Assembly: GCF_000011345.1 (NCBI RefSeq)
Contig: NC_004113.1
Span: forward strand, 1,364,001-1,428,000
Direction of reading: 5' to 3'
Origin: Thermosynechococcus vestitus BP-1
Lineage (GTDB): Bacteria > Cyanobacteriota > Cyanobacteriia > Thermosynechococcales > Thermosynechococcaceae
Length of the DNA: 64,000 nucleotides
Shown: positions 1-64,000 of the stretch, piece after piece
Numbering within the stretch: the first letter of the stretch is position 1
How the letters are laid out: the number at the start of each line of letters is the position of its first letter
The notes under the pieces: generated by a model
The model's database searches: none
The model's input: only the letters and a program-made list of their open reading frames with translations
What the model was told of the DNA's origin: nothing
Position numbers and translations under genes: made by a program

Positions 1-349
1 GGTGGATAGCTTTGAGCTCGCCCGCACCCACATTCAAACGGAAACAGAGGCGGAAGAAAAAATTCACCGCAGCTATCAGGGGGTTTACAAGCAACTAGTG
101 GAGTGCCTCAAGCGCATTGGCGTTTCGGCGATGCAGGCCAAAGGCAAGCCTTTTGATCCCAATCTCCACGAGGCTGTGCTGCGGGAAGCAACGAATGAAC
201 ATCCTGAAGGCACAGTGATCGAAGAACTCAAACGGGGGTACATGCTAGGCGATCGCGTGTTGCGCCATGCCATGGTTAAAGTGGCTGCTCCCCCTGAAGA
301 GGGTAGTGCTAGTAACACAAATCCCACCAATGATGTGACCGACGTGTAG
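1..349 (+). CDS. grpE: GrpE nucleotide exchange factor (C-terminal part)
   Basis: The frame is open from the first base, so only about the last 115 residues are present and the N-terminus lies outside the window. GrpE is the dimeric cochaperone that releases ADP from DnaK in the cytoplasm. The C-terminal beta-domain signature is clear: FDPNLHEAV around residue 51 of the visible part, followed by [12 protein letters not shown] and VLRHAMVKV. The last 20 residues are a Ser/Asn/Thr-rich tail. miaB starts 15 bases downstream on the same strand, so the two may be co-transcribed. Identity is from family recognition by eye. Confidence 0.93.
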
Positions 350-364
350 AGACACTTCAAGGGA

Positions 365-1717
365 ATGCCACGCCGCTACTACATCACCACCTTTGGCTGC
401 CAAATGAATAAAGCTGACTCCGAGCGCATGGCCGGGATCCTGGAGGCCATGGGCCTGGAATTGGCCGCCGAACCGGATGAAGCCGATGTCTTGCTCTACA
501 ACACCTGCACAATTCGCGACAACGCCGAGCAAAAGCTCTATTCCTACCTGGGGCGGCAGGCTAAGCGCAAGCATCAAGATCCCAACCTAACGCTGATTGT
601 TGCTGGTTGTGTCGCTCAACAGGAGGGGGAGCAACTGCTGCGGCGAGTTCCTGAAGTGGATCTGGTGATGGGGCCACAGTATGCCAATCGCCTTGGTGAG
701 CTGCTTGAGCAGGTGTGGAATGGCAGCCAAGTGGTGGCCACAGAGCCGCTGCAGATTGTTGAGGACATTACCAAACCCCGGCGCGATAGTACGGTTACCG
801 CTTGGGTTAACGTGATTTATGGCTGTAATGAACGCTGTACCTACTGTGTGGTGCCGGGGGTACGGGGACAAGAGCAATCCCGCCGCCCCGAGGCAATCCG
901 TGCTGAAATTGAGGAGCTGGCCGCTCAAGGCTATAAGGAAGTGACACTCCTTGGCCAAAACATTGATGCCTACGGTCGTGATTTGCCGGGAATTACCCCA
1001 GAGGGCCGGCGACAGCACACGTTTACCGATTTGCTTTATTACATCCATGATGTTGCTGGGATTGAACGGATTCGCTTTGCCACCAGTCATCCCCGTTATT
1101 TTACGGAGCGATTGATTCGGGCTTGTGCCGAACTGCCCAAGGTGTGTAAGCATTTCCACATTCCTTTTCAGTCGGGAGATAACGAGATTCTCAAGGCAAT
1201 GGCACGGGGCTATACTCGCGAGCGCTATTTGCACATCATTGAAACGATTCGCCGCTATATGCCCGATGCGGCCATTAGTGCGGATGCGATTGTTGGTTTT
1301 CCCGGTGAAACGGAAGAACAATTCCAGCGTACCCTCGATCTGGTGGCAGCGGTGGGGTTTGACCAACTGAATACGGCGGCCTATTCTCCGCGACCCAATA
1401 CACCGGCGGCCACGTGGGAAAATCAAGTGCCAGAAGCAATTAAAGAAGATCGCCTCCAACGGCTGAATCATTTAGTGGCTAAGATTGCTGGCGATCGCTC
1501 CCAACGCTATCTCGGACGGGAAGAGGTCGTGCTGGTGGAGGGGGTGAATCCCAAGGATGCGCAGCAAGTCTATGGTCGCACCGATGGTAACCGCCTCACG
1601 TACCTACCTGGCGATATTGAGACCCTACGGGGGCAACTGGTGCGTGTCCGCATTACCGAGGCGCGAGCTTTTAGCCTCAGTGGCGTACCCCTTGCGGCGT
1701 CGTCCTTAGTTTGCTGA
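365..1717 (+). CDS. miaB: tRNA-2-methylthio-N6-dimethylallyladenosine synthase MiaB
   Basis: A 450-residue radical-SAM methylthiotransferase that adds a methylthio group to i6A37 of tRNAs reading UNN codons. Domains in order: UPF0004 (about 1-125) with three cluster-binding cysteines (FGCQMN, NTCTIR, AGCVAQ), radical-SAM core (about 145-370) with the CNERCTYC triad, and a C-terminal TRAM domain (about 380-445). The length is normal for the family. The ATG at 365 fits because [12 protein letters not shown] then sits at the usual distance from the N-terminus. It follows grpE by 15 bases and converges on pfkA, with only 11 bases between the stop codons. Confidence 0.96.
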
Positions 1718-1728
1718 TTCAGGGGGTT

Positions 1729-2838
1729 CTAGATCGCGCAAATCACTTGATCACGGCAGAGGGTGGGATCTACGTAGGGCAGCATTGGCTTATCACCAAC
1801 GTAAATCCCCAATCCTTGAGCTGTGCGAATCAAGAAGCTATTGGGATCCACATGGCGTGGGCATTTAGCAACAACATCGGCAATGGGCACCGTCACCACT
1901 TGCCCTGCCTGCCACGCCACCATGCGGCCAAAGGTCCCTTGAGCTGCCAAATCTACAGCGGTATTGCCCATACCTGCTGCCAGCAGCCGATCCATGGCCA
2001 TCGGGGCGCCCCCCCGCTGAATATGCCCCAACACTGAAACCCGGAGCTCAATGGGGATGGGACTGTGCTGGGCAATTTTATCGGCAATATACTGGCCAAT
2101 ACTGCAATGACGAGGATGGTTGGCGTCTTCTTCTAGTTGCTTGGAGCCTTCAGCAACGACGATGAGGGCAAACTGACGTCCCCAGCGATCGCGCAACTTC
2201 TGCAGGTGCTGGCAAATGCCTTCAATGGAGTAGGGAATTTCTGGAATCAGGATAATGTCAGCACCTCCGGCAATGCCCGAGTAGAGAGCCAAGTGACCAG
2301 CGGTGCGCCCCATCACTTCCACCACAAACACACGATCATGGCTAGCGGCGGTGGAGGTAATTCGATTCAGAGCTTCGACAACAGTGTTGACAGCGGTATC
2401 AAAGCCAATGGCGCGATCGGTCAAGGCGACATCATTATCAATGGTTTTCGGGATTGCCAGGAAATTCCAGTTTCCCTTTTGCGCCAGTTGATGTAGAATC
2501 CTTAGGCTGCCATCGCCACAAATGGCAATGAGGGCATCCAAGCCCAATTCATAGTACCCGGCAATCACTTCATCGGCATGGCCAAGGGTATCCCCCTTAT
2601 TAATCGCCCCAAGAATGGTTCCCCCCATGTTGAGCAGGACATCCATGCCCCCAAGGCCTTCTGCATTGAGGGGGATCGCCTTCCGCTCAATTAGCCCCTG
2701 GGTGGCGTGAAGAATACCAAGCACTTCCCAACCGTAACTTAGGGTGGCATGGGCAACAATGGCACGGATAGCCGTATTTAGACCTGGGCAATCTCCGCCA
2801 CTGGTGAACACCCCCAGTCGTTTGCGGCTGCTACTCAT
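1729..2838 (-). CDS. pfkA: 6-phosphofructokinase
   Basis: A 369-residue phosphofructokinase that phosphorylates fructose-6-phosphate in glycolysis. The N-terminus carries the nucleotide-binding GVFTSGGDCPGLN motif. CGDGS (about 107-111) has glycine at the position that distinguishes ATP-type from pyrophosphate-type enzymes (aspartate in the latter). PKTIDND follows, with lysine where E. coli PfkA has glycine, and then MGRTAGHLA. This Gly/Lys pairing is known from plant-type and many cyanobacterial PFKs and is usually ATP-dependent; the phosphoryl donor here is inferred. The gene is alone on the minus strand, convergent with miaB and divergent from dnaG. Confidence 0.93.
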   Translation of the reverse strand: MSSSRKRLGVFTSGGDCPGLNTAIRAIVAHATLSYGWEVLGILHATQGLIERKAIPLNAEGLGGMDVLLNMGGTILGAINKGDTLGHADEVIAGYYELGLDALIAICGDGSLRILHQLAQKGNWNFLAIPKTIDNDVALTDRAIGFDTAVNTVVEALNRITSTAASHDRVFVVEVMGRTAGHLALYSGIAGGADIILIPEIPYSIEGICQHLQKLRDRWGRQFALIVVAEGSKQLEEDANHPRHCSIGQYIADKIAQHSPIPIELRVSVLGHIQRGGAPMAMDRLLAAGMGNTAVDLAAQGTFGRMVAWQAGQVVTVPIADVVAKCPRHVDPNSFLIRTAQGLGIYVGDKPMLPYVDPTLCRDQVICAI

Positions 2839-3031
2839 GAATACTTGCTCCCTATGTGAACGGTTGTGGCTTCAAAGCCTGCCTCTGACTCTAACAAGGG
2901 CACCGTCAACATCCTAGCGAAGGTCAATGGCCCTTGACCGCCTGAGTTAAGCGCTTGCAACATGCTTAGGAATCCTTGAATTTTCCAGAGGCGAATATTT
3001 CCCTTGGGGGATCGGCTAACCTAAATAATCT

Positions 3032-5116
3032 ATGGACATTCCTCGCCTACACCCCGATACGATTGAGGCTGTGCGCCAAGCGGTCAACATTGTTGATGTG
3101 GTGGCCGAGCACGTTGTTCTACGCAAGCGCGGGCGTGAATACGTGGGCTGTTGTCCGTTTCATGAGGAGAAAACCCCCAGTTTTACGGTCAGCCCCCTCA
3201 AGGGTTTTTACTACTGTTTTGGCTGTGGTGCCGGGGGCAATGCGATTAAGTTTCTGATGGAGTTGCAAAAGCGCTCCTTTGCTGAGGTGGTCCTCGACCT
3301 TGCCCAACGCCATCAGATTCCAGTGCGCACCCTTGATAGTGAGCAAAAGCAGGCACTACAGGCGCGGCTGTCTTTGCAAGAGCAGCTCTATGAGATTCTG
3401 GCGATCGCCACCAGTTTCTATGAACACGCCCTGCGGCAGCCCATTGGTCAAGCGGCTCAAGACTATTTGCAGCGGCAGCGCCACCTCAAGGAAGAAACCA
3501 TCCAACAGTTTCGCTTAGGCTATGCCCCTGCAGGTTGGCAAGTACTCTACACTTACCTTGTGGAACAAAAGGGATATCCTGCTGCTTTAGTCGAGCAGGC
3601 GGGCTTGATTATGCCTCAGCGGACAGGGGACCGCTACTATGACCGCTTTCGCGATCGCCTGATAATCCCGATTATGGATACCCAAGGACGGGTGGTGGGC
3701 TTTGGCGGTCGGACTCTCAGCAATGAGGAGCCGAAGTATCTTAACTCCCCAGAAACCCCCATTTTTAACAAGGGGCAGTTACTCTTTGGTCTTGATAAAG
3801 CGCGTCAAGCGATCGCTCAAACAGATCAAGCCATTGTGGTTGAGGGCTACTTTGATGTTATGGCCCTACACCAAGCGGGGTTTCCCCAGACGGTAGCTAG
3901 TTTAGGAACTGCCCTCAGTCAAGCCCAAATTAAGTTGCTACTGCGCTACACCGAGTCAAAGCAAATTATCCTCAACTTTGATGCAGATAAGGCGGGACAG
4001 CGGGCTGCCGATCGCGCCATTGGCGAGGCTGCGGATTTGGTCTATCGGGGGGATCTGCGACTGCGGATTCTCACCTTGCCAGCGGGTAAGGATGCGGCGG
4101 ACTTTTTCACAGTGGATGAGGCGACCTTGGCGGCACGGCGGGCAGCCTACCAAACCCTGTTGGATCAAGCTCCCCTTTGGCTGGACTGGCAAATCCAGAC
4201 CCTTGTGCAGCAGTACGATCTTGAGCAGGGGGATCAATTTCAGCAAGCCAGCCAAGCCCTCAGTGAACTTTTGGCCAAGCTTCCCAACGCCACCCTGCGC
4301 AGCCACTACATTCACCACTGTGCTGAGCTATTGGGACGCCACGATAGTCGTTTGACACTCCATCTTGAAGAGGCGCTGCGGCAACAGGTGCGGGGGTACC
4401 GCTGGCCGGGGCGATCGCAAAAATGGCAGCGTCCAGCGGACTATAATTTGCGTCAAGCAGCGGAAGAACAGCTACTGCGCCTCTACCTCCACCGTGGCGA
4501 ATATCGCCCTCTGATTCGGCAAACGTTGCAAGCACGGGATATTGAATTTAGCCTCTCCCACCACCGTTGGCTGTGGCGGCAGATCTTGGCCGTTGAAGAA
4601 GAACACTGTGGCGGCCGGCCTGACCCCGATGATCCCTATAACGCCGAGTGGCCACTGCATTCACCCACCGAGGCGGGAACACAACTGACGGACTTGGATT
4701 TGGTTAGCCATCTTTTTGATCGCCTTGATGAAGCAGAAGACGCTTCTTTGATCACTCCGCTCCTACATTTAGATGAGACTACTGCCAGCGGTCTCGATCG
4801 CCCCAAACTAGTTATCGAGGCCGCCGCCGCTGCCCTTGAGCGCATTACCATTGAAAAGGAATGTCGCTACCTCCTGCAGTCTTGGCAGGAAATTGTTGCC
4901 TTGATTTTAAGTGAATCTCCGGCCACTGAAGACCTGCGCCGCTATCTGCCACTCATCAATAGCAACACTGAGATTGACGATATTGCCGATGTCATACCAG
5001 AGCGGCTGCAAGTTCTTGCACGACTGCGCCGTAAGTACTACCAGAATCGCCAATATCTTCAGCAATTGGATCAGCAGCGCTGTCCTTCCTTGGCGCTGAT
5101 CCGTGACTATTCCTGA
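3032..5116 (+). CDS. dnaG: DNA primase DnaG
   Basis: A 694-residue bacterial primase that makes RNA primers at the replication fork. Visible parts: the N-terminal CHC2 zinc ribbon (CCPFHEEKTPSF with FGCGAGGNA, about 40-65), the core with FGGRTL and the TOPRIM segment (VVEGYFDVMAL, then LNFDADKAG at about 315), and a divergent C-terminal helicase-binding region (about 440-694) with an acidic stretch rich in D and P near 525-545. Length is slightly above the usual 600-660 because of that C-terminal region. The ATG at 3032 gives the standard start MDIPRLHPDTIEAVR. The gene stands alone; 193 bases separate it from the divergent pfkA. Confidence 0.96.
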   Translation: MDIPRLHPDTIEAVRQAVNIVDVVAEHVVLRKRGREYVGCCPFHEEKTPSFTVSPLKGFYYCFGCGAGGNAIKFLMELQKRSFAEVVLDLAQRHQIPVRTLDSEQKQALQARLSLQEQLYEILAIATSFYEHALRQPIGQAAQDYLQRQRHLKEETIQQFRLGYAPAGWQVLYTYLVEQKGYPAALVEQAGLIMPQRTGDRYYDRFRDRLIIPIMDTQGRVVGFGGRTLSNEEPKYLNSPETPIFNKGQLLFGLDKARQAIAQTDQAIVVEGYFDVMALHQAGFPQTVASLGTALSQAQIKLLLRYTESKQIILNFDADKAGQRAADRAIGEAADLVYRGDLRLRILTLPAGKDAADFFTVDEATLAARRAAYQTLLDQAPLWLDWQIQTLVQQYDLEQGDQFQQASQALSELLAKLPNATLRSHYIHHCAELLGRHDSRLTLHLEEALRQQVRGYRWPGRSQKWQRPADYNLRQAAEEQLLRLYLHRGEYRPLIRQTLQARDIEFSLSHHRWLWRQILAVEEEHCGGRPDPDDPYNAEWPLHSPTEAGTQLTDLDLVSHLFDRLDEAEDASLITPLLHLDETTASGLDRPKLVIEAAAAALERITIEKECRYLLQSWQEIVALILSESPATEDLRRYLPLINSNTEIDDIADVIPERLQVLARLRRKYYQNRQYLQQLDQQRCPSLALIRDYS

Positions 5117-5706
5117 TTGGCCTTCAGGGTGTTGAGTGTGTGCCATTCCTGCAAAAAGGGCTGTCCCTAAAAGCGAAAAAAATGAGTTTCAAGTAACAAT
5201 AGAGGCGAGAATCACGTATCAGGCACTTAGTAAGGTGGGTGTCATAAACAGTGTTGTCAAAAATTTTGCCCGTCGGGGACGGTTAGGACAGTAAAAAAGG
5301 CGATCGCCCCACCGCCTATCACTAAATTGATGGGAAATTGATCAGGAGCTGAAACAGCTTATATGGCTATTTCGAAAGATAGTGAAATATTCCAGAGAGA
5401 AATAGATAACCCTTGAAGAGTCCTGAATATCCTGAAAGAACACGAGCTATAGCCTCGATTTACAAGAGCGCCTTGTCTCCTATGTCAAGTAGGGTAGCAA
5501 ATGATGAGGTGATTGGCAATTAATGATTGTGCCGCCTAATGTTTCATTCTTTGTTGGAGTTGCTATAAATACAGGTTGTTGAAAAGGTGATGGTATTGTC
5601 AATTCCAGAACATAGATCAGCGTGATGAACAATGAAAAAACAAAAAGAGCAAAAGTGCCTCCTAAGCCTGAAGACTTTTGCAGATGATTAATCTACCAAA
5701 AAAGAG
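5117..5706. other. Gene-free stretch between dnaG and the amino-acid ABC genes
   Basis: About 590 bases without a supportable gene. It is more AT-rich than its flanks and holds only very short open frames. It contains one HIP1 octamer (near 5300) and one copy of a dispersed repeat of about 94 bases (5362-5455) that recurs at 56079-56173. I see no tRNA, rRNA or recognised structured RNA here. The dnaG 3' end and the natA/livG-type 3' end face each other across it. Confidence 0.6.
5362..5455 (+). repeat. Dispersed repeat, copy A
   Basis: This segment matches 56079-56173 in the same orientation, at roughly four identities in five with one single-base gap (counted by eye). Shared blocks include GCTATTTCGAAAG, AGAGAGA, CTTGAAG, TCCTGAATATCCT, AAAGAACACGA and CTATAGCCT. 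The best-kept outer ends, TAT-G-CTAT and CTATAG, are weakly inverted. Both copies lie in gene-free DNA. It may be a short non-autonomous mobile repeat or a conserved regulatory or RNA element; the sequence does not decide. Confidence 0.75.
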
Positions 5707-6519
5707 TTATTGTCCGAGGTAAGCCCTCAAGACCTCAGGATTGGTTTGAATCTCACTTGGGGGACCGTCAACAAGATTTTTCCCCTCCGCTAGGACCCAA
5801 ATATGCTGACACAGGGACATGACCACGTCCATATTATGTTCAATAATGAGAAATGTCACGCCCTCTTGATTCCAGCGCACAATATGCCCACAAATTTGGT
5901 TGATCAAGGTCGGATTAACGCCGGCGGCTGGCTCATCGAGGAGTACCATGCGGGGACGGTGCATCATGACTCGCGCCATTTCAAGGAGTTTTCGCTGCCC
6001 CCCCGATAATGCACCCGCATAGTCATTGGCTTTGGCTGCTAGCCCCACAGACTCTAAAATTGCCCACGCCCGTTGCCGCAGTTCCTGTTCCTCTTGGCGG
6101 ACACGCCGGGGTTGAAGCCAGGTATTCCACAACTTCTCCCCAGTTTGCAGAGGGGCTGCCAAGAGCATATTTTCGAGAACTGATAGGCGTGAGAGTACCC
6201 GCGGCACTTGGAAGGTGCGCAGGAGTCCCTGAAGGGCAACTTGGTAGGTTGGCAGATGGCTAATGGGGACACCATCAAAAATCACACGGCCTTGGTCGGG
6301 TGTAAGGAAGTTGCACAAGAGGTTGAATAGGGTGGTTTTGCCGGCACCGTTGGGACCAATGAGACCGGTAATGCTGCCACGGCTAACCCGAATTTCCACA
6401 TGGTCTACGGCCCGAATGCCATCAAAACTTTTGCATAGTCCTGTGGCCACGAGGAGGTCTGAGGGTAAGACTGGACTGACACCGCTAGAGATGGGCGCGA
6501 GAGAAGGTTCATCGACCAA
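5707..6519 (-). CDS. Branched-chain/neutral amino-acid ABC transporter ATPase (LivG/NatA type)
   Basis: A 270-residue ABC ATPase that would energise amino-acid uptake at the cytoplasmic membrane. Walker A is GPNGAGKTT (about 56-64), the signature is LSGGQRKLLE, Walker B is MVLLDEPAAGVNP, and the switch histidine is in IIEHNMD. The sequence around GLLRTFQVPRV and the PAAGVNP D-loop are typical of LivG. Its start overlaps the 3' end of the permease gene by 11 bases, which implies translational coupling. In cyanobacteria this pair corresponds to natA with natC or natD of the neutral amino-acid system; the binding protein and second ATPase are not in this window, so the substrate is inferred. Confidence 0.88.
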   Translation of the reverse strand: MVDEPSLAPISSGVSPVLPSDLLVATGLCKSFDGIRAVDHVEIRVSRGSITGLIGPNGAGKTTLFNLLCNFLTPDQGRVIFDGVPISHLPTYQVALQGLLRTFQVPRVLSRLSVLENMLLAAPLQTGEKLWNTWLQPRRVRQEEQELRQRAWAILESVGLAAKANDYAGALSGGQRKLLEMARVMMHRPRMVLLDEPAAGVNPTLINQICGHIVRWNQEGVTFLIIEHNMDVVMSLCQHIWVLAEGKNLVDGPPSEIQTNPEVLRAYLGQ

Positions 6520-7759
6520 GGCTGAGTTCCTCCTTTTTGCCCAAAATACCTTGGGGTCGCCACATCATCAAGAGAATGAGGACAAGGCCAATGAGCATCA
6601 TCCGCAGGGCCTCTAAGCGACCGCCATCCAGGGGAATAAAGCGGGTCAGTGCAGTGTAGGCCCAAAAGAGGGCAGCACCGAGGAGAGGTCCCATGTTGTT
6701 GCCTGCCCCCCCCAAAACCACAATTGTCCACGCCTGAAATGTAATCAGAGAGACAAAGCCATCGGGGTTAATGAATGTGAGCTGCCAGGCATAAAACGAC
6801 CCTGCCACTGCCGCGATCGCTCCCCCCAACAGCAGCGATTGCATTTTGTAGGCAAAGACATTCTTGCCGAGCGCTTTGGCCACCTCCTCATCTTCGCGGA
6901 TTGCTTTGAGTACCCGTCCCCAGGGGGAATGAATCCAACGCTCTAACTGCCACACCACCAAGGCTAAAACCAAGACCAACAGCCACAATAGCCCAGCCCG
7001 GTAACTGAACTCCCACAGACCAAGGGTAAGGGCTTTGACCACAAGACCAACCAAGGCAGCAGCCAAGGTATTCAGGGCAATGGGAAACACCGCTCGTCTT
7101 TCTGGAGGGCAATAGTTGCTCAGGAGAGCGATCGCCCCACCCAGGGTCACCAGTGTCAACACAAGAGGCAAAATGGCAATTCCCCCTCCCAAGCTCAAAG
7201 GCAGTAACGTTGCCCAAAGGCTAAGGCTACCGGCAATCAACAAAGTTGCATAGCTAGGGAGTAACCAGCGGGGGTGCGATCGCCCATACTGCCGCTGTAA
7301 CCATTGCCACCACTGCCATCCAGCCCCCGCCACCACCGCCCAAAAGAGAGCAATCATCCCCAGCTTGGTCGGTATATTGGGATTAAACTGAGCAAGGGGC
7401 AGTGGAAACCCATACACCCCCCGACCCCCTCGGGTTAGCCAATCCTCATTGAGGGCAATCAAGCGGACAATTTCCGCCATGCCGATGGTCACAATTGCCA
7501 GGTAATCTTCCCGCAGTCGTAGCGTAGCCATCCCCATTAAAAAGCCCAGTCCCATGGCCAGCACCACCCCAGCAAGGACGGCAAAGAACATCGGCACGCC
7601 AGCAATCCCCAACAAAATCGTGGTGTAGGAACCAATGGCCAAAAAGCCGACATGGCCAAAGTTAATTAGCCCCGTATAACCCCAGTGCAAATTCAGCCCC
7701 AAGCTAAAGAGGGCAAAGGTGGCAGTGAAAATACCAAGGGAAATGAGATAGCCAACCAT
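6509..7759 (-). CDS. Branched-chain/neutral amino-acid ABC transporter permease (LivM type)
   Basis: A roughly 416-residue polytopic permease of the LivM family, partner of the downstream LivG-type ATPase. Near the N-terminus is ALFSLGLNLHWGYTGLINFG, a LivM hallmark, and the ATPase-contact loop (EDEEVAKALGKN) lies in the C-terminal third. I count about ten hydrophobic segments. It is longer than bacterial LivM, with an extra hydrophobic insert at about 140-240, as in cyanobacterial NatC proteins. The frame is open further upstream to a TTG at 7825, but ATG 7759 (MVGYLIS) matches the usual family start. Substrate class is inferred from family and pairing. Confidence 0.87.
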   Translation of the reverse strand: MVGYLISLGIFTATFALFSLGLNLHWGYTGLINFGHVGFLAIGSYTTILLGIAGVPMFFAVLAGVVLAMGLGFLMGMATLRLREDYLAIVTIGMAEIVRLIALNEDWLTRGGRGVYGFPLPLAQFNPNIPTKLGMIALFWAVVAGAGWQWWQWLQRQYGRSHPRWLLPSYATLLIAGSLSLWATLLPLSLGGGIAILPLVLTLVTLGGAIALLSNYCPPERRAVFPIALNTLAAALVGLVVKALTLGLWEFSYRAGLLWLLVLVLALVVWQLERWIHSPWGRVLKAIREDEEVAKALGKNVFAYKMQSLLLGGAIAAVAGSFYAWQLTFINPDGFVSLITFQAWTIVVLGGAGNNMGPLLGAALFWAYTALTRFIPLDGGRLEALRMMLIGLVLILLMMWRPQGILGKKEELSLGR

Positions 7760-7933
7760 TGAGATCGTGGAAGTTAAGGGCAATACAGCTGCGCGGTGCT
7801 GTTGCGATCGCGCCAGTGGATGCAAGAATCAAAATGCCTATATTTTATACATCATTGATTACCGCTTCGCCCAAGGCACAACTCACTCCATTTTTTGGCA
7901 CACTAGGGAGCACAATTATTTGAGCAAGGGTGG

Positions 7934-8600
7934 ATGCCTGAAACTGTGGCCACCCATTTTCAAGGGCAACTACAACGTTTGCGCAGTGACTTGCGGCGAT
8001 TAGGGGCACGGGTGGAAAGTCTCTATCAACTGGCCTATGGTGGCCTGATGGAGCGAAATCTCCTCGTGTTGAGCAGTTGATCCAAAGGGAACAAGACATT
8101 AACCGCGGTGCTCAAGAACTCAATCGCCCGGCGATCGCCCTGCTGACGTTGTAAATCCCCGTGGCGGAGGATCTGCGATTCTTGATCATGCTTTCCCACT
8201 TCTGTTGCGATCTAGAGCTCATCGGCGATGATGCCCTTGAAATTGGCTGTGCTGCTCAAACGCTGCTACGGTACCCCCGCACCATACCTTGAGGACATCC
8301 GCTTGATGTTCGAGAGAGTACCACTGTTGCTATCGGCAGCCCGCTCCGCCATTGCCGATTTTGATTGCCAATTTTGATCCTGAGGCGGGACTAACCTTAG
8401 CCAACGGTGATGATGCCGTCGATGCTGACTACCCACGTCTTTATGGGCGACTTTGCGCCCCTTTGAATCCCCAAGAGCCGGTGAAACTGCGCTTGATCCT
8501 ACTGCCGCTGATTCGCAATTTGGAGCCCATGGCTGATCATGGGACAACGATTAGCCAGCGCGTCTGCTTCATTGTGGGGGGGGGAAGACCCTTAGGAAAA
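7934..8600 (+). pseudogene. phoU: phoU remnant with three frameshifts and a nonsense codon
   Basis: A PhoU-like phosphate-signalling regulator can be read across three frames. ATG 7934 gives HFQGQLQRLRSDLRRLGA, ending at LLVLSS-stop. The next frame (from about 8068) gives VEQLIQREQDINRGAQEL, then TAA at 8152, then PVAEDLRFL and CCDLELIGDDA. From about 8285 another frame reads YLEDIRLMFERV. From about 8352 the last frame reads DDAVDADYPRLYG, IRNLEPMADHGT and ISQRVCFIVGG. Order and spacing match the two three-helix PhoU repeats. Four lesions make a functional product very unlikely. No phosphate transport gene is adjacent. Confidence 0.85.
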
Positions 8601-8727
8601 ATTGATGTTTTATGCTCGCTGTGGGCCTAATTGAGTCCACAACCTTTGAGAATAGAACTAGTCCTAATTCATCAGTGTTGTCGTGCCTGTGCTCTAACCT
8701 GAGGATGGGCCTGTTGGGAGGTAAGGC

Positions 8728-10605
8728 ATGAGGTTAAGCCGTCGTTCTTTTTTGTATGGTGCTGCGGCACTGACACTGATGCCGTGGGTTTGGCAAACGG
8801 CAGGCGGCTCCTTAGCAGACTCTCCTCGTCCGTGGCGAGTACTCCTGATTGGCATTAACCACTATCCCCAGTTGGCGGGTGTGCCCCCCTTAGCGGGTTG
8901 TCTGACGGATGTTCAGCTAGTGAAAAACCTGTTGTTAGACGGATGGGGGCTGGCGGACAGTGACATTACACTACTGACAGAACAGGCGGCAACCCTGGAT
9001 GCTGTCCAAGAAACCCTAGGGGTGCTGGAGCACTCTGGTCAGCCCCTTTTGGTTTACTTTAGTGGCTATGGCACCGTCTGGCAGCAACAACCAGCGCTGG
9101 TTTTCGCCGATGCCACAAGATCCGGTGAGGGCATCTTACCTCTTGCTGAATTACTGCGTACCAAAGGGGCACAGGTATGGCTTGACACCCGCTTTAGCCC
9201 GCCCCCCATTGAAGGGGAGATGTTGCGTTGGCGATTTGTCCCGTTGCCCTCTGGAGAGACCCGTGGTGCAGGCCAAGTTCCCAAAGATCATCTCCTCTGG
9301 GCTGATTTGGGGGTAGAAACCCACCTGAATGGTGTCCCTATGGGACTCTTTACGGCTAGTTTTAGCCATTATTTAGCGGCTTTGGGGGGCGATCGCCCCT
9401 TGGCAACGAGCCTGATGTACACCGCCGATGAGCTGCGCTGGCAAACGGGGGCAGAAATGCGTCTGGTGAGTGACGGGTTAGCGGCGCACTTCACCCTCTC
9501 CCCTGGATTTGATGGTGTAGTGCAAGGAACAGGGCGCGATCGCTCCCTGCAAATCTGGTGTGGCGGCCTCAGTCCTTGGCTGTTGGCCTACTGTCATCCC
9601 CACAGTCGCTGGAGCACGGCCGATGGGGGCACCGTGGTTGACATAGCGAGTTTTAATGGCCTGATGGCCCAAGGAGTCAGCAGTCAGCCTCTGCAAGTGG
9701 GCGATCGCCTCTACGAACAACAGCGGCGTTTAGGGAAAAATCTCCATCTGCAGGTGGCCCTCGACACCAACCTCAGCAAAATTGAGCGCGTGGATGCCAT
9801 CAATGCCCTGGCCAATGAAGAAAAAGTTGCCGTCCTCAACAGCAGTGACTCCCTGCCGGATGTGGTTCTCACCAAGAGCGAGACAGCGGGCAGTTATGGG
9901 CTGGAGTGGCCAGTAGGGACGTTGTTGGAACATAGTTGCAGTGGTAGCAATGAAGCCGCCAAAGCCGGTATCCGTCGCTTGAACCCCCTACTGAATGCCC
10001 TCCTGGCGCAAAAATGGCTGACACTAACGCTCAATCCCACCTCCAGTCAGGTGGCTGTGTGTACAACTCTTGAACAACTATCGCCAACAGCAAAACTCTT
10101 GAGCCGCCAATCTCCCCCCCGCAGTCCCAAGCCCCTTGCAGATGTCCTGAGCACCAAGCTGCCCGCCATGAATTTACACAGCCCCCTCACCTTGGCCAAG
10201 GGAGATACTTGCCGCTGGAGCCTCTACAACTATGGCGATCGCCCCCTCAACATTGTCGCCTTTGCCTGGGATAGCAGTCAGGGGATTCTCCTGCTTCCGC
10301 TACAAGCGCAGTCGTGGCAGCTGACGGTTGCCCCCGGCTTGAATATTCCCCTCTATACTTGGACGCTGAATCGCCCTTGCCAATGGCTGAAGGTCTTTAT
10401 CATCAGCAGCCCCCGTCCTCTGAACCGTTTTAGTCAACTGAGTGGCCATCCCAGCCATTCAGAGCCCCTCCGAATTTCTGGTGAGGAGAGTCTTGCCTTG
10501 GTTCTTGGTCTGTTAGGGGATCTCAGCGGTGAACCGGAAGGGAATGAATTTTGCTTGGATGTGCGGGAGTGGTGTACCCAAGGCTTCACATTGCGGGTAG
10601 TCTAG
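8728..10605 (+). CDS. Caspase-fold (orthocaspase-like) protein lacking the catalytic dyad
   Basis: A 625-residue exported protein. The N-terminus has a twin-arginine signal (SRRSFLYGAAALTL). Residues about 35-170 form a caspase p20-like domain: VLLIGINHYP, GCLTDVQLVKNLL, LLVYFSGYG and VWLDTRFS. In active orthocaspases these last two are SGHG and DCCHS, so the catalytic His is Tyr and the Cys position is Thr or Arg. Proteolysis is therefore unlikely, and a binding or regulatory role is more plausible. The long C-terminal part (about 460-560) resembles domains appended to cyanobacterial orthocaspases. A ribosome site GGGAGG lies just before ATG 8728. It overlaps the convergent permease gene by 4 bases. 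Confidence 0.85.
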   Translation: MRLSRRSFLYGAAALTLMPWVWQTAGGSLADSPRPWRVLLIGINHYPQLAGVPPLAGCLTDVQLVKNLLLDGWGLADSDITLLTEQAATLDAVQETLGVLEHSGQPLLVYFSGYGTVWQQQPALVFADATRSGEGILPLAELLRTKGAQVWLDTRFSPPPIEGEMLRWRFVPLPSGETRGAGQVPKDHLLWADLGVETHLNGVPMGLFTASFSHYLAALGGDRPLATSLMYTADELRWQTGAEMRLVSDGLAAHFTLSPGFDGVVQGTGRDRSLQIWCGGLSPWLLAYCHPHSRWSTADGGTVVDIASFNGLMAQGVSSQPLQVGDRLYEQQRRLGKNLHLQVALDTNLSKIERVDAINALANEEKVAVLNSSDSLPDVVLTKSETAGSYGLEWPVGTLLEHSCSGSNEAAKAGIRRLNPLLNALLAQKWLTLTLNPTSSQVAVCTTLEQLSPTAKLLSRQSPPRSPKPLADVLSTKLPAMNLHSPLTLAKGDTCRWSLYNYGDRPLNIVAFAWDSSQGILLLPLQAQSWQLTVAPGLNIPLYTWTLNRPCQWLKVFIISSPRPLNRFSQLSGHPSHSEPLRISGEESLALVLGLLGDLSGEPEGNEFCLDVREWCTQGFTLRVV

Positions 10606-11447
10606 GCCAAGCGGCGCCGTAATAGCGGTTGGATCAGTAGACTCATTCCGAGGGCGACAGCCAAAAGGATGAGCAGTGCCGCTCCCAAGCTCAGGGACCC
10701 CCAAGGAGCCACCATCACCACATCGCTCAACCGCCAATCGGGATGCAGATAGACATAGCGAATGGGTTCAATGGCCAAACTGAGGGGGTTGAGGCTGGCA
10801 ATCCACTGCAACCAGCGGGGCATAAACGACAGGGGCACCAAGGCAGTACTGGCAAAGAGTAACGGTAGGTTGATGACAAAAATAACGGCCAACAATTCGA
10901 TGTGTCCCGGCAAGGCAAAGGTCAGACCGAGGCTCAGAGCCGTTACACCAAAAACCAAAATCAGCACCGTCGCCAAGACAACCCCAATACCTGCTAAATT
11001 CGGCAGCCCCGTTCCTAGGAGTACCCCTAAGCTGGCGATCGCCCCCACCTGAATCAGACTGAGGGTGGTAATAAATAACGCCGAAGCAAGAACAATTGAA
11101 AACCGCGAGGCCAAGGGTGCCACCAACAGCCGATTCAAAAACCCAAATTCACGGTCAAACATCACCGGCAACCCCGCATTAAGGGCACCACTAAAGGCGG
11201 TAAAGACAATAATGCCGGCGCAGAGAAACTGACCATAATTCGTACTCTCGCCAAAGAGACCCTGCGGCACATTCTGGAAGAGGGCACCAAAGAGGACTAG
11301 CCAAATCAAGGGCTGTACTACCCCCGCCACCAGTGTTGAAGGGCGCCGTTGCAGTTGGATAAACAGGCGACGGGTTAAAGCAAGTGTTTCCTGAACAAAT
11401 TCAGCTGAGAGAATACCAGGAACAGCCGTTGCTGCAGCGGTGCTCAT
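10602..11447 (-). CDS. ABC-2 type transporter permease
   Basis: A 281-residue membrane protein of the ABC-2 (DrrB/NodJ-like) exporter family. About six hydrophobic segments are visible. The family segment PLIWLVLFGALFQNV follows an N-terminal amphipathic helix, with FDREFGFLNRLLVAPL in the cytoplasmic loop and PLSFMPRWLQWIASLNPLS near the C-terminus. It would pair with an ABC ATPase to export a drug, lipid or polysaccharide; no partner ATPase is adjacent, so the substrate is unknown. Its 3' end overlaps the caspase-like gene by 4 bases, and yqeK ends 58 bases upstream on the same strand. Confidence 0.87.
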   Translation of the reverse strand: MSTAAATAVPGILSAEFVQETLALTRRLFIQLQRRPSTLVAGVVQPLIWLVLFGALFQNVPQGLFGESTNYGQFLCAGIIVFTAFSGALNAGLPVMFDREFGFLNRLLVAPLASRFSIVLASALFITTLSLIQVGAIASLGVLLGTGLPNLAGIGVVLATVLILVFGVTALSLGLTFALPGHIELLAVIFVINLPLLFASTALVPLSFMPRWLQWIASLNPLSLAIEPIRYVYLHPDWRLSDVVMVAPWGSLSLGAALLILLAVALGMSLLIQPLLRRRLA

Positions 11448-11505
11448 AGGGCAACTCCAAGATCAAACCTACTTTCTAGGTTAGCAATCTAAGTTAGCAA
11501 TGCCT

Positions 11506-12168
11506 CTAAACCTTGGTGGTACCTTTCTTTTCGCTCTTTTTCGGCTTCGCTGGTGCCACCTGCATTGCCCAATTGCGGGTGAGGATCATCCGTGGATGAA
11601 TGAGGCGATGCTGATCAATCAGCCACAACAGCGTGCGATCGCACACTCGCCAAACCGCCTCCTGTAAATTTTGGTGAGCCACCTTGCGCAATTCCTCAAG
11701 CTCCACTGTCTGACCCCGCCCCGGCTCCAAGCTATCCGCGAGAAACACGACACAACTCAAGGCATCCATTCCGGCTTGACCCAAGGTGTGATTGGCGATG
11801 GCTGCTAAGACCTGCTCATCAGTCACACCAAATTGTTGCCGTGCCACCAAAGCACTGACATCAGCATGGAGCAAGTGGGGATCGGCTGCATCCACCTCTG
11901 TAATGGGTAGCCCCGCCTCCCGGGCCATACTTAACAACCGCTCTGGGGGAAAGTACTTTGCCAAATCATGCAGTAACCCAGCCCAAGCCGCGCGATCCAC
12001 ATCTAAGCCGTGGTGTAGGGCGAGCTCCGCTGCCATCGTTTCTACCCGCAGGATATGTTGTAGTCGGGGTGCTGGCACATTCTCCGTCAGCCATGCCAAA
12101 ACCTGCTGGCGATCGCACAGGGAGTCCTTAGGACGAGTTGTCACAAGCGGGGTCATAGTCAAAGCCAC
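11506..12168 (-). CDS. yqeK: HD-domain hydrolase of the YqeK family
   Basis: A 220-residue HD-superfamily protein. YqeK enzymes hydrolyse diadenosine tetraphosphate symmetrically to two ADP. Metal-ligand motifs are present in order: RLQHILRVETMA with the first histidine, LLHDLAK (HD pair), then LHADVSALVAR and IANHTLG. The N-terminal 25 residues and a Lys-rich tail (PKKSEKKGTTK) extend beyond the core. The ABC-2 permease gene follows 58 bases downstream on the same strand. The biochemical activity is inferred from the family. Confidence 0.85.
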   Translation of the reverse strand: MALTMTPLVTTRPKDSLCDRQQVLAWLTENVPAPRLQHILRVETMAAELALHHGLDVDRAAWAGLLHDLAKYFPPERLLSMAREAGLPITEVDAADPHLLHADVSALVARQQFGVTDEQVLAAIANHTLGQAGMDALSCVVFLADSLEPGRGQTVELEELRKVAHQNLQEAVWRVCDRTLLWLIDQHRLIHPRMILTRNWAMQVAPAKPKKSEKKGTTKV

Positions 12169-12451
12169 ACCAGGGAGGATAAAGTGCTACTCTTGTATCA
12201 TCATAACAAGTGCTCTTTTCACAAGGTTGGGAGATCCTCAGGACAGTTAAACTCTGCTTGTCAAACTTCCGTAATTTCACCGATACGGTGAGGCAAAAAA
12301 AAACAGTATCTTAAAACTAGGGAGTCATCCTGTGGAAACTACTGAGTCATGCTAGCGGTGAGGGCACATTCCTGTAAGCTTTCACTTGAAACAGATTACC
12401 TTATCTCCGTTCCCTCCTTATTGAACGTGCCGTTCATCCCCTTGCCTGCTT

Positions 12452-14026
12452 ATGAGTTACTGCCTAAATCCGAACTGTCCCAAGCCAGATAATCCAGACG
12501 GTTTAGATATTTGCCAAGCCTGTGGCAGCAAACTTTTGCTGAATGATCAATACAGGGCAATCAAAGTGCTAGGGCGAGGAGGGTTTGGTACCACCTTTTT
12601 AGCTGTTGATACAAAACTCCCCGGCAATCCCACTTGTGTGATTAAACAGTTGCGACCCGCCGCCACCGCTCCCCATATCTTGACCATGGCACGGGAACTC
12701 TTTTTGCGGGAAGCCACAACCTTGGGTAAAGTTGGCAATCACCCACAATTGCCTCGGCTGCTCGGCTACCTTGAAAATGAAAATGAATTTTACCTGATCC
12801 AAGAATACGTGGGTGGCCTTACCCTGCAACAGGAGGTCAAGCGCTTTGGCCCCAAAAGCGAAGAAGAGGTAAAGCAGGTTTTGCAGGAAGTGCTGCCTAT
12901 CCTTGATTACCTACACAAAAATGGTGTCATTCACCGCGACATTAAGCCCGCCAACTTGATCCGTCGTGATATTGACAAGAAGCTGGTGCTCATTGACTTT
13001 GGTGCAGTCAAAGACAAAGTTACCCAAGCAATGGTGGAAAACGCACCGGAACTCTCTACATTCACGAGCTTTGCAGTGGGAACGCCAATGTATGCGCCAC
13101 CAGAACAAATGGCCATGCGTCCCATCTATGCCAGCGATATTTACGCCCTTGGTGTCACCTGTGTTTATCTCCTCACGGGCAAATCCCCTAAGGAGATTGA
13201 ACGAGATCCACGCACGGGCGAATGGCATTGGCAGCGGCACGTCAAAAATATTTCCCCTCAGTTTGCTGCTCTCCTCAACAAAATGCTCCAGGATGCGGTT
13301 AAGGATCGCTACCAAACCGCCATGGATGTCCTTGCGGATCTGCAACTACTTGAGTCCAATCAAGGAGCTGCTGTGGCTGTCCCTACGACTTCGACAGAGG
13401 ATGATGACCTCAGCAGTGCCCTTTCAACTCCGCCGAGCCAAGGCCGCCCCCGGGTTCCCGGAGCACCTAAGCGCTCCAGTTATGCCTCATCGGTGAGCCA
13501 AAATGCCCAAGCGGCGCGAGTGCGTCAATCACGGATGACAGGGACCCAATTGGGAGGCCCACCAGTTGTCGGAACTGGCCCCGGTCAACACCTCCGCCCT
13601 AAAGTCACACCACGGATGACAGCGGCACAACTTCTCACAGCCTATAAACGGGGAGAGCGAGATTTTATCGATGTCGATCTCTCCAACGTTGTCCTGCGCA
13701 ATGCGGATCTGTCGGGGGCTAACTTTGCCAATGCTAATTTTACCAATGCAGATTTGAAAGGCTGCATTCTCGCCAATGCTGTATTGCGGGAAGCCAATTT
13801 TCAGGGAGCAAACCTGCATGATGCCAATCTCTGCGGTGCCTATCTGGTGCAAGCCAACTTTGAGAGGGCAAATTTGAAGGGGGCAAAACTACACGATGCC
13901 TCGATCTCAGGCGCAAACTTTACTAGTGCCGACATTTCTGGGGCAGACTTTAGTATGGTCTCGGGGTTTGTTCAAGGTCAACTCGATCGCGCCAAGAAGA
14001 ACTGGTTTACAAAGTTGCCTAAATAG
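12452..14026 (+). CDS. Ser/Thr protein kinase with Cys motif and pentapeptide repeats (SpkB-like)
   Basis: A 524-residue cytoplasmic kinase. It opens with a four-cysteine motif (CLNPNCPKP and CQACGSK), then a complete Hanks-type kinase domain (about 34-300): GRGGFGTTF loop, VIKQLRP lysine, VIHRDIKPANL catalytic loop, IDFGAVKD, and GTPMYAPPEQ. A low-complexity linker (about 300-395) leads to pentapeptide repeats (about 405-505, units such as ADLSGANFA and ANLHDANLC). This architecture matches Synechocystis SpkB, whose Cys motif has been linked to redox control; that link is family knowledge. The gene is monocistronic and converges on nrdJ. Confidence 0.92.
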   Translation: MSYCLNPNCPKPDNPDGLDICQACGSKLLLNDQYRAIKVLGRGGFGTTFLAVDTKLPGNPTCVIKQLRPAATAPHILTMARELFLREATTLGKVGNHPQLPRLLGYLENENEFYLIQEYVGGLTLQQEVKRFGPKSEEEVKQVLQEVLPILDYLHKNGVIHRDIKPANLIRRDIDKKLVLIDFGAVKDKVTQAMVENAPELSTFTSFAVGTPMYAPPEQMAMRPIYASDIYALGVTCVYLLTGKSPKEIERDPRTGEWHWQRHVKNISPQFAALLNKMLQDAVKDRYQTAMDVLADLQLLESNQGAAVAVPTTSTEDDDLSSALSTPPSQGRPRVPGAPKRSSYASSVSQNAQAARVRQSRMTGTQLGGPPVVGTGPGQHLRPKVTPRMTAAQLLTAYKRGERDFIDVDLSNVVLRNADLSGANFANANFTNADLKGCILANAVLREANFQGANLHDANLCGAYLVQANFERANLKGAKLHDASISGANFTSADISGADFSMVSGFVQGQLDRAKKNWFTKLPK

Positions 14027-14027
14027 A

Positions 14028-14043
14028 GGGGCGAGGTTGCCCC
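14028..14043. terminator. Possible stem-loop between convergent kinase and nrdJ genes
   Basis: GGGGC, a six-base loop and GCCCC form a short GC stem immediately after the kinase stop codon and just before the nrdJ stop. It could serve both strands, but there is no T-run on either side, so its role as an intrinsic terminator is weakly supported. Confidence 0.25.
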
Positions 14044-14050
14044 CATTCCC

Positions 14051-16339
14051 CTAGGACATCAGACACTGATCGGAGTCACAGCCGGCTGGCCCTGCCTCCC
14101 ACAGGGGTTGCCTATAGCGGGAGAGGGCTTCATGGAAATCATTGACCCGCTTGCGCCGAGCAACGGCAGCAATTTCCTGCTCATAGCGTTCTTTGCTAAT
14201 GGGTTCAAAGGGCAGACGGGGAAAGGTTTCATGGGCATCAAAGCGTGCCAAGAGTGCTGCAGAAATATACCCTTGATCCTGCTGAATCGCTGTGTAAATT
14301 GCTGTGGCAAGGGGTTCCACTTCAGCTTCCCGTAGCTCAATGGTGGCACTGGTGTTGTGAGTGGTGTAGTGTTGCTGCACCTGCATATAGAAGTCAAACT
14401 GCGCCAGGGCAGAAAACTGGCTAACATCAATTGTGTCTGCCCCCGCCAGATCTGCCCAAGAGACAGCAACGGGAATTTCCACCAGCCACTCGGTACAGCG
14501 CGGATCAAAGGGATCATCCAGAAGCTTACCCGTCTCATCCTTGTCGGACTGGGAGGGGATGACATTGTAGCCATAGTCATAGCAAGCCATCGCCACTGGG
14601 TCGCCTTTGCGGAAGGTAATCCGCCGAATAAAGCGTTGGGCCTTTGGGGGATGCCAACCGGGGGAGGCACCCGTTAGCAGGGATTTGGTACCGGAGGGTT
14701 GGACAGTGGTACAGCGATTGGGGCGCTTGAGGCCATGGCGATCGCAATACTGCCAAACGGTCTCATGAACAATCTGCCGCCAGCGTTGGAGGAAGGCTGC
14801 TTCCTGGTTTTTGAATTGACGCCCTTGGGGTGTATCGGGGCGTCCTGCGGCCCACCATTCCAGCCAGGGCACACCAAAGGCATGGACAAAGAAATCGAAG
14901 AGTCCCGTAAAGCTGACGCCAACAATGGGATCAATGGCACGGGAGTATTGATAGCGCTCAACAACAAACCGATGGTTTAACAGGGCAGCAACGGAGAGAG
15001 CACCGGCTTTGAAGGCTTTTTCTTGGGTGGCTGTATCCGCCGGATCAATCTGGTTAAGGTGAATTTCCGCAAGGTTACAGTGAAAATCTGCACCAATAAT
15101 TTCTCCACAGGGATTAAGGCCATAGCGCCCCAGGCGATGGGCAAGCTCCCGCTGATCCATGGCAGGCAACAGTTGCCGCAAAAAGGCCTCCCCCTGTTGA
15201 TTTTCATAGGCACGGAGAAAGGCCTGCTTCAGATGGGGTGTGGTTAGAAGATCGGCGTTGGCGCGGGCGATCGCCTCCCCTGCCCATTGAATAGCGCCTT
15301 CTCCAGAATAGAACTGACTGCGCACCGCATTGATACATTCTTCCAGACTAGGCTTCCTGTGGAAGACGCGGGTATGGTTGGCCATTCGCAGAGCATCCCG
15401 CTTGGGATCAATGCGCCAATTGCCCTGCGCATCCTGCTGCCAGAGGTTTTGCTTGGCCTGGGCAAAGGCTTCATCCTCACTAGCGCCCTGACGCATGCCC
15501 GCCGATCGCCTCACATTACCCGCAACGACGACAACGGCTGCCTCATCAATCAGCAGACAGCACTCCACAGAGGTCAACTGCCGACCCACTGCGGCATTTA
15601 ACAGGGCAGCACAGCGATGGTAGAGGTGTGGCAGCTTTACTGGATTGGCCACTCCCCCAAACCCCTTGAGTCGCTCACCCGTCGGACGCACATCACGGAT
15701 GTCAATCGTGACCTGAACTAAACCACCGAGGTGCGGGTTGCTGGCTAGTTCAAGAAGGGTTTGGTAAGACTTTACCCAGCCTTGGCGGCTATCCCCCACT
15801 TTGATCTGGCAGGTCTGGCCTGTGAGTGTGACGGTGGTGTGCTCTTGACGCGCTTCCCTGGGGGTTTGGCCAATTTCGCCGACAACGGTGACCTCTAGGC
15901 GATTGCAAATGGCGGGTAACTGGGAGATGTATTTGGGCTCCAGAATCGCTCCCGTGCCGCAGCCCTGCATGGCCAAGTCCATCATTAGGCCAAAGGAATC
16001 CCAATCCACGACATTGGTGCTGGTGCAGTTGTAGGCACCGGAAAAGTTCTCCGGCTGGCGTACCCAATCAGTGCCGCCGACCCACAGCCAACGGCCAGAG
16101 GGCAGTGCCTTCAGCGCCTCCTGCATTTCTCTGAGGAGTGCCACCTCTGCTTCGGTGAGGTGTCCCACTTCCTGTAGGCCTTTGAGGGTGCGATCGCACA
16201 CCTGTTGCCAGCTCTCCCGCTCGCCTGCTTCATTTTGGCGGCTGTAGGTACGGTAAAACACGGGGTAGGCTGTGGGGGCTGTGGTGGGGAAACTGCTTTG
16301 AGGACGGGGAGGATTTTGCACCATAGGGCCAGGACTCAA
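14051..16339 (-). CDS. nrdJ: Adenosylcobalamin-dependent (class II) ribonucleoside-triphosphate reductase
   Basis: A 762-residue monomeric class II ribonucleotide reductase of the Lactobacillus RTPR type. It makes deoxynucleotides with a cobalamin-generated thiyl radical. Key features: GAYNCTSTNV with a redox-active cysteine (about 104), LNPCGEI holding the radical cysteine and catalytic Glu (about 405), TTVQPSGTKSLLTGASPG in the C-terminal half of the barrel, and the re-reducing C-terminal CDSDQC pair. The length is normal. ATG 16339 is used; ATG at 16324 (MVQNPP) is an alternative. Cobalamin dependence fits with cobS at 26.3 kb. No B12 riboswitch is visible in the 141 bases upstream. Confidence 0.93.
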   Translation of the reverse strand: MSPGPMVQNPPRPQSSFPTTAPTAYPVFYRTYSRQNEAGERESWQQVCDRTLKGLQEVGHLTEAEVALLREMQEALKALPSGRWLWVGGTDWVRQPENFSGAYNCTSTNVVDWDSFGLMMDLAMQGCGTGAILEPKYISQLPAICNRLEVTVVGEIGQTPREARQEHTTVTLTGQTCQIKVGDSRQGWVKSYQTLLELASNPHLGGLVQVTIDIRDVRPTGERLKGFGGVANPVKLPHLYHRCAALLNAAVGRQLTSVECCLLIDEAAVVVVAGNVRRSAGMRQGASEDEAFAQAKQNLWQQDAQGNWRIDPKRDALRMANHTRVFHRKPSLEECINAVRSQFYSGEGAIQWAGEAIARANADLLTTPHLKQAFLRAYENQQGEAFLRQLLPAMDQRELAHRLGRYGLNPCGEIIGADFHCNLAEIHLNQIDPADTATQEKAFKAGALSVAALLNHRFVVERYQYSRAIDPIVGVSFTGLFDFFVHAFGVPWLEWWAAGRPDTPQGRQFKNQEAAFLQRWRQIVHETVWQYCDRHGLKRPNRCTTVQPSGTKSLLTGASPGWHPPKAQRFIRRITFRKGDPVAMACYDYGYNVIPSQSDKDETGKLLDDPFDPRCTEWLVEIPVAVSWADLAGADTIDVSQFSALAQFDFYMQVQQHYTTHNTSATIELREAEVEPLATAIYTAIQQDQGYISAALLARFDAHETFPRLPFEPISKERYEQEIAAVARRKRVNDFHEALSRYRQPLWEAGPAGCDSDQCLMS

Positions 16340-16480
16340 TGGCTGAATACTAGGTGTAGTGTACCGAACCCATCCTTAAGGGTCAATAAGCACTAATCCT
16401 AGGGAGAGCCCCAATTGCCCTGACCCAGTGAGGGGGAGATGCTAAGATAGCAGAAAGTTTTTGCGTTGGGTCCAGAGTCA

Positions 16481-17719
16481 ATGCTTGCTGCTCCCCTGCC
16501 ATCCTTCAGTACCGATGCCTTTGACCAAGTGGTGATGAGCACCTATGGCCGCTTTCCAATTACTCTGGTGCGCGGTGAAGGCTGTCGGGTTTGGGATGAT
16601 CAAGGCCGCAGCTATCTGGACTTTGTGGCGGGAATTGCCACCTGTACCCTCGGTCATGCCCATCCAGCCTTAGTGGAGACGGTCAGCCGGCAAATGCAAA
16701 CGCTGCACCATGTCTCGAATCTGTATTACATTCCCCAACAGGGGGCATTGGCCCAGTGGTTGGTGGCTCACTCCTGTGGCGATCGCGTCTTTTTCTGCAA
16801 TTCTGGTGCTGAAGCCAATGAAGCTGCCATTAAACTGGCCCGTAAATATGCCCATACCGTTCGCCACATTGCTAACCCAATCATCATTACGGCACAGGCC
16901 AGCTTCCACGGACGCACCCTGGCCACGATTACTGCTACGGGGCAACCGAAATACCAGAAATACTTTGACCCCTTGGTGCCCGGCTTTGCCTATGTGCCCT
17001 ACAACGACTTAGGTGCCCTAGAAGCCCTCGTGGCCTCCTTGGATCAACCACAACCCCAGGTGGCAGCCATTCTTTTGGAGCCTTTGCAGGGGGAAGGGGG
17101 AGTCCGGCCCGGCGATCGCGCCTACTTTGAGCAGGTACGCCAACTCTGCACAGAAAAAGGGATTCTCCTAATTTTTGATGAAGTGCAAGTGGGCATGGGT
17201 CGCACGGGGTCACTGTGGGGCTATGAAACCCTCGGTGTCGAACCGGATATTTTTACCTCCGCCAAAGGCCTTGCCGGGGGCGTTCCCATTGGTGCCATGA
17301 TTGCCAAGGAGTTTTGTGCCGTCTTTCAGCCGGGGGATCATGCCAGTACCTTTGGCGGTAACCCCTTAGCCACAGCAGCCGCCCTCACCGTTTGTGAAAC
17401 CCTTGAAAAAGAGAATCTTCTCGAAAATGTGCGCGATCGCGGGCAGCAACTGCGCACAGGACTACAGGAGCTGGCAGCGGCCTATCCCCAAGTCATTGCC
17501 GAGGTGCGCGGCTGGGGGCTGATCAACGGTCTTGAACTCCAACCCGACACCCCTCTCACCGCTGCTGAAGTCGTCAAAGCTGCCCTTGCGGAGGGACTAT
17601 TGCTGGTGCCGGCGGGCCCGAAGGTGGTGCGCTTTGTCCCTCCTCTCATTGTCAGTGCTACCGAGATTGATATGGCCTTAGGGGCAATGAGCCGAGCCCT
17701 TGCCCACTTAGCAGCCTAA
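16481..17719 (+). CDS. argD: Acetylornithine aminotransferase
   Basis: A class III PLP aminotransferase of about 412 residues acting in arginine biosynthesis (N-acetylglutamate semialdehyde to N-acetylornithine). Visible: FVAGIATCTLGHAHP, the cofactor region FCNSGAEANEAAIKLAR, ASFHGRT, the Asp-containing LIFDEVQVGMGRTG, and the Schiff-base lysine in TSAKGLAGGVP. The frame opens at a TTG at 16466, but ATG 16481 matches the normal start. It is divergent from nrdJ with about 140 bases between. A roughly 230-base stretch downstream holds no convincing gene. Confidence 0.94.
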   Translation: MLAAPLPSFSTDAFDQVVMSTYGRFPITLVRGEGCRVWDDQGRSYLDFVAGIATCTLGHAHPALVETVSRQMQTLHHVSNLYYIPQQGALAQWLVAHSCGDRVFFCNSGAEANEAAIKLARKYAHTVRHIANPIIITAQASFHGRTLATITATGQPKYQKYFDPLVPGFAYVPYNDLGALEALVASLDQPQPQVAAILLEPLQGEGGVRPGDRAYFEQVRQLCTEKGILLIFDEVQVGMGRTGSLWGYETLGVEPDIFTSAKGLAGGVPIGAMIAKEFCAVFQPGDHASTFGGNPLATAAALTVCETLEKENLLENVRDRGQQLRTGLQELAAAYPQVIAEVRGWGLINGLELQPDTPLTAAEVVKAALAEGLLLVPAGPKVVRFVPPLIVSATEIDMALGAMSRALAHLAA

Positions 17720-17952
17720 TACTTGAGCCTCAGGAGATGAGGAGCCAGAAGGCGGCCAAACTGTTTAGCACAGTCAGCGGGTTGTTTGGTAAGTGCTATT
17801 TTTTGTGCCCTGTTGGGGCCTTTGCGGTTGGCTTTGCCCTCGGTATCAGCTCTGCCTTGCCTCAGGGATGCTCAGGGTTGGAAAAATGGTTCAAAGAGCC
17901 GTGCTGGCCTCGGGACCCATCCGCTGCTGAAACGGTAACCCTATTGTCGAGA

Positions 17953-20934
17953 CTAAAGCACATCCTTACGCTTTTGAAAGACCCCCACTAGTCCCAGCAT
18001 CAGGGCAATAATGCCCCCTAAGCGCAGCTGATTGGCAGTAACATTGGCGTTGAAGGTCTGCCCCTGAAGACTCCAAAAGCGATCAATGAGGGCTTCACCG
18101 CTAGCGATCGCCCGCCCCCGCTGCTCTTTCCAGAGGGCAAATTGGTCTTGCCAGCGATCCATGGCTCTCTGATAGTCTTTGACCTGTTGATTGTACGCCT
18201 CGACGCGATCGCGATAGGCCTGATTAAACTCTAAAACGGACTTGGGTAGTGCTGGGGGATCACCCGGTTCCGCAGGTTGGGGGGGTTCTGGTTCATCCAC
18301 AGCGGGGTGGTACTCCTTGCGCACCCCCGGAAAGCGGCAACGCCGGAAGAGGTTCTCGCCAAAGCAGGGACACTGGGCCAACGCTTCAGGACTGAGCTTC
18401 TCCCGTAGTGACTTTGGTTGCTGCCAGCAGGGATCTTGGGCCACATCCTGACCAAAGCCCAAGAGGGAAACGACATTGGCATAGCTCCAGCGGGTCAAGG
18501 TGACATCGCTGATCCAATTGCCCACTGGCCCTAGATCCTTGAGGGGAATAATGGCACCGGCAAAGGTAATCTGCGGCACCAAAAAAAGAATTGTCAGTAG
18601 AGGAGCCACCGTCTGAGTGGGGGAGAGGGCAGAAACCAGCAACCCCATGACCATGCCACCAAAGGTCACGAGAAATAGTGTCAAGTAAAGGCCAGCGATC
18701 GCCCCAATACCGAGGCTAAGATGGATTGCCAAAAACTTCATCCCCAAAAAAATGGCGGCTTGGTATAGTGCCAGAACCACTGCTGGGCCAAGCTTTGAAA
18801 AAATATAGGGCCACAGCCCCAACCCCACCATCCGCTCACGGCGATAGATCTCCAGTTCCTTAACAATTTCGCGCATCGTGGCTAGGCTGCCCACCATCAC
18901 GGCGATGAGCACCGTGACAAAGGCCATCGTAAATGCCTGCCCGGCATCCCCCTGATCTGGATCAAGAATCGTTGGCTTCCAGAGGACAAAATCCAAGGCT
19001 GCCAAAATCGGCGCCAAAGAGAGCATGAGAATGAGGGCCGCCCGATCCTGGCGCAAAATGGCCAAGTTTCGCTGGATGAGAATCCACCACTGCCGCCATG
19101 GTGCCACTCGGGGAATCGTTGCTTTTTGACGTTGGGGTTGGACCTGTCGCGTGGCCTCTGTATCCACATTGAGGGGACGCTGTCGCTCCACCACATAGGT
19201 TTGATACAGATGAGACTGGCAATAGCGTTGCTGCCATAGGGCTGGATTCGGTTCGCTCTCAATCTTGAGGTAAATTTCATCAAAATCTTGAACATCAAAA
19301 TAGCTGAGGGCTTGATCCGGCGGCCCAAAATAGGCAAGGTGGCCGCCCCGCGCCAAAAACACGACCAAATCGCAGAGCATCACATTCTTAGTGGCATGGG
19401 TAATGAGTAAAATCGTTCGCCCCTGATCCGCCAACTGGCGCAACAGCCGCATCATTTGGGTTTCCGTGCCCGGATCCAAGCCAGACGTGGCCTCATCCAA
19501 GAAAAACAAACTGGGGCGGGTGAGCAATTCCACACCAATCGACACCCGCTTGCGCTGACCACCACTCAGTTCCTTGACAAGGACATGCCGCTGCGCTGTC
19601 AACTCCAACTCCGCCAGCACCTGGTTCACCTGTTCCTGTCGCTCTTGATCAGTAAAATCAGCGGGTAGGCGCAGTCGTGCTGCATAATCTAGGGCTTGAG
19701 CCACCGTTAACTCTCGGTGGATAATGTCATCCTGAGGCACATAGCCAATCTGGGTGCGGTATGTTCCAAAGGAGCGGTACAGATCGTAGCCATTGACCAG
19801 TACCGTGCCCCTCGTGGCAGGACGGAAACCACTGAGGGCATCGAGCAGCGTTGATTTACCGGCACCACTGCCACCAACAATTGCCACAAACTCGCGGGGC
19901 AAAATTGACAGAGAAATATCTTGAAGGAGCTTCGCCCCCTTAGCAGTGGTTTTGCTGAGGTGGATAGCATCGAGGCGCAGGTTACCACTGTCATTGTGGG
20001 GAACAATGGTTTCGTCGGGGGTAAAAACAGAACTGTAGGGACCAATGCGCACCAGGGCGCCCGTTGGCAAGACTACAGGTTTGCGGGGTTCAAGGCGCCG
20101 ATTGTTGACAAAGGTGCCATTGGCGGACTCAAGATCGACGAGGTACCACTGTCCTTCTTGCAGATAGAGGCGAGCGTGGAACCGTGAGACAACGGGATGA
20201 TCCAGCACCATATCATTGCTGGGATCGCGGCCAATCCGAACCTGCTGGCGATCGCGCAGTTGGAGGGGGCGAGTTTGCTCAACAACCTGGGTGGCCGGCA
20301 TCAACAGATATGTGAGGCGCAGAGATTCCCCCACATGAATGACATCTCCCGGTGCCAAGATATGTTCGCTAATCGTTGTGCCGCGCCAGTGAAGGCCATT
20401 CTTGCTGCCCAAGTCAATGATTTTGTAGTGATCTCCCGATCGCACCAGCTTGGCATGGTGAAAGGACACAAAGGGATGGTCAAGGATAATGTCCGCCTTC
20501 GGATCCCGACCGAGAATCAGTTCCTCCTTGAGCAGCGGAAACTCCTGCAACCAGTGAGGCGTCGCCACCTGTAAAATTGGCGTACTTGCAGCCCCCATCA
20601 CCACTGTACCCGGCAGTGCCGTTGTTGCCCTGCCATCTGGATCGAAAATGGCTTCAAAGTCACCAATTTTTAGGCGATCGCCCGCCTTGAGAACCACAGG
20701 GGTACGTGGCTGCAGCTTCGTGCCATTCAAAAAAGTGCCGCTGGCGCTCCCGAGATCCACCACTTGGTAGCCCGTTTCGGTGGCAAGAATCAAGGCATGG
20801 TGGCGGGAAATCCCCTCGCCGACGAGAATCACTTGGCTTTGGGGGTCAGTACCAATGATCAGGCGATCGCGCCCCAGTTGAATTTGCTGTCGTGAACCAT
20901 CAGCCCCTAGGAGGCTGAGAATGGGCACAGCCAT
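17953..20934 (-). CDS. FHA-domain ABC transporter, ATPase-permease fusion (paralog 1)
   Basis: A protein of about 993 residues. Three N-terminal FHA-like domains come first: the first with ISRHHALI and SGTFLNG, the second weaker (VSFHHAKL, SKNGLHWRG), the third complete (GRDPSNDMVL, VSRFHARL, ANGTFVNN). An ABCG-type ATPase follows (about 345-560; Walker A GGSGAGKST, signature LSGGQRKRVS, Walker B LFFLDEATSGLDPG), then an ABC-2 membrane domain with about six helices. A Cys- and Pro-rich loop with a helical segment precedes the last helix. FHA domains bind phosphothreonine, so control by Ser/Thr kinases is plausible. ATG 20934 (MAVPILSLL) is preferred over the longer frame. The substrate is unknown. 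Close paralog at 31483-34572. Confidence 0.9.
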   Translation of the reverse strand: MAVPILSLLGADGSRQQIQLGRDRLIIGTDPQSQVILVGEGISRHHALILATETGYQVVDLGSASGTFLNGTKLQPRTPVVLKAGDRLKIGDFEAIFDPDGRATTALPGTVVMGAASTPILQVATPHWLQEFPLLKEELILGRDPKADIILDHPFVSFHHAKLVRSGDHYKIIDLGSKNGLHWRGTTISEHILAPGDVIHVGESLRLTYLLMPATQVVEQTRPLQLRDRQQVRIGRDPSNDMVLDHPVVSRFHARLYLQEGQWYLVDLESANGTFVNNRRLEPRKPVVLPTGALVRIGPYSSVFTPDETIVPHNDSGNLRLDAIHLSKTTAKGAKLLQDISLSILPREFVAIVGGSGAGKSTLLDALSGFRPATRGTVLVNGYDLYRSFGTYRTQIGYVPQDDIIHRELTVAQALDYAARLRLPADFTDQERQEQVNQVLAELELTAQRHVLVKELSGGQRKRVSIGVELLTRPSLFFLDEATSGLDPGTETQMMRLLRQLADQGRTILLITHATKNVMLCDLVVFLARGGHLAYFGPPDQALSYFDVQDFDEIYLKIESEPNPALWQQRYCQSHLYQTYVVERQRPLNVDTEATRQVQPQRQKATIPRVAPWRQWWILIQRNLAILRQDRAALILMLSLAPILAALDFVLWKPTILDPDQGDAGQAFTMAFVTVLIAVMVGSLATMREIVKELEIYRRERMVGLGLWPYIFSKLGPAVVLALYQAAIFLGMKFLAIHLSLGIGAIAGLYLTLFLVTFGGMVMGLLVSALSPTQTVAPLLTILFLVPQITFAGAIIPLKDLGPVGNWISDVTLTRWSYANVVSLLGFGQDVAQDPCWQQPKSLREKLSPEALAQCPCFGENLFRRCRFPGVRKEYHPAVDEPEPPQPAEPGDPPALPKSVLEFNQAYRDRVEAYNQQVKDYQRAMDRWQDQFALWKEQRGRAIASGEALIDRFWSLQGQTFNANVTANQLRLGGIIALMLGLVGVFQKRKDVL

Positions 20935-21183
20935 ATCCCTTGTTGAGAAACCCCACTTCCATTTTGTCACTAGAATTGTCACTAGAATTTTGTCACCAGA
21001 GGAGGGGTAAGAATTTTCTATGGCGGGAACAAGAAAAAACCCTAAAGTATTATTCGTTACGAAATGATAGGTATTAGATTTGCTAGATTAGCATCCAATT
21101 GATTCAGATACTGCCATTCTGTTCCACCTTCTGCCAAACTCTCCCAAAAATGTAGAACGACATCCCGTTGTGCGGATCTATTC

Positions 21184-21930
21184 ATGTTGATGCACATTGA
21201 AATTATTGAAAGTAACCCCCACCTGCGTTCCCTCCTTGGTTGGCACCTGCAACAAGTGGGGCACATTGTTCATCTTGCCAGTGGCTGTCAACAGGGACAG
21301 GAGGTGTTTCAACTGCGGCATCCCGATTTGGTCGTTCTCGATCTAGACTCAAATGAGGGGAATGGCTTGGAATTATGCCGCTGGCTCCACCATCAAAGCC
21401 CCGTTCTGATCTTAGTCCTTTCCGCCCGTGAGGATGAAGCGGATGTGGTGACGGCGCTGCGGGCAGGGGCCGATGATTATTTGGCCAAGCCCTTTGGAAT
21501 GCAGGAGTTTCTTGCCCGCGTCGAGGCCTTGGCACGGCGAGCACGCGCCTGTTTACCCAGTATCTTGAACCTAGGTGAGTTACAAATAGATTTGGTGCAG
21601 CGGCGAGTGGTAGTACGCAATGTCCCAGTGGACTTAACACCGCAGGAATTTAGCTTGCTCTATGTCCTCACCCAAATGGGGGGCACCCCTTTGAGTCGTC
21701 AGGAGTTGCTGCGACGGGCTTGGCCAGAGAACATTGATAACCCGCGCACCGTCGATACACATATTTTATCTTTGCGTAAGAAAATCGAAGTGGATCCGCA
21801 GCAGCCGCGTTTGATTCAAACCGTGCGCAACGTTGGTTATCGGCTGCACCTTGAGCCATTGAATGGACGCTACCAACAGAATGGTAATAAACTCCGTCCC
21901 CCGCGATCGCCCCGCCACGTATTGGTTTAG
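21184..21930 (+). CDS. OmpR/PhoB-family response regulator with atypical receiver
   Basis: A 248-residue two-domain regulator. The receiver (about 3-120) has the phosphoacceptor aspartate in LVVLDLDSNEG, the Ser/Thr switch position as LSAR, and the conserved Lys in YLAKPFG. The N-terminal acidic pocket reads IIESNPH where the family has E-D-D or D-D, so one metal-binding acid is missing. The DNA-binding winged helix (about 130-232) is complete: VDLTPQEFSLL, NPRTVDTHILSLRKKI and IQTVRNVGYRL. No cognate kinase is adjacent. Regulation without normal phosphorylation is possible, as described for NblR-type cyanobacterial regulators, but I cannot name the ortholog. Confidence 0.9.
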   Translation: MLMHIEIIESNPHLRSLLGWHLQQVGHIVHLASGCQQGQEVFQLRHPDLVVLDLDSNEGNGLELCRWLHHQSPVLILVLSAREDEADVVTALRAGADDYLAKPFGMQEFLARVEALARRARACLPSILNLGELQIDLVQRRVVVRNVPVDLTPQEFSLLYVLTQMGGTPLSRQELLRRAWPENIDNPRTVDTHILSLRKKIEVDPQQPRLIQTVRNVGYRLHLEPLNGRYQQNGNKLRPPRSPRHVLV

Positions 21931-21978
21931 ACCACCGCTTGGTTTAGACTTTGTCAACTCTCCCTCAAATATTCTCGA

Positions 21979-23154
21979 ATGCGTGATCCCTTTGACTGGC
22001 TAGACCCTGCCCTAGATGCCCTGCACCGTGCCCATTGGTATCGCCAGCCCCTTCTCAGTGGCACACCGGCGGCAGTAGTGAGTGTGGGAGAGCCGCCCCG
22101 TCCATTGATTAACTTTTGCAGCAATGACTATCTAGGTCTGGCCAACCACCCGCAGGTGAAAGCCGCCGCCATTGCAGCCATTCAACAGTGGGGAACCGGA
22201 GCCACAGGCTCTCGCCTGCTCAGTGGTCAGCGTCACCTCCATGCACAACTCGAGCGGGCGATCGCCCAGTGGAAAGGTACAGAAGCTGCCTTGGTCTTCA
22301 GTTCCGGTACGGCGGCCAATCTTGGCACCATTGCTGCCCTTGTGGATCAACGGGACTTGGTGCTTGGGGATGCCTACAACCATGCCTGTCTCAAAAAAGG
22401 CGCCCGCCTCAGTCACGCTACCTTCTATGAATACCCCCATAACAATGTCGCCGCCCTTGCTCAACTCCTAGAGACCCATCGCTCCCAATACCGCCGTTGT
22501 CTCATCCTCACCGATGGTGTCTTCAGTATGGATGGGGATGTTGCCCCCCTAGCGAAGATACTAGCGCTAGCCGAGGCCTATACAGCAATGGTGCTAGTGG
22601 ACGATGCCCACGGCACAGGGGTGTTGGGAACCAATGGTGCTGGTACCTTAGCCGCCTTGGGGCAATCTAGCCCGACCATCATTCAAATGGGTACCCTCAG
22701 CAAAGCCCTTGGCAGTTTAGGGGGATACATTGCCGGCTGCCAAGCCCTGATCACCTATCTGCAACACCGTGCCAGCACATGGATCTATAGCACTGGCCTT
22801 TCACCGGCGGACGCTGCTGCTGCCCTTGCTGCCCTTGAGCAACTCCAAACAGATCCTTCCCTGCGCCAAGCCCTAGGGGACCGCATTCAACAACTAGAAA
22901 AAGGACTGCAAGCATTGGGCTGCCCGGTTTTGCCCCGTCCCCTACCGACCCCCATCTTTTGCCTCCCTGCTCCCGATCCAGCCACCGTCCTCCAATGGGG
23001 TCAGGAATTACAAGAGGCGGGATGTTGGGTGGCGGCGGTACGGCCACCGACTGTGCCCTTTAGTCGCCTGCGCATCACCCTAAGAGCCGATCACACCCCT
23101 GGGCACATTGAGCAACTACTGGCAGCATTGGCAGCTTTATTAAAGTGCTGTTAA
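21979..23154 (+). CDS. bioF: 8-amino-7-oxononanoate synthase
   Basis: A 391-residue alpha-oxoamine synthase joining pimeloyl thioester and alanine in biotin synthesis. Visible: NFCSNDYLGLANHP, GTGATGSRLLSGQRH, the cofactor-stacking region VFSSGTAANLG, GVFSMDGD, VDDAHGTGVLG and the PLP lysine in MGTLSKALGSLGGYI. The length is typical. It starts 48 bases after the response regulator on the same strand. A related glycine acyltransferase activity cannot be fully excluded by motif alone, but the overall sequence fits cyanobacterial BioF. Confidence 0.92.
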   Translation: MRDPFDWLDPALDALHRAHWYRQPLLSGTPAAVVSVGEPPRPLINFCSNDYLGLANHPQVKAAAIAAIQQWGTGATGSRLLSGQRHLHAQLERAIAQWKGTEAALVFSSGTAANLGTIAALVDQRDLVLGDAYNHACLKKGARLSHATFYEYPHNNVAALAQLLETHRSQYRRCLILTDGVFSMDGDVAPLAKILALAEAYTAMVLVDDAHGTGVLGTNGAGTLAALGQSSPTIIQMGTLSKALGSLGGYIAGCQALITYLQHRASTWIYSTGLSPADAAAALAALEQLQTDPSLRQALGDRIQQLEKGLQALGCPVLPRPLPTPIFCLPAPDPATVLQWGQELQEAGCWVAAVRPPTVPFSRLRITLRADHTPGHIEQLLAALAALLKCC

Positions 23155-23235
23155 GAAAGGCTGACGATCTCGCTGTATTTCGCCTAGGCTGTAGATAGTT
23201 CTGTGAAATCGGCAAAGTGCACCAAGGAGTGAGCG

Positions 23236-23445
23236 ATGATGACGATTTGGGTGAGCGAGCAAATTGATCCTTCTGGCTTGCTTTATGCCTGTATTGCCTG
23301 TTGTAATGAAGCACAGGCGAAAGAGTGTGTGCAGTCCTTTGAGAAAAACTTGACAACAGAACAAAAAGCTGCCGGTTGGCAAGTGCGCTTGCGTACGGTG
23401 GCCTCTTGGGACGATGTTCCCAGTACTGCCCTCAAGCTCTCCTAA
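23236..23445 (+). CDS. Small conserved-looking protein of unknown function
   Basis: A 69-residue protein starting at tandem ATG codons, with a strong ribosome site AAGGAG at 23224-23229. It is mixed polar and hydrophobic, has a CIACCNEA cysteine cluster near residues 19-26, and contains neither a signal peptide nor a membrane helix. I do not recognise the family. The good ribosome site and its position between bioF and the DUF5132 gene on the same strand support a real gene. Confidence 0.7.
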   Translation: MMTIWVSEQIDPSGLLYACIACCNEAQAKECVQSFEKNLTTEQKAAGWQVRLRTVASWDDVPSTALKLS

Positions 23446-23576
23446 TCTTTTGGCTCAGCCCTGCATAGGATTTTTAGTGGAGCGATTAAGCGAGTAGGAA
23501 CATGGCCCTGCCTGCACCTTTGCTATCATAGGTGCGATGTACTCATCATTGCTTTTCCTTTGGAGGATGCCGCAGA

Positions 23577-23891
23577 ATGGAGTTTGAAGCCCTGTTACTT
23601 GGTTTAGAACCCCTCGCCGTGCTTGCCCTTGGGGTTGGTGCTGTTGCTGTTGCTCCTGTTGTGGGTGCTGTGGACTCAATGACGGGTCACAACTTGGCAG
23701 AGCAAGCTCGCAATGCGGCAAAATCAGGTTTGATGTGGGCGTTTGAAGCCTATGAAAAAGCCCAGACGGCGATCGCCGAAGCCAGTGAGTCTTTCCAGGA
23801 CTTGGTTGCCGAAGCCCGCTCAGAAATGATGGAGCAAAAAGCAGCAAAGGCTGCCGCTCCTGAGGAACCCCGTGAAGTGACAATTAGCTAG
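23577..23891 (+). CDS. DUF5132-type small membrane-associated protein
   Basis: A 104-residue protein. ATG 23577 is preceded by GGAGGA (23562-23567), which selects it over the longer frame beginning at 23532. Residues about 3-32 form a hydrophobic, Ala/Gly/Val-rich segment (LAVLALGVGAVAVAPVVG), followed by an amphipathic helical region (LAEQARNAAKSGLMWAFEAY) and a charged Ala/Glu/Lys-rich tail. This layout matches the cyanobacterial DUF5132 family, which has no assigned function. A weak GC palindrome follows at about 23910-23925. Confidence 0.75.
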   Translation: MEFEALLLGLEPLAVLALGVGAVAVAPVVGAVDSMTGHNLAEQARNAAKSGLMWAFEAYEKAQTAIAEASESFQDLVAEARSEMMEQKAAKAAAPEEPREVTIS

Positions 23892-23948
23892 GTCTTGGCT
23901 CCCGATTCAACCCCTTGGGGTAGTTTTGCTGCCCCATTCTTTAATCAG

Positions 23949-24830
23949 TTAGCGACCAGCGGGGGGAAAGTAGATCACAGGAAAGACGCAACGGCGAATG
24001 ATTTCCCCGGCAAAGCTGGGGATTGATAATTCCCAAATCTTACCAACGGAACTAGAGGAAACCGCAATTCCATAGATGTCGCGATAGTTAGCTGCCAACT
24101 GGGCTTCCACAACCGGATTGCCAAAGCGAATCTCTGTTTCAACCCTCAGGCCGTAGCCAGTGAATTCCTGCTTCAGCTGGGCCAGGATTTTTTCCGCTTT
24201 GGGGCGTTCCTCAGCAATCCCCAGCTCCCTTTGACCCGCATCACTAATAATCCAGCAAAACGTTAGGGAAGCAATGCTCGTTTGATCTGGCTGTTGGGCA
24301 CCCTGCCGCAGTTGTTGGACGAGGTGCTGAGCTGAGGGGCTGTGGTCGTAGGGAACAAGGAGATGACGAAACAGATTTTGACAGCGCAGATTCAGTTCTG
24401 CAGTGGTCATCACCCACAACAGGTGCGGGCGCATAATCATGACCGGGACTTTAATCCGTTGCAATACTTCAATGGTGGTACTGCCAAAGAGTTTCTCATC
24501 CAATAGATTGCGGAGGGGACGGCTAGCCAGTACCAAGTCAATTTGATGTTTTTCAACGGTGTCCAGAATGGCATCGGCAGGGCGGCGGTTTTCAATGATC
24601 ACCTCTGCTTTAAGATCCGCTGGCACAGTGGTCGGGTCAATTTTGAGTCGCTCCCGCGCCTGTTGCAGCTTTTCCTCCCGCAGTCGAGGCTTATCCCCAT
24701 CCTCGTTGATGGGGCGGGCATGCAGAAAGATTAATTTGCGGGCACCTGCGGTTCGCAGTGCCTCAAGGTAGTGGGTGAGTTTGGGGAGGCCATCATGGAG
24801 ATCCGTTGGAATCAATATGTTCTTAAACAT
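23949..24830 (-). CDS. Tandem universal stress protein
   Basis: About 293 residues with two UspA-like folds. The first domain opens with KNILIPTDLHDG and carries LVLASRP and a FGSTTIEVLQRIKVPVMIM segment, close to the ATP-binding G-2x-G-9x-G-S/T pattern but altered. The second opens with FRHLLVPYDHS and ends with AVSSSSVGKIWELS and FPVIYFPP. Tandem Usp proteins bind nucleotides or sense stress; no target is implied by neighbours. ATG 24830 (MFKNIL) is preferred because it places the first beta strand at the N-terminus. The gene converges on the DUF5132 gene. Confidence 0.87.
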   Translation of the reverse strand: MFKNILIPTDLHDGLPKLTHYLEALRTAGARKLIFLHARPINEDGDKPRLREEKLQQARERLKIDPTTVPADLKAEVIIENRRPADAILDTVEKHQIDLVLASRPLRNLLDEKLFGSTTIEVLQRIKVPVMIMRPHLLWVMTTAELNLRCQNLFRHLLVPYDHSPSAQHLVQQLRQGAQQPDQTSIASLTFCWIISDAGQRELGIAEERPKAEKILAQLKQEFTGYGLRVETEIRFGNPVVEAQLAANYRDIYGIAVSSSSVGKIWELSIPSFAGEIIRRCVFPVIYFPPAGR

Positions 24831-24854
24831 ACCAGTGCTCCCCAATGCCAGACT

Positions 24855-25169
24855 CTAATTGCAGATTAGCTTAGGAGGGGGGACCTGTGCTACTGAGCTT
24901 TGATTATTCTCCAAGAAAACATTCATCGGCGTTGGGATCATGCCCCCTCCTTCCTTGGATGCCAAGGGTGTATTTCTGAAGTGACCGCTAAGGACTTCAG
25001 TAGCTGTAGGAGCAACTTTTCGGGAAACCCCATCGTCGACTTTACTAGGAATCACTAAAATAGGGATGGATACAGGCTCATCATTAAAGTCAACAATGTA
25101 TCCACGACTACTAAATCTCTCTGAAGGAAGGAGATTATCTATCGTGATGCCATTTTCATTGAGATTTTT
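24855..25169 (-). pseudogene. Orphan open frame of about 104 codons, possible gene remnant
   Basis: A stop-free frame follows TAG (25170-25172) and runs to TAG (24855-24857). It contains DNLLPSERFSSRGYIVDF and VSIPILVIPSKVDDGVSRK. It has no ATG near its beginning; the first usable codon is a GTG at 25055, and in-frame ATGs come only near the end. It does not resemble a family I know. It may be the 3' remnant of a decayed gene or chance. The surrounding stretch, 24831-25355, holds nothing else that I can support. Confidence 0.3.
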
Positions 25170-25355
25170 CTAGGATGTCGCGCCTCGCTAAGGGCGATCC
25201 TAAGGGAATCAGAATAACCTTTGTGCGATAGAATGCGGCGATAAATTTACCCTTCGGAAGACAGGGTTTTAAGTGATTGCCATTGCCTTCTTAGGAGGGT
25301 AAGGAAGGGGATGTTTCGCTGCTAACTTCAATGATTGAGTTGAGGTGTTCAGTTG

Positions 25356-25643
25356 ATGATGATTTTTAGGTTGGGGCAACGTCTGCTCCGCAGCATCCTG
25401 TGGCCGGTACGGCAGTGGCTAGAGCATCTGGAAGTGCGCGATCGCCAGCTTGCCCATCGTCTGTGCCGCTTGATCCCGGCCCAGTGTCCCTTTGAACGCG
25501 ATATTGTGGTTGCCCAATGGCACATTCACATCCCACCCTTGTGCCACCTCAATCCCCTCTATGAGGAACTAATGCTCTTGCGCTACCGTGCCCTTTGCTA
25601 CTTGGCGGATGAGTGCCATGAGGATATTAGTGCTTACTGTTAG
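25356..25643 (+). CDS. Nitrogenase C-terminal-like (Mo-dependent nitrogenase family) small protein
   Basis: About 95 residues. The conserved core matches the cyanobacterial family annotated as Mo-dependent nitrogenase C-terminus: PVRQWLEHLEVRDRQLAHRL, LIPAQCPFERDI, IPPLCHLNPLYEEL, RYRALCYLADECHEDI, ending YC. Five cysteines are conserved in pattern. The family is common in cyanobacteria that do not fix nitrogen, so the name does not imply nitrogenase. Function is unknown. ATG 25356 or 25359 is used; the frame also opens at TTG 25353. comF follows 18 bases later on the same strand. Confidence 0.82.
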   Translation: MMIFRLGQRLLRSILWPVRQWLEHLEVRDRQLAHRLCRLIPAQCPFERDIVVAQWHIHIPPLCHLNPLYEELMLLRYRALCYLADECHEDISAYC

Positions 25644-25661
25644 TCCCTAGGGGGTGCGCTG

Positions 25662-26375
25662 GTGTGGCGATCCCTCAGCCGCTTTCTGTTTCAGCAGCCC
25701 TGTCCCTGCTGTGGTCGCCTCAGTTCTCAAGTCCTTTGTCAGGGGTGTCAGCAGCGCCTGAGGGCGTGGGAAGTGCGCCAACGGCAACGCTACTGGCGGG
25801 GCAGTCTTCCCCTCTTTCCTTGGGGTTACTATCAGCAAGACCTAAAGCGGGCGATCGCCACCATGAAATACAACAACCAGCCGGAACTGGGGGACTTCTT
25901 TGGCCAATGGTTGGCCCTAAGCTGGTTTGAGGCCAAGGTAGCTGAACATCTGCCCTTGCAGATTGTACCCATTCCCCTCCATCGCGATAAATTGAAAAGC
26001 CGCGGCTTTAACCAAGCAGCGCTCATTGCCAAGGGCTTTTGCCGTACCCTAGAACTCCCCCTGGCGGCGGCGGGGCTCATCCGCCAACGGCCAACGGAGG
26101 CCCTGTTTCAGCTATCCCTTAAAGAACGTCAGGCCAATCTAGCCAATGCCTTTTGCCTTGGGCACGGTCTGGAGCGACAACGCTGGCTACTGCTGTGCGA
26201 TGACATCTATACAACGGGGACAACGGCCCGCAGTGCCGCCACCGTCTTACGCAATGCGGGATACAAGGTTTTGGGCATCATCACCGTAGCTGTGGCACTC
26301 CCCGATCAACTGGCTGATCCAACCGTAAAGGCAACCAGCAGCAAAGCCTCTGTCCACTCCACAACTGCACCGTAG
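25662..26375 (+). CDS. comF: ComF family phosphoribosyltransferase-like protein
   Basis: A 237-residue ComF-type protein associated with natural transformation; the exact role is unresolved in the family. The N-terminal zinc ribbon CPCCGRLSSQVLCQGC (about 14-29) is followed by a phosphoribosyltransferase domain with IVPIPLHRDKLKSRGFNQA and the PRPP-binding motif LLCDDIYTTGTTARS (about 185-200). It starts with GTG. Its last 70 bases overlap the convergent cobS 3' end, so the final residues may be lineage-specific. The preceding gene is only 18 bases away. Confidence 0.9.
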   Translation: MWRSLSRFLFQQPCPCCGRLSSQVLCQGCQQRLRAWEVRQRQRYWRGSLPLFPWGYYQQDLKRAIATMKYNNQPELGDFFGQWLALSWFEAKVAEHLPLQIVPIPLHRDKLKSRGFNQAALIAKGFCRTLELPLAAAGLIRQRPTEALFQLSLKERQANLANAFCLGHGLERQRWLLLCDDIYTTGTTARSAATVLRNAGYKVLGIITVAVALPDQLADPTVKATSSKASVHSTTAP

Positions 26376-27037
26376 CTATCCCCCGTGTGACCCCCCAACT
26401 GCGACTGAAACCATGCAGGGATCAAGAGAATTAAAAGCAGGCCAAAAAGCAATTGCCCAAGGGGGAGCGGCAGCAGGAAGCTGAGTAGGAGCACCAGTAA
26501 ACCACTCGGCCAAAAATCGCGGGGAAAGACACCACTGGTTTTATGGATCTGACCCGTGCCCTGGGGTTTCAAATAGGGATAGCGGGCGATCGCCCACACT
26601 TGAGCGAGGCGCCCCAGCACCAATACCCAAACCAAAACGCTGCCCTTTTCCAGACTGCTTAAGCTTGTGACTTTTAAAAGCAGGATCACCATTGCGGCCA
26701 TGACGCCAAAGGCCCCTGCTCGACTATCTGCCATCACCTCAAGACGCCGTTGTTGATCCCTGACAGCTAGACCATCGGCAGTGTCCATTGCACCATCCAA
26801 GTGCAATCCGCCCGTCAGTGCCAACCAAAGGGCAACCAGCACCGCACTCGCCACTGGGGAGGGAACCTGCAAAAAATCCAGTAGCCACTGCACTCCCCAG
26901 AGCATTCCCCCCAGCACCAGCCCCACCCAAGGACACCACTTAGCTGCCCCCGCCAATTGAATTGGCCAGCGAGGGGAGATGGGCAAACAGGTGTAGAAGG
27001 CGATCGCCCCCAGCCATTCCTGCCAAAGGGATTTCAT
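26306..27037 (-). CDS. cobS: Adenosylcobinamide-GDP ribazoletransferase (cobalamin synthase)
   Basis: A 243-residue integral membrane enzyme joining adenosylcobinamide-GDP and alpha-ribazole in the last stage of B12 synthesis. The family signature GGLHLDGAMDTADGLAV (about 76-92) with acidic metal-binding residues is present, followed by DSRAGAFGVMAAM. Several hydrophobic segments fill the rest. Its start overlaps the M16 peptidase stop by 4 bases (ATGA), implying coupling, and its 3' end overlaps comF. It fits with B12 use by NrdJ in the same window. Confidence 0.93.
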   Translation of the reverse strand: MKSLWQEWLGAIAFYTCLPISPRWPIQLAGAAKWCPWVGLVLGGMLWGVQWLLDFLQVPSPVASAVLVALWLALTGGLHLDGAMDTADGLAVRDQQRRLEVMADSRAGAFGVMAAMVILLLKVTSLSSLEKGSVLVWVLVLGRLAQVWAIARYPYLKPQGTGQIHKTSGVFPRDFWPSGLLVLLLSFLLPLPLGQLLFGLLLILLIPAWFQSQLGGHTGDSYGAVVEWTEALLLVAFTVGSAS

Positions 27038-28545
27038 GGGCGGGTTTGAATCTGCGCCACAGTTCGCTGCTCGGGTTTCAGGGATTGAGCCAGCCGCTGA
27101 ATATCGGCGGGGGTAATGTCATTAATCGCCTCTAGGCGAGCAAAGAGTTGTTGCCAGCCGCCCCCCTTTACGGCATACTCCGCCAAGAGTTTGGCCATGC
27201 CCTCATTGGACATCAGGTTTTGCAGCAGCTCCATCCGCAGTTGGGTTTTCACCCGCTCCAATTCTGCTGGGGTCACTGGAGTCGTTTGCAGTGCCTTGAG
27301 TTCCTGGGCAATGCCTGCGGCAAGGGCAGCGGTTGTTTGCCCCGGAGCTGGTGCCCCATAGATGAGAAAGCGATTGGGGTATTTATTACCCGGAAACCCC
27401 ACGTAGGCTTGCACATTGAGGGCAAGTTTTTGCTCAAGAACCAGGGAACGGTAGAGACGGGAGGTACGACCGCCAGTGAGGAGGCGAGCCAAAATTTCAT
27501 AGGTCAGATAGGCAGGTTCCCGCAGGGGCGGACAGGGATAGGCTTCGATGTAGAGGGGCTGGCTTGCCAATTCGAGGGTGATTTGGCGAGGGGCGGTTGG
27601 CGGGGGTTCGGGGGGGATGGTTGTGGTCTTGCCCCTGCCCCTGGGATAGCGACCAAAATAAACCGTGGCTAATTCCTTAACCTGTTGAGGATCTACGTCT
27701 CCCACCAGCACCATTGTCATTTTCTCGGGCGTGTAGTACTGGCGAAAGAACTCCTCCACATCGGCGCGGCGCAGGTTCTGAATGTCCTCACGGTAGCCAA
27801 TGACGGGTCGGCGGTAGGGATGCTCGCGAAAGGTCGTGGCCAAAAAAGCCTCAAAAAGTTGCCCTGAGGGGGAATTTTCTGTGCGCAGTCGCCGCTCCTC
27901 AAGGATGACTGCTTTTTCCTGATAGAAGTCGCGAAAGACGGGCTCCAAAAAGCGTTCTGACTCTAGGGACATCCACAGTTCTAATTTGTTGGCGGGAAAA
28001 CTGTAAAAGTAACGGGTGGCATCGGCGGAGGTGGTGGCATTGAGACCGACTCCCCCAGCCTGTTGAACAATTTGGCCATATTGATTGCGAATGACATAGC
28101 GATCGGCCGCCTGCTGCACAGCCGCAAATTCTGTGATCAATGCCTGACGTTGCCCCTCATCGGTTGCCGCTTGCAGTTGCTCAAAGAGGCGATCCAGTTG
28201 GGCAAGTTTCTCTTTTTCGGCAGCATAATCCGTTGTGCCGATCCGGCGGGTCCCCTTAAAGGCCAAGTGTTCGAGATAGTGGGCGACACCCGTTTGGCCT
28301 TCGGGTTCATCGACGCCCCCCACATCCACATAGGTGAGAAATGACACAATCGGGGCTTGGTGCTGCTCCATGACAATGAAGTGCATTCCATTGTCAAGAT
28401 AGAATTCACTCATTTGATCCATGGCACGGTCAATGTAGGGGCGAAGGGTTTGGGCATCGGCAGGCCAACAGAGGGCGATCGCCCCCACAAGAAGCCAGAG
28501 AAGAATTGGCCAACAGGACACTTGCCAGGAGTGTTGCTGCCGCAT
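27034..28545 (-). CDS. M16 family zinc metallopeptidase
   Basis: About 503 residues, with an N-terminal signal (WPILLWLLVGAIALCWPADAQ) indicating export. The inverted zinc motif HxxEH is intact as HYLEH, and the distal acidic ligand lies in KAVILEERR. The second, inactive M16-like half (about 300-500) has LVGDVDPQQV and EAYPCPPL. The insertion between HYLEH and the next strand is long and charged (about 115-165), as in cyanobacterial members. ATG 28545 lies 8 bases past the polA stop and places the signal peptide correctly; longer frames overlap polA. The substrate is unknown. Confidence 0.88.
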   Translation of the reverse strand: MRQQHSWQVSCWPILLWLLVGAIALCWPADAQTLRPYIDRAMDQMSEFYLDNGMHFIVMEQHQAPIVSFLTYVDVGGVDEPEGQTGVAHYLEHLAFKGTRRIGTTDYAAEKEKLAQLDRLFEQLQAATDEGQRQALITEFAAVQQAADRYVIRNQYGQIVQQAGGVGLNATTSADATRYFYSFPANKLELWMSLESERFLEPVFRDFYQEKAVILEERRLRTENSPSGQLFEAFLATTFREHPYRRPVIGYREDIQNLRRADVEEFFRQYYTPEKMTMVLVGDVDPQQVKELATVYFGRYPRGRGKTTTIPPEPPPTAPRQITLELASQPLYIEAYPCPPLREPAYLTYEILARLLTGGRTSRLYRSLVLEQKLALNVQAYVGFPGNKYPNRFLIYGAPAPGQTTAALAAGIAQELKALQTTPVTPAELERVKTQLRMELLQNLMSNEGMAKLLAEYAVKGGGWQQLFARLEAINDITPADIQRLAQSLKPEQRTVAQIQTRP

Positions 28546-28553
28546 CAACAAAC

Positions 28554-31391
28554 CTAATTGGCCTCCAGCCAGTTGGCCGCCGCGTAAATATCCACCGCAA
28601 GGGGCACACTCAGGGGCACCGCTGTACTCATCACTTCGGGAATGGTGGTTTGCAGGTGTTCCCACGCCTCAGGGGTCATCTCCAACACCAATTCATCGTG
28701 AACTTGCAGCAGCAGGCGAGCCTTTTCTGGCGGCAACAGGGGTGCCAGCTTCACCATTGCACACTTGATAATATCGGCACTGGAACCTTGAATCGGGGCA
28801 TTGGCTGCCGCCCGCAGGAGTCCCCGCTCGTAATTGCTCATCTTTAGTTTACTGGGATCGACATCGGCTAAGACGTCCAGGGGCTTACCCCGCAGGGATT
28901 GTAATTCGCGACTCTCAAATGCAAAGTAGCGCCGCCGTCCCAAAATAGTTTCCACATAGCCTTGGCTGAGGGCAAGCCGTTCCATTTGCCGCAGGTAGTC
29001 AAAGACCCGTGGATAGCGATTGTAAAACCGCTGAATAAACACCTTAGCCTCAGCTACACTCACGCCCGCCTCGCGGGCAAACCGCTGGGGGCCCATCCCG
29101 TAAATGACGCCAAAGTTAATCATTTTGCCCAGGCGACGCTCACTGGAACTAATATCGGTTTTTTCTAAGAGAAACTGCGCCGTGAGGCGATGGACGTCCG
29201 CCCCCTCTTGGTAGGCCGCCAGCAGGGCAGGCTCTTGACTCAGGTGGGCGAGGATACGCAACTCAATTTGGGAATAGTCCGCTGCCACCAGCAGCCAGCC
29301 CGCCTCTGGAATAAAGGCGCGCCGAATTTGCCGACTAAACTCGGTGCGAATGGGGATATTTTGCAGATTGGGGCTCGAGGACGAGAGGCGACCGGTGGCA
29401 GTCACCGCTTGGTTAAATTCAGTATGAACGCGGCCTGTGTCTGGACGCACCAGGGTGGGCAACACGTCAACATAGGTGGATTTGAGCTTCGCGAGGGTGC
29501 GATGGCTCAAAATGAGGTCAATCACGGGATGATCTCCCCGCAGTTTTTCAAGGGTTGCGGCATCGGTGGAATAGCCCAATTTCGTTTTATGGGTCTTTTT
29601 CGTATCCAGCCCCAAGGTGCCAAAGAGCAGTTCACTCAGTTGCTTGGGGGAGGCCAAGTTAAAGGGTTGTCCCACGGCATCCCAAGCCTGTTGTTGCAGG
29701 GCCGCCAGTTGCTGTTCGAGTTCTTGGGAGAGTTGCCGCAAATAGTCACTGTCAATGCGAATGCCCGTAGCTTCCATTTCCGCCAGAATGGGTTCGAGGG
29801 GTAATTCCACCTCTAGGAGCAGTTGCCGCAAGCGGGGGGTCAGGTCTGCCTCTAGTTTCTCCTTGAGAAGATAGGTGGTATGAACATCGAGGCCACAGTA
29901 CTGGGCCACCGTGGCCGGTGACAGATCCGCAAGGGTTTGGTCTTTGCCGACAAGAGTGCGGTAGCTTTGGGCTTGCAGGGGCAGATAGCGTTGACACAGA
30001 TCCTTAAGGTTGTGGCTGGCTTCCGGGTTAATCACATAGCTAGCCAGCATTGTGTCAAATACTACCCCCCGTAATTGAATCCCCTGAAAGCGCAACACCA
30101 AGCGGTCAAATTTGGCATTTTGCAAGACTTTGGGGTAGCGATCGCCCTCAAGAATTGGTCGCAAAGCAGCGAGGGTCTCCTCCAGGGGGAGGTTCTGGCC
30201 CTCTTTGTGTCCCAAGGGCAGATAGGCCACCTGATCAGGAGCGGCTCCCCAACAGCAACCCAGGCCCACCAAAGCAGCATCGCGGGGGTTCAAGGCCGTT
30301 GTTTCCGTGTCCCAAGCCACGGGATGGTTTGCATCTGTACAGGTTTCTAGCTGGCTCATCAGCCATTGCAGTTGCTCTGGCGTTTCAATGAGTTGCACAT
30401 TCAAGGGAGGGGGGGTATCCGTGGGGGCAAAAAACCACGTTTCCTCTGAGTCAGTCTCTAGATCGGGGAGGATGCCCCCTAAGCGGAGGTGCCAGTCCTG
30501 AAGTTGCAGCCGCAGGGCACGAAACTCCAACTGATCTAATAGGTGATCCAGCGTTGGCCAGTCAAAGGGACTGAGATGTAGTTCCTCTAGGGGGAGTTCC
30601 AAGGGGACATCGTGGACAATTTGGGCCAACGTACGGGAATGGCGGGCATCGGCCTCCCCATTGATCAGCTTGGTTCTCAGGCTTGGCGGCCTGATCTCAT
30701 GGATGTGGGCGTAAATGTCCTCCAGGGTAGGGTATTGACTCAGTAATTGCACAGCGGTTTTTGGGCCAATCCCCTTAATACCGGGAATGCGATCGCTGGC
30801 ATCGCCACAGAGGGCTTTGTAGTCCACAATTTGCTCTGGCCAAACCCCCATTGTTTCCTTAACCTTGAGGGCATCAAAGGCCTCCAGACCCTGTTTGCGC
30901 TGGCCAAGGGTACTCCCTAGATACAAAACCTGGACTTGACCCTCGCGATCAATTAATTGAAAGAGGTCGCGATCGCCACTGACAATGGACACCGGCCACC
31001 CCTGGGATCGCCAGCAGTGCGCCACCGTACCAATCACATCATCCGCTTCATAGCCCGGCTGACTCAATAGGGGCAAACGCAGGGCCCGCAGCAGCGCTTG
31101 CAAATTGGCAATATCGGTAATAAAGTCCTGCGGAGTTTCAGCCCGACCTGCTTTGTAGTTTTCATCGGCGGCGTGGCGAAATGTCGGTTCTCCCAAGTCA
31201 AAGGCAATGGCTACATGGTCGGATTGCTGCTGCTCCAGAATCTCTAGGAGGCTCTTGAGAAAGCCAAAGCACACACTGGTCGGAATCCCCGTAGAGGTGC
31301 GCAAGCCCCCGTCTCGCCCCTTGCTAAAGGCGTAGTAGGCACGAAAGGCCAAGGAATGACCATCAATCAGCAGCAGATGGGGGGCAGACAT
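28554..31391 (-). CDS. polA: DNA polymerase I
   Basis: About 945 residues with all three Pol I modules. The 5'-3' exonuclease occupies about 1-290 (LLIDGHSLAFRAYYA, GYEADDVIG). The 3'-5' exonuclease occupies about 330-520 and keeps its metal ligands: WDTETTALNP, LQNAKFDRL and YCGLDVHTT. The polymerase domain has motif A DYSQIELR, motif B RRLGKMINFGVIYG and motif C QVHDELVLE. The proofreading site thus appears intact, unlike Taq polymerase. ATG 31391 (MSAPHLLLI) is the natural start. The M16 peptidase gene follows 8 bases downstream. Confidence 0.96.
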   Translation of the reverse strand: MSAPHLLLIDGHSLAFRAYYAFSKGRDGGLRTSTGIPTSVCFGFLKSLLEILEQQQSDHVAIAFDLGEPTFRHAADENYKAGRAETPQDFITDIANLQALLRALRLPLLSQPGYEADDVIGTVAHCWRSQGWPVSIVSGDRDLFQLIDREGQVQVLYLGSTLGQRKQGLEAFDALKVKETMGVWPEQIVDYKALCGDASDRIPGIKGIGPKTAVQLLSQYPTLEDIYAHIHEIRPPSLRTKLINGEADARHSRTLAQIVHDVPLELPLEELHLSPFDWPTLDHLLDQLEFRALRLQLQDWHLRLGGILPDLETDSEETWFFAPTDTPPPLNVQLIETPEQLQWLMSQLETCTDANHPVAWDTETTALNPRDAALVGLGCCWGAAPDQVAYLPLGHKEGQNLPLEETLAALRPILEGDRYPKVLQNAKFDRLVLRFQGIQLRGVVFDTMLASYVINPEASHNLKDLCQRYLPLQAQSYRTLVGKDQTLADLSPATVAQYCGLDVHTTYLLKEKLEADLTPRLRQLLLEVELPLEPILAEMEATGIRIDSDYLRQLSQELEQQLAALQQQAWDAVGQPFNLASPKQLSELLFGTLGLDTKKTHKTKLGYSTDAATLEKLRGDHPVIDLILSHRTLAKLKSTYVDVLPTLVRPDTGRVHTEFNQAVTATGRLSSSSPNLQNIPIRTEFSRQIRRAFIPEAGWLLVAADYSQIELRILAHLSQEPALLAAYQEGADVHRLTAQFLLEKTDISSSERRLGKMINFGVIYGMGPQRFAREAGVSVAEAKVFIQRFYNRYPRVFDYLRQMERLALSQGYVETILGRRRYFAFESRELQSLRGKPLDVLADVDPSKLKMSNYERGLLRAAANAPIQGSSADIIKCAMVKLAPLLPPEKARLLLQVHDELVLEMTPEAWEHLQTTIPEVMSTAVPLSVPLAVDIYAAANWLEAN

Positions 31392-31482
31392 AGGATTGTC
31401 AAGACACAACGGCGGCGGGTGACTTTATCCATTATTGATTAAAAAATCACTAAAAAAATTTGGCCTAAAAGCTCGCAGGATC

Positions 31483-34400
31483 TCAGCGGCCAAAGTCGCG
31501 GCGTTTTTGACAGAAGGGTAAAGCCACTAGCATTGCCAAGATGAGAAGGCTTTGATTGCGCCAATGGCGTTGCACATCCACGGTAAACATATACCCTTGA
31601 TCCCGCTGGAAGCGACTGATAGTGCCCTGCGCTTCATTGATGGCACGACTGCGCTGGCGATTCCACTCGGAGTATTTTACTTCCCACTGGTCCATTGCCG
31701 CCTGATAGGCTTGCAGCCGTCGCAGGTAGTCCTGGAGCGCCGCCGGATCAGTGGGGGGATCCCCGGGAGGCTCTGGCTGCGGCGGTGCGGGTTCATCCAC
31801 TGCGGGTACGTATTTGGAGCGAATTCCGGGGAAGTTGCAGGTTTGAAAGAGGCCCGGGCCATAGCAAAGACAAAAGTCCCGCTGCATTTGTTCGGTCATG
31901 TTTTGCCGCTCTTCCTCTGGCTCCCGCCAACAGGGGTCATTGGCAATGTCATCCCCCATACCCGTGAGCTTTACCATCGCCTCAAAGGGCCATTTAATCA
32001 CCGTCAGATGGCTCATCATCTGCCCCGGCAACCCAAAGGAAGAAACGGGCTGAATACCGCCACTAAAGATAATTTGTGGCACTAAAAACATCAGCACCAG
32101 CAGGGGCACGATGTTCTGGCTAGGGGCAAGGGCAGAGACCAAAAGGCCCATCGCCATACCGCCAAAAATGGCAAGGGCGAGGGTGATGTACATGGCAAAG
32201 GTGACCCCCCAATCTCCCGGTAAATCCACCGCTAGTTTTGTTACCGCCAGGTAGGTGGCCGCTTGATAAAGGGCAAGACCAAGGGCGATCGCCCCCTTGG
32301 AACCAAGGTAGGGCAACAGCCGCAGGCCAATCATCCGTTCCCGCTGATAAACCTCCACTTCCTTGACCAATTCTCGCATTGTCGTCATCGCACCAATCAT
32401 CACTGCAATTAGACTGGTGACAAAAATCATCGTCAGGGCTTGACCCCCATTCCCCGTTTCGGGATTAAAGACATCCCGCCGCCAAGAGACAAAACTCAGA
32501 CTACCGAGCAAAGGAGCAATTAAGAGGGTCAGCAGCAGGTGGATGCGATCTTGACTGAGGAGGGTGAGGTTGCGCTGAGTGAGAATGAGAAATTGTTGCC
32601 AAGGGGAGATTTTAGATTTCGGTTCACTGCTGCGACGGGACTTGCCCTTGGTGCCCTGTTGACTTTCATCGGGCAGGTGAACGAGCATCTGCTGTCGGCC
32701 AACGACGTATTCCTGATAGAGGCGCGATCGCCGGTAGGCCTGCTCTAGCTCTTCTGAGGTGGGGGCATGGGGGTTTTTCTCCTTGTCTAAGGCACGGTAG
32801 ATGCCAGAGAAATCCTCGAGCTTGATGCCACTCAGGCGATCGCCAAAGGTAGCGCGGAAATAGGGCAGCAGTTGATTAGGGGGGCCAAAGTAGGCGAGCC
32901 GTCCGCCCTCCGCCAAATAGATCACCAGATCACACTCCCGGATGTTTTGGGTGGCATGGGTAATGATGAGGATCGTTCGCCCCTGATCCGCCAACTGCCG
33001 CAGCAAAAACATCAGGTCCGCCTCAGTGCCCGGATCCAAACCAGAGGTCGCCTCATCGAGGAAGAACAGACTGGGCTGCGTGAGCAGTTCTGCACCAATA
33101 CACACCCGCCGCTGCTGACCGCCACTCAGACGCGCAATGGGCACATCGCGACGGTGGTTCAGTCCCAATTCCGTTAACACCTCTGTTACCCGCTGTTGGC
33201 GTTCCGCTGCAGTGGTATCGGGGGGCATCCGTAGCTTTGCTGCATATTCCAAGGCTTGGGCGATCGTCAGTTCCTCGTGAATGATATTTTTCTGCGGTAC
33301 ATAGCCCAATTGTGCTTGAAAGGCCTGATAGTTGCGGTAGAAATTTGTGCCATTGACCAGTACGGTCCCCGTTGTTGCTGGCCGCAGTCCATTGAGGGCA
33401 TCCAGGAGCGTTGACTTACCACTACCACTAGGCCCCAAGATGGCCACAAACTCCTTAGGCATGATGGATAGGGAAATATCGTGGAGAATTTGCGTTCCCT
33501 TGCCCACCAGCTTCCTGAGGTTGATGGCATCGAGGCGCATGTGACCCGATTCGGCATATTGGGTCAGGGTTTCATCGACATTGAGAACGAGGCGATCGCT
33601 ACCAATGCGAATACTGTCCCCCACCCGCAGCAGTGTCGGTTCCTCGACCTCACGGCCATTGACAAACGTGCCATTGCTAGACCCCAAATCCGTGAGTAGG
33701 AAATCTCCATTGCGGCGCTCAATTTTGGCATGGTGACGGGACACCGTTGGATGCCCAATCACCAGATCATTGTTTGGATCGCGGCCAATCGTGAACGTGT
33801 TGTATCCCACCAGCGAAATCGTCTTCACAGGGACACTGGGTGGGGCATCTGCCTCAGGAACGGCGAGTACCGTTGCCGTGCCGGTCAAACCCAACTCCGT
33901 CGCTGGGCTAAAAACAAGGGCATGGCGCTCCTTGTCAATGCGATCAGGCAACTGCTGCCCCACATAGGTCAGCCTGACAAATTCCGTCAGGGCATAACTC
34001 TCCCCTATCCCCAAATGCACATTCATTGCTGGTTGCGGGTCACTGAGATCCACCACCTGCAAATGCTGCTCCGCAAACCGTAATTTCAAGTGGCAGGGTA
34101 ACAGTTCAGGAGTATCCACCACCACATCGCAGGCGGGGTGAGTTCCCAAAAGTGCTGTTTGCTCCTGTAGCCCCCAACGTTGTCGCCATGTTTTGGTGCA
34201 CACTTCAATCACAGGGACTGCAGCATCTTTGCTGACCTCGGTAGCACCGGGTTGATAGTTGTGGTACTGCCAGATGAGGCGAAAGCGCACGGCAGAGTTG
34301 CCCAGCGTAATCAAGTCACCATCCTCGAGGGGAATGGGGGTATTGGGCACAACTGCTTGGCCATTGAGATGGGTACCCGCCTTACTGCCGAGATCGACTA

Positions 34401-34572
34401 GGTGCACTTGCCCTTCCCGCCACTCAAAGAAAGCGTGGTGGCGAGACACGGAAATATCATTGAGGACAATATCATTATCGGGGGCACGGCCAACTTTCAG
34501 TCCGCTGACGGGCAACCGGACGCCTTGCTCACTCACTGATTTGACCAGTTCTAACCACGCTGCTTGAGTCAT
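31483..34572 (-). CDS. FHA-domain ABC transporter, ATPase-permease fusion (paralog 2)
   Basis: A 1029-residue paralog of the 17953-20934 protein with the same layout. FHA 1 is intact (GRAPDNDIVL, VSRHHAFF, SKAGTHLNG). FHA 2 is degenerate: LLPCHLKL replaces the SRxH motif. FHA 3 is intact (GRDPNNDLVI, VSRHHAKI, SNGTFVNG). An ABCG-type ATPase follows (GPSGSGKST, LSGGQQRRVC, LFFLDEATSGLDPG), then an ABC-2 membrane domain containing a Cys/Pro-rich loop (DEPAPPQPEPPGDPP). Phosphothreonine-dependent control is inferred from the FHA domains. The substrate is unknown. It is the last native-looking gene before the polysaccharide island. Confidence 0.9.
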   Translation of the reverse strand: MTQAAWLELVKSVSEQGVRLPVSGLKVGRAPDNDIVLNDISVSRHHAFFEWREGQVHLVDLGSKAGTHLNGQAVVPNTPIPLEDGDLITLGNSAVRFRLIWQYHNYQPGATEVSKDAAVPVIEVCTKTWRQRWGLQEQTALLGTHPACDVVVDTPELLPCHLKLRFAEQHLQVVDLSDPQPAMNVHLGIGESYALTEFVRLTYVGQQLPDRIDKERHALVFSPATELGLTGTATVLAVPEADAPPSVPVKTISLVGYNTFTIGRDPNNDLVIGHPTVSRHHAKIERRNGDFLLTDLGSSNGTFVNGREVEEPTLLRVGDSIRIGSDRLVLNVDETLTQYAESGHMRLDAINLRKLVGKGTQILHDISLSIMPKEFVAILGPSGSGKSTLLDALNGLRPATTGTVLVNGTNFYRNYQAFQAQLGYVPQKNIIHEELTIAQALEYAAKLRMPPDTTAAERQQRVTEVLTELGLNHRRDVPIARLSGGQQRRVCIGAELLTQPSLFFLDEATSGLDPGTEADLMFLLRQLADQGRTILIITHATQNIRECDLVIYLAEGGRLAYFGPPNQLLPYFRATFGDRLSGIKLEDFSGIYRALDKEKNPHAPTSEELEQAYRRSRLYQEYVVGRQQMLVHLPDESQQGTKGKSRRSSEPKSKISPWQQFLILTQRNLTLLSQDRIHLLLTLLIAPLLGSLSFVSWRRDVFNPETGNGGQALTMIFVTSLIAVMIGAMTTMRELVKEVEVYQRERMIGLRLLPYLGSKGAIALGLALYQAATYLAVTKLAVDLPGDWGVTFAMYITLALAIFGGMAMGLLVSALAPSQNIVPLLVLMFLVPQIIFSGGIQPVSSFGLPGQMMSHLTVIKWPFEAMVKLTGMGDDIANDPCWREPEEERQNMTEQMQRDFCLCYGPGLFQTCNFPGIRSKYVPAVDEPAPPQPEPPGDPPTDPAALQDYLRRLQAYQAAMDQWEVKYSEWNRQRSRAINEAQGTISRFQRDQGYMFTVDVQRHWRNQSLLILAMLVALPFCQKRRDFGR

Positions 34573-34940
34573 GACCTTGGTACAAAAGGAGCTTGATGCC
34601 AGTCAGTGTACTGGATTCTAAATGCATTGACCAAAAGATGAGAACTTTGGCCAACTTCTCTGGCTTGCAGGCGATTCCCTTGAGTCCTGCAACTTGTCCC
34701 TTACTCCTCTGGTAGACATTAGCACCAGCCCCGACTTGTCATCCGGGAACTTGCTGAATTGATAAGCCAGGGGATATGATAAAAAACTGAGATCTTGGTT
34801 GAGTCCACAAAACCAGATGCATCCCCAGGGAAGGTAGTCGATATTTCGTGCCTTGCGGCAGGGGGCGAGCAAGCAAGTGAGAATTTGGGAGCCGCTCTTG
34901 TTAAGGCTCATAGGCATCCCTAGTCATCGAAGCCCGTTCC
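34573..34940. other. Gene-poor junction between FHA-ABC gene and polysaccharide island
   Basis: About 370 bases. A 99-codon minus-strand frame is open (34618-34917) but has no recognisable domain and no good ribosome site. A perfect inverted repeat CCAGT-N6-ACTGG lies at 34599-34614, just upstream of the FHA-ABC start, and could be an operator. I find no complete insertion sequence or tRNA marking the island's left edge. Confidence 0.5.
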
Positions 34941-35576
34941 ATGAGCGCCAACTTTTTGATCCAGACCGTGAGCAACACCCCTGAAAACATCCTCTGGCAC
35001 CAGTCCACAGTGACCCGCGCCCGCCGCGAACAGCTGAACGGGCACAAATCCTATGTGCTCTGGTTTACCGGTTTGTCTGGCGCGGGCAAATCGAGGCTCG
35101 CCCACACGGTCGAGGAACGATTACATCGGCTCGGCTGCCGCACCTTCGTTCTGGATGGAGACAACGTCCGACACGGCCTCTGCTCCGACCTGGATTTCAG
35201 CGAAGTTGGCCGAAAGGAAAATATCCGCCGTATCGGTGAAGTCGCCAAGTTAATGATGGAAGTGGGGTTGATTGTCATGACTGCCTTCATCAGCCCCTTC
35301 CGGGCCGATCGCGAGGCTGTCCGCAACCGGATGCCGTACGGTGATTTTCTGGAAATCTATTGCCAGGTCAGCTTGGAAGCTTGCGAAGCGCGTGATGTCA
35401 AAGGCCTCTACAAAAAGGCCCGAGCTGGACAAATCAAGAACTACACCGGCATCGACTCGGCCTATGAAGCGCCGCTGAAACCCGAGCTGGTGGTCAATAC
35501 AGAATGTCTGACGCTAGAAGAGTCTGTAAGTGCTGTTCTACGCATGCTTCACGAGCGAGGGATGGTGGTGCAATGA
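34941..35576 (+). CDS. cysC: Adenylylsulfate (APS) kinase
   Basis: A 211-residue APS kinase that phosphorylates adenylylsulfate to PAPS. Visible: [16 protein letters not shown] (P-loop), [19 protein letters not shown], the phospho-acceptor-type serine in [10 protein letters not shown], and the lid [18 protein letters not shown]. It is the first gene of the island and its sequence reads like proteobacterial CysC. PAPS could serve sulfation of a polysaccharide, but no sulfotransferase is recognisable here. The next gene begins 60 bases later. Confidence 0.93.
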
Positions 35577-35635
35577 CCAGCGAATTGCACATGAGTCTTG
35601 GCAGCGCATACTAGTCAATCTATCAGCTAGAGCCT

Positions 35636-36173
35636 ATGAGTCCGAGAATTCATCCCACCGCAGAGGTCCTGTCAACACAGATTGGTGAAAGTACCACAAT
35701 CTGGCAATTCGTTGTGGTCTTGGCGAAAGCTAGGATTGGGTGCGACTGTAATATTTGCTCCCATGTTTTTATTGAGGATGATGTGGTTATTGGTGACCGC
35801 GTCACCATCAAAAACGGTGTTCAGCTTTGGAACGGCCTGCGCGTGGAGGATGATGTGTTCATTGGTCCAAACGTGACGTTTACCAATGACAAATTTCCTC
35901 GCTCCAAAGTGTATCCAAGTGCCTTTCTCCAAACGATTATTCAAGAGGGAGCTTCAATCGGGGGGGGCGGTGATTTTGCCGGGTGTTACCATTGGCAGGA
36001 AGGCGATGGTAGGGGCAGGATCTGTGGTCACCCGATCCGTTCCTGCAGGGGCCATCGTTGTAGGCAACCCGGCACAGATTGTTGGCTATGTGGAGCAGGA
36101 GTATGAAACCCGCTCCAGCACCGACGATCCGAAAGGCGAGTCAGATTCTCGGGAAGACTCTCATGTTCCGTGA
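35636..36173 (+). pseudogene. Hexapeptide-repeat sugar acyltransferase (FdtC/WlbB-like), frameshifted at a G8 tract
   Basis: A left-handed beta-helix acyltransferase of about 178 residues is split by a frameshift. The first frame runs from ATG 35636 ([43 protein letters not shown]) to the run of eight G at 35950-35957, after which it loses homology. The next frame resumes exactly there ([40 protein letters not shown]) and ends at 36173. Seven G would restore one frame. In the FdtC/QdtC role it would N-acetylate a dTDP-3-amino-3,6-dideoxyhexose. The shift may be a real mutation, a phase-variable tract or a sequencing error. Confidence 0.85.
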
Positions 36174-36675
36174 TGTCTCCCTAAATGATGCGGGTTTCAT
36201 TTTGGGCTTGCGTACGGATGAACAAAAGTCGCGCTATCTATCAGTGACAACGCCCGATTTGAAGCAGCAGCAAGAATGGATCCAACGATATTTGATCTCT
36301 CAGGATCAAGCTTATTTTATAATTGCCACAAAAGATGGCGAACCGCTCGGTACGGTACGCTTGTACGATGCACAAGGAGACAGTTTTTGCTGGGGAAGTT
36401 GGATTATCAAGTCAGGGGCGCCGGTACACGCTGCAATCGAATCTGCGCTCATGGTCTACGCGTATGCACTCGATTTTCTGGAGTTTTCCCGTGCGCATTT
36501 TGATGTGCGCAAAGCTAATGAACATGTTTGGCGTTTTCATGAACGCTTTGGTGCCACTCGCGTCGGAGAAAGCGCCCTTGATTACTATTACCGAATAGAA
36601 CCTGATGCAATTGCAGCTTCACGGCAACGCTATCGAAAATATTTGCCAGAACCCATCATTGTTGAATGGCTGTGA
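36103..36675 (+). CDS. GNAT-family N-acetyltransferase
   Basis: About 190 residues with a GNAT fold of the RimJ/RimL type: [48 protein letters not shown], and [21 protein letters not shown] in the acetyl-CoA-binding region. In this cluster it could acylate an amino sugar nucleotide, possibly in parallel with the broken FdtC-like enzyme. ATG 36103 overlaps the preceding acyltransferase by 71 bases; ATG 36163, just before FRDVSL, is the alternative. Function is inferred from context. Confidence 0.8.
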
Positions 36676-36803
36676 ACCAATTCTCCTCTAGAATTTCCAC
36701 TGAGCAGGAGGGGCGCTACCTCAACGAAGGACTGATCTTCCAGAAGGAAGGCTTCGGAGGCCGCGCGATCGTGCACGATTTTTATGAACTGGAGTTATCA
36801 TGA
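36672..36803 (+). CDS. Possible 43-residue coupled small ORF
   Basis: A GTG at 36672 overlaps the GNAT stop codon, and the frame ends in a TGA (36801-36803) that overlaps the fdtA ATG (ATGA). The peptide contains STEQEGRYLNEGLIFQKEGF and ends FYELELS. Overlaps at both ends suggest a real translated frame within the operon. It could instead be a fragment of a lost larger gene. I do not recognise it. Confidence 0.4.
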   Translation: MNQFSSRISTEQEGRYLNEGLIFQKEGFGGRAIVHDFYELELS

Positions 36804-37213
36804 GCCGAATTAGCCACTGCCGCATCATTGAGCTGCCCAAGATTAGTGACCCCCGTGGTAACTTGACTTTCATCGAGGCAAACCGGCACATCCCGTTTGA
36901 AATTCGCCGGGTATATTATCTCTACGATGTCCCTGGCGGTGCGGCGCGTGGCGGGCATGCGCACAAAGCACTCCATCAGTTTATTGTTGCCATGTCGGGC
37001 AGTTTTGATGTAATTCTCGATGATGGCAGTCAGAAAAAACGCTTCCATCTCAATCGATCATATTATGGGCTCTACATCTGCCCCATGATCTGGCGAGAGC
37101 TAGACAACTTCTCCTCAGGTGCAGTCTGTACGGTTCTGGCGTCGGATTTTTATGACGAGAGCGATTATTACCGTGACTATGGCGCTTATCTTACCGCTCT
37201 GGGGCTGAAATGA
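36800..37213 (+). CDS. fdtA: dTDP-4-oxo-6-deoxyglucose 3,4-ketoisomerase (FdtA/QdtA family)
   Basis: A 137-residue cupin that isomerises dTDP-4-keto-6-deoxyglucose to the 3-keto sugar. Visible: [18 protein letters not shown], the catalytic His pair in [12 protein letters not shown] (about 53-64), and [16 protein letters not shown] near the C-terminus. FdtA leads to Fuc3N and QdtA to Qui3N; the two differ in product stereochemistry and I cannot tell them apart by eye. Its stop overlaps the fdtB start (ATGA), so it is coupled to the aminotransferase that uses its product. Confidence 0.87.
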
Positions 37214-38307
37214 GCGTAGTTCCTTTTCTTGATTTGCGTGCTGCTTATCTTGAGCTCAAAGCGGAGATCGATGCTGCTGTGGCCCGCGTGCTGGATAGCG
37301 GCTGGTATATCCTCGGGCAAGAGCTCGAAGCGTTTGAGGCTGAATATGCAGCCTATTGTGGCGCGCAGCATTGCGTCGGGGTTGCCAATGGTTTGGATGC
37401 ACTTCACCTGGCTTTGCTGGCGATGGAGGTCGGGCCTGGAGATGAAGTCATCGTTCCCTCCAACACCTACATCGCCACATGGCTGGCGGTGAGTCAGTGT
37501 GGTGCAGTGCCAGTGCCGGTGGAGCCAGATCTGGCTACCTACAATATCGACCCGCAGCGGATCGAAGCCGCGATTACTCCGCGTACCAAGGTCATTTTGC
37601 CGGTGCATTTATACGGGCAGCCGGTAGACCTCGACCCCATTCTTGCGATCGCGCAACGCCACGGGTTGCGTGTGCTGGAGGATGCTGCACAGGCGCATGG
37701 GGCGCGCTACAAGGGCCAGCGTATTGGTGCGCATGGCGATGCAGTAGCCTGGAGTTTCTACCCTGGCAAGAATCTCGGTGCTATGGGCGATGCGGGTGCG
37801 GTCACGACGAACGACCCAGAGCTTGCGGATCGCATACGTGTGCTGCGTAACTACGGCTCCCGCGTGAAATACGTCAACGAACTACAAGGCTGGAACAGCC
37901 GGTTGGACCCACTTCAAGCCGCTATTCTGCGCGTTAAGCTCACCCATCTGGACGAATGGAACGAGCGGCGTAGAAAACTCGCTGCGTTATACCTGCGGGA
38001 GTTGAGCAATTCCGGCTTGGGGTTACCCCACGTGCCAGATTGGGCGGAGCCCGTTTGGCACTTGTTCGTGGTGCGGCATCCGCGCCGCGATGACTTCCAG
38101 CAGCGGCTTGCGCAGGCGGGTATCCAGACGTTGATCCACTATCCTATCCCGCCGCACGGGCAGGCAGCCTATGCCGGTCTTGGGATTGCGCCGGGGACGC
38201 TTCCCATCGCCGAGCGCCTGGCTGCTGAAGTGTTGAGCTTGCCAATCGGGCCGCATTTGTCAGATTCGGATGCGCTGACTATCGTCGGGGCTGTCAAGAA
38301 ATGTTGA
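37210..38307 (+). CDS. fdtB: dTDP-3-amino-3,6-dideoxyhexose transaminase (FdtB/DegT family)
   Basis: A 365-residue PLP aminotransferase of the DegT/DnrJ/EryC1 family. Visible: [55 protein letters not shown], the Schiff-base lysine in [15 protein letters not shown], and [14 protein letters not shown]. With FdtA it would produce dTDP-Fuc3N or dTDP-Qui3N for an O-antigen or capsule repeat unit. The frame is intact. It overlaps fdtA by 4 bases and the next acyltransferase by 7. One of the few HIP1 octamers of the island is at 37645-37652. Confidence 0.92.
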
Positions 38308-38895
38308 TTTTTAAAATTCGGCGTAAGCTCGCGCTAATCGCGATTCTGATAGTACAGAAGATTAGAGTTGTCTGGTATTTATTCTTATCGACAAATCGAT
38401 TTTTGGGTCGTCCGATTTTGAATCAGCCTTTGCAGGTGGCTGGTGCGGGCATCATCAGCTTTGAGCCGAATGTTCGGATTGGCTTTTTTCCTTCGCCTGG
38501 GTTCCTGGATGGCTATTCTTATATCGAAGCGCGTAATCCCAGTGCTAGGGTCACTTTTGGGTCTGGAACCTGGATCAATAATGATTTCCGCTGCATTGCG
38601 GAGCACTCTTCGATCTGTATTGGCAGGAATTGTTTGATAGGCCCGAATGTCGAAATATTTGGATAGTGATTTCCATGGTCTCGCGATTGCAGAGCGTTCT
38701 ATATCCAGACCGGAATGGGCTGCGCCAGTTGTAGTTGGAGACAATGTTTTCATTGGGGCAAATGTCCGTATTCTCAAAGGGGTACGGATTGGCGCGGGTG
38801 CTGTCATTGGTAATTCTTCAGTGGTAGTTTCTGATATTCCGCCTGCGGTCGTTGCCGCTGGTGTTCCTGCGAAAATCATACGGTCCATTACCTAA
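38301..38895 (+). pseudogene. Second hexapeptide acyltransferase (WbbJ-like), frameshifted
   Basis: About 198 residues in two frames. The first (ATG 38301) gives TFGSGTWINNDFRCIAEH and CIGRNCLIGPNVEIF, then hits TAG at about 38664. The second continues DSDFHGLAIAERS, VVVGDNVFIGANVRILKGV, GAVIGNSSVVVSDIPP and GVPAKIIRSI. One surplus G in the stretch TTTGGATAG (about 38658-38666) accounts for the break. The family O-acetylates sugars in surface polysaccharides. It lies between fdtB and wzx, tightly packed. Confidence 0.82.
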
Positions 38896-38901
38896 ATTAT
38901 T

Positions 38902-40409
38902 ATGGGCAACTCTTATCGCCACATCCTGCATTCCTCGTCGATCGTTGGCGGGGGCAGCGTCATCAATATTGCGGTGGGGTTACTGCGGATGAAGATCGCG
39001 GCGGTGCTGCTGGGGCCGTCAGGCATTGGCTTGATTGGACTTCTGCAGAACATCCTGGGAACGGCATCCGGCATCGCTGGTTTGGGCGTGGCCAATGTCC
39101 GCACCCGTCAGATCGCCGAGGCTGCCGCCAGCGGAGAGGAGCAGGCGGTCGCCGCCACCTGGCGTGCCTTGTTTTGGCTGACGCTGGCACTGGCCGTGCT
39201 CGGTGTACTGCTGGTGTGGCTGCTGCGCGAGGAGTTGGCCTGGCGTGTGCTGGGCGATCGTGCGCACGGACTCGAAGTGGGTTGGCTGGCGCTCGGTGTT
39301 GGCTTGACGGTGGCCGCTGCTTCGCAAACCGCGTTACTGAACGGCATGCGCCGAATCGGCGATTTGGGGCGTATCAGGATTGGCTCGGCGCTGCTTTCCA
39401 CACTGGTAGCAGTAGCTGCCATTGGGCAATGGGGCGAGCAGGGCATTTTGGTTTTTGTGCTGGCGGCCCCTGCAGCCAGCTTCCTACTTGGGTATTGGTA
39501 CGCTTCGAAACTCGGGCGCTTACCTGTGTTACCCAGTCCGCTGTCACACTTAGCGGCGCAGTGGCGGACGATGCTGCGGCTCGGCGTTGCTTTCATGCTG
39601 AGTGGGGTGGTCCTCAACCTGGGGCAGCTCTTGGCCCGCACGTTGGTCCAGCGCGAGGCAAGCCCGGAGATGTTGGGGAATTTTCAGGCTGTGTGGTTGA
39701 TCAGCATGACCTATCTGGGGTTCGTGCTGGGCGCGATGGGGACGGACTACTACCCGCGGCTCATAGCGGCGATTCACGACCCGCAGGCCGTGAACCGGCT
39801 GGTGAACCAGCAGACCAAGGTTGCGCTGCTGCTGGCCAGGCCGGCCTTTCTGACGGTGTTTACGTTGTCGCGCTGCTGTATTCGCAGGAGTTTGCAGAGG
39901 CGGCCGCCATCCTGCGCTGGCAGGTGCTGGGTGGTGTGCTGAAGGTGGCGGCATGGCCGCTGGGTTTTGTAATTCTGGCGGCGGGGGACGGGCGTACGTT
40001 CCTTCTGACGAAGTCGCTGGCCATCGGTGTGTTCGCGACTCTGGTGGCCTTACTGCTGCCAACAGTTGCTATCATGATTACCGGTATTGCATTTTTGTGC
40101 ATGTATTCGGTCTACCTGCCATTGGCGCATTGGCTGGCACTCAGGCGTACTGGGTTTCTTTGGTAGACGTGTACGCGGCGCAAGCTCGCATTGCTGCTAC
40201 TGGAATGTATCCCAGTGGCAGGGTTAAGCGTGCATTCCCAGGCTGCTGCCGCGGGTATTGGGGTGATGCTGGCGGCAGTGTTCGGGCTGGATGGATTAGC
40301 GCAGCTTGGCCATATGGCAGGTTTGACCGGTCCGGTCGGCCGGTTGGCGGCGCTCAGCCGCAAGTTATTTGGTGCGAAGTGGGGTGTGGCATGGGTGAGC
40401 ATGAGTTAA
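38902..40409 (+). pseudogene. wzx: Wzx-type O-antigen flippase with frameshift and in-frame stop
   Basis: A polytopic polysaccharide transporter of about 500 residues. The first frame (ATG 38902) begins HILHSSSIVGGGSVINIAVG and runs through FVLGAMGTDYYPRLIAA, then loses homology near 39850. The continuation is in another frame (LLYSQEFAEAAAILRWQVLG, DGRTFLLTKSLAIGV) to TAG at 40164. The same frame resumes after it (LLLLECIPVAG, GLDGLAQLGHMAGLTGPVGR) to 40409, matching the normal Wzx C-terminus. It would flip undecaprenyl-linked repeat units across the membrane; as read here it cannot make a full-length product. Confidence 0.85.
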
Positions 40410-41392
40410 TGATTTTTGGCAACAAGGATTTGCCACAGAGGACACCAGAGCGTCCCTTGGTGACGTTTGCGGTATTCGCTTATAACCAGGAGAGCTTTAT
40501 TCGTGATGCGATTGAAGGTGCCTTCGCGCAAACCTATGAACCACTGGAGATCATTCTCTCCGACGACTGTTCTGATGATGAAACATTCCTAATTATGCAG
40601 CAGATGGCGGCCGCTTATCGAGGCCCTCATAAAGTGGTGGTTAGAAAAAATCATGAGAATTTAGGGGTATTGGGGCATGTTCTGACCGTAGCGAAGATGG
40701 CTGCGGGCAAATATATGGTAGTCGCAGCGGGGGATGATATCTCTTTCCCAGACCGAACTGAAAGACAAGTGTCTTTTTTAGAGCGCGAAAGCGATCGTGT
40801 TGTGGTGGTGTCTAGCCATGATGTGATATTTGATGAAAACTGTGACCTTCCAAATCAAAAACAGGATTCCAACTTGCGGTTGCGAAAGCAATGGTACAAA
40901 AACAATAATTCCTGGTTTCATGGAGGTACAGCTTGCTATCGGTTGGGTGTGTTGCGTGAGCTTCCATTGCCTACGAGTCGTTTGCTTTACGAAGATATGG
41001 CGCTAATAAACATTTTCAAAGCAATGGGTTACTCATCGGGTTTTATGGAGATACCTACGATCCGGCGGCGTTTCCACCAACTTAATCTCGGTATGCAGAG
41101 GCCGGAGAGAAACCCATGGGATGAAGAAAGACGTATCCTTCGGCGTATCGAGCATGCGGCGGACGTAATGGATTATGCTGCGGATGTTATTGAGGGGGAG
41201 GGAGGCAAGGCTGCTAAATTGCGTGTGCAAGCAGCTATTATGCGTAAATATGCTAAGTGGCCGGATCTTAATTTTGTTGATAGGTTTTTGCTGTTTTTTG
41301 AAAGTTTGAAGGCCGGTTACATGAGAAAAGCTTCCGCTAAGGTGTTGTTGGGAAAAGATGTTGTTTTGGATATAAGATCGCTGTGGTGCTAG
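40391..41392 (+). CDS. Family 2 glycosyltransferase
   Basis: About 333 residues with a GT-A fold. Visible: LVTFAVFAYNQESFIRDAI, the nucleotide-binding LSDDCSDDET, KNHENLGVLGH, and the DxD-like AAGDDISFPDR. The acceptor half has SSWFHGGTACYR-like features (FHGGTACYRLG) and RLLYEDMAL. It probably adds one sugar of the polysaccharide repeat unit; donor and acceptor are unknown. ATG 40391 overlaps the end of wzx by 19 bases. The stop codon lies 1 base before the IS481 remnant. It is the last intact gene of the island. Confidence 0.88.
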   Translation: MGEHELMIFGNKDLPQRTPERPLVTFAVFAYNQESFIRDAIEGAFAQTYEPLEIILSDDCSDDETFLIMQQMAAAYRGPHKVVVRKNHENLGVLGHVLTVAKMAAGKYMVVAAGDDISFPDRTERQVSFLERESDRVVVVSSHDVIFDENCDLPNQKQDSNLRLRKQWYKNNNSWFHGGTACYRLGVLRELPLPTSRLLYEDMALINIFKAMGYSSGFMEIPTIRRRFHQLNLGMQRPERNPWDEERRILRRIEHAADVMDYAADVIEGEGGKAAKLRVQAAIMRKYAKWPDLNFVDRFLLFFESLKAGYMRKASAKVLLGKDVVLDIRSLWC

Positions 41393-41393
41393 T

Positions 41394-42049
41394 TGTCAGG
41401 TCCCGCACCACTATATTCCCAGAAGTCGTGCTAAACTCTTCGAAGCGTACCGGCTCCTTGAGTGCTTGTTCCTAGGCCGGAAAGCATTCAACGATGGAGC
41501 GTCGCCATGCTGCGTATTGATGCCAATATCCGAACGACACCCCGAATTCGCCGTGAGATCCAACAAGCACCAGCTTCGGTCAGTCACCGCGAGCTTGCCA
41601 GACGCTACGGTATCCACCGGCATGCGATCGCGAAATGATCAAAGCACGGGGGTGTCGAGGACAAAAGCACCTGTCCTAATCCCTTGAATACCACGCTTAC
41701 TGAAACGACTTCTGCCCTACCGGCGAGCGTCAACCCACGGGATGCCATCCATTCGATCAGCTTTGTGCTGAGAAGAGAATCGAGCATCGGCTCATCCAAA
41801 CTCGCCACCCGCAAACCAATGGCATGGCCGAGCGCTGCAACGGTCGCATTGCCAAGATTCTGCGTGCTGAGCGCTTTGTCTCCGCTGCTGATCTGCAAGA
41901 GACGCTCACGCGATACCTCTGGGCGTGCAATCACCGCATTCCCCAACGCGCTTTGGGCCACATGACCCCCATCGAGAGACTCCGAACGTGGCAAATGGAG
42001 GGACCAGAGTTGTTCAGTTCACAGGTAGATAATGTCGCGGGTCTTGATA
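41394..42049 (+). mobile_element. Degenerate, internally deleted IS481-family copy
   Basis: This segment aligns to the intact element at 47979-49079. The left end TGTCAGGTCCCGCA is identical, and the right end CGCGGGTCTTGATA resembles its partner. The transposase start (ATG 41507) and C-terminal part (NGRIAKILRAERFVSAADLQ) are recognisable, but about 445 bases in the middle are missing, removing two of the three catalytic acids, and there are stops and frameshifts. Flanks GCTAGT and GTTAGC agree at 4 of 6 positions and may be an eroded target duplication. It marks the right edge of the island, 64 bases before the NtcA site. Confidence 0.88.
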
Positions 42050-42060
42050 GTTAGCAATAA

Positions 42061-42097
42061 ATACAGTTTCAGAATATCTGTAATACAAAAACTGTAT
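42061..42097. promoter_or_regulatory. 9-bp perfect inverted repeat upstream of the NtcA box
   Basis: ATACAGTTT (42061-42069) and AAACTGTAT (42089-42097) are perfect inverted arms separated by 19 bases. It lies 16 bases upstream of the NtcA box. Such spacing suits a regulator site, for example a LysR-type protein such as NtcB, but the arms do not match the published NtcB motif as I remember it. It could also be a hairpin at the edge of the IS remnant. Confidence 0.4.
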
Positions 42098-42112
42098 CGA
42101 GACAAGAAAAAA

Positions 42113-42154
42113 GTAGCAAAATTTACAAATGTTCATGATTCATCTGGCTAAATT
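42113..42154 (+). promoter_or_regulatory. NtcA-activated promoter of the nir-nrt-narB operon
   Basis: GTA (42113-42115), eight bases, then TAC (42124-42126) form a perfect NtcA box. Exactly 22 bases downstream, TAAATT (42149-42154) fits the TAN3T -10 element. This is the canonical class II NtcA-activated promoter of cyanobacterial nitrogen genes, turned on under ammonium limitation. Transcription would start near 42160. Confidence 0.85.
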
Positions 42155-42193
42155 GGATGTTCAACTGACCCATTGAAGACAAGGGCAACAACC

Positions 42194-43753
42194 GTGAGCA
42201 ACAAAATTGAAGCCATTAAAAAAGAGAAAGATGGCTTGGCGGTCAAGCAAGAACTGGAGAAATTTGCAGCCATGGGCTGGGAAAACATCCCAGAAGCTGA
42301 TCGCGATGTCCGTCTCAAGTGGCTAGGGATTTTCTTTCGACCAGTCACCCCCGGCCGGTTCATGATGCGGCTGCGAGTACCCAATGGAATTCTCACCAGC
42401 CAGCAACTGCGAACCCTCGGAGCAATTGTGGATCGCTATGGCGAGAACGGCAATGGAGACATTACGACCCGTCAAAACATCCAGATCCGTGGCTTACCCA
42501 TTGAAGACATTCCTGAAATCATAGAGCAGCTCCAAGCCTGCGGCATCACCTCTGTTCAATCGGGAATGGACAATGTGCGCAACCTCACTGGTTCTCCTGT
42601 GGCCGGCATTGATGCAGCTGAACTCATTGATACTCGTCCCCTGATCATGAAATTGCAGGCCATGATTACCAATAATGGTCAGGGGAATCCGGAGTTTAGC
42701 AATCTGCCCCGCAAATTCAACATTGCCATTGAGGGAGGGCGAGATAACTCTGTCCATGCCGAAATTAACGATGTTGCGTTTGTGCCTGCCTATCGCCAAG
42801 GGCGTTTGGGCTTCAATGTTTTAGTCGGTGGTTTTTTCTCTGCTCGGCGTTGTGCTGCTGCTATTCCCCTTGATGCGTGGGTGCCCCCCGATGATGCTGT
42901 GGTGCAGCTCTCACGGGCGATCCTTGAAATTTTCCGTGACCATGGTCCGCGGGGCAATCGACAAAAAGCGCGGCTCAGGTGGCTCATTGATGAATGGGGA
43001 ATTGAGAAATTCCGGGCAGCGGTGGTGGCTAAGCTTCCCTTTGAACTCCTCAGTGCTGCCGCCAAGGACGAAATTGACTGGGACAAGCGAGATCATTTGG
43101 GGGTGCACCGTCAAAAACAACGGCGCCTCAACTACGTGGGACTCCATGTACCTGTGGGGCGACTCTATGCCACCGATTTCTATGAGTTGGCGCGGCTTGC
43201 CCAAGTCTATGGCCAGTCAGAAGTGCGGCTCACTGTAGAGCAAAACGTGATTATTCCCCATGTGCCGGATGCCGTTTTACCGAGTCTGCTGCGGGAACCT
43301 CTCCTGAGCAAGTTTCGGCCTGAACCCCCCCCTCTAGAACGCGCCCTTGTTTCCTGTACAGGGGCAGAATTTTGCAACTTTGCCCTCATTGAAACAAAGA
43401 ACCGCGCCCTTGCCCTTGCCCGCTGGCTCGATCAACAATTGGTGCTGCCTCAACCAGTGCGCATTCATTGGACGGGCTGTCCCAACTCCTGTGGTCAACC
43501 GCAAGTGGCCGATATTGGCCTCATGGGCACAAAAACTCGCCGCAATGGTGAAACGGTAGATGCGGTGGACTTGTACATGGGCGGCAAAGTGGGCAAGGAT
43601 GCCAAGTTGGGCACCTGTGTGAAAAAAGCGATTCCCTGTGATGAACTGCCTGAGGTACTGCGGCAAGTGCTCATTGAGCAGTTTGGGGCACAACCAAGAG
43701 GGTCGGAAAGGCCCCCCGTAGCCACGCCGGCGGTGGCCATGATGGTCTCCTAA
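42194..43753 (+). CDS. nirA: Ferredoxin-nitrite reductase
   Basis: About 519 residues. NirA reduces nitrite to ammonium with six electrons from ferredoxin, using siroheme and a 4Fe-4S cluster. The cluster/siroheme cysteines are in SCTGAEFCNFAL and TGCPNSCGQPQ (about 395-445). N-terminal half: RFMMRLRVPNGILTSQQLR and RQNIQIRGL. GTG 42194 is preferred: it follows AAGG at 42181-42184 and gives the usual VSNKIEAIKKEKDG start. A TTG at 42173 in the same frame would lie very close to the inferred transcription start. First gene of the operon. Confidence 0.95.
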   Translation: MSNKIEAIKKEKDGLAVKQELEKFAAMGWENIPEADRDVRLKWLGIFFRPVTPGRFMMRLRVPNGILTSQQLRTLGAIVDRYGENGNGDITTRQNIQIRGLPIEDIPEIIEQLQACGITSVQSGMDNVRNLTGSPVAGIDAAELIDTRPLIMKLQAMITNNGQGNPEFSNLPRKFNIAIEGGRDNSVHAEINDVAFVPAYRQGRLGFNVLVGGFFSARRCAAAIPLDAWVPPDDAVVQLSRAILEIFRDHGPRGNRQKARLRWLIDEWGIEKFRAAVVAKLPFELLSAAAKDEIDWDKRDHLGVHRQKQRRLNYVGLHVPVGRLYATDFYELARLAQVYGQSEVRLTVEQNVIIPHVPDAVLPSLLREPLLSKFRPEPPPLERALVSCTGAEFCNFALIETKNRALALARWLDQQLVLPQPVRIHWTGCPNSCGQPQVADIGLMGTKTRRNGETVDAVDLYMGGKVGKDAKLGTCVKKAIPCDELPEVLRQVLIEQFGAQPRGSERPPVATPAVAMMVS

Positions 43754-43830
43754 CGTAACGCTGTCTGCATTTCCCGGTATTGACTGTATCGACTCTATTG
43801 ATTGTCTAAGAACTGAAGGATTTGTAATCT

Positions 43831-45150
43831 ATGGCGAATTTTTCCCGGCGGCGCTTTCTCATGACCGCTGCTGCCACAACGGCTGTGACATTGATCTCCC
43901 ACGGCTGTGGCAATAGCCAGCAAAGTACTGACGTTGTCCAACCGACCACCGTAGCAGAAACCCCGGAAGTGACGGGCGCAAAACTCGGCTTTATTGCCCT
44001 CACGGATGCGGCCCCCCTGATTATTGCCAAGGAAAAAGGGCTATTTGCCAAGTATGGGATGCCTGATGTGGAAGTGTTGAAGCAGGCGTCTTGGGGCACA
44101 ACCCGCGACAACTTGGTATTGGGTTCCGCTAACGGTGGCATTGACGGTGCCCACATCCTCACACCGATGCCCTATCTAATGACTGTGGGAAAAATTACCG
44201 GTGGCAAACCTGTACCCATGTATATCTTGGCGCGGTTAAACACCAATGGTCAGGGGATTCTCTTGGCGAATGCCTATAAAGATCTGAATATCAGCACCGA
44301 CAGTCGTCCGCTAAAGGAGGCTTTTGCGAAAACCCGTGCTGAACGGCGTGCCCGCAATCAGAACGAGGAGATTAAAGTTGCGGTGACCTTTCCAGGGGGC
44401 ACCCACGACCTCTGGATGCGCTACTGGTTGGCTGCCGGTGGCATTGATCCCGAAAAAGACGTATCTATGATTGTGGTCCCCCCACCGCAAATGGTGGCCA
44501 ATCTCAAAACAGGGACAATGGAGGCGTTCTGTGTCGGTGAGCCGTGGCCCTTGCAGACGGTGAATCAGAAGGTGGGTTATGGGGCCATTACTACCGGTGA
44601 ACTCTGGCAAGACCACCCTGAAAAATCCTTTGCCCTACGGGCGGACTGGGTGGATCAACATCCAAAAGCGACCAAAGCCCTGCTCATGGCGGTTATAGAA
44701 GCTCAGCAGTGGTGCGATCAGGATGCAAACAAGCCGGAGATGGCGAAAATCCTCTCAAAGCGGGAGTGGTTTAAGGTGCCCGTGGAAGACATTTTGGATC
44801 GATCCCTTGGCAAGTTTGATTTTGGCAATGGTCGCATCCTAGAGGATAAGAACCTGATGCAAAAATACTGGCGGGATAACGCCTCCTATCCCTACCAGAG
44901 TCACGATCTATGGTTCTTGACGGAGGATATGCGCTGGGGATATTTGCCACCTGATACTGATGCTAAGGCACTGATTCAAAAAGTTAATCGTGAGGATATC
45001 TGGCGTGAAGCAGCCAAGACGATAGGGGTGTCAGCGGCAGAAATTCCAACAACAACCTCACGGGGGGTAGAAACCTTTTTTGACGGTGTTGCCTTTGATC
45101 CACAAAATCCCCAGGCCTACCTCAACAGTTTGAACCTACGGAAAGTTTAA
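43831..45150 (+). CDS. nrtA: Nitrate/nitrite ABC transporter substrate-binding protein
   Basis: A 439-residue periplasmic binding protein. The N-terminus has a twin-arginine-like SRRRFLMTAAATT signal ending at HGCGN, a likely lipoprotein cysteine (about 26). The binding domain begins KLGFIALTDAAPLIIAKEKGLF and includes GGTHDLWMRYWLAAGG and VPPPQMVANLKTG, with conserved ligand-pocket residues of the NrtA/CmpA family. It ends GVAFDPQNPQAYLNSLNL. It lies 77 bases after nirA and 11 before nrtB. The related CmpA binds bicarbonate, but linkage to nirA and narB indicates nitrate. Confidence 0.94.
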   Translation: MANFSRRRFLMTAAATTAVTLISHGCGNSQQSTDVVQPTTVAETPEVTGAKLGFIALTDAAPLIIAKEKGLFAKYGMPDVEVLKQASWGTTRDNLVLGSANGGIDGAHILTPMPYLMTVGKITGGKPVPMYILARLNTNGQGILLANAYKDLNISTDSRPLKEAFAKTRAERRARNQNEEIKVAVTFPGGTHDLWMRYWLAAGGIDPEKDVSMIVVPPPQMVANLKTGTMEAFCVGEPWPLQTVNQKVGYGAITTGELWQDHPEKSFALRADWVDQHPKATKALLMAVIEAQQWCDQDANKPEMAKILSKREWFKVPVEDILDRSLGKFDFGNGRILEDKNLMQKYWRDNASYPYQSHDLWFLTEDMRWGYLPPDTDAKALIQKVNREDIWREAAKTIGVSAAEIPTTTSRGVETFFDGVAFDPQNPQAYLNSLNLRKV

Positions 45151-45161
45151 GGGAGAAACTC

Positions 45162-46007
45162 ATGGCAAGTCGTTCTATGGGCTTAGCGTCTTTGCGGCGA
45201 CGGCACTGGCTAAAACATCTCAAAAAATCAGAGGCCTTTCGCAAGGTGATATTAGGAAGCCTAGGCATATTTAGCTTCTTATTGGTTTGGCAGTTTCTAT
45301 CCATGGCAGGAGTGTTTCGGTTACCGACGCCTCTTACAGTCCTCACAGAAACTTGGGATTTGATCATTGCCCCCTTTTACCAAGGAAGCGGCACCGATGT
45401 GGGGCTAGGATGGCAAATCCTGACTAGCCTGCGGCGGGTAGCTATTGGTTTTTCCTTGGCGGCAATGATTGGCGTTGGGCTAGGAATGCTCATTGGCTCT
45501 AGCCGAGCGCTCTACGATGCGGTAGATCCGATTTTGCAGGTGTTGCGTCCGGTACCGCCCCTTGCGTGGCTGCCCATTGCCTTGGCGGCCTTGCGGGACA
45601 ATGAACCAGCAGCAATTTTCGTGATTTTCATTACCGCTATTTGGCCAATTATCATCAACACGATTGTCGGTGTGCAGCAAATTCCCAAGGACTACAAGAA
45701 TGTGGCGCGGGTGTTGCGGCTTTCTCGCAAGGATTATTTCCTAAATATTCTCGTGCCAGCAACGGTGCCCTATGTGTTTACGGGGCTGCGCATTGGCATT
45801 GGTCTGTCCTGGTTGGCCATTGTGGCAGCAGAGATGCTCATTGGCGGTGTGGGTATCGGCTTCTTTATTTGGGATGCTTGGAACAGTTCACTGATTAGTG
45901 AAATTATCGTTGCCGTGATCTATGTGGGCATTGTCGGCTTGGTGCTGGATCGCTCGGTGGCCTTTGTGGGGCGCTTGCTCAGTCACGGTGAAGAGGTGCA
46001 TTCCTAA
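45162..46007 (+). CDS. nrtB: Nitrate/nitrite ABC transporter permease
   Basis: A 281-residue membrane protein with about six helices and the binding-protein-dependent permease motif VARVLRLSRKDYFLNILVPA (EAA loop), which contacts the NrtC and NrtD ATPases. Also visible: VLRPVPPLAWLPIALAAL and VGIGFFIWDAWNSS. A ribosome site GGGAG precedes the ATG. It follows nrtA by 11 bases and precedes nrtC by 47. Confidence 0.94.
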   Translation: MASRSMGLASLRRRHWLKHLKKSEAFRKVILGSLGIFSFLLVWQFLSMAGVFRLPTPLTVLTETWDLIIAPFYQGSGTDVGLGWQILTSLRRVAIGFSLAAMIGVGLGMLIGSSRALYDAVDPILQVLRPVPPLAWLPIALAALRDNEPAAIFVIFITAIWPIIINTIVGVQQIPKDYKNVARVLRLSRKDYFLNILVPATVPYVFTGLRIGIGLSWLAIVAAEMLIGGVGIGFFIWDAWNSSLISEIIVAVIYVGIVGLVLDRSVAFVGRLLSHGEEVHS

Positions 46008-46054
46008 GCTATTCCACACATTCCTCAGATAATCTCATCAGTTTTTTTAACCCT

Positions 46055-48019
46055 ATGGCTAAGTCTTTACCATTGATTGAAATTGATCATGTGGATCAGG
46101 TCTTTGATCTGCCAGGGGGCGATCGCTACATTGCTCTTAAGAATATCCACCTCGAAATCCAAAAAGGGGAGTTTATTTCCTTGGTCGGTCACTCGGGATG
46201 CGGCAAGTCGACTCTCCTGAATATCATTGCTGGGTTTCAGCGGCCTACCAGTGGTGGCGTGGTGATGGCAGGACGGCAGGTGACTCAGCCGGGGCCCGAT
46301 CGTATGGTCGTGTTTCAAAACTATTCCCTGCTGCCTTGGAAAACGGTGTATCAGAATGTGGCCTTGGCGGTGGCAGCAGTGCTGAAGCATTTAAGCAAGG
46401 CAGAGCAACAGCAGCGGGTAGAAGCAGCGCTGCAACAGGTGCACCTTAGTAAGGCTCGCGATAAATTTCCTGCCCAACTGTCGGGAGGCATGAAGCAACG
46501 GGTGGCGATCGCCCGTGCCTTGGCAATTCAACCGCAGGTACTGTTGCTAGACGAACCCTTTGGTGCCCTTGATGCTTTGACGCGAGGCTCTTTGCAGGAT
46601 GAGTTAATGCAAGTGTGCCAAGGCAGTGAAACCACCTGCGTGATGGTTACTCACGATGTGGATGAGGCACTGCTGCTCTCGGATCGCGTCGTGCTCCTCA
46701 CCAATGGCCCTGAAGCCCACATCGGCCAAATTCTAAAAATTCCCTTTGCTCGGCCCCGCAATCGCCATGATGTGCTGAATCATCCCAGCTACTATGGCCT
46801 GCGGAATGAGATGATTGCCTTTCTCAATCAGCAGAAGCGCCGCCGTCCCTTTTTGACGGTACCGGCTATTGGGCCCACTACCCCTGCGGAACTAACCCTT
46901 GGCTTTATCCCCCTCATGGACAGTGCCCCCCTCATTGTTGCCAAGGAAATGGGCTTCTTTGCCAAGTACGGCCTTGACCATGTGACGCTCCATCGCGAAG
47001 AAAGCTGGCAAGACTTGGTAATGGGGGTGATCACGGGTCGCTTGACGGGGGGGCAACTGCTGGCGGCAATGCCCTTAGCCATGACCTTGGGGTTCAACGG
47101 TCAGCCTTCACAACCGCTGATGACCTCCTTGGTACTGAGTCGTAACGGCAATGCCATCACCTTTAGTCGAGAGCTTTGGTCACAGGGGGTAAAAACCGCT
47201 GAGGATTTGCGGGTCTACATTGATCGCACGGGCGATCGCCCTCGCTTGGGTGTGGTGCATCCTGCCTCAATGCACAATCTACTGTTGCGGTATTGGCTGG
47301 CAGCCGCAAATATTGACCCTGATTATGATGTCGAGTTGCTGGTGATACCGCCACCGCAAATGGCCTATCACCTCAAGGCTGGAAACATCAGTGGTTTTTG
47401 TGTCGGTCAGCCCTGGAACTCCCATGCGGTGCGTGAGAGCATTGGCGTTATTGTCGCTACGGATTTGGACATTTGGCCGGGACACCCCGAAAAAGTCTTG
47501 GGTATGCGTCCCGACTGGGTACAGGCTCACCCACAGGAACACCAAGCGCTGATCAAGGCCCTGATAGAAGCCTGTGAATACTGTGACACGATCAAACATC
47601 GTCCCGAAATTGCCCAACTGCTTTGTCGGCCAGAGTATGTGGGCTGTAATCCAGCGGATGCCTATGCGGGCTTTGTGGAGCCCCTTGAGCGGGGGGATGG
47701 TATTGCCAGGACTTTTCAACCTCGATTTCACCAGTTCTATGTGGATCGCTCCCCCTGCCCCGGACGGGTAGAGGGACTATGGATCATCACCCAATTGGCT
47801 CGCTGGCAACTGACCCCCTTCCCGAAGAACTGGCTAGAAATTGTTGAGCAGGTGCGGCGGGTAGATCTCTTTGGGGCGGCAGCGCGCGAACTGAACGTTA
47901 TGGATAATGAGCCCGATCGCTCTCCCTTTGCGCTCTTCGATGGTTTGACCTTTGACCCAGATAATCCCCTTGGCTACATGTCAGGTCCCGCATCATTATA
48001 TTCCCAGAAGTCGTGCTAA
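46055..48019 (+). CDS. nrtC: Nitrate ABC transporter ATPase NrtC with NrtA-like domain, 3' end replaced by IS481
   Basis: The ATPase domain (about 1-260) has GHSGCGKST, LSGGMKQRVAIARALA and LLLDEPFGALD. A second domain (about 280-641) resembles NrtA (LTLGFIPLMDSAPLIVAKEMGF, VIPPPQMAYHLKAG); in Synechococcus this domain mediates inhibition of transport by ammonium. After residue 641 the frame enters the IS and adds 13 foreign residues (MSGPASLYSQKSC) before a stop. Excising the IS and one GCTACA copy gives a 664-residue protein whose last 23 residues are IEAAAIRRGLDIRTVDPQAV plus VAI. The loss is small and may be tolerated; polar effects on nrtD and narB are possible. Confidence 0.93.
   Translation: MAKSLPLIEIDHVDQVFDLPGGDRYIALKNIHLEIQKGEFISLVGHSGCGKSTLLNIIAGFQRPTSGGVVMAGRQVTQPGPDRMVVFQNYSLLPWKTVYQNVALAVAAVLKHLSKAEQQQRVEAALQQVHLSKARDKFPAQLSGGMKQRVAIARALAIQPQVLLLDEPFGALDALTRGSLQDELMQVCQGSETTCVMVTHDVDEALLLSDRVVLLTNGPEAHIGQILKIPFARPRNRHDVLNHPSYYGLRNEMIAFLNQQKRRRPFLTVPAIGPTTPAELTLGFIPLMDSAPLIVAKEMGFFAKYGLDHVTLHREESWQDLVMGVITGRLTGGQLLAAMPLAMTLGFNGQPSQPLMTSLVLSRNGNAITFSRELWSQGVKTAEDLRVYIDRTGDRPRLGVVHPASMHNLLLRYWLAAANIDPDYDVELLVIPPPQMAYHLKAGNISGFCVGQPWNSHAVRESIGVIVATDLDIWPGHPEKVLGMRPDWVQAHPQEHQALIKALIEACEYCDTIKHRPEIAQLLCRPEYVGCNPADAYAGFVEPLERGDGIARTFQPRFHQFYVDRSPCPGRVEGLWIITQLARWQLTPFPKNWLEIVEQVRRVDLFGAAARELNVMDNEPDRSPFALFDGLTFDPDNPLGYMSGPASLYSQKSC
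47973..47978 (+). repeat. Target-site duplication GCTACA, left copy
   Basis: GCTACA directly abuts the left end of the IS481 element inside nrtC and is repeated at 49080-49085 at the right end. Confidence 0.9.
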
Positions 48020-49079
48020 ACTCTTCGAAGCGTACCGGCTCCTTGAGTGCTTGTTCCAAGGTCGGAAAGCGTTCAACGATGGAGTATCACCATGCCACGT
48101 ATTCATGCCAACGCCCGAACGACACCCCGAATTCGCCGTGAAATCCAACAAGCACCGGCTTCGATCAGTCATCGCGAGCTTGCCAGACGTTACGGGATCC
48201 ACCGGCACACGGTAGCGAAATGGCGTAAGCGCGCAACCGTTGAAGACAAAAGCACCCGCCCGCACCGCCTGCAAACGACGCTTACGGAAGCGCAAGAGCT
48301 TGTGATCGTTGAGGTGCGTAAGCTCCTTTTGCTGCCTCTTGATGACCTTCTCGTTCTTGCCCGGACGTTCCTCAACCCCAATCTGAGCCGCTCAGCGCTG
48401 GATCGCTGCCTGCGTCGCCACGGAGTCTCGAACCTCAGGATACTGCAAAAGGAACGCGAAAGCCTCGAAGGCAGTCCCAAAAGCACCACGCGGCAGTTCA
48501 AAGCGTACGCACCTGGGTTCATCCACATCGACGTCAAATACCTGCCACAAATGCCGGATGAGGAGCAGCGCCGCTACCTCTTTGTCGCGATTGATCGGGC
48601 AACGCGCTGGGTCTATTTGGCAATCCACGAGGAGAAGAGCGCAGAATCGGCAACGCGCTTTCTTGCAAATGTCCTTGCCAACGCTCCTTTCGTGGTGCGT
48701 ACGGTGCTGACTGATAACGGCAAGGAGTTTACCGACCGTTTCTCCTCCGCAGGCGAACGCCAACCCACGGGACACCATCCGTTTGATCAGCTCTGTCGTG
48801 AAAAGCGCATCACCCATCGGCTCATCCAACCCCGCCATCCGCAAACCAACGGGATGGTGGAACGCTTCAACGGCCGCATTGCGGAGATTCTGCGCGCTGA
48901 ACGCTTTGTCTCGGCAGCCGACTTGCAAGAGACGCTCACGCGATACCTTTGGGCGTACAATCACCGCATTCCCCAACGCGTTTTGGGCCACATGACTCCC
49001 ATTGAGAAACTGCGATGGTGGCAAACTGAGCGACCAGACCTCTTCGTTTCAAGGGTAGATAATGTCACGGGTCTTGACA
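47979..49079 (+). mobile_element. Complete IS481-family insertion sequence (1101 bp) in nrtC
   Basis: The left end is TGTCAGGTCCCGCA. The right end, read inverted, is TGTCAAGACCCGTG, matching at 10 of 14 positions. The ends are bounded by 6-bp direct repeats GCTACA, and excision rebuilds nrtC in frame. The size and single DDE transposase fit the IS481 family. The element points the same way as the operon. A second, degenerate copy lies at 41394-42049 in the same orientation. Confidence 0.93.
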
Positions 49080-49156
49080 GCTACATTGAGGCGGCTGCGA
49101 TTCGTCGTGGCCTTGATATTCGCACTGTTGATCCCCAAGCGGTTGTCGCTATCTAG
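48092..49156 (+). CDS. IS481-family transposase, C-terminus fused to the nrtC tail
   Basis: A 354-residue DDE transposase. The N-terminal helix-turn-helix region is SHRELARRYGIHRHTVAKW. The catalytic core has the acids in HIDVKYLP, VLTDNGKEF and NGMVERFNGR. The frame reaches the right end of the IS (49079) without a stop and continues into the displaced nrtC 3' end, adding 25 host-encoded residues before TAG at 49154-49156. The true IS-encoded part is 329 residues. The frame is otherwise intact, so the element may be active. Confidence 0.92.
   Translation: MPRIHANARTTPRIRREIQQAPASISHRELARRYGIHRHTVAKWRKRATVEDKSTRPHRLQTTLTEAQELVIVEVRKLLLLPLDDLLVLARTFLNPNLSRSALDRCLRRHGVSNLRILQKERESLEGSPKSTTRQFKAYAPGFIHIDVKYLPQMPDEEQRRYLFVAIDRATRWVYLAIHEEKSAESATRFLANVLANAPFVVRTVLTDNGKEFTDRFSSAGERQPTGHHPFDQLCREKRITHRLIQPRHPQTNGMVERFNGRIAEILRAERFVSAADLQETLTRYLWAYNHRIPQRVLGHMTPIEKLRWWQTERPDLFVSRVDNVTGLDSYIEAAAIRRGLDIRTVDPQAVVAI
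49080..49156 (+). pseudogene. nrtC: Displaced 3' end of nrtC (starts with right copy of GCTACA)
   Basis: After the right GCTACA copy (49080-49085) come the 23 codons and stop codon missing from nrtC upstream of the IS. They are read here only as the C-terminal extension of the transposase. nrtD starts 19 bases after this stop, the spacing expected for the original operon. Confidence 0.92.
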
Positions 49157-49175
49157 GTGTTGTTGAGAGAAGTCT

Positions 49176-49991
49176 ATGGAAACCCTCTATCGTCTTGACC
49201 CCCGTTTCACGGCCACCCAGCATCTGCGGATTGATGGGGTGAGCAAAGTCTACCCTACGGCCAATGGTGACCATGTGGTACTTGAGGACATTCACCTTGA
49301 GGTGAGCAGTGGTGAGTTTATTTGCTTCATTGGCCATTCCGGCTGCGGCAAAACAACTCTGTTAAATATGGTTGCGGGTTTTACAAGGCCAACACGAGGA
49401 GAAATCACCCTTAATGGGGTGCCCGTGCGTCATCCGGGTCCTGATCGGATGATGGTGTTTCAAAACTATGCACTGCTGCCTTGGTTAACGGCCTACCAAA
49501 ATATCGAGTTGGCTGTGAAGTCGGTCTATCCCCAGAAAACTCGCCAACGCCGGCGCGAAATTGTCGAGGAGCACTTGGAATTGGTGGGGCTAACAGCGGC
49601 TGCCCACAAACGCCCTGCCCAACTGTCGGGAGGAATGAAGCAACGGGTGGCGATCGCCCGCGCCCTCGCCATTCGCCCAGAGGTATTAATTTTGGATGAA
49701 CCCTTTGGTGCTCTCGATGCCATCACCAAAGAGGAGTTACAGGATGAACTCCTTAAAATTTGGCACACGCACCGGCTGACGGTACTGATGATTACCCACG
49801 ACATTGACGAGGCGCTTTATCTTGCTGATCGGGTGGTGATGATGACCAATGGCCCCGCTGCCCATATTGGCGAGATCCTGGAAATTCCCTTTCCGCGCCC
49901 CCGGCGGCGATCGCAACTCCTCGAAAATCCTCAGTACTATGATCTGCGCAACCAAGTAGTTGACTTTTTGTACACCCGCTTTGGCCACTAG
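49176..49991 (+). CDS. nrtD: Nitrate ABC transporter ATPase
   Basis: A 271-residue ABC ATPase without the NrtA-like domain of NrtC. Walker A GHSGCGKTT, signature LSGGMKQRVAIARALA, Walker B LILDEPFGALD, switch His in ITHDIDEAL. The NrtC-NrtD pair energises the NrtB permease. It is separated from the interrupted nrtC by 19 bases and from narB by 3. Its expression may now depend on transcription reading through the IS. Confidence 0.94.
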   Translation: METLYRLDPRFTATQHLRIDGVSKVYPTANGDHVVLEDIHLEVSSGEFICFIGHSGCGKTTLLNMVAGFTRPTRGEITLNGVPVRHPGPDRMMVFQNYALLPWLTAYQNIELAVKSVYPQKTRQRRREIVEEHLELVGLTAAAHKRPAQLSGGMKQRVAIARALAIRPEVLILDEPFGALDAITKEELQDELLKIWHTHRLTVLMITHDIDEALYLADRVVMMTNGPAAHIGEILEIPFPRPRRRSQLLENPQYYDLRNQVVDFLYTRFGH

Positions 49992-49994
49992 GGT

Positions 49995-52205
49995 ATGGGC
50001 ACACCACAGATTAGCGCATTGGCGGTTCAGTCTGGTCCTTACCTCCACCACAACCACAATACGAGTGAGCGGATGCAGCCAACAGAGACTGTGTCGTCCC
50101 TGTGTCCTTACTGTGGGGTGGGCTGTGGCCTAGAGGCAGTGCCCCAAGGCAAGGGAACCTATAAAATTCGTGGCGATCGCCAACATCCCTCGTCCCAAGG
50201 CATGGTCTGTGTCAAAGGGGCAACGATTTTGGAAGCCATTGATCGCGATCGCTTGGCCTATCCCCTTTGGCGAGAACGGTTAGATCATCCCTTTACGGTG
50301 ATTTCTTGGGATGAAGCTCTAACTCGTCTTGTGGAACGCATCCAATGGGTGCGCCATGAGCAGGGGGCCGATGCCATTTGTATGTACGGTTCGGGGCAAT
50401 TTCACACCGAGGACTACTACGTCGCACAAAAGCTCATGAAGGGGTGCCTCGGTACGAACAATTTTGATGCTAATTCTCGGTTGTGCATGTCCTCGGCAGT
50501 CTCTGCCTATATGGCTAGCTTCGGTGCTGACGGCCCCCCCTGCTGCTATGACGATTTGGAGGCTACCGACTGTGCTTTTCTCATTGGTACGAATACCGCT
50601 GAGTGCCATCCCATTGTCTTTAACCGCTTACGCAATCACCACAAGCGGGATCGCCGTGTCAAGCTAATTGTCGTCGATCCTCGGCGCACACCGACCGCAG
50701 AAGTGGCGGATCTGCACCTTGCCATCCGCCCCGGCACGGATATTGATCTGCTCCACGGCATTGGCTATCTGCTCTTGCAGTGGGGACACATTGATGTGGA
50801 CTTCATTGAGAAGTGTACTGAGGGCTTTGCCGATTATGTAAAGCTGCTGGCGGCCTATACCCCAGAATGGGTGGCGCAACGGTGTGGCATTCCTGAAAGT
50901 GATCTAGAGCAGGCGGCTCGCTACTGGGGGCATGCTCAAGCAGTACTCTCTCTTTGGTCAATGGGCATCAATCAGTCCGCTGAAGGTACTGCCAAAGCTC
51001 GCTGTCTCATTAATTTGCATCTGCTCACGGGGCAGATTGGCCGTCCGGGGAGTGGTCCTTTTTCCCTTACAGGACAACCCAACGCGATGGGAGGTCGCGA
51101 AGCCGGGGGGTTAAGCCATCTGTTGCCGGGCTATCGCCAAGTCACCAATCCCCAGCACCGCCAAGAAGTGGAGGACTTTTGGGGACTTCCTCGCGGTCAA
51201 ATCAGCGATCGCCCCGGTCGCACGGCATGGCAAATTATCGAGGGCTTAGAACAGGGAGAAGTGGGTTTGCTGTGGATTGCAGCCACCAATCCCGCGGTTA
51301 GTTTTCCCCATTTAGAACGTACCAAGGCGGCCTTTCTCAAATCCCCCTTTACCGTCTATCAGGATGCCTACTTTCCCACTGAAACAGCAGCCTATGCCCA
51401 TCTGATTTTGCCTGCAGCTCAATGGAGCGAGAAAACAGGTGTGATGACCAACTCTGAACGCCGCGTCACCCTTGCCCCTGCTTTTCGAGTGCCCCCCGGT
51501 CTTGCCCGCTCCGATTGGGAAATTTTTGCTGAGGTGGGGCGCCGCTTGGGATATGGGCATCTCTTCTCCTTTGCCGATGCCGCTGCTGTCTATGCCGAAT
51601 TTGTGCAGCTCACTGCCGGTCGCCCCTGCGATCAATCGGGACTGAGCCACGAACGTCTTGCCCGTTTAGGTGCCCTGCAGTGGCCCTGTCCTGCCAGCAT
51701 GGATGACGAAGAAGCCCGTAAGCCCAAACGCCTCTATACTGACTGGCGATTTCACACCCCCAATCAACGGGCATATTTTTGCCTTGCCCACAGTCAAGGG
51801 GTGGCTGAACCCACCGATCACATCTATAACTTTACCCTGACAACAGGTCGTCTCTACGGCCACTGGCACACCCAAACCCGTACCGGTCGCATTGCCAAAA
51901 TTCAAAAAATGCACCCCAATCCCTTTGTGGAAATGCATCCCGAGGATGCCGCAAACTTGCATCTCCAAGATGGGGATTGGGTGGAGGTGCGATCGCGCCG
52001 CGGTCAAGTGTGCCTACCTGTCACGCTCACCAAGGCCATTCGCCCAGGAACACTCTTTGTACCCATGCACTGGGGCTTTCTCTTTGCCGATAGCGGTGAG
52101 GTGAACCAGCTGACACATCCTATTGCCTGTCCAGTCTCAAAGCAGCCAGAACTCAAGGCCTGTGCTGTACAGGTGTTGCCCCTGAAGCTGCAGCAGACGT
52201 CCTAG
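49995..52205 (+). CDS. narB: Ferredoxin-dependent assimilatory nitrate reductase
   Basis: A 736-residue molybdoenzyme reducing nitrate to nitrite with ferredoxin electrons. The N-terminal 4Fe-4S cluster site is CPYCGVGC with a fourth Cys in GMVCVKG (about 37-75). The Mo-coordinating cysteine is in SRLCMSSAV (about 165). Bis-MGD binding regions include [11 protein letters not shown] and [15 protein letters not shown], and the C-terminal domain has [17 protein letters not shown]. An N-terminal extension of about 26 residues precedes the usual start; ATG 50073 (MQPTETV) is an alternative. Last enzyme of the nir-nrt operon. Confidence 0.95.
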
Positions 52206-52282
52206 ACCCGCACCCTGCAGGAGAGCGGCATTGCCCTCAGACAATAATAGCGTCAACGCCTTGGAGAGCGTTTTTCCGATCT

Positions 52283-52738
52283 ATGTCCTACTTCTTTGAG
52301 TTTGAAGCTGAGTTTACGGCTTCCTTGCGCTGTATCCCAATGATTGTCCGCTACAAGCTGGATCTGTGTGGAGTGAAACTGAAGCTGCTCCACTGGCATC
52401 AACTTTCCCAACAACAGCGACAATGGCTTGTTGTTGCCCCCTGTAACACTCCGGAAGATCAGGCCACCTATCGCCAGCAACTGCGGGATTGGGTGACCCA
52501 CAACCATGGAACCCCACCAAGTGATTTAGAGATTCCCCAGACCTTCCCTTGGGATATCCTCACAGAGCTCCCAGAAACTGTGCAGCAACAACTGACCAAG
52601 GTACCCCACCACAGCCTGACGGTGGAAAAATGGGCAACCCTGACCCCCCTACAACGCTTTGCCCTTGTGAAGCTCAGTCAGCCCGGCCACGAGAATCGCA
52701 ATTTTTGGCCAGCATTGCAGGAATTTGGTTTGGCCTAA
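52283..52738 (+). CDS. Nitrate reductase-associated protein
   Basis: A 151-residue soluble protein matching the cyanobacterial family annotated as nitrate reductase-associated: FEFEAEFTASLRCIPMIVRY, RYKLDLCGVKLKLLHW, and the C-terminal WATLTPLQRFALVKLSQPGH. The precise function is not known to me; genomic linkage to narB is the basis of the name. It starts 77 bases after narB, probably on the same transcript, and converges on the molybdate transporter gene with 4 bases between. Confidence 0.82.
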   Translation: MSYFFEFEAEFTASLRCIPMIVRYKLDLCGVKLKLLHWHQLSQQQRQWLVVAPCNTPEDQATYRQQLRDWVTHNHGTPPSDLEIPQTFPWDILTELPETVQQQLTKVPHHSLTVEKWATLTPLQRFALVKLSQPGHENRNFWPALQEFGLA

Positions 52739-52742
52739 AGGG

Positions 52743-53882
52743 CTAGGACAGTTGGAGTGGCATCTTTTTGCTCAGGTAGTGCAGGGTTGTACCAACGAGG
52801 GTGCCCACTAAGAAACCTTGGGGTACACTAAGGGCGATCGCCCCGACCAAGAGGGTAATCATCCAATTTTCGGGCATGGGGGCTTGATCTTTAATAAAAC
52901 TCATCAGTACCCACGCTTCAAACAAAAGAATGACCCCCAAAATCGAGAGGGGAAAAACTTCCAGCAGTGTATCCACACTGGAACCAAAGAGGAGACCCAA
53001 GACAAGATAGAAACTGCCATAGATCACCACTGCTCCACCCGTGCGAGCACCTAGGGCATAGTGTCCTGCTAAACCGCTACAGCCATGGCAGAGGGGAACA
53101 CCACCAAAAAAGGGCAGGATCAAGTTAGTGAGGCTATAGGTGAGGCCAATTTGGCCAATCGAGAGGGGGCGATCGGGAAAAAGATCTTGGGCAGTTTGCT
53201 GGGTTGCAATCACTGCATTAGCGATCGACAGCGGCAACTGCGGCAGTGCCAATATCAAGAGTCCAGGCATTAAGGCCTGAGGCTCTAAAGGTTGTAGGTG
53301 AGGAAATCGCCAAGCAATGGTTATGTGCCATTCTGGATCAGCCAGCACTCGACTCATCGCCACGCCCCCGCCCAGCAGCACTACCAGTAGCCCTGCGGGT
53401 ATCCCCCGTTCCTTTGGGAGTAGCAGCAAGATTAAAAAGCCGATGGCACCTAGGAGATAGCCAAAGGCATCACCGGTGGGTAAATAGGTTTTAAGGGCAA
53501 TGGAGGCCAAGGACAGCCCCAAGCCCAATTGACAGCCCCGCACCACCGGTTGCGGAATCCAGCGAGCTAGTTGGGTCAGTATCCCTGTGAGCGTCAACAC
53601 TAGCATCATCGCCCCCACCATCCATCCCCCTGCCCAAAGGATAGGGCCGCTGAGTTTTTCCGTCATCACAATAACCGCCATAGCCTTGAGAGGTTGCATC
53701 GGCATAGGGAGGCCATAGACTATCCCCGTGAGAATTTGTGCCACTCCAAACAAAGTGAAGACACTAGCACTATCCAACTGGGCGGCGATGATCACTCCGA
53801 TCAATAGGGGCAAGTCGGTGCCCAAATCACCAAAACTGCCACTCAGTTCTTGCCAACTGAAGCGCAGTCGCTCCCGTAACAT
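52743..53882 (-). CDS. MOT1-family molybdate transporter
   Basis: A 379-residue polytopic protein of the SulP-related MOT1 family. Hallmarks are SFGDLGTDLPLLIGV near the N-terminus, GLPMPMQPLKAMAVI, and PFFGGVPLCHGCSGLAGHY. About ten helices are visible and the STAS domain of classical sulfate transporters is absent, as in MOT1. High-affinity molybdate uptake is inferred and would supply NarB. Its start lies directly after the TrpD-like gene stop (adjacent bases), so it is the last gene of the ntcB-led unit. Confidence 0.85.
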   Translation of the reverse strand: MLRERLRFSWQELSGSFGDLGTDLPLLIGVIIAAQLDSASVFTLFGVAQILTGIVYGLPMPMQPLKAMAVIVMTEKLSGPILWAGGWMVGAMMLVLTLTGILTQLARWIPQPVVRGCQLGLGLSLASIALKTYLPTGDAFGYLLGAIGFLILLLLPKERGIPAGLLVVLLGGGVAMSRVLADPEWHITIAWRFPHLQPLEPQALMPGLLILALPQLPLSIANAVIATQQTAQDLFPDRPLSIGQIGLTYSLTNLILPFFGGVPLCHGCSGLAGHYALGARTGGAVVIYGSFYLVLGLLFGSSVDTLLEVFPLSILGVILLFEAWVLMSFIKDQAPMPENWMITLLVGAIALSVPQGFLVGTLVGTTLHYLSKKMPLQLS

Positions 53883-54935
53883 CTAGACCTTCTCCAGTGT
53901 GGTTTGCAATTTCTGTAGGTGTTGAGTCACCCGACCACTGCGAAGGAGTTCGCTGCTCAGTGCGAATCCGGAATCGAGACTATGGGCTTTGCCCCCCTGC
54001 CACAGGTAAAATCCGCTATTCCAGATCACAGAGGTGGTGAGGGGGTGTTCCTCTGCGGCTAAAACGGCAGCCATCATTTTTGTGGCGGTCGTTGTTTCCC
54101 CCGGCCAAGGCACATTACTGCTGGCCATACCATAGTTTTGGGGATGGAGATGCAGGCGTTGCCAAGAAGGATCTTGATTACGGGCGAGGCCAATGATAGC
54201 CGTGCGTTCACGGGGTAAATCACAACTGCCTTCCAGGCCTTTGACGGTCGTAAATTCGTGAACACCGTGGAGATAGAGAGCATCCCGCATGATCCCTTCC
54301 GTGGGCGGATGAACAAACCCCGCTACGAGATGGCTGGGCCCTTGGTAAGGGTTCCAGATTAATTCCAAGGTGGCAATGGGAGGGCGTTTACCAATTTGCT
54401 CACGGTAGGGGACTAACCCGTGGGCTGCGGGAAAATGACGTGGGAGATAGACAAAGCCTAAACCCGTTTGCTCTAGACAGTGGGTGATTTGTTCTAGGGT
54501 CAAAATTGACCAGTCCACCCCTAAGCACCGCCATAGATCAATCAGGGGGATGCCTTCTTTGGTGGGCATGCGATCGCCCCCGTGTTGTAGGACTGGAATC
54601 CCAGCAGTTGCCAAAACCAATGCTGTTAGAGGACTCAGGGGAAACGTGCGATCGCGACCATCATAGGGCTGACTAAGGATCATCACTGGGCTACTGGTCT
54701 CAAGCGCTGGAATTTTCGGTCCCATCGCGTTGTAGGTATCGAGCATACCCGCCATCTCTTCCGAGGTGGGTCGCTTAATCCGATGGGCAATGAGAAACGC
54801 ACCAATTTGGGCGGGGGTTGCCACTTGCTCCAACATCAGCTTCAACGCTAAGGCCGCCTCAGCGCGGGTCAAATCTTTATGGGTGTGGGCACCACTGCCG
54901 ACTTTTTTGAGGAGATCACGAAAGAGAGGACTCAT
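53883..54935 (-). CDS. TrpD-like (anthranilate phosphoribosyltransferase family) protein
   Basis: A 350-residue protein of the nucleoside phosphorylase/TrpD superfamily. Visible: LTRAEAALALKLMLEQVATPAQIGAF, then MAGMLDTYNAMG, VLATAGIPVLQHGGDRMP where true TrpD has the KHGNRS motif, and PYREQIGKRPP. The altered PRPP and anthranilate motifs and lack of other trp genes argue against tryptophan synthesis. It resembles the cyanobacterial TrpD2/YbiB-like group, whose members may bind nucleic acid. It overlaps ntcB by 20 bases and abuts the MOT1 gene. Confidence 0.8.
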   Translation of the reverse strand: MSPLFRDLLKKVGSGAHTHKDLTRAEAALALKLMLEQVATPAQIGAFLIAHRIKRPTSEEMAGMLDTYNAMGPKIPALETSSPVMILSQPYDGRDRTFPLSPLTALVLATAGIPVLQHGGDRMPTKEGIPLIDLWRCLGVDWSILTLEQITHCLEQTGLGFVYLPRHFPAAHGLVPYREQIGKRPPIATLELIWNPYQGPSHLVAGFVHPPTEGIMRDALYLHGVHEFTTVKGLEGSCDLPRERTAIIGLARNQDPSWQRLHLHPQNYGMASSNVPWPGETTTATKMMAAVLAAEEHPLTTSVIWNSGFYLWQGGKAHSLDSGFALSSELLRSGRVTQHLQKLQTTLEKV

Positions 54936-55824
54936 GGGCGGCCTGCTGGCGGATCAACGTGAGCAATTGGGTAACGGGTGGTAAGTGGAGGCGATCGCGG
55001 GTGGTAATGGCCAATACTTGACGCGGGGGCGGTGGCGTCACCAGATCGCGGATCGCTAGGGTAGGATCGTGGCAGGCCTGTTTCAGTGCTGAGTGGGGCA
55101 GTAAGGCCACCATTTCACTTTCGCGAATGACGGCGATAAAGGCATCTGGGGTGTTGAGTTCAAGAGCAGGTTGCCAAGATAAGCCTCGACGGCTAAATTC
55201 TTCAGCTACCAAGCGGCGCATGCCATAGCCATCCTTAAACACCACATGGGGAAAGCGAGCTAGTTCTTCCCATGTCAACCTCTCATTAACAGCGAGGGGA
55301 TGTTCAGCGGCCATCAGCACTTGCACCGGTTCAGTGTACAGCGGTTCAATCACCCATTCCGGCTGTTTTAGGAAATGGCGATCGCCCATGACAATTGCTA
55401 GATCGACTAAGCCATCCTGCAACACTTTGAGGGCGCGATCGCTCCCTAGGGCAGTCAGCCGCAACTGCATCTGGGGAAAAGCCTGACGAAACCTGGGCAA
55501 CAGTGTAGGCAAAAAGTAGCGGCAGATGGAGTGAATCGCAGCAATGCAGAGTTCTTGCTGCTGGCCATTTCCCATGGCTTTGAGTTCAGCACTAGCGGCC
55601 TGCCACTCCTGACAAATGCGATGGGCACGGCGAAAAAACAAGTCCCCGGCCACAGTTAACTTGGCACGATTCGAGCGATGGAGCAGTTGAATTCCCAAAC
55701 TGTTTTCTAGGGCTTGGATTTGCCGAGTAATTGTGGGTTGTGTCACGCCACACCGTCGCGCTGCTGCTTGGAAACTCCCTGTCTCAACAACAGCCAAAAA
55801 AGATTGCAACTGATCAAGTCGCAT
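54916..55824 (-). CDS. ntcB: LysR-family regulator, probable NtcB
   Basis: A 302-residue LysR regulator. The N-terminal helix-turn-helix is LQSFLAVVETGSFQAAARRC followed by VTQPTITRQIQALE. The effector domain (about 90-290) includes LVDLAIVMGD and VLMAAEHPLAVNE. Position between the nitrate operon and the molybdopterin genes fits NtcB, which enhances nitrate-assimilation transcription in response to nitrite. CbbR- or CysB-like alternatives are less likely by context. A short palindrome (55877-55890) upstream may be its own operator. Confidence 0.8.
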   Translation of the reverse strand: MRLDQLQSFLAVVETGSFQAAARRCGVTQPTITRQIQALENSLGIQLLHRSNRAKLTVAGDLFFRRAHRICQEWQAASAELKAMGNGQQQELCIAAIHSICRYFLPTLLPRFRQAFPQMQLRLTALGSDRALKVLQDGLVDLAIVMGDRHFLKQPEWVIEPLYTEPVQVLMAAEHPLAVNERLTWEELARFPHVVFKDGYGMRRLVAEEFSRRGLSWQPALELNTPDAFIAVIRESEMVALLPHSALKQACHDPTLAIRDLVTPPPPRQVLAITTRDRLHLPPVTQLLTLIRQQAAHESSLS

Positions 55825-55876
55825 AATGCCTGCTGTGTTCTTCCTCTACGTCTAGGTTTGTTGATATTATGTTTAT

Positions 55877-55890
55877 CGATAGAATTATCG
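55877..55890. promoter_or_regulatory. Short palindrome upstream of ntcB
   Basis: CGATA-GAAT-TATCG is a perfect 5-bp inverted repeat about 53 bases upstream of the ntcB ATG. LysR regulators often bind such a site for autoregulation; this is a suggestion from position and symmetry only. Confidence 0.3.
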
Positions 55891-56078
55891 CCTTGTTACC
55901 TTCAATCTATGCAACTTTCCCATGGTAAAGTGTGTTGATTGATACAGTTTCTTGAAAATTTCCCACAGTATACCTTCGTGATTCCAGCATTGATCCAATG
56001 GTTAAACATCCTTACCAAAGATACAAAAATCCAGTTTATTTTTTCTATAGGCTGAGGAAGGTTCCTTTGGGAATGTGG

Positions 56079-56173
56079 TATAGCTATTTCGAAAGGGAGT
56101 GACATATTGGAGAGAGACGTAAATTACACTTGAAGCGTCCTGAATATCCTTTAAAGAACACGATCTATAGCCT
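56079..56173 (+). repeat. Dispersed repeat, copy B
   Basis: Same-orientation match of 5362-5455 with one single-base gap. Shared blocks: GCTATTTCGAAAG, AGAGAGA, CTTGAAG, TCCTGAATATCCT, AAAGAACACGA and CTATAGCCT. It lies mid-way in the gap upstream of ntcB and downstream of moaE. Confidence 0.75.
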
Positions 56174-56353
56174 GAACTATAGCGACGCCCATCGTTGCTC
56201 AAGAGCGTAAATTCTGCATCGGGCTAAACCTTTTTATTGGTTTTAACTCGACTGCTGTAGACATAGATTCCCTCCTTCCAATTTTCTGAGTGGATTGAGC
56301 ATAATCAACGGAGTGGATGATCGCCACCCTAGGCACAGAAGTCACCTTGCTTC

Positions 56354-56800
56354 CTAAAACGGACTGTCACAGTGGTGCTCACGGCAATACACCCAGCTGG
56401 CTGGTTCATCTAGGTAGTATTCCTTTTTCCAAATGGGCAGGCGGTGTTTGATTTCATCAATGATGTAGGCCGCACCAGCAAAGGCTTGTTTGCGATGAGG
56501 TGCCGTTACCCCTACCCAGACAGCAATCTCGCCAAGAGTGAGTCTTCCATAGCGATGGCTGGCGATCGCCCCCAGCAAGTCAAATTTCTCAATGGCTTCT
56601 GCCACAATCTGCTCCCCTTCTTTGAGAGCCAAGGCGGGATAGACCTCATATTCTAGGGCAGTGACGATCTTGCCGTGATTATGATTGCGTACCCAGCCCT
56701 CAAAGCTAACAAAGGCGCCGGCACTGAAGCTGGCAAGGGGCTGGCACAACTGGGCTGGCTCTAGGGGAGTATGAGTGAGAGAAAACTGTTTAATCAGCAT
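56354..56800 (-). CDS. moaE: Molybdopterin synthase catalytic subunit
   Basis: A 148-residue MoaE that, with thiocarboxylated MoaD, inserts dithiolene sulfur into precursor Z. Visible: GAFVSFEGWVRNHNHGK, LEYEVYPALALKE, IASHRYGRLTLGEIAVWVGV, and the active-site region IDEIKHRLPIWKKEYY with its lysines. It ends EHHC with a short extension. The start lies 7 bases after the moaD stop; it is the last gene of the molybdopterin unit. Confidence 0.94.
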   Translation of the reverse strand: MLIKQFSLTHTPLEPAQLCQPLASFSAGAFVSFEGWVRNHNHGKIVTALEYEVYPALALKEGEQIVAEAIEKFDLLGAIASHRYGRLTLGEIAVWVGVTAPHRKQAFAGAAYIIDEIKHRLPIWKKEYYLDEPASWVYCREHHCDSPF

Positions 56801-56807
56801 CGGTTAG

Positions 56808-57071
56808 TTAACCCCCAGCAACAGGGGGAATAAAGACGACCTCATCTCCAGCTCGTAGGGGTTGATCCAGGGCCACAAACCTATCATTAGCCGCAACCTT
56901 AATCTGAGCCAGATCAAGGGTAAACCCGTACTGGATCTTGAGTTCTTGGTATAGCTCACCATAAGTTTGGGCAGTGGTGACCCGCTCCTCCTGTTCCCGT
57001 TCACTTTGCTCCCGCAGCTGGGCAAAGTAGCGCAAGTAAATTGTTTTAGGTGTTTTAGGGGCGTCGGACAT
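56808..57071 (-). CDS. moaD: Molybdopterin synthase sulfur-carrier subunit
   Basis: An 87-residue ubiquitin-like protein ending in the required PPVAGG di-glycine tail, which is thiocarboxylated for sulfur transfer to MoaE. It has IYLRYFAQLREQSEREQE and ALDQPLRAGDEVVFIPP. ATG 57071 (MSDAPKTPK) is preferred over the longer frame; it overlaps the moaC-mobA 3' end by 17 bases. Confidence 0.93.
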   Translation of the reverse strand: MSDAPKTPKTIYLRYFAQLREQSEREQEERVTTAQTYGELYQELKIQYGFTLDLAQIKVAANDRFVALDQPLRAGDEVVFIPPVAGG

Positions 57072-58113
57072 GGTGTAGAGCTTCATGATACTCCTCAGGG
57101 GTGTTGATGTTGGCAGTAATGGTCGGCTGAGGTGGGGCAATTCGCTGGCAGGGCGATCGCTGGAGAATTTTCACGGGGCAGTAGATCCCCTCTGCATAGG
57201 CTGCCTCAAACACCGGCAGAGCTTGGGGGGTATAAATCGCACACAGGGGCTCTGGGAAGCCCTCTTGGGGATGGTGATAGCAAGTGGCCACCACATCTTC
57301 GCGGTAGTGGTGCAGTAGGGGCGCAAGAGTTTCTGTGGTCAGATAAGGTAAATCACAAGCCACTACCAGCCAGTTCACTTGGGGATAGGCTCGCAGGGCG
57401 GTTAAGATGCCCGCAATGGGTCCAATCTGGGGAAGGATATCGGGGAGTGTTGGCAAATCGGCCAGGGGAGTCCCCTGCCATTGGTTGGGTTGTGCGGAGA
57501 GAAAGACCTGTTCGCAGGACTGAGCCAACAAATTGTAGAGATACTGGGCATGGGGTTCACCGTAGTAGTCTAGCAGGGCTTTGGCCTGACCCATGCGCTG
57601 ACTTTGGCCGCCGGTGAGTACAAGGCCGTAGAGGGGATATTGGCCGAGGGTTTTCTTGCCACCACTTTTTGCCAGTAGGCGCACCTCGCGAATCACAATG
57701 TGGGGGCTAAGGGCTTTGGCCATGTCGTAGATCGTGAGGGCTGCGATCGCTACCCCATGCAGGCTTTCCATTTCCACCCCGGTGCGATCGCAGGTTTTGA
57801 CTTCACAGCGCAGGCGAATTCGTAGGCCACTCTCTTGGGACTCAATGTCGGTTTCAAAGCGACAACTGGTAATGGGCAAGGGATGACAAAAGGGAATCAC
57901 CTCGGCGGTACGTTTCACCGCCATTGTGCCAGCAATAATCGCCGTTTGCACCACCGGCCCTTTTTTGAGAAAGAGGTCCCCCCCTTGCACATAGGCCTGA
58001 AAGACTGGCGGCAATTCAATGAGAGCTTCTGCCACCGCTCGGCGATCGCTCACGGCCTTCTCGCTAATATCAACCATCTGGGGTTGTTGATTCTCATTGA
58101 TGTGGGAGAGCAT
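57055..58113 (-). CDS. MoaC-MobA fusion protein
   Basis: About 352 residues joining two enzymes. Residues about 1-155 are MoaC, the pyranopterin monophosphate synthase (MVDISEKAVSDRRAVAEA, GPVVQTAIIAGTMAVKRT, PFCHPLPI, GVEMESLHGVAIAALTIYDM). Residues about 160-352 are MobA, the molybdenum cofactor guanylyltransferase (YGLVLTGGQSQRMGQAKALL, NWLVVACDLPYLT, INTPEEYHEAL). The MobA step builds the guanylated cofactor that NarB needs. ATG 58113 comes 4 bases after the moaA stop; AGGAGG lies directly before it. The frame is intact and motifs of both halves are complete. Confidence 0.92.
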   Translation of the reverse strand: MLSHINENQQPQMVDISEKAVSDRRAVAEALIELPPVFQAYVQGGDLFLKKGPVVQTAIIAGTMAVKRTAEVIPFCHPLPITSCRFETDIESQESGLRIRLRCEVKTCDRTGVEMESLHGVAIAALTIYDMAKALSPHIVIREVRLLAKSGGKKTLGQYPLYGLVLTGGQSQRMGQAKALLDYYGEPHAQYLYNLLAQSCEQVFLSAQPNQWQGTPLADLPTLPDILPQIGPIAGILTALRAYPQVNWLVVACDLPYLTTETLAPLLHHYREDVVATCYHHPQEGFPEPLCAIYTPQALPVFEAAYAEGIYCPVKILQRSPCQRIAPPQPTITANINTPEEYHEALHHVRRP

Positions 58114-58117
58114 CCTC

Positions 58118-59083
58118 CTAGCCTCCAATCTGGTGCATCGCATGGTGAACCTCTGCTCCGCGCAGGCTGGGTTTCATGCCCAAGACTTGCTCATAGGCGG
58201 CATACCGTTCCCTTTGACTTAAGCCCCGCAGGGACACCCCCGCCTCCTTAAACAGGCACGCCCGCAAGACACCATCGGCGGACAAGCGCCAGCGCGAGCA
58301 GTGGCCACAAAAGGGTTGCGATTCTGAAGCGATAAAGCCAATCTGGCCGCCACAGGCCGTCTCAAAGTTAAACGAGGTGGAATCCAAAGGACGCATGACA
58401 GGGCGCAGATCATAGTGTTGGCGTAAGCGCTCAATCATCGTAGCAGCACTGACAAAGCGATCGCTCCCCAAGTGGCAAGCATAGCCAATGCGCATCAATT
58501 CCAAAAAGCGCACCTCAATCCCTAAGCCCTTGGCGTACTCCACCATTGACACCAGTTCGTGATCATTGACACCCGCCATCACAACCATGTTCAGCTTGAC
58601 TTGAAACCCTTGGTCAACAGCAGTGGCGATCGCCGCCTTCACCGTTTCCAGGTGATGGCCATGACTAATGGCAGCAAAGGTTTGGGGGTCTAGGCTATCC
58701 AGACTGATATTCAAACGCCGCACCCCATAGTGTGCCAAGAGGGGCAAAAAGGGCACCAAGCGAATCCCATTCGTAGTTAAGCTCAGTTGCGGCACCCCCG
58801 CTGCCACCAAGGCCGCAACAATCTCAGCAAACTCGGCTCGCAGGAGCGGTTCCCCTCCCGTTAGGCGCACCGACTCAATCCCCAGTTCCACCAGCTCAGC
58901 CACAATCGTGGCATACTCTGTGGGGGTTAAATAGGTCTGGGGGGGCATAAAGGCGGCATCCACGGGCATACAGTACATGCAGCGCAAATTGCAGCGATCA
59001 GTGATCGAGAGGCGCAACTTGCGAATTTGTCGCCCTTGGCTATCCAGCAAACCTTGGGTACGAATCACTGTGGTGGCAACCAT
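58118..59083 (-). CDS. moaA: GTP 3',8-cyclase
   Basis: A radical-SAM enzyme of about 321 residues that starts molybdopterin synthesis from GTP. The N-terminal cluster triad is CNLRCMYC (about 33-40). SAM-binding TGGEPLLR follows, with NISLDSLDPQTF after it. The C-terminal cluster cysteines are in FCGHCSRWRL and LRACLF. The family's C-terminal Gly-Gly is present (QIGG). ATG 59083 (MVATTV) starts 5 bases after moeA ends. Confidence 0.95.
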   Translation of the reverse strand: MVATTVIRTQGLLDSQGRQIRKLRLSITDRCNLRCMYCMPVDAAFMPPQTYLTPTEYATIVAELVELGIESVRLTGGEPLLRAEFAEIVAALVAAGVPQLSLTTNGIRLVPFLPLLAHYGVRRLNISLDSLDPQTFAAISHGHHLETVKAAIATAVDQGFQVKLNMVVMAGVNDHELVSMVEYAKGLGIEVRFLELMRIGYACHLGSDRFVSAATMIERLRQHYDLRPVMRPLDSTSFNFETACGGQIGFIASESQPFCGHCSRWRLSADGVLRACLFKEAGVSLRGLSQRERYAAYEQVLGMKPSLRGAEVHHAMHQIGG

Positions 59084-59088
59084 ACGTG

Positions 59089-60264
59089 CTAACTCCAGGG
59101 AAAATAGCGATAGCACTCTCCGGCCGCAAACACTCCTTGCAAAGCGGGTAGCTCCAGGAAGCCATCACTGTCAGCCAAGGCCAAAAAGTCACCAGAGTTT
59201 TGCATCGGACGAGGATGGGCAATCAGTTCAGCGTTTTTTGTGATTTCTAGTTTAACAGGTAAAAAATAGGTTAAGGGCTTCTCAAAAGAGAAGGGACTGC
59301 TCAAACGCGCATAGAGGGGCACAATGTCCAAGACATAGCGGTGTAGGCAAACCAAACTGGAGACAGGATTCCCCGGCAAGCCAAACACTGCCGTTTGCTG
59401 AGTGTGATCCACGCCAAACCAGAGGGGTTTTCCGGGGCGCTGGGCAACACCATGGATATATTGCTGCACACCATGATCCCGCCACAGTTGGGGTAAGTAG
59501 TCAAACTTGCCCTTGGAAACGCCACCACAATAAATCAGGAGATCGTACTCTTGGCTTGCTTGGCGATAGTGGGTTGCGAGTTGGACTGGATCATCGGGCA
59601 AATGGCTGATGCTGACATGGGTGTACCCTTGGCGCCTCAGGGCAGCCATTAGGGCGTAGGCATTGGAGAGCCGTAGTTGATAGGGTTGGGGCACTTCATT
59701 GGGAGGAATCAGTTCATTGCCTGTGGCAATAATTTGAGTGCGCGGGGGGCGCCGAACAGGAACTTTGATCTGCCCTACAGAGGCAAGAATGCCCCAAGCC
59801 GGACTGTGTAGAGGGGTACCTGCCGCAAGCACCTGTTGACCGGCTAGGGCATCACTCCCACAGCGGTGGACAAATTGATAGGGCGACCACGGTTCGGGGT
59901 GGCGGATATGGGCAATGCTGTCCCGAATCTCTAGGGCTTCGTAGGGAATGACCAGATCGCAGCCTTGGGGCAAGGCGGCACCCGTCATCACTTCAAAGCA
60001 GGCCTGTGGATCCGTTAACGTGGGGGGTACCTCACCAGCGGGGACAACCCCCAGAATCGGGAAGCTACGCTGACCAGACCCATAGGCTGCCCATCGCAGC
60101 GCAATGCCATCCACCATGATCCGGTCAATGGGCGGGTAGGGGCGATCGCTGCTAATCGCTACCGCTAGTCTCCTGTACCAAGGCTCACTCAAGGAGATAA
60201 TCTCTGTGCCCCAATTGGGCAAATGCTGCTGAATAAGGTCAACGGCTGTTTCAACGGAAATCAT
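59089..60264 (-). CDS. moeA: Molybdopterin molybdenumtransferase
   Basis: About 391 residues. MoeA inserts molybdate into adenylylated molybdopterin. Visible: DRIMVDGIALRW, the GAALPQGCDLVIPYE region of domain III, IIATGNELIPP, YCGGVSKGKFDYLP and FGLPGNPVSSLVC. The GGVSKGKFD form differs from the common GGVSxGDxD by Lys and Phe, a variant seen in some bacteria. ATG 60264 (MISVETA) lies 4 bases after the ureF stop. Tight spacing on both sides places ureF, moeA and moaA on one transcript. Confidence 0.94.
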   Translation of the reverse strand: MISVETAVDLIQQHLPNWGTEIISLSEPWYRRLAVAISSDRPYPPIDRIMVDGIALRWAAYGSGQRSFPILGVVPAGEVPPTLTDPQACFEVMTGAALPQGCDLVIPYEALEIRDSIAHIRHPEPWSPYQFVHRCGSDALAGQQVLAAGTPLHSPAWGILASVGQIKVPVRRPPRTQIIATGNELIPPNEVPQPYQLRLSNAYALMAALRRQGYTHVSISHLPDDPVQLATHYRQASQEYDLLIYCGGVSKGKFDYLPQLWRDHGVQQYIHGVAQRPGKPLWFGVDHTQQTAVFGLPGNPVSSLVCLHRYVLDIVPLYARLSSPFSFEKPLTYFLPVKLEITKNAELIAHPRPMQNSGDFLALADSDGFLELPALQGVFAAGECYRYFPWS

Positions 60265-60268
60265 GTGC

Positions 60269-60946
60269 TTAACTCCGAAATAGGCGGCAGTAGAGCGTTT
60301 CGTGCTGCATACTGGCAAGGGCTAAGCCCAAGGTACAGCTTTCTAAGTTATCGTCAGTCACATTTAAGCTCTGCTGTACCGTTTGCTGAATTTGCGGCTG
60401 AAGTTGGCGCAGGAGTAGTTGACCTGCCGTCTGACCAAGGGGAATCAGTTTCACCGCCGCATTGATCAGGGTGGTGGCCCAACTGTGGAGATAGCCTAAA
60501 AGTGCGGTTTCGAGGGGAATGTCTGCAAGGTTAGCGGCAATGCAAAAGGCAACACTGACATTCCAAGGGTAGGGCTGGCCCGTCTGAAGTGCGGGGGGTA
60601 GGCGATCGAGGGCAGCGACGAGGTTGATCAATGCTGTTCCCATTTGCCAATTTTGGGCGCGCAGTTCAGCACTTTCGCGGGCAGCAGAGAGCCACGCATT
60701 CCACTGGTGAACGGCCTCAAAATCACCCTTGGCGATCGCCCGATAGACCCGCGCCATAACTGCTGTTTCCCACTGGGCACTGCCAAAGGCCAGTTCAAAG
60801 CCTAGCCAGTCCTGTAGGGCTGCTGCTGAGGTGATCTGGCCTTGAGCAATTAGAGTCTCCAAGCCCTCGGAGTAGTTAAAGCCGCCAATCGGCAGAGCCG
60901 GACTCACCCACTGAAGCAAGGTTAAAAGCGCTGAATCAGTGAGCAT
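60269..60946 (-). CDS. ureF: Urease accessory protein UreF
   Basis: About 225 residues. UreF assists nickel insertion into urease together with UreD and UreG, neither of which is in this window. Family motifs: LLQWVSPALPIGGFNYSEGLE, WETAVMARVYRA and SWATTLINAAVKLIPLGQT. ATG 60946 (MLTDSALL) is preferred; it overlaps the ureE 3' end by 11 bases. Helical throughout, normal length. Confidence 0.93.
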   Translation of the reverse strand: MLTDSALLTLLQWVSPALPIGGFNYSEGLETLIAQGQITSAAALQDWLGFELAFGSAQWETAVMARVYRAIAKGDFEAVHQWNAWLSAARESAELRAQNWQMGTALINLVAALDRLPPALQTGQPYPWNVSVAFCIAANLADIPLETALLGYLHSWATTLINAAVKLIPLGQTAGQLLLRQLQPQIQQTVQQSLNVTDDNLESCTLGLALASMQHETLYCRLFRS

Positions 60947-61370
60947 GGTAGGCCCCGCGTTCAGGACAAAAGGGGGCAACTTCAAAGGTTACCGTCAAGC
61001 CCCGCTGTTCAAGCATGGTTTGCACCACAGAATCTGCGCCCAAGCGAAGGTAATCGGTGTGAATTTCCAAGGGGACGTGGCGATTTCCGAGATGGTAAGC
61101 GGCCCGTAGAAGGTCAAGGGGAGTGCTAGCCATCACCTTTAGCGTGGGTTCGGGTTTGGCGTGAACCGTGACTATCACCGTGGCGTCCTCGTCCCGAAGG
61201 CGATCGCCTGGCTGTAGGGTGATTCCACGGGGTAGCTTCAGATACAGTGACTCCCCCTCATCACTGTGGCAATGGAGACGACGGCGACACCGTTCCTCTG
61301 CGGTCAGTGAGAGGTGCAACTGACGGGCATTTTCCAATGGTGTAGGGCAAAGTTGCGTCAGTGTGAACAT
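60936..61370 (-). CDS. ureE: Urease nickel metallochaperone UreE
   Basis: A 144-residue UreE: N-terminal beta domain with LKLPRGITLQPGDRL and a C-terminal metal-binding domain with AAYHLGNRHVPLEI and a conserved nickel-binding histidine. The C-terminus is short (YHAH) rather than the long His-rich tail of some species. Its ATG overlaps the histidine kinase stop codon by one base. Confidence 0.93.
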   Translation of the reverse strand: MFTLTQLCPTPLENARQLHLSLTAEERCRRRLHCHSDEGESLYLKLPRGITLQPGDRLRDEDATVIVTVHAKPEPTLKVMASTPLDLLRAAYHLGNRHVPLEIHTDYLRLGADSVVQTMLEQRGLTVTFEVAPFCPERGAYHAH

Positions 61371-64000
61371 TAAACCAGCGTTAACTCGACAATTTTATCA
61401 AAGCGGAATGTTTTCACTAGCTGCTGAAGGCCTGCAATCAAGGCGGCTTCTTCAGGTGGGATTTCAGCAATCAGTTCACGAATGCGCTTGGCATTCAGCT
61501 TTTTGGCGGCTGCTTGCAGTTCAGCAATCCAGGAAGGCGGCATCACCGTCAAGGCTGTGGGGTCGAGGGTAGGGGGCGGGGGGGCGGCTGGCGGCGTACT
61601 ATCGTAGGCGTACTCTAGGTGCAACTGGGCCGCCAATCGCTCAAAGAGGATTTGCGGACGAAAGGGCTTGGCAATGTAATCATCACAACCAAGCCCCAGA
61701 AGCTCCTGCTTATCTTGCTCAAAGCTACTGGCGGTAACCGCAAGAATTTTCGGTGGGCAGATGGTTTCCCCCCGTTGCAGGCGATCGCCCACTTCTTTTT
61801 TGATCTGTCGCGTGGCCGTTTTACCGTCCATGACCGGCATCCGAATATCCATGAGAATGGCATGGGGCTGCCATGCTCGCCAGATCTCCACTGCCTCTTG
61901 ACCGTTGCTGGCTTCGCGACAACGAAATCCGACCGGTTCTAGGAGTTGAGTGAGGAGTTGGCGATTTTCCGGGAGATCATCCACCACGAGAATGCGCACT
62001 TCCGATGTGGGCGATCGCAGGCCAACAATAGTTTGTGCCTTTTCCTCCTCTAGCGATCGCGGATCTCCAAGGTCAATTGGCACCTCGAAGTAGAAGTGGC
62101 TGCCTTTGCCCTTGGTGCTACGCACCTGAATATCGCCCCCCATCAATTGCACGAACTGGCGACTAATAGCCAACCCCAGGCCGGTACCTTCGCTGACTTT
62201 TTTACTGCTATCGGTTTGGACAAAGGGCTGAAAGAGCATCTTCAACTCCTGCGGGGTCATGCCAATACCCGTATCACTGACTTCAAAGGCCAGGCGAGGG
62301 GGCTCTTGGGCTCGATAGCTGACCTTAAGGCAGACGCTCCCCTCCTTGGTGAATTTAATGCCATTCCCCAAGAGGTTGACCAACACTTGGCGGAGCTTCA
62401 TTTCATCAGTTGTCACCGCCACAGGCAAATTGGCAGCCAAATCAAAGACTAGGCGTAACCCCTTGGCTTCAGCTCGCACCTTCAGCATCTCTTCGAGATC
62501 CCGCAGCATCCGCCGCAGATCAAAGGTGGTTTGCTGAAGTATCATCCGTCCGGCCTCAATTTTGGCCATGTCTAGGACATCGTTAATCAAACCTAGTAGG
62601 TGTTCGCCACTGCGATTAATCTTTTCCAGGGTTTGGCGATGCTGGGGTGCAAGGGTGCGATCGCTCAGCAAAATTTGGCTAAAGCCGAGAATGGCATTGA
62701 GGGGGGTGCGCAGTTCATGGCTCATATTGGCAAGGAAAATACTTTTGGCTTTATTGGCGGCCTCTGCCGCTTCCTTGGCCTTGAGCAACTCTCGCTCCGC
62801 TTGATGGCGTTGATGAGCAGCAAGGGCGATGGTTACAATATCAGCCACATTGGCAACAAACCGACGTTCCTCCAGCAGCCAAACCCGCTGTTTGCCAATA
62901 CTCTCAACACAGATCACTCCCAATAGTTGACCATTGAAGATGATCGGGGTGTCAATGCGGGAATACACCCGTTGCACTCTGGCATACTCCCGCAGTTCAT
63001 GGGTGCGCGGATCCGTGAGTAAATCATTGATCACGAGGGGTTCACCGCTGCGCAGCAGTTTTAGGTACTCCGGATAGGGGGAATGGGTGAGGTAGGTGGG
63101 TTGAGTATGGTTATTGGCGGCAGGGTCGTACTGCACCACACATTTGAGGCGATCGCCCTGGAGTTCCCATGCCGAAGCCCGCTGAACGCGCAGCGTGATC
63201 GCAGTTACCTGAATAATCTCCTGCAAAGCCATGCGAAAGTGCCCCTGTTGCACATGGGGAGATTGACTGAGCTGAACAAGGGCAACATTGTGGTCATGGA
63301 GCACCCGTTCTTTTTCGCTCAGTTGTTGGTTGGCGGCCTCAAGGGCAGCAGTACGCTGTTTCACCTTCTCTTCAAGCCGCTGATTAAAGTGGTGGAGTTC
63401 AGCAAAACTCTCCTGGAGTTGTGCCGCCATATCCACAAAGGTGCGACCGAGGTTCCCTAACTCGTCTTGGCTGTGGGTATCTACCTCCCCTGCAATGTCC
63501 AGATTGCCGAGGGCAATTTTGTGAGCGGCGATAGCCAATCTCTGGATTGGACGCACCATATAGCTAGTGACCCCCAAGGTCACCAGACTAATCAAACCAA
63601 AGGAAACGACGAGTATCAGCAGACCTGCCCATGTTTCTTGATGAATAAAATCCAGCAGCGCCTCTTCCCTCACCCGGATGGCCAGGCTCCAACCCACTTC
63701 AGGAATTGGGGTATAAAAAAACCATTGCCGCTCATTGGAGACCCAATCGGTCATCCAAAGATGACCACTGTGGCCACTGATCATCGCTTCGGCCAAAGCC
63801 GCTAAATCACTGCGGTTGTACTCCTTGGCAATGTAAAAGATGGACTGGCCAATGAGCTGAGGATCGCCGTGGAAGATGATCCGTCCCTTGCGATCCAGAA
63901 CAAAAAACTGCGCCTGCTGTAGCCCTTGGATATCGATTTCCTGTTGCAGTGTTGGCAGTGCCACATCCACCGTGGCAACACCGCGAATTTGCCCCTGGCG
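61370..64000 (-). CDS. Hybrid histidine kinase with extracytoplasmic sensor (N-terminus outside window)
   Basis: The frame is open to the window end; about 876 residues are visible. Order: part of an extracellular Cache-type sensor ([31 protein letters not shown]), a membrane helix (about residues 125-145), HAMP, a coiled coil, a GAF domain ([29 protein letters not shown]), HisKA with [19 protein letters not shown], a complete HATPase ([24 protein letters not shown]), then a receiver with [11 protein letters not shown] and YIAKPFRP, and a Pro-rich linker leading to a short C-terminal segment. The stimulus is unknown. It lies directly upstream of ureE. Confidence 0.9.

Follow-up and report, generated by a model that had tools for sequence, protein, structure and literature searches.

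A Tat-type pseudo-orthocaspase in Thermosynechococcus vestitus BP-1 and its relatives across cyanobacteria

What does an exported protein with a caspase fold do when both of its catalytic residues have been replaced? This question is raised by a gene in a 64,000-nucleotide stretch of the Thermosynechococcus vestitus BP-1 genome (NC_004113.1, positions 1,364,001 to 1,428,000; hereafter the window). The initial annotation had described its product as an exported caspase-fold protein with an intact frame, with SGYG in place of SGHG and DTRFS at the Cys site, and had regarded it as a maintained pseudo-enzyme. The features of the gene, in window coordinates, are as follows.

8728..10605, + strand: pseudo-orthocaspase gene, 625 aa, ATG start, no internal stops
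8728..8820, + strand: twin-arginine-type signal, read from the sequence (SRRSFL, a hydrophobic stretch, and SLAD at residues 28-31)
8827..9495, + strand: caspase-like domain, residues 34-256 (predicted model m939651cbeba7, which matches metacaspase 4 at Z 14.5 and GSU0716 at Z 14.1)
8899..8910, + strand: C58 and D61, probable substrate-pocket residues (C in 148/158 relatives, D in 158/158)
9061..9072, + strand: SGYG, residues 112-115, with Tyr 114 at the catalytic His place (from aligned paralogues)
9184..9198, + strand: DTRFS, residues 153-157, with Arg 155 at the catalytic Cys place (from aligned paralogues)
9502..9735, + strand: predicted beta-barrel of the C-terminal module, residues 259-336 (model m11305736d3e3; VIA Z up to 9.4)
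9778..9807, + strand: motif at residues 351-360, which reads KIERVDAINA here and mostly RIERVDATSA in relatives, with D356 in 158/158
10117..10602, + strand: C-terminal beta-rich part, from the predicted model

The exported caspase-fold protein was borne out by the 625-aa open frame, a Pfam Peptidase_C14 match of 25.6 bits (cut-off 21.4, residues 38-120 only), the modelled fold and a Tat motif recognised by eye. The N-terminus, MRLSRRSFL, reads as a twin-arginine signal, and the Tat models scored under their cut-offs (12.3 of 22.7 bits in Pfam and 13.2 of 16.7 in NCBIfam). AlphaFold2, given 19 rows, predicted the whole protein with a mean pLDDT of 75.8 and a pTM of 0.79. In this model, residues 34-260 matched Arabidopsis metacaspase 4 (VIA Z 14.5, rmsd 3.7, 213 aligned residues), followed by Geobacter GSU0716 (Z 14.1), yeast Yca1 (13.9), caspases and MALT1. 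The window protein is therefore like plant, yeast and trypanosome metacaspases in the fold of this region and, putatively, in the pocket Cys and Asp; unlike them, it lacks the dyad and carries an additional C-terminal module and an export signal. The MALT1 paracaspase, an active animal protease, was among the top Foldseek rows, and the likeness is one of caspase fold only.

The replacement of both catalytic positions likewise stands. Y114 falls at the catalytic His and R155 at the catalytic Cys, a register set by the dyad-intact paralogues (see below), whose SGHG and LD(S/C)C occupy the corresponding alignment columns. The window protein thus has the C14 domain and caspase fold of an active orthocaspase without its His-Cys dyad. 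It also has the p20-like domain with a substituted dyad and the Tat-like N-terminus of a pseudo-orthocaspase, with Tyr-Arg at the dyad places and not the literal Tyr-Ser of the YS variant. Proteins of this kind have already been described: cyanobacterial pseudo-orthocaspases with a Tat-like N-terminus and a proposed role in photosynthesis were reported in 2019 (PMC6426788), forms with dyads other than YS are counted by the authors as pseudo-orthocaspases, and YR is listed among the rare pseudo dyads (PMC8283722). The Tat export that the initial annotation had singled out is accordingly not news: the N-terminus was reported in 2019, and a homologue was labelled in the lumen in 2020.

We then considered how the gene is kept within the genus. 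A protein search found it in 11/11 genus genomes, as one frame in 10 and as two pieces in one (G002:C1:666944-668817, locus L009), where a true break and an assembly error are both possible. The nearest named loci are those of Thermosynechococcus, at 88-91% identity, and PF00656 exceeded its cut-off in 8/11 genus genomes, always within the pseudo-orthocaspase gene. Among 10 genus sequences, over 29 to 37 pairs whose dS fell between 0.05 and 1.5, the median dN/dS of the whole protein was 0.113. By region it was 0.169 (caspase-like part), 0.079 (residues 257-463, barrel and motif) and 0.087 (residues 464-625). The gene is under purifying selection; these medians indicate that it is kept and that, in the genus, its C-terminal half is held more tightly than the protease-like part. 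In 69 further genera, open frames of the gene span 604 to 896 aa. That a lost protease has left this gene behind as a decaying remnant is hardly credible: the split copy and the faster-evolving caspase-like part would fit decay, and against it stand the whole frame in 10/11 genus genomes, the dN/dS near 0.11 and the frame lengths across genera. Together with the absence of a His-Cys pair from all 158 relatives, the whole frames and the dN/dS value uphold a maintained pseudo-enzyme.

The tighter C-terminal constraint can be claimed only within the genus, because family-wide the caspase-like blocks match the motif block. Over 91 aligned rows, block scores were 3.27 (residues 51-75), 3.15 (201-225), 3.09 (101-125) and 3.04 (351-375). 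We accordingly dropped the C-terminal module as a candidate for the best-conserved part of the family. Conservation is lower at the two dyad places (3.21 and 3.33 bits) than at S112, G113 and D153 nearby (4.32).

To describe the family, we compared 158 distinct relatives, leaving aside identical copies and five broken, cut or misframed sequences (L009, L027, L028, L044 and L070). The dyad places read YS in 99, YG in 22, YR in 10, FS and CS in 8 each, HG and LS in 3 each, CG in 2, and LG, LA and YC in one each. Tyr-Arg occurs in 10/10 distinct genus sequences and, among the 158, is confined to the genus. The twin arginine is present in 88/88 rows filled at that place (91 aligned) and lies 32-55 residues from the p20 domain in the 153/158 sequences where the distance is measurable. 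The Tat motif sits at the start codon in 154/154 sequences compared with 1/192 control ORFs, a partly circular count because start codons were chosen for that motif. The same N-terminus and lost dyad recur across the genus and the phylum, a pattern beyond chance. At an E-value of 0.001, 55/58 related genomes gave a match, a count that may include other caspase relatives. A profile of the C-terminal module matched 128/386 genomes of the phylum; among the blanks, the 20 listed all belong to one family (f2) of small genomes, probably Prochlorococcus and its kin, and there were 238 further blanks.

A lost dyad alone is no proof of lost activity. We looked for an alternative His-Cys pair, which the initial annotation had named as a refutation. 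D61 is present in 158/158 relatives, and C58, present in 148, is the sole Cys conserved family-wide; judged by its spacing from D61, it is probably the known substrate-pocket Cys. In TbMC2, such a Cys and Asp act in the substrate pocket (PMC6426788). The family-wide conserved His residues are H96 and H110, which in the window protein are Thr and Tyr, and none of the His residues of its own caspase-like domain (45, 102, 188, 199, 214 and 254) is conserved in the family. We also considered H110 as a His swapped with Y114, and dropped the idea since the dyad-intact paralogues have a His in the position of H110 as well as a complete SGHG. Catalysis through another residue set, which the retained fold and pocket residues and the invariance of C58, H45 and H214 within the genus (10/10) would favour, is quite improbable given this lack of a family-conserved His in the window protein. 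The pseudo-enzyme assignment thus holds at the family level, where no alternative pair is conserved, and is qualified within the genus by those three invariant residues. Compared with the published YS and YG forms, the window protein shares the Tat-like N-terminus, the caspase fold, Tyr for His, the lost Cys and a family wide in cyanobacteria. It differs in carrying Arg where the Cys place of those forms has Ser or Gly, in having also lost H96 and H110, and in a gene unlinked to sat.

Paralogues that keep the dyad occur in other genomes. Two or more matches to the module profile were found in 36/128 genomes, among the matches listed, and from these we examined 20 second matches from 19 genomes (L186-L205). 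All 20 read SGHG and LD(S/C)C(H/Y/F)SG with a KRR-type N-terminus, and in the one scanned, C14 and DUF4384 both exceeded their cut-offs. They share with the window protein the order of twin-arginine N-terminus, caspase domain and barrel module; they differ in keeping the dyad (20/20) and in lacking both the ERVD motif and an upstream sat, and none was found in the window genome. The motif pattern [RK][IVM][ET][RK][VI]D is present in 158/158 pseudo sequences, most of which read RIERVDATS, compared with 0/20 paralogues as counted, or 0/19 full-length ones, the frame of L200 having only 281 aa and ending before the module. Motif counts on 79 loci found by peptide patterns are biased, because one of those patterns contains ERVD; 69 one-per-genus loci came from a profile search (one place, G039, from a protein search), and the same profile also found the motif-less paralogues. 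On a quick, unrooted tree with long branches, one branch (SH-aLRT 100) split 75 pseudo rows from 19 intact rows. As a side observation, one ORF cluster recurs at 11/20 of these paralogue loci, in most cases upstream and in the same orientation; its product looks like a TPR-repeat protein.

Three forms retain the His and have Gly at the Cys place: L024 (the same gene as L159), L096 and L122. These may be steps toward the dead site. L096 and L159 sit beside the dyad-intact paralogues on the tree, a placement compatible with loss of the Cys before the His, and L122 lies elsewhere on a very long branch.

We next turned to the C-terminal module. Modelled alone from 38 rows, residues 257-463 gave a pLDDT of 89.3 and a pTM of 0.75. 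Residues 259-336 resemble the N-terminal barrel found in ATPases of the F1 and type III secretion kinds (Z up to 9.4, rmsd 2.4, 66-70 residues aligned), a likeness of predicted fold only. For residues 257-463, no Pfam model exceeded its cut-off and the PDB gave no sequence relative (best E 0.5); a resemblance of this part to TolB-N or CsgG domains is conceivable. Residues 336-463, motif included, had no named relative in fold searches, which barely covered that part. DUF4384 was recognised in 7/19 relatives scanned and not in the window protein; its position on the C-terminal beta-rich stretch was seen for one paralogue only. No stand-alone C-terminal module occurred among the matches listed, all of which lie in open frames of at least 486 aa.

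Gene neighbourhoods offered a second line of evidence. In 48/69 one-per-genus loci, sat, encoding ATP sulfurylase, the first enzyme of sulfate use, lies directly upstream of the pseudo gene on the same strand, sat being called from tblastn matches of at least 66% identity and two of the 69 loci having less than 1.4 kb of upstream DNA. The gaps span 12 to 2033 bp from the end of the match (45/48 below 360), with a median of 133 from the end of the ORF. In 49/55 named loci (>14 kb), an ORF of one cluster lies just upstream on the same strand, and three members tested were ATP sulfurylases by Pfam (321 to 328 bits). Where the surrounding DNA extended to as much as 8 kb either way (55 loci), the next commonest neighbours reached 20, 15, 12 and 10 of 55; in the 69 loci, a gene behind sat that reads by eye as mnmA occurred in 8 and a downstream one that reads by eye as mtnP in 7, the downstream DNA being short. 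As other neighbours are far rarer, the sat pair is conserved well beyond its surroundings. Upstream of the dyad-intact paralogues, sat was found in 0/20, one of which (L195) has only 216 bases upstream. Fisher's test gave 6e-9 for the linkage (48/67 pseudo versus 0/19 intact), a value that takes no account of kinship. Mapped on the tree, presence of sat takes a minimum of 14 changes, 7 of them forced by starred branches; it is clustered, with 0/500 shuffles as low.

These results bear on a sulfur-based explanation, in which the pseudo copy beside ATP sulfurylase would link sulfur supply or lumen thiol redox to the stress response. The 48/69 versus 0/20 contrast speaks for it, and a sulfur link had been proposed in 2016 from a single Nodularia genome in which this pair was seen, as M32 next to sulfate adenylyltransferase (PMC4933709). 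In the parts of the literature covered on caspases, metacaspases or orthocaspases with ATP sulfurylase or sulfate assimilation, we found no wider survey of the pair. The window, however, has no sat upstream, nor do the six examined loci from its family (L110, L111 and L179-L182); the single sat of the genome lies at G000:C1:1080328, about 292 kb from the pseudo-orthocaspase gene. Moreover, ATP sulfurylase is cytosolic, whereas the pseudo-orthocaspase is exported, and the linkage, which follows kinship in its clustering, may reflect no more than a promoter that is shared or convenient. We regard the sulfur explanation as tentative and on the unlikely side. A scan for promoters and terminators around the window gene found no promoter-like site.

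The reading that we favour, with reasonable though limited confidence, is a Tat-exported pseudo-orthocaspase that acts most likely in the thylakoid lumen by binding and not by cutting. The caspase-fold domain would retain its pocket residues with neither catalytic His nor Cys, and the C-terminal module, with its beta-barrel, RIERVDATS helix and beta-rich end, is the candidate working end, being the more tightly constrained part in this genus. This module may tether or sense a partner while photosystems are maintained or under oxidative stress. For Thermosynechococcus, lumen location, binding role and the existence of a partner are inferred; lumen labelling and H2O2 tolerance come from homologues that are putative orthologues of the window gene. 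In Synechococcus 7002, A0101, a homologue of sll0148, was reported in the thylakoid-lumen proteome in 2020, with an enrichment of 7.64 with PsbU-APEX2, presence in neither cytosolic sample and the 11th table row, close to psb32 and ycf48 (PMC7880944). In Synechocystis, a knock-out of SyOC (sll0148) tolerated H2O2 better, recovering in 2 mM H2O2 after 3 h instead of 6 h (PMC7889975, 2021). Against the binding and lumen reading, the same knock-out was reported to have no growth defect under normal conditions, and family-wide conservation is equal in both halves. Thylakoids do not require the protein, as the family is reportedly absent from Prochlorococcus and Cyanobium (PMC6426788) and the 20 listed f2 genomes were blank.

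Export to the periplasm, with action at the cell envelope, is an unlikely alternative destination: the cyanobacterial Tat pathway serves both compartments (PMC6426788), but the 7002 and 6803 homologues were reported from lumen labelling and thylakoid fractions (PMC7880944). A fuller and equally doubtful scenario is that an exported active orthocaspase duplicated and that one copy lost its Cys and His, carries an invariant RIERVDATS-type motif in its C-terminal module, came to lie beside sat and became a lumenal, non-cutting sensor or tether through which photosystem upkeep responds to sulfur or thiol status; the window copy would serve the same role without sat. Beyond published work, our analysis adds the dyad survey of 158 relatives, the clade-specific motif, the dyad-intact paralogues with the same layout and the sat linkage across genera. 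Motif and linkage provide two handles on the role of pseudo-orthocaspases, which are widespread in cyanobacteria.

The window gene also adds to the record of BP-1. Earlier work had counted this strain among those with metacaspases; a 2010 survey dropped one BP-1 protein recognised by CDD and not by SMART and came to the conclusion that a metacaspase orthologue is absent from T. elongatus BP-1 (PMC2853523), which a 2020 review cites (PMC7475262). The dropped protein is likely the product of the window gene, because the family profile matches nothing else, at an E-value of 1 or better, in the genome, a single contig of 2,593,857 bases. The window protein can therefore not be relying on an active relative of the same kind. 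We used the profile since a family search of the genome missed the window gene itself, and the blank from that search is not evidence.

Two other genes merit mention. At 12452-14026 (+), the window encodes a Ser/Thr protein kinase whose C-terminal part consists of pentapeptide repeats; Pfam Pkinase and Pentapeptide both exceed their cut-offs. Directly upstream of the pseudo-orthocaspase gene, at 7907-8582 (+), lies a broken phoU, a phosphate regulator gene, with three matches in three frames; both PhoU matches of this genome in the family search fall there. In L002, L005-L007, L180 and L181, the two matched pieces of phoU share one frame.
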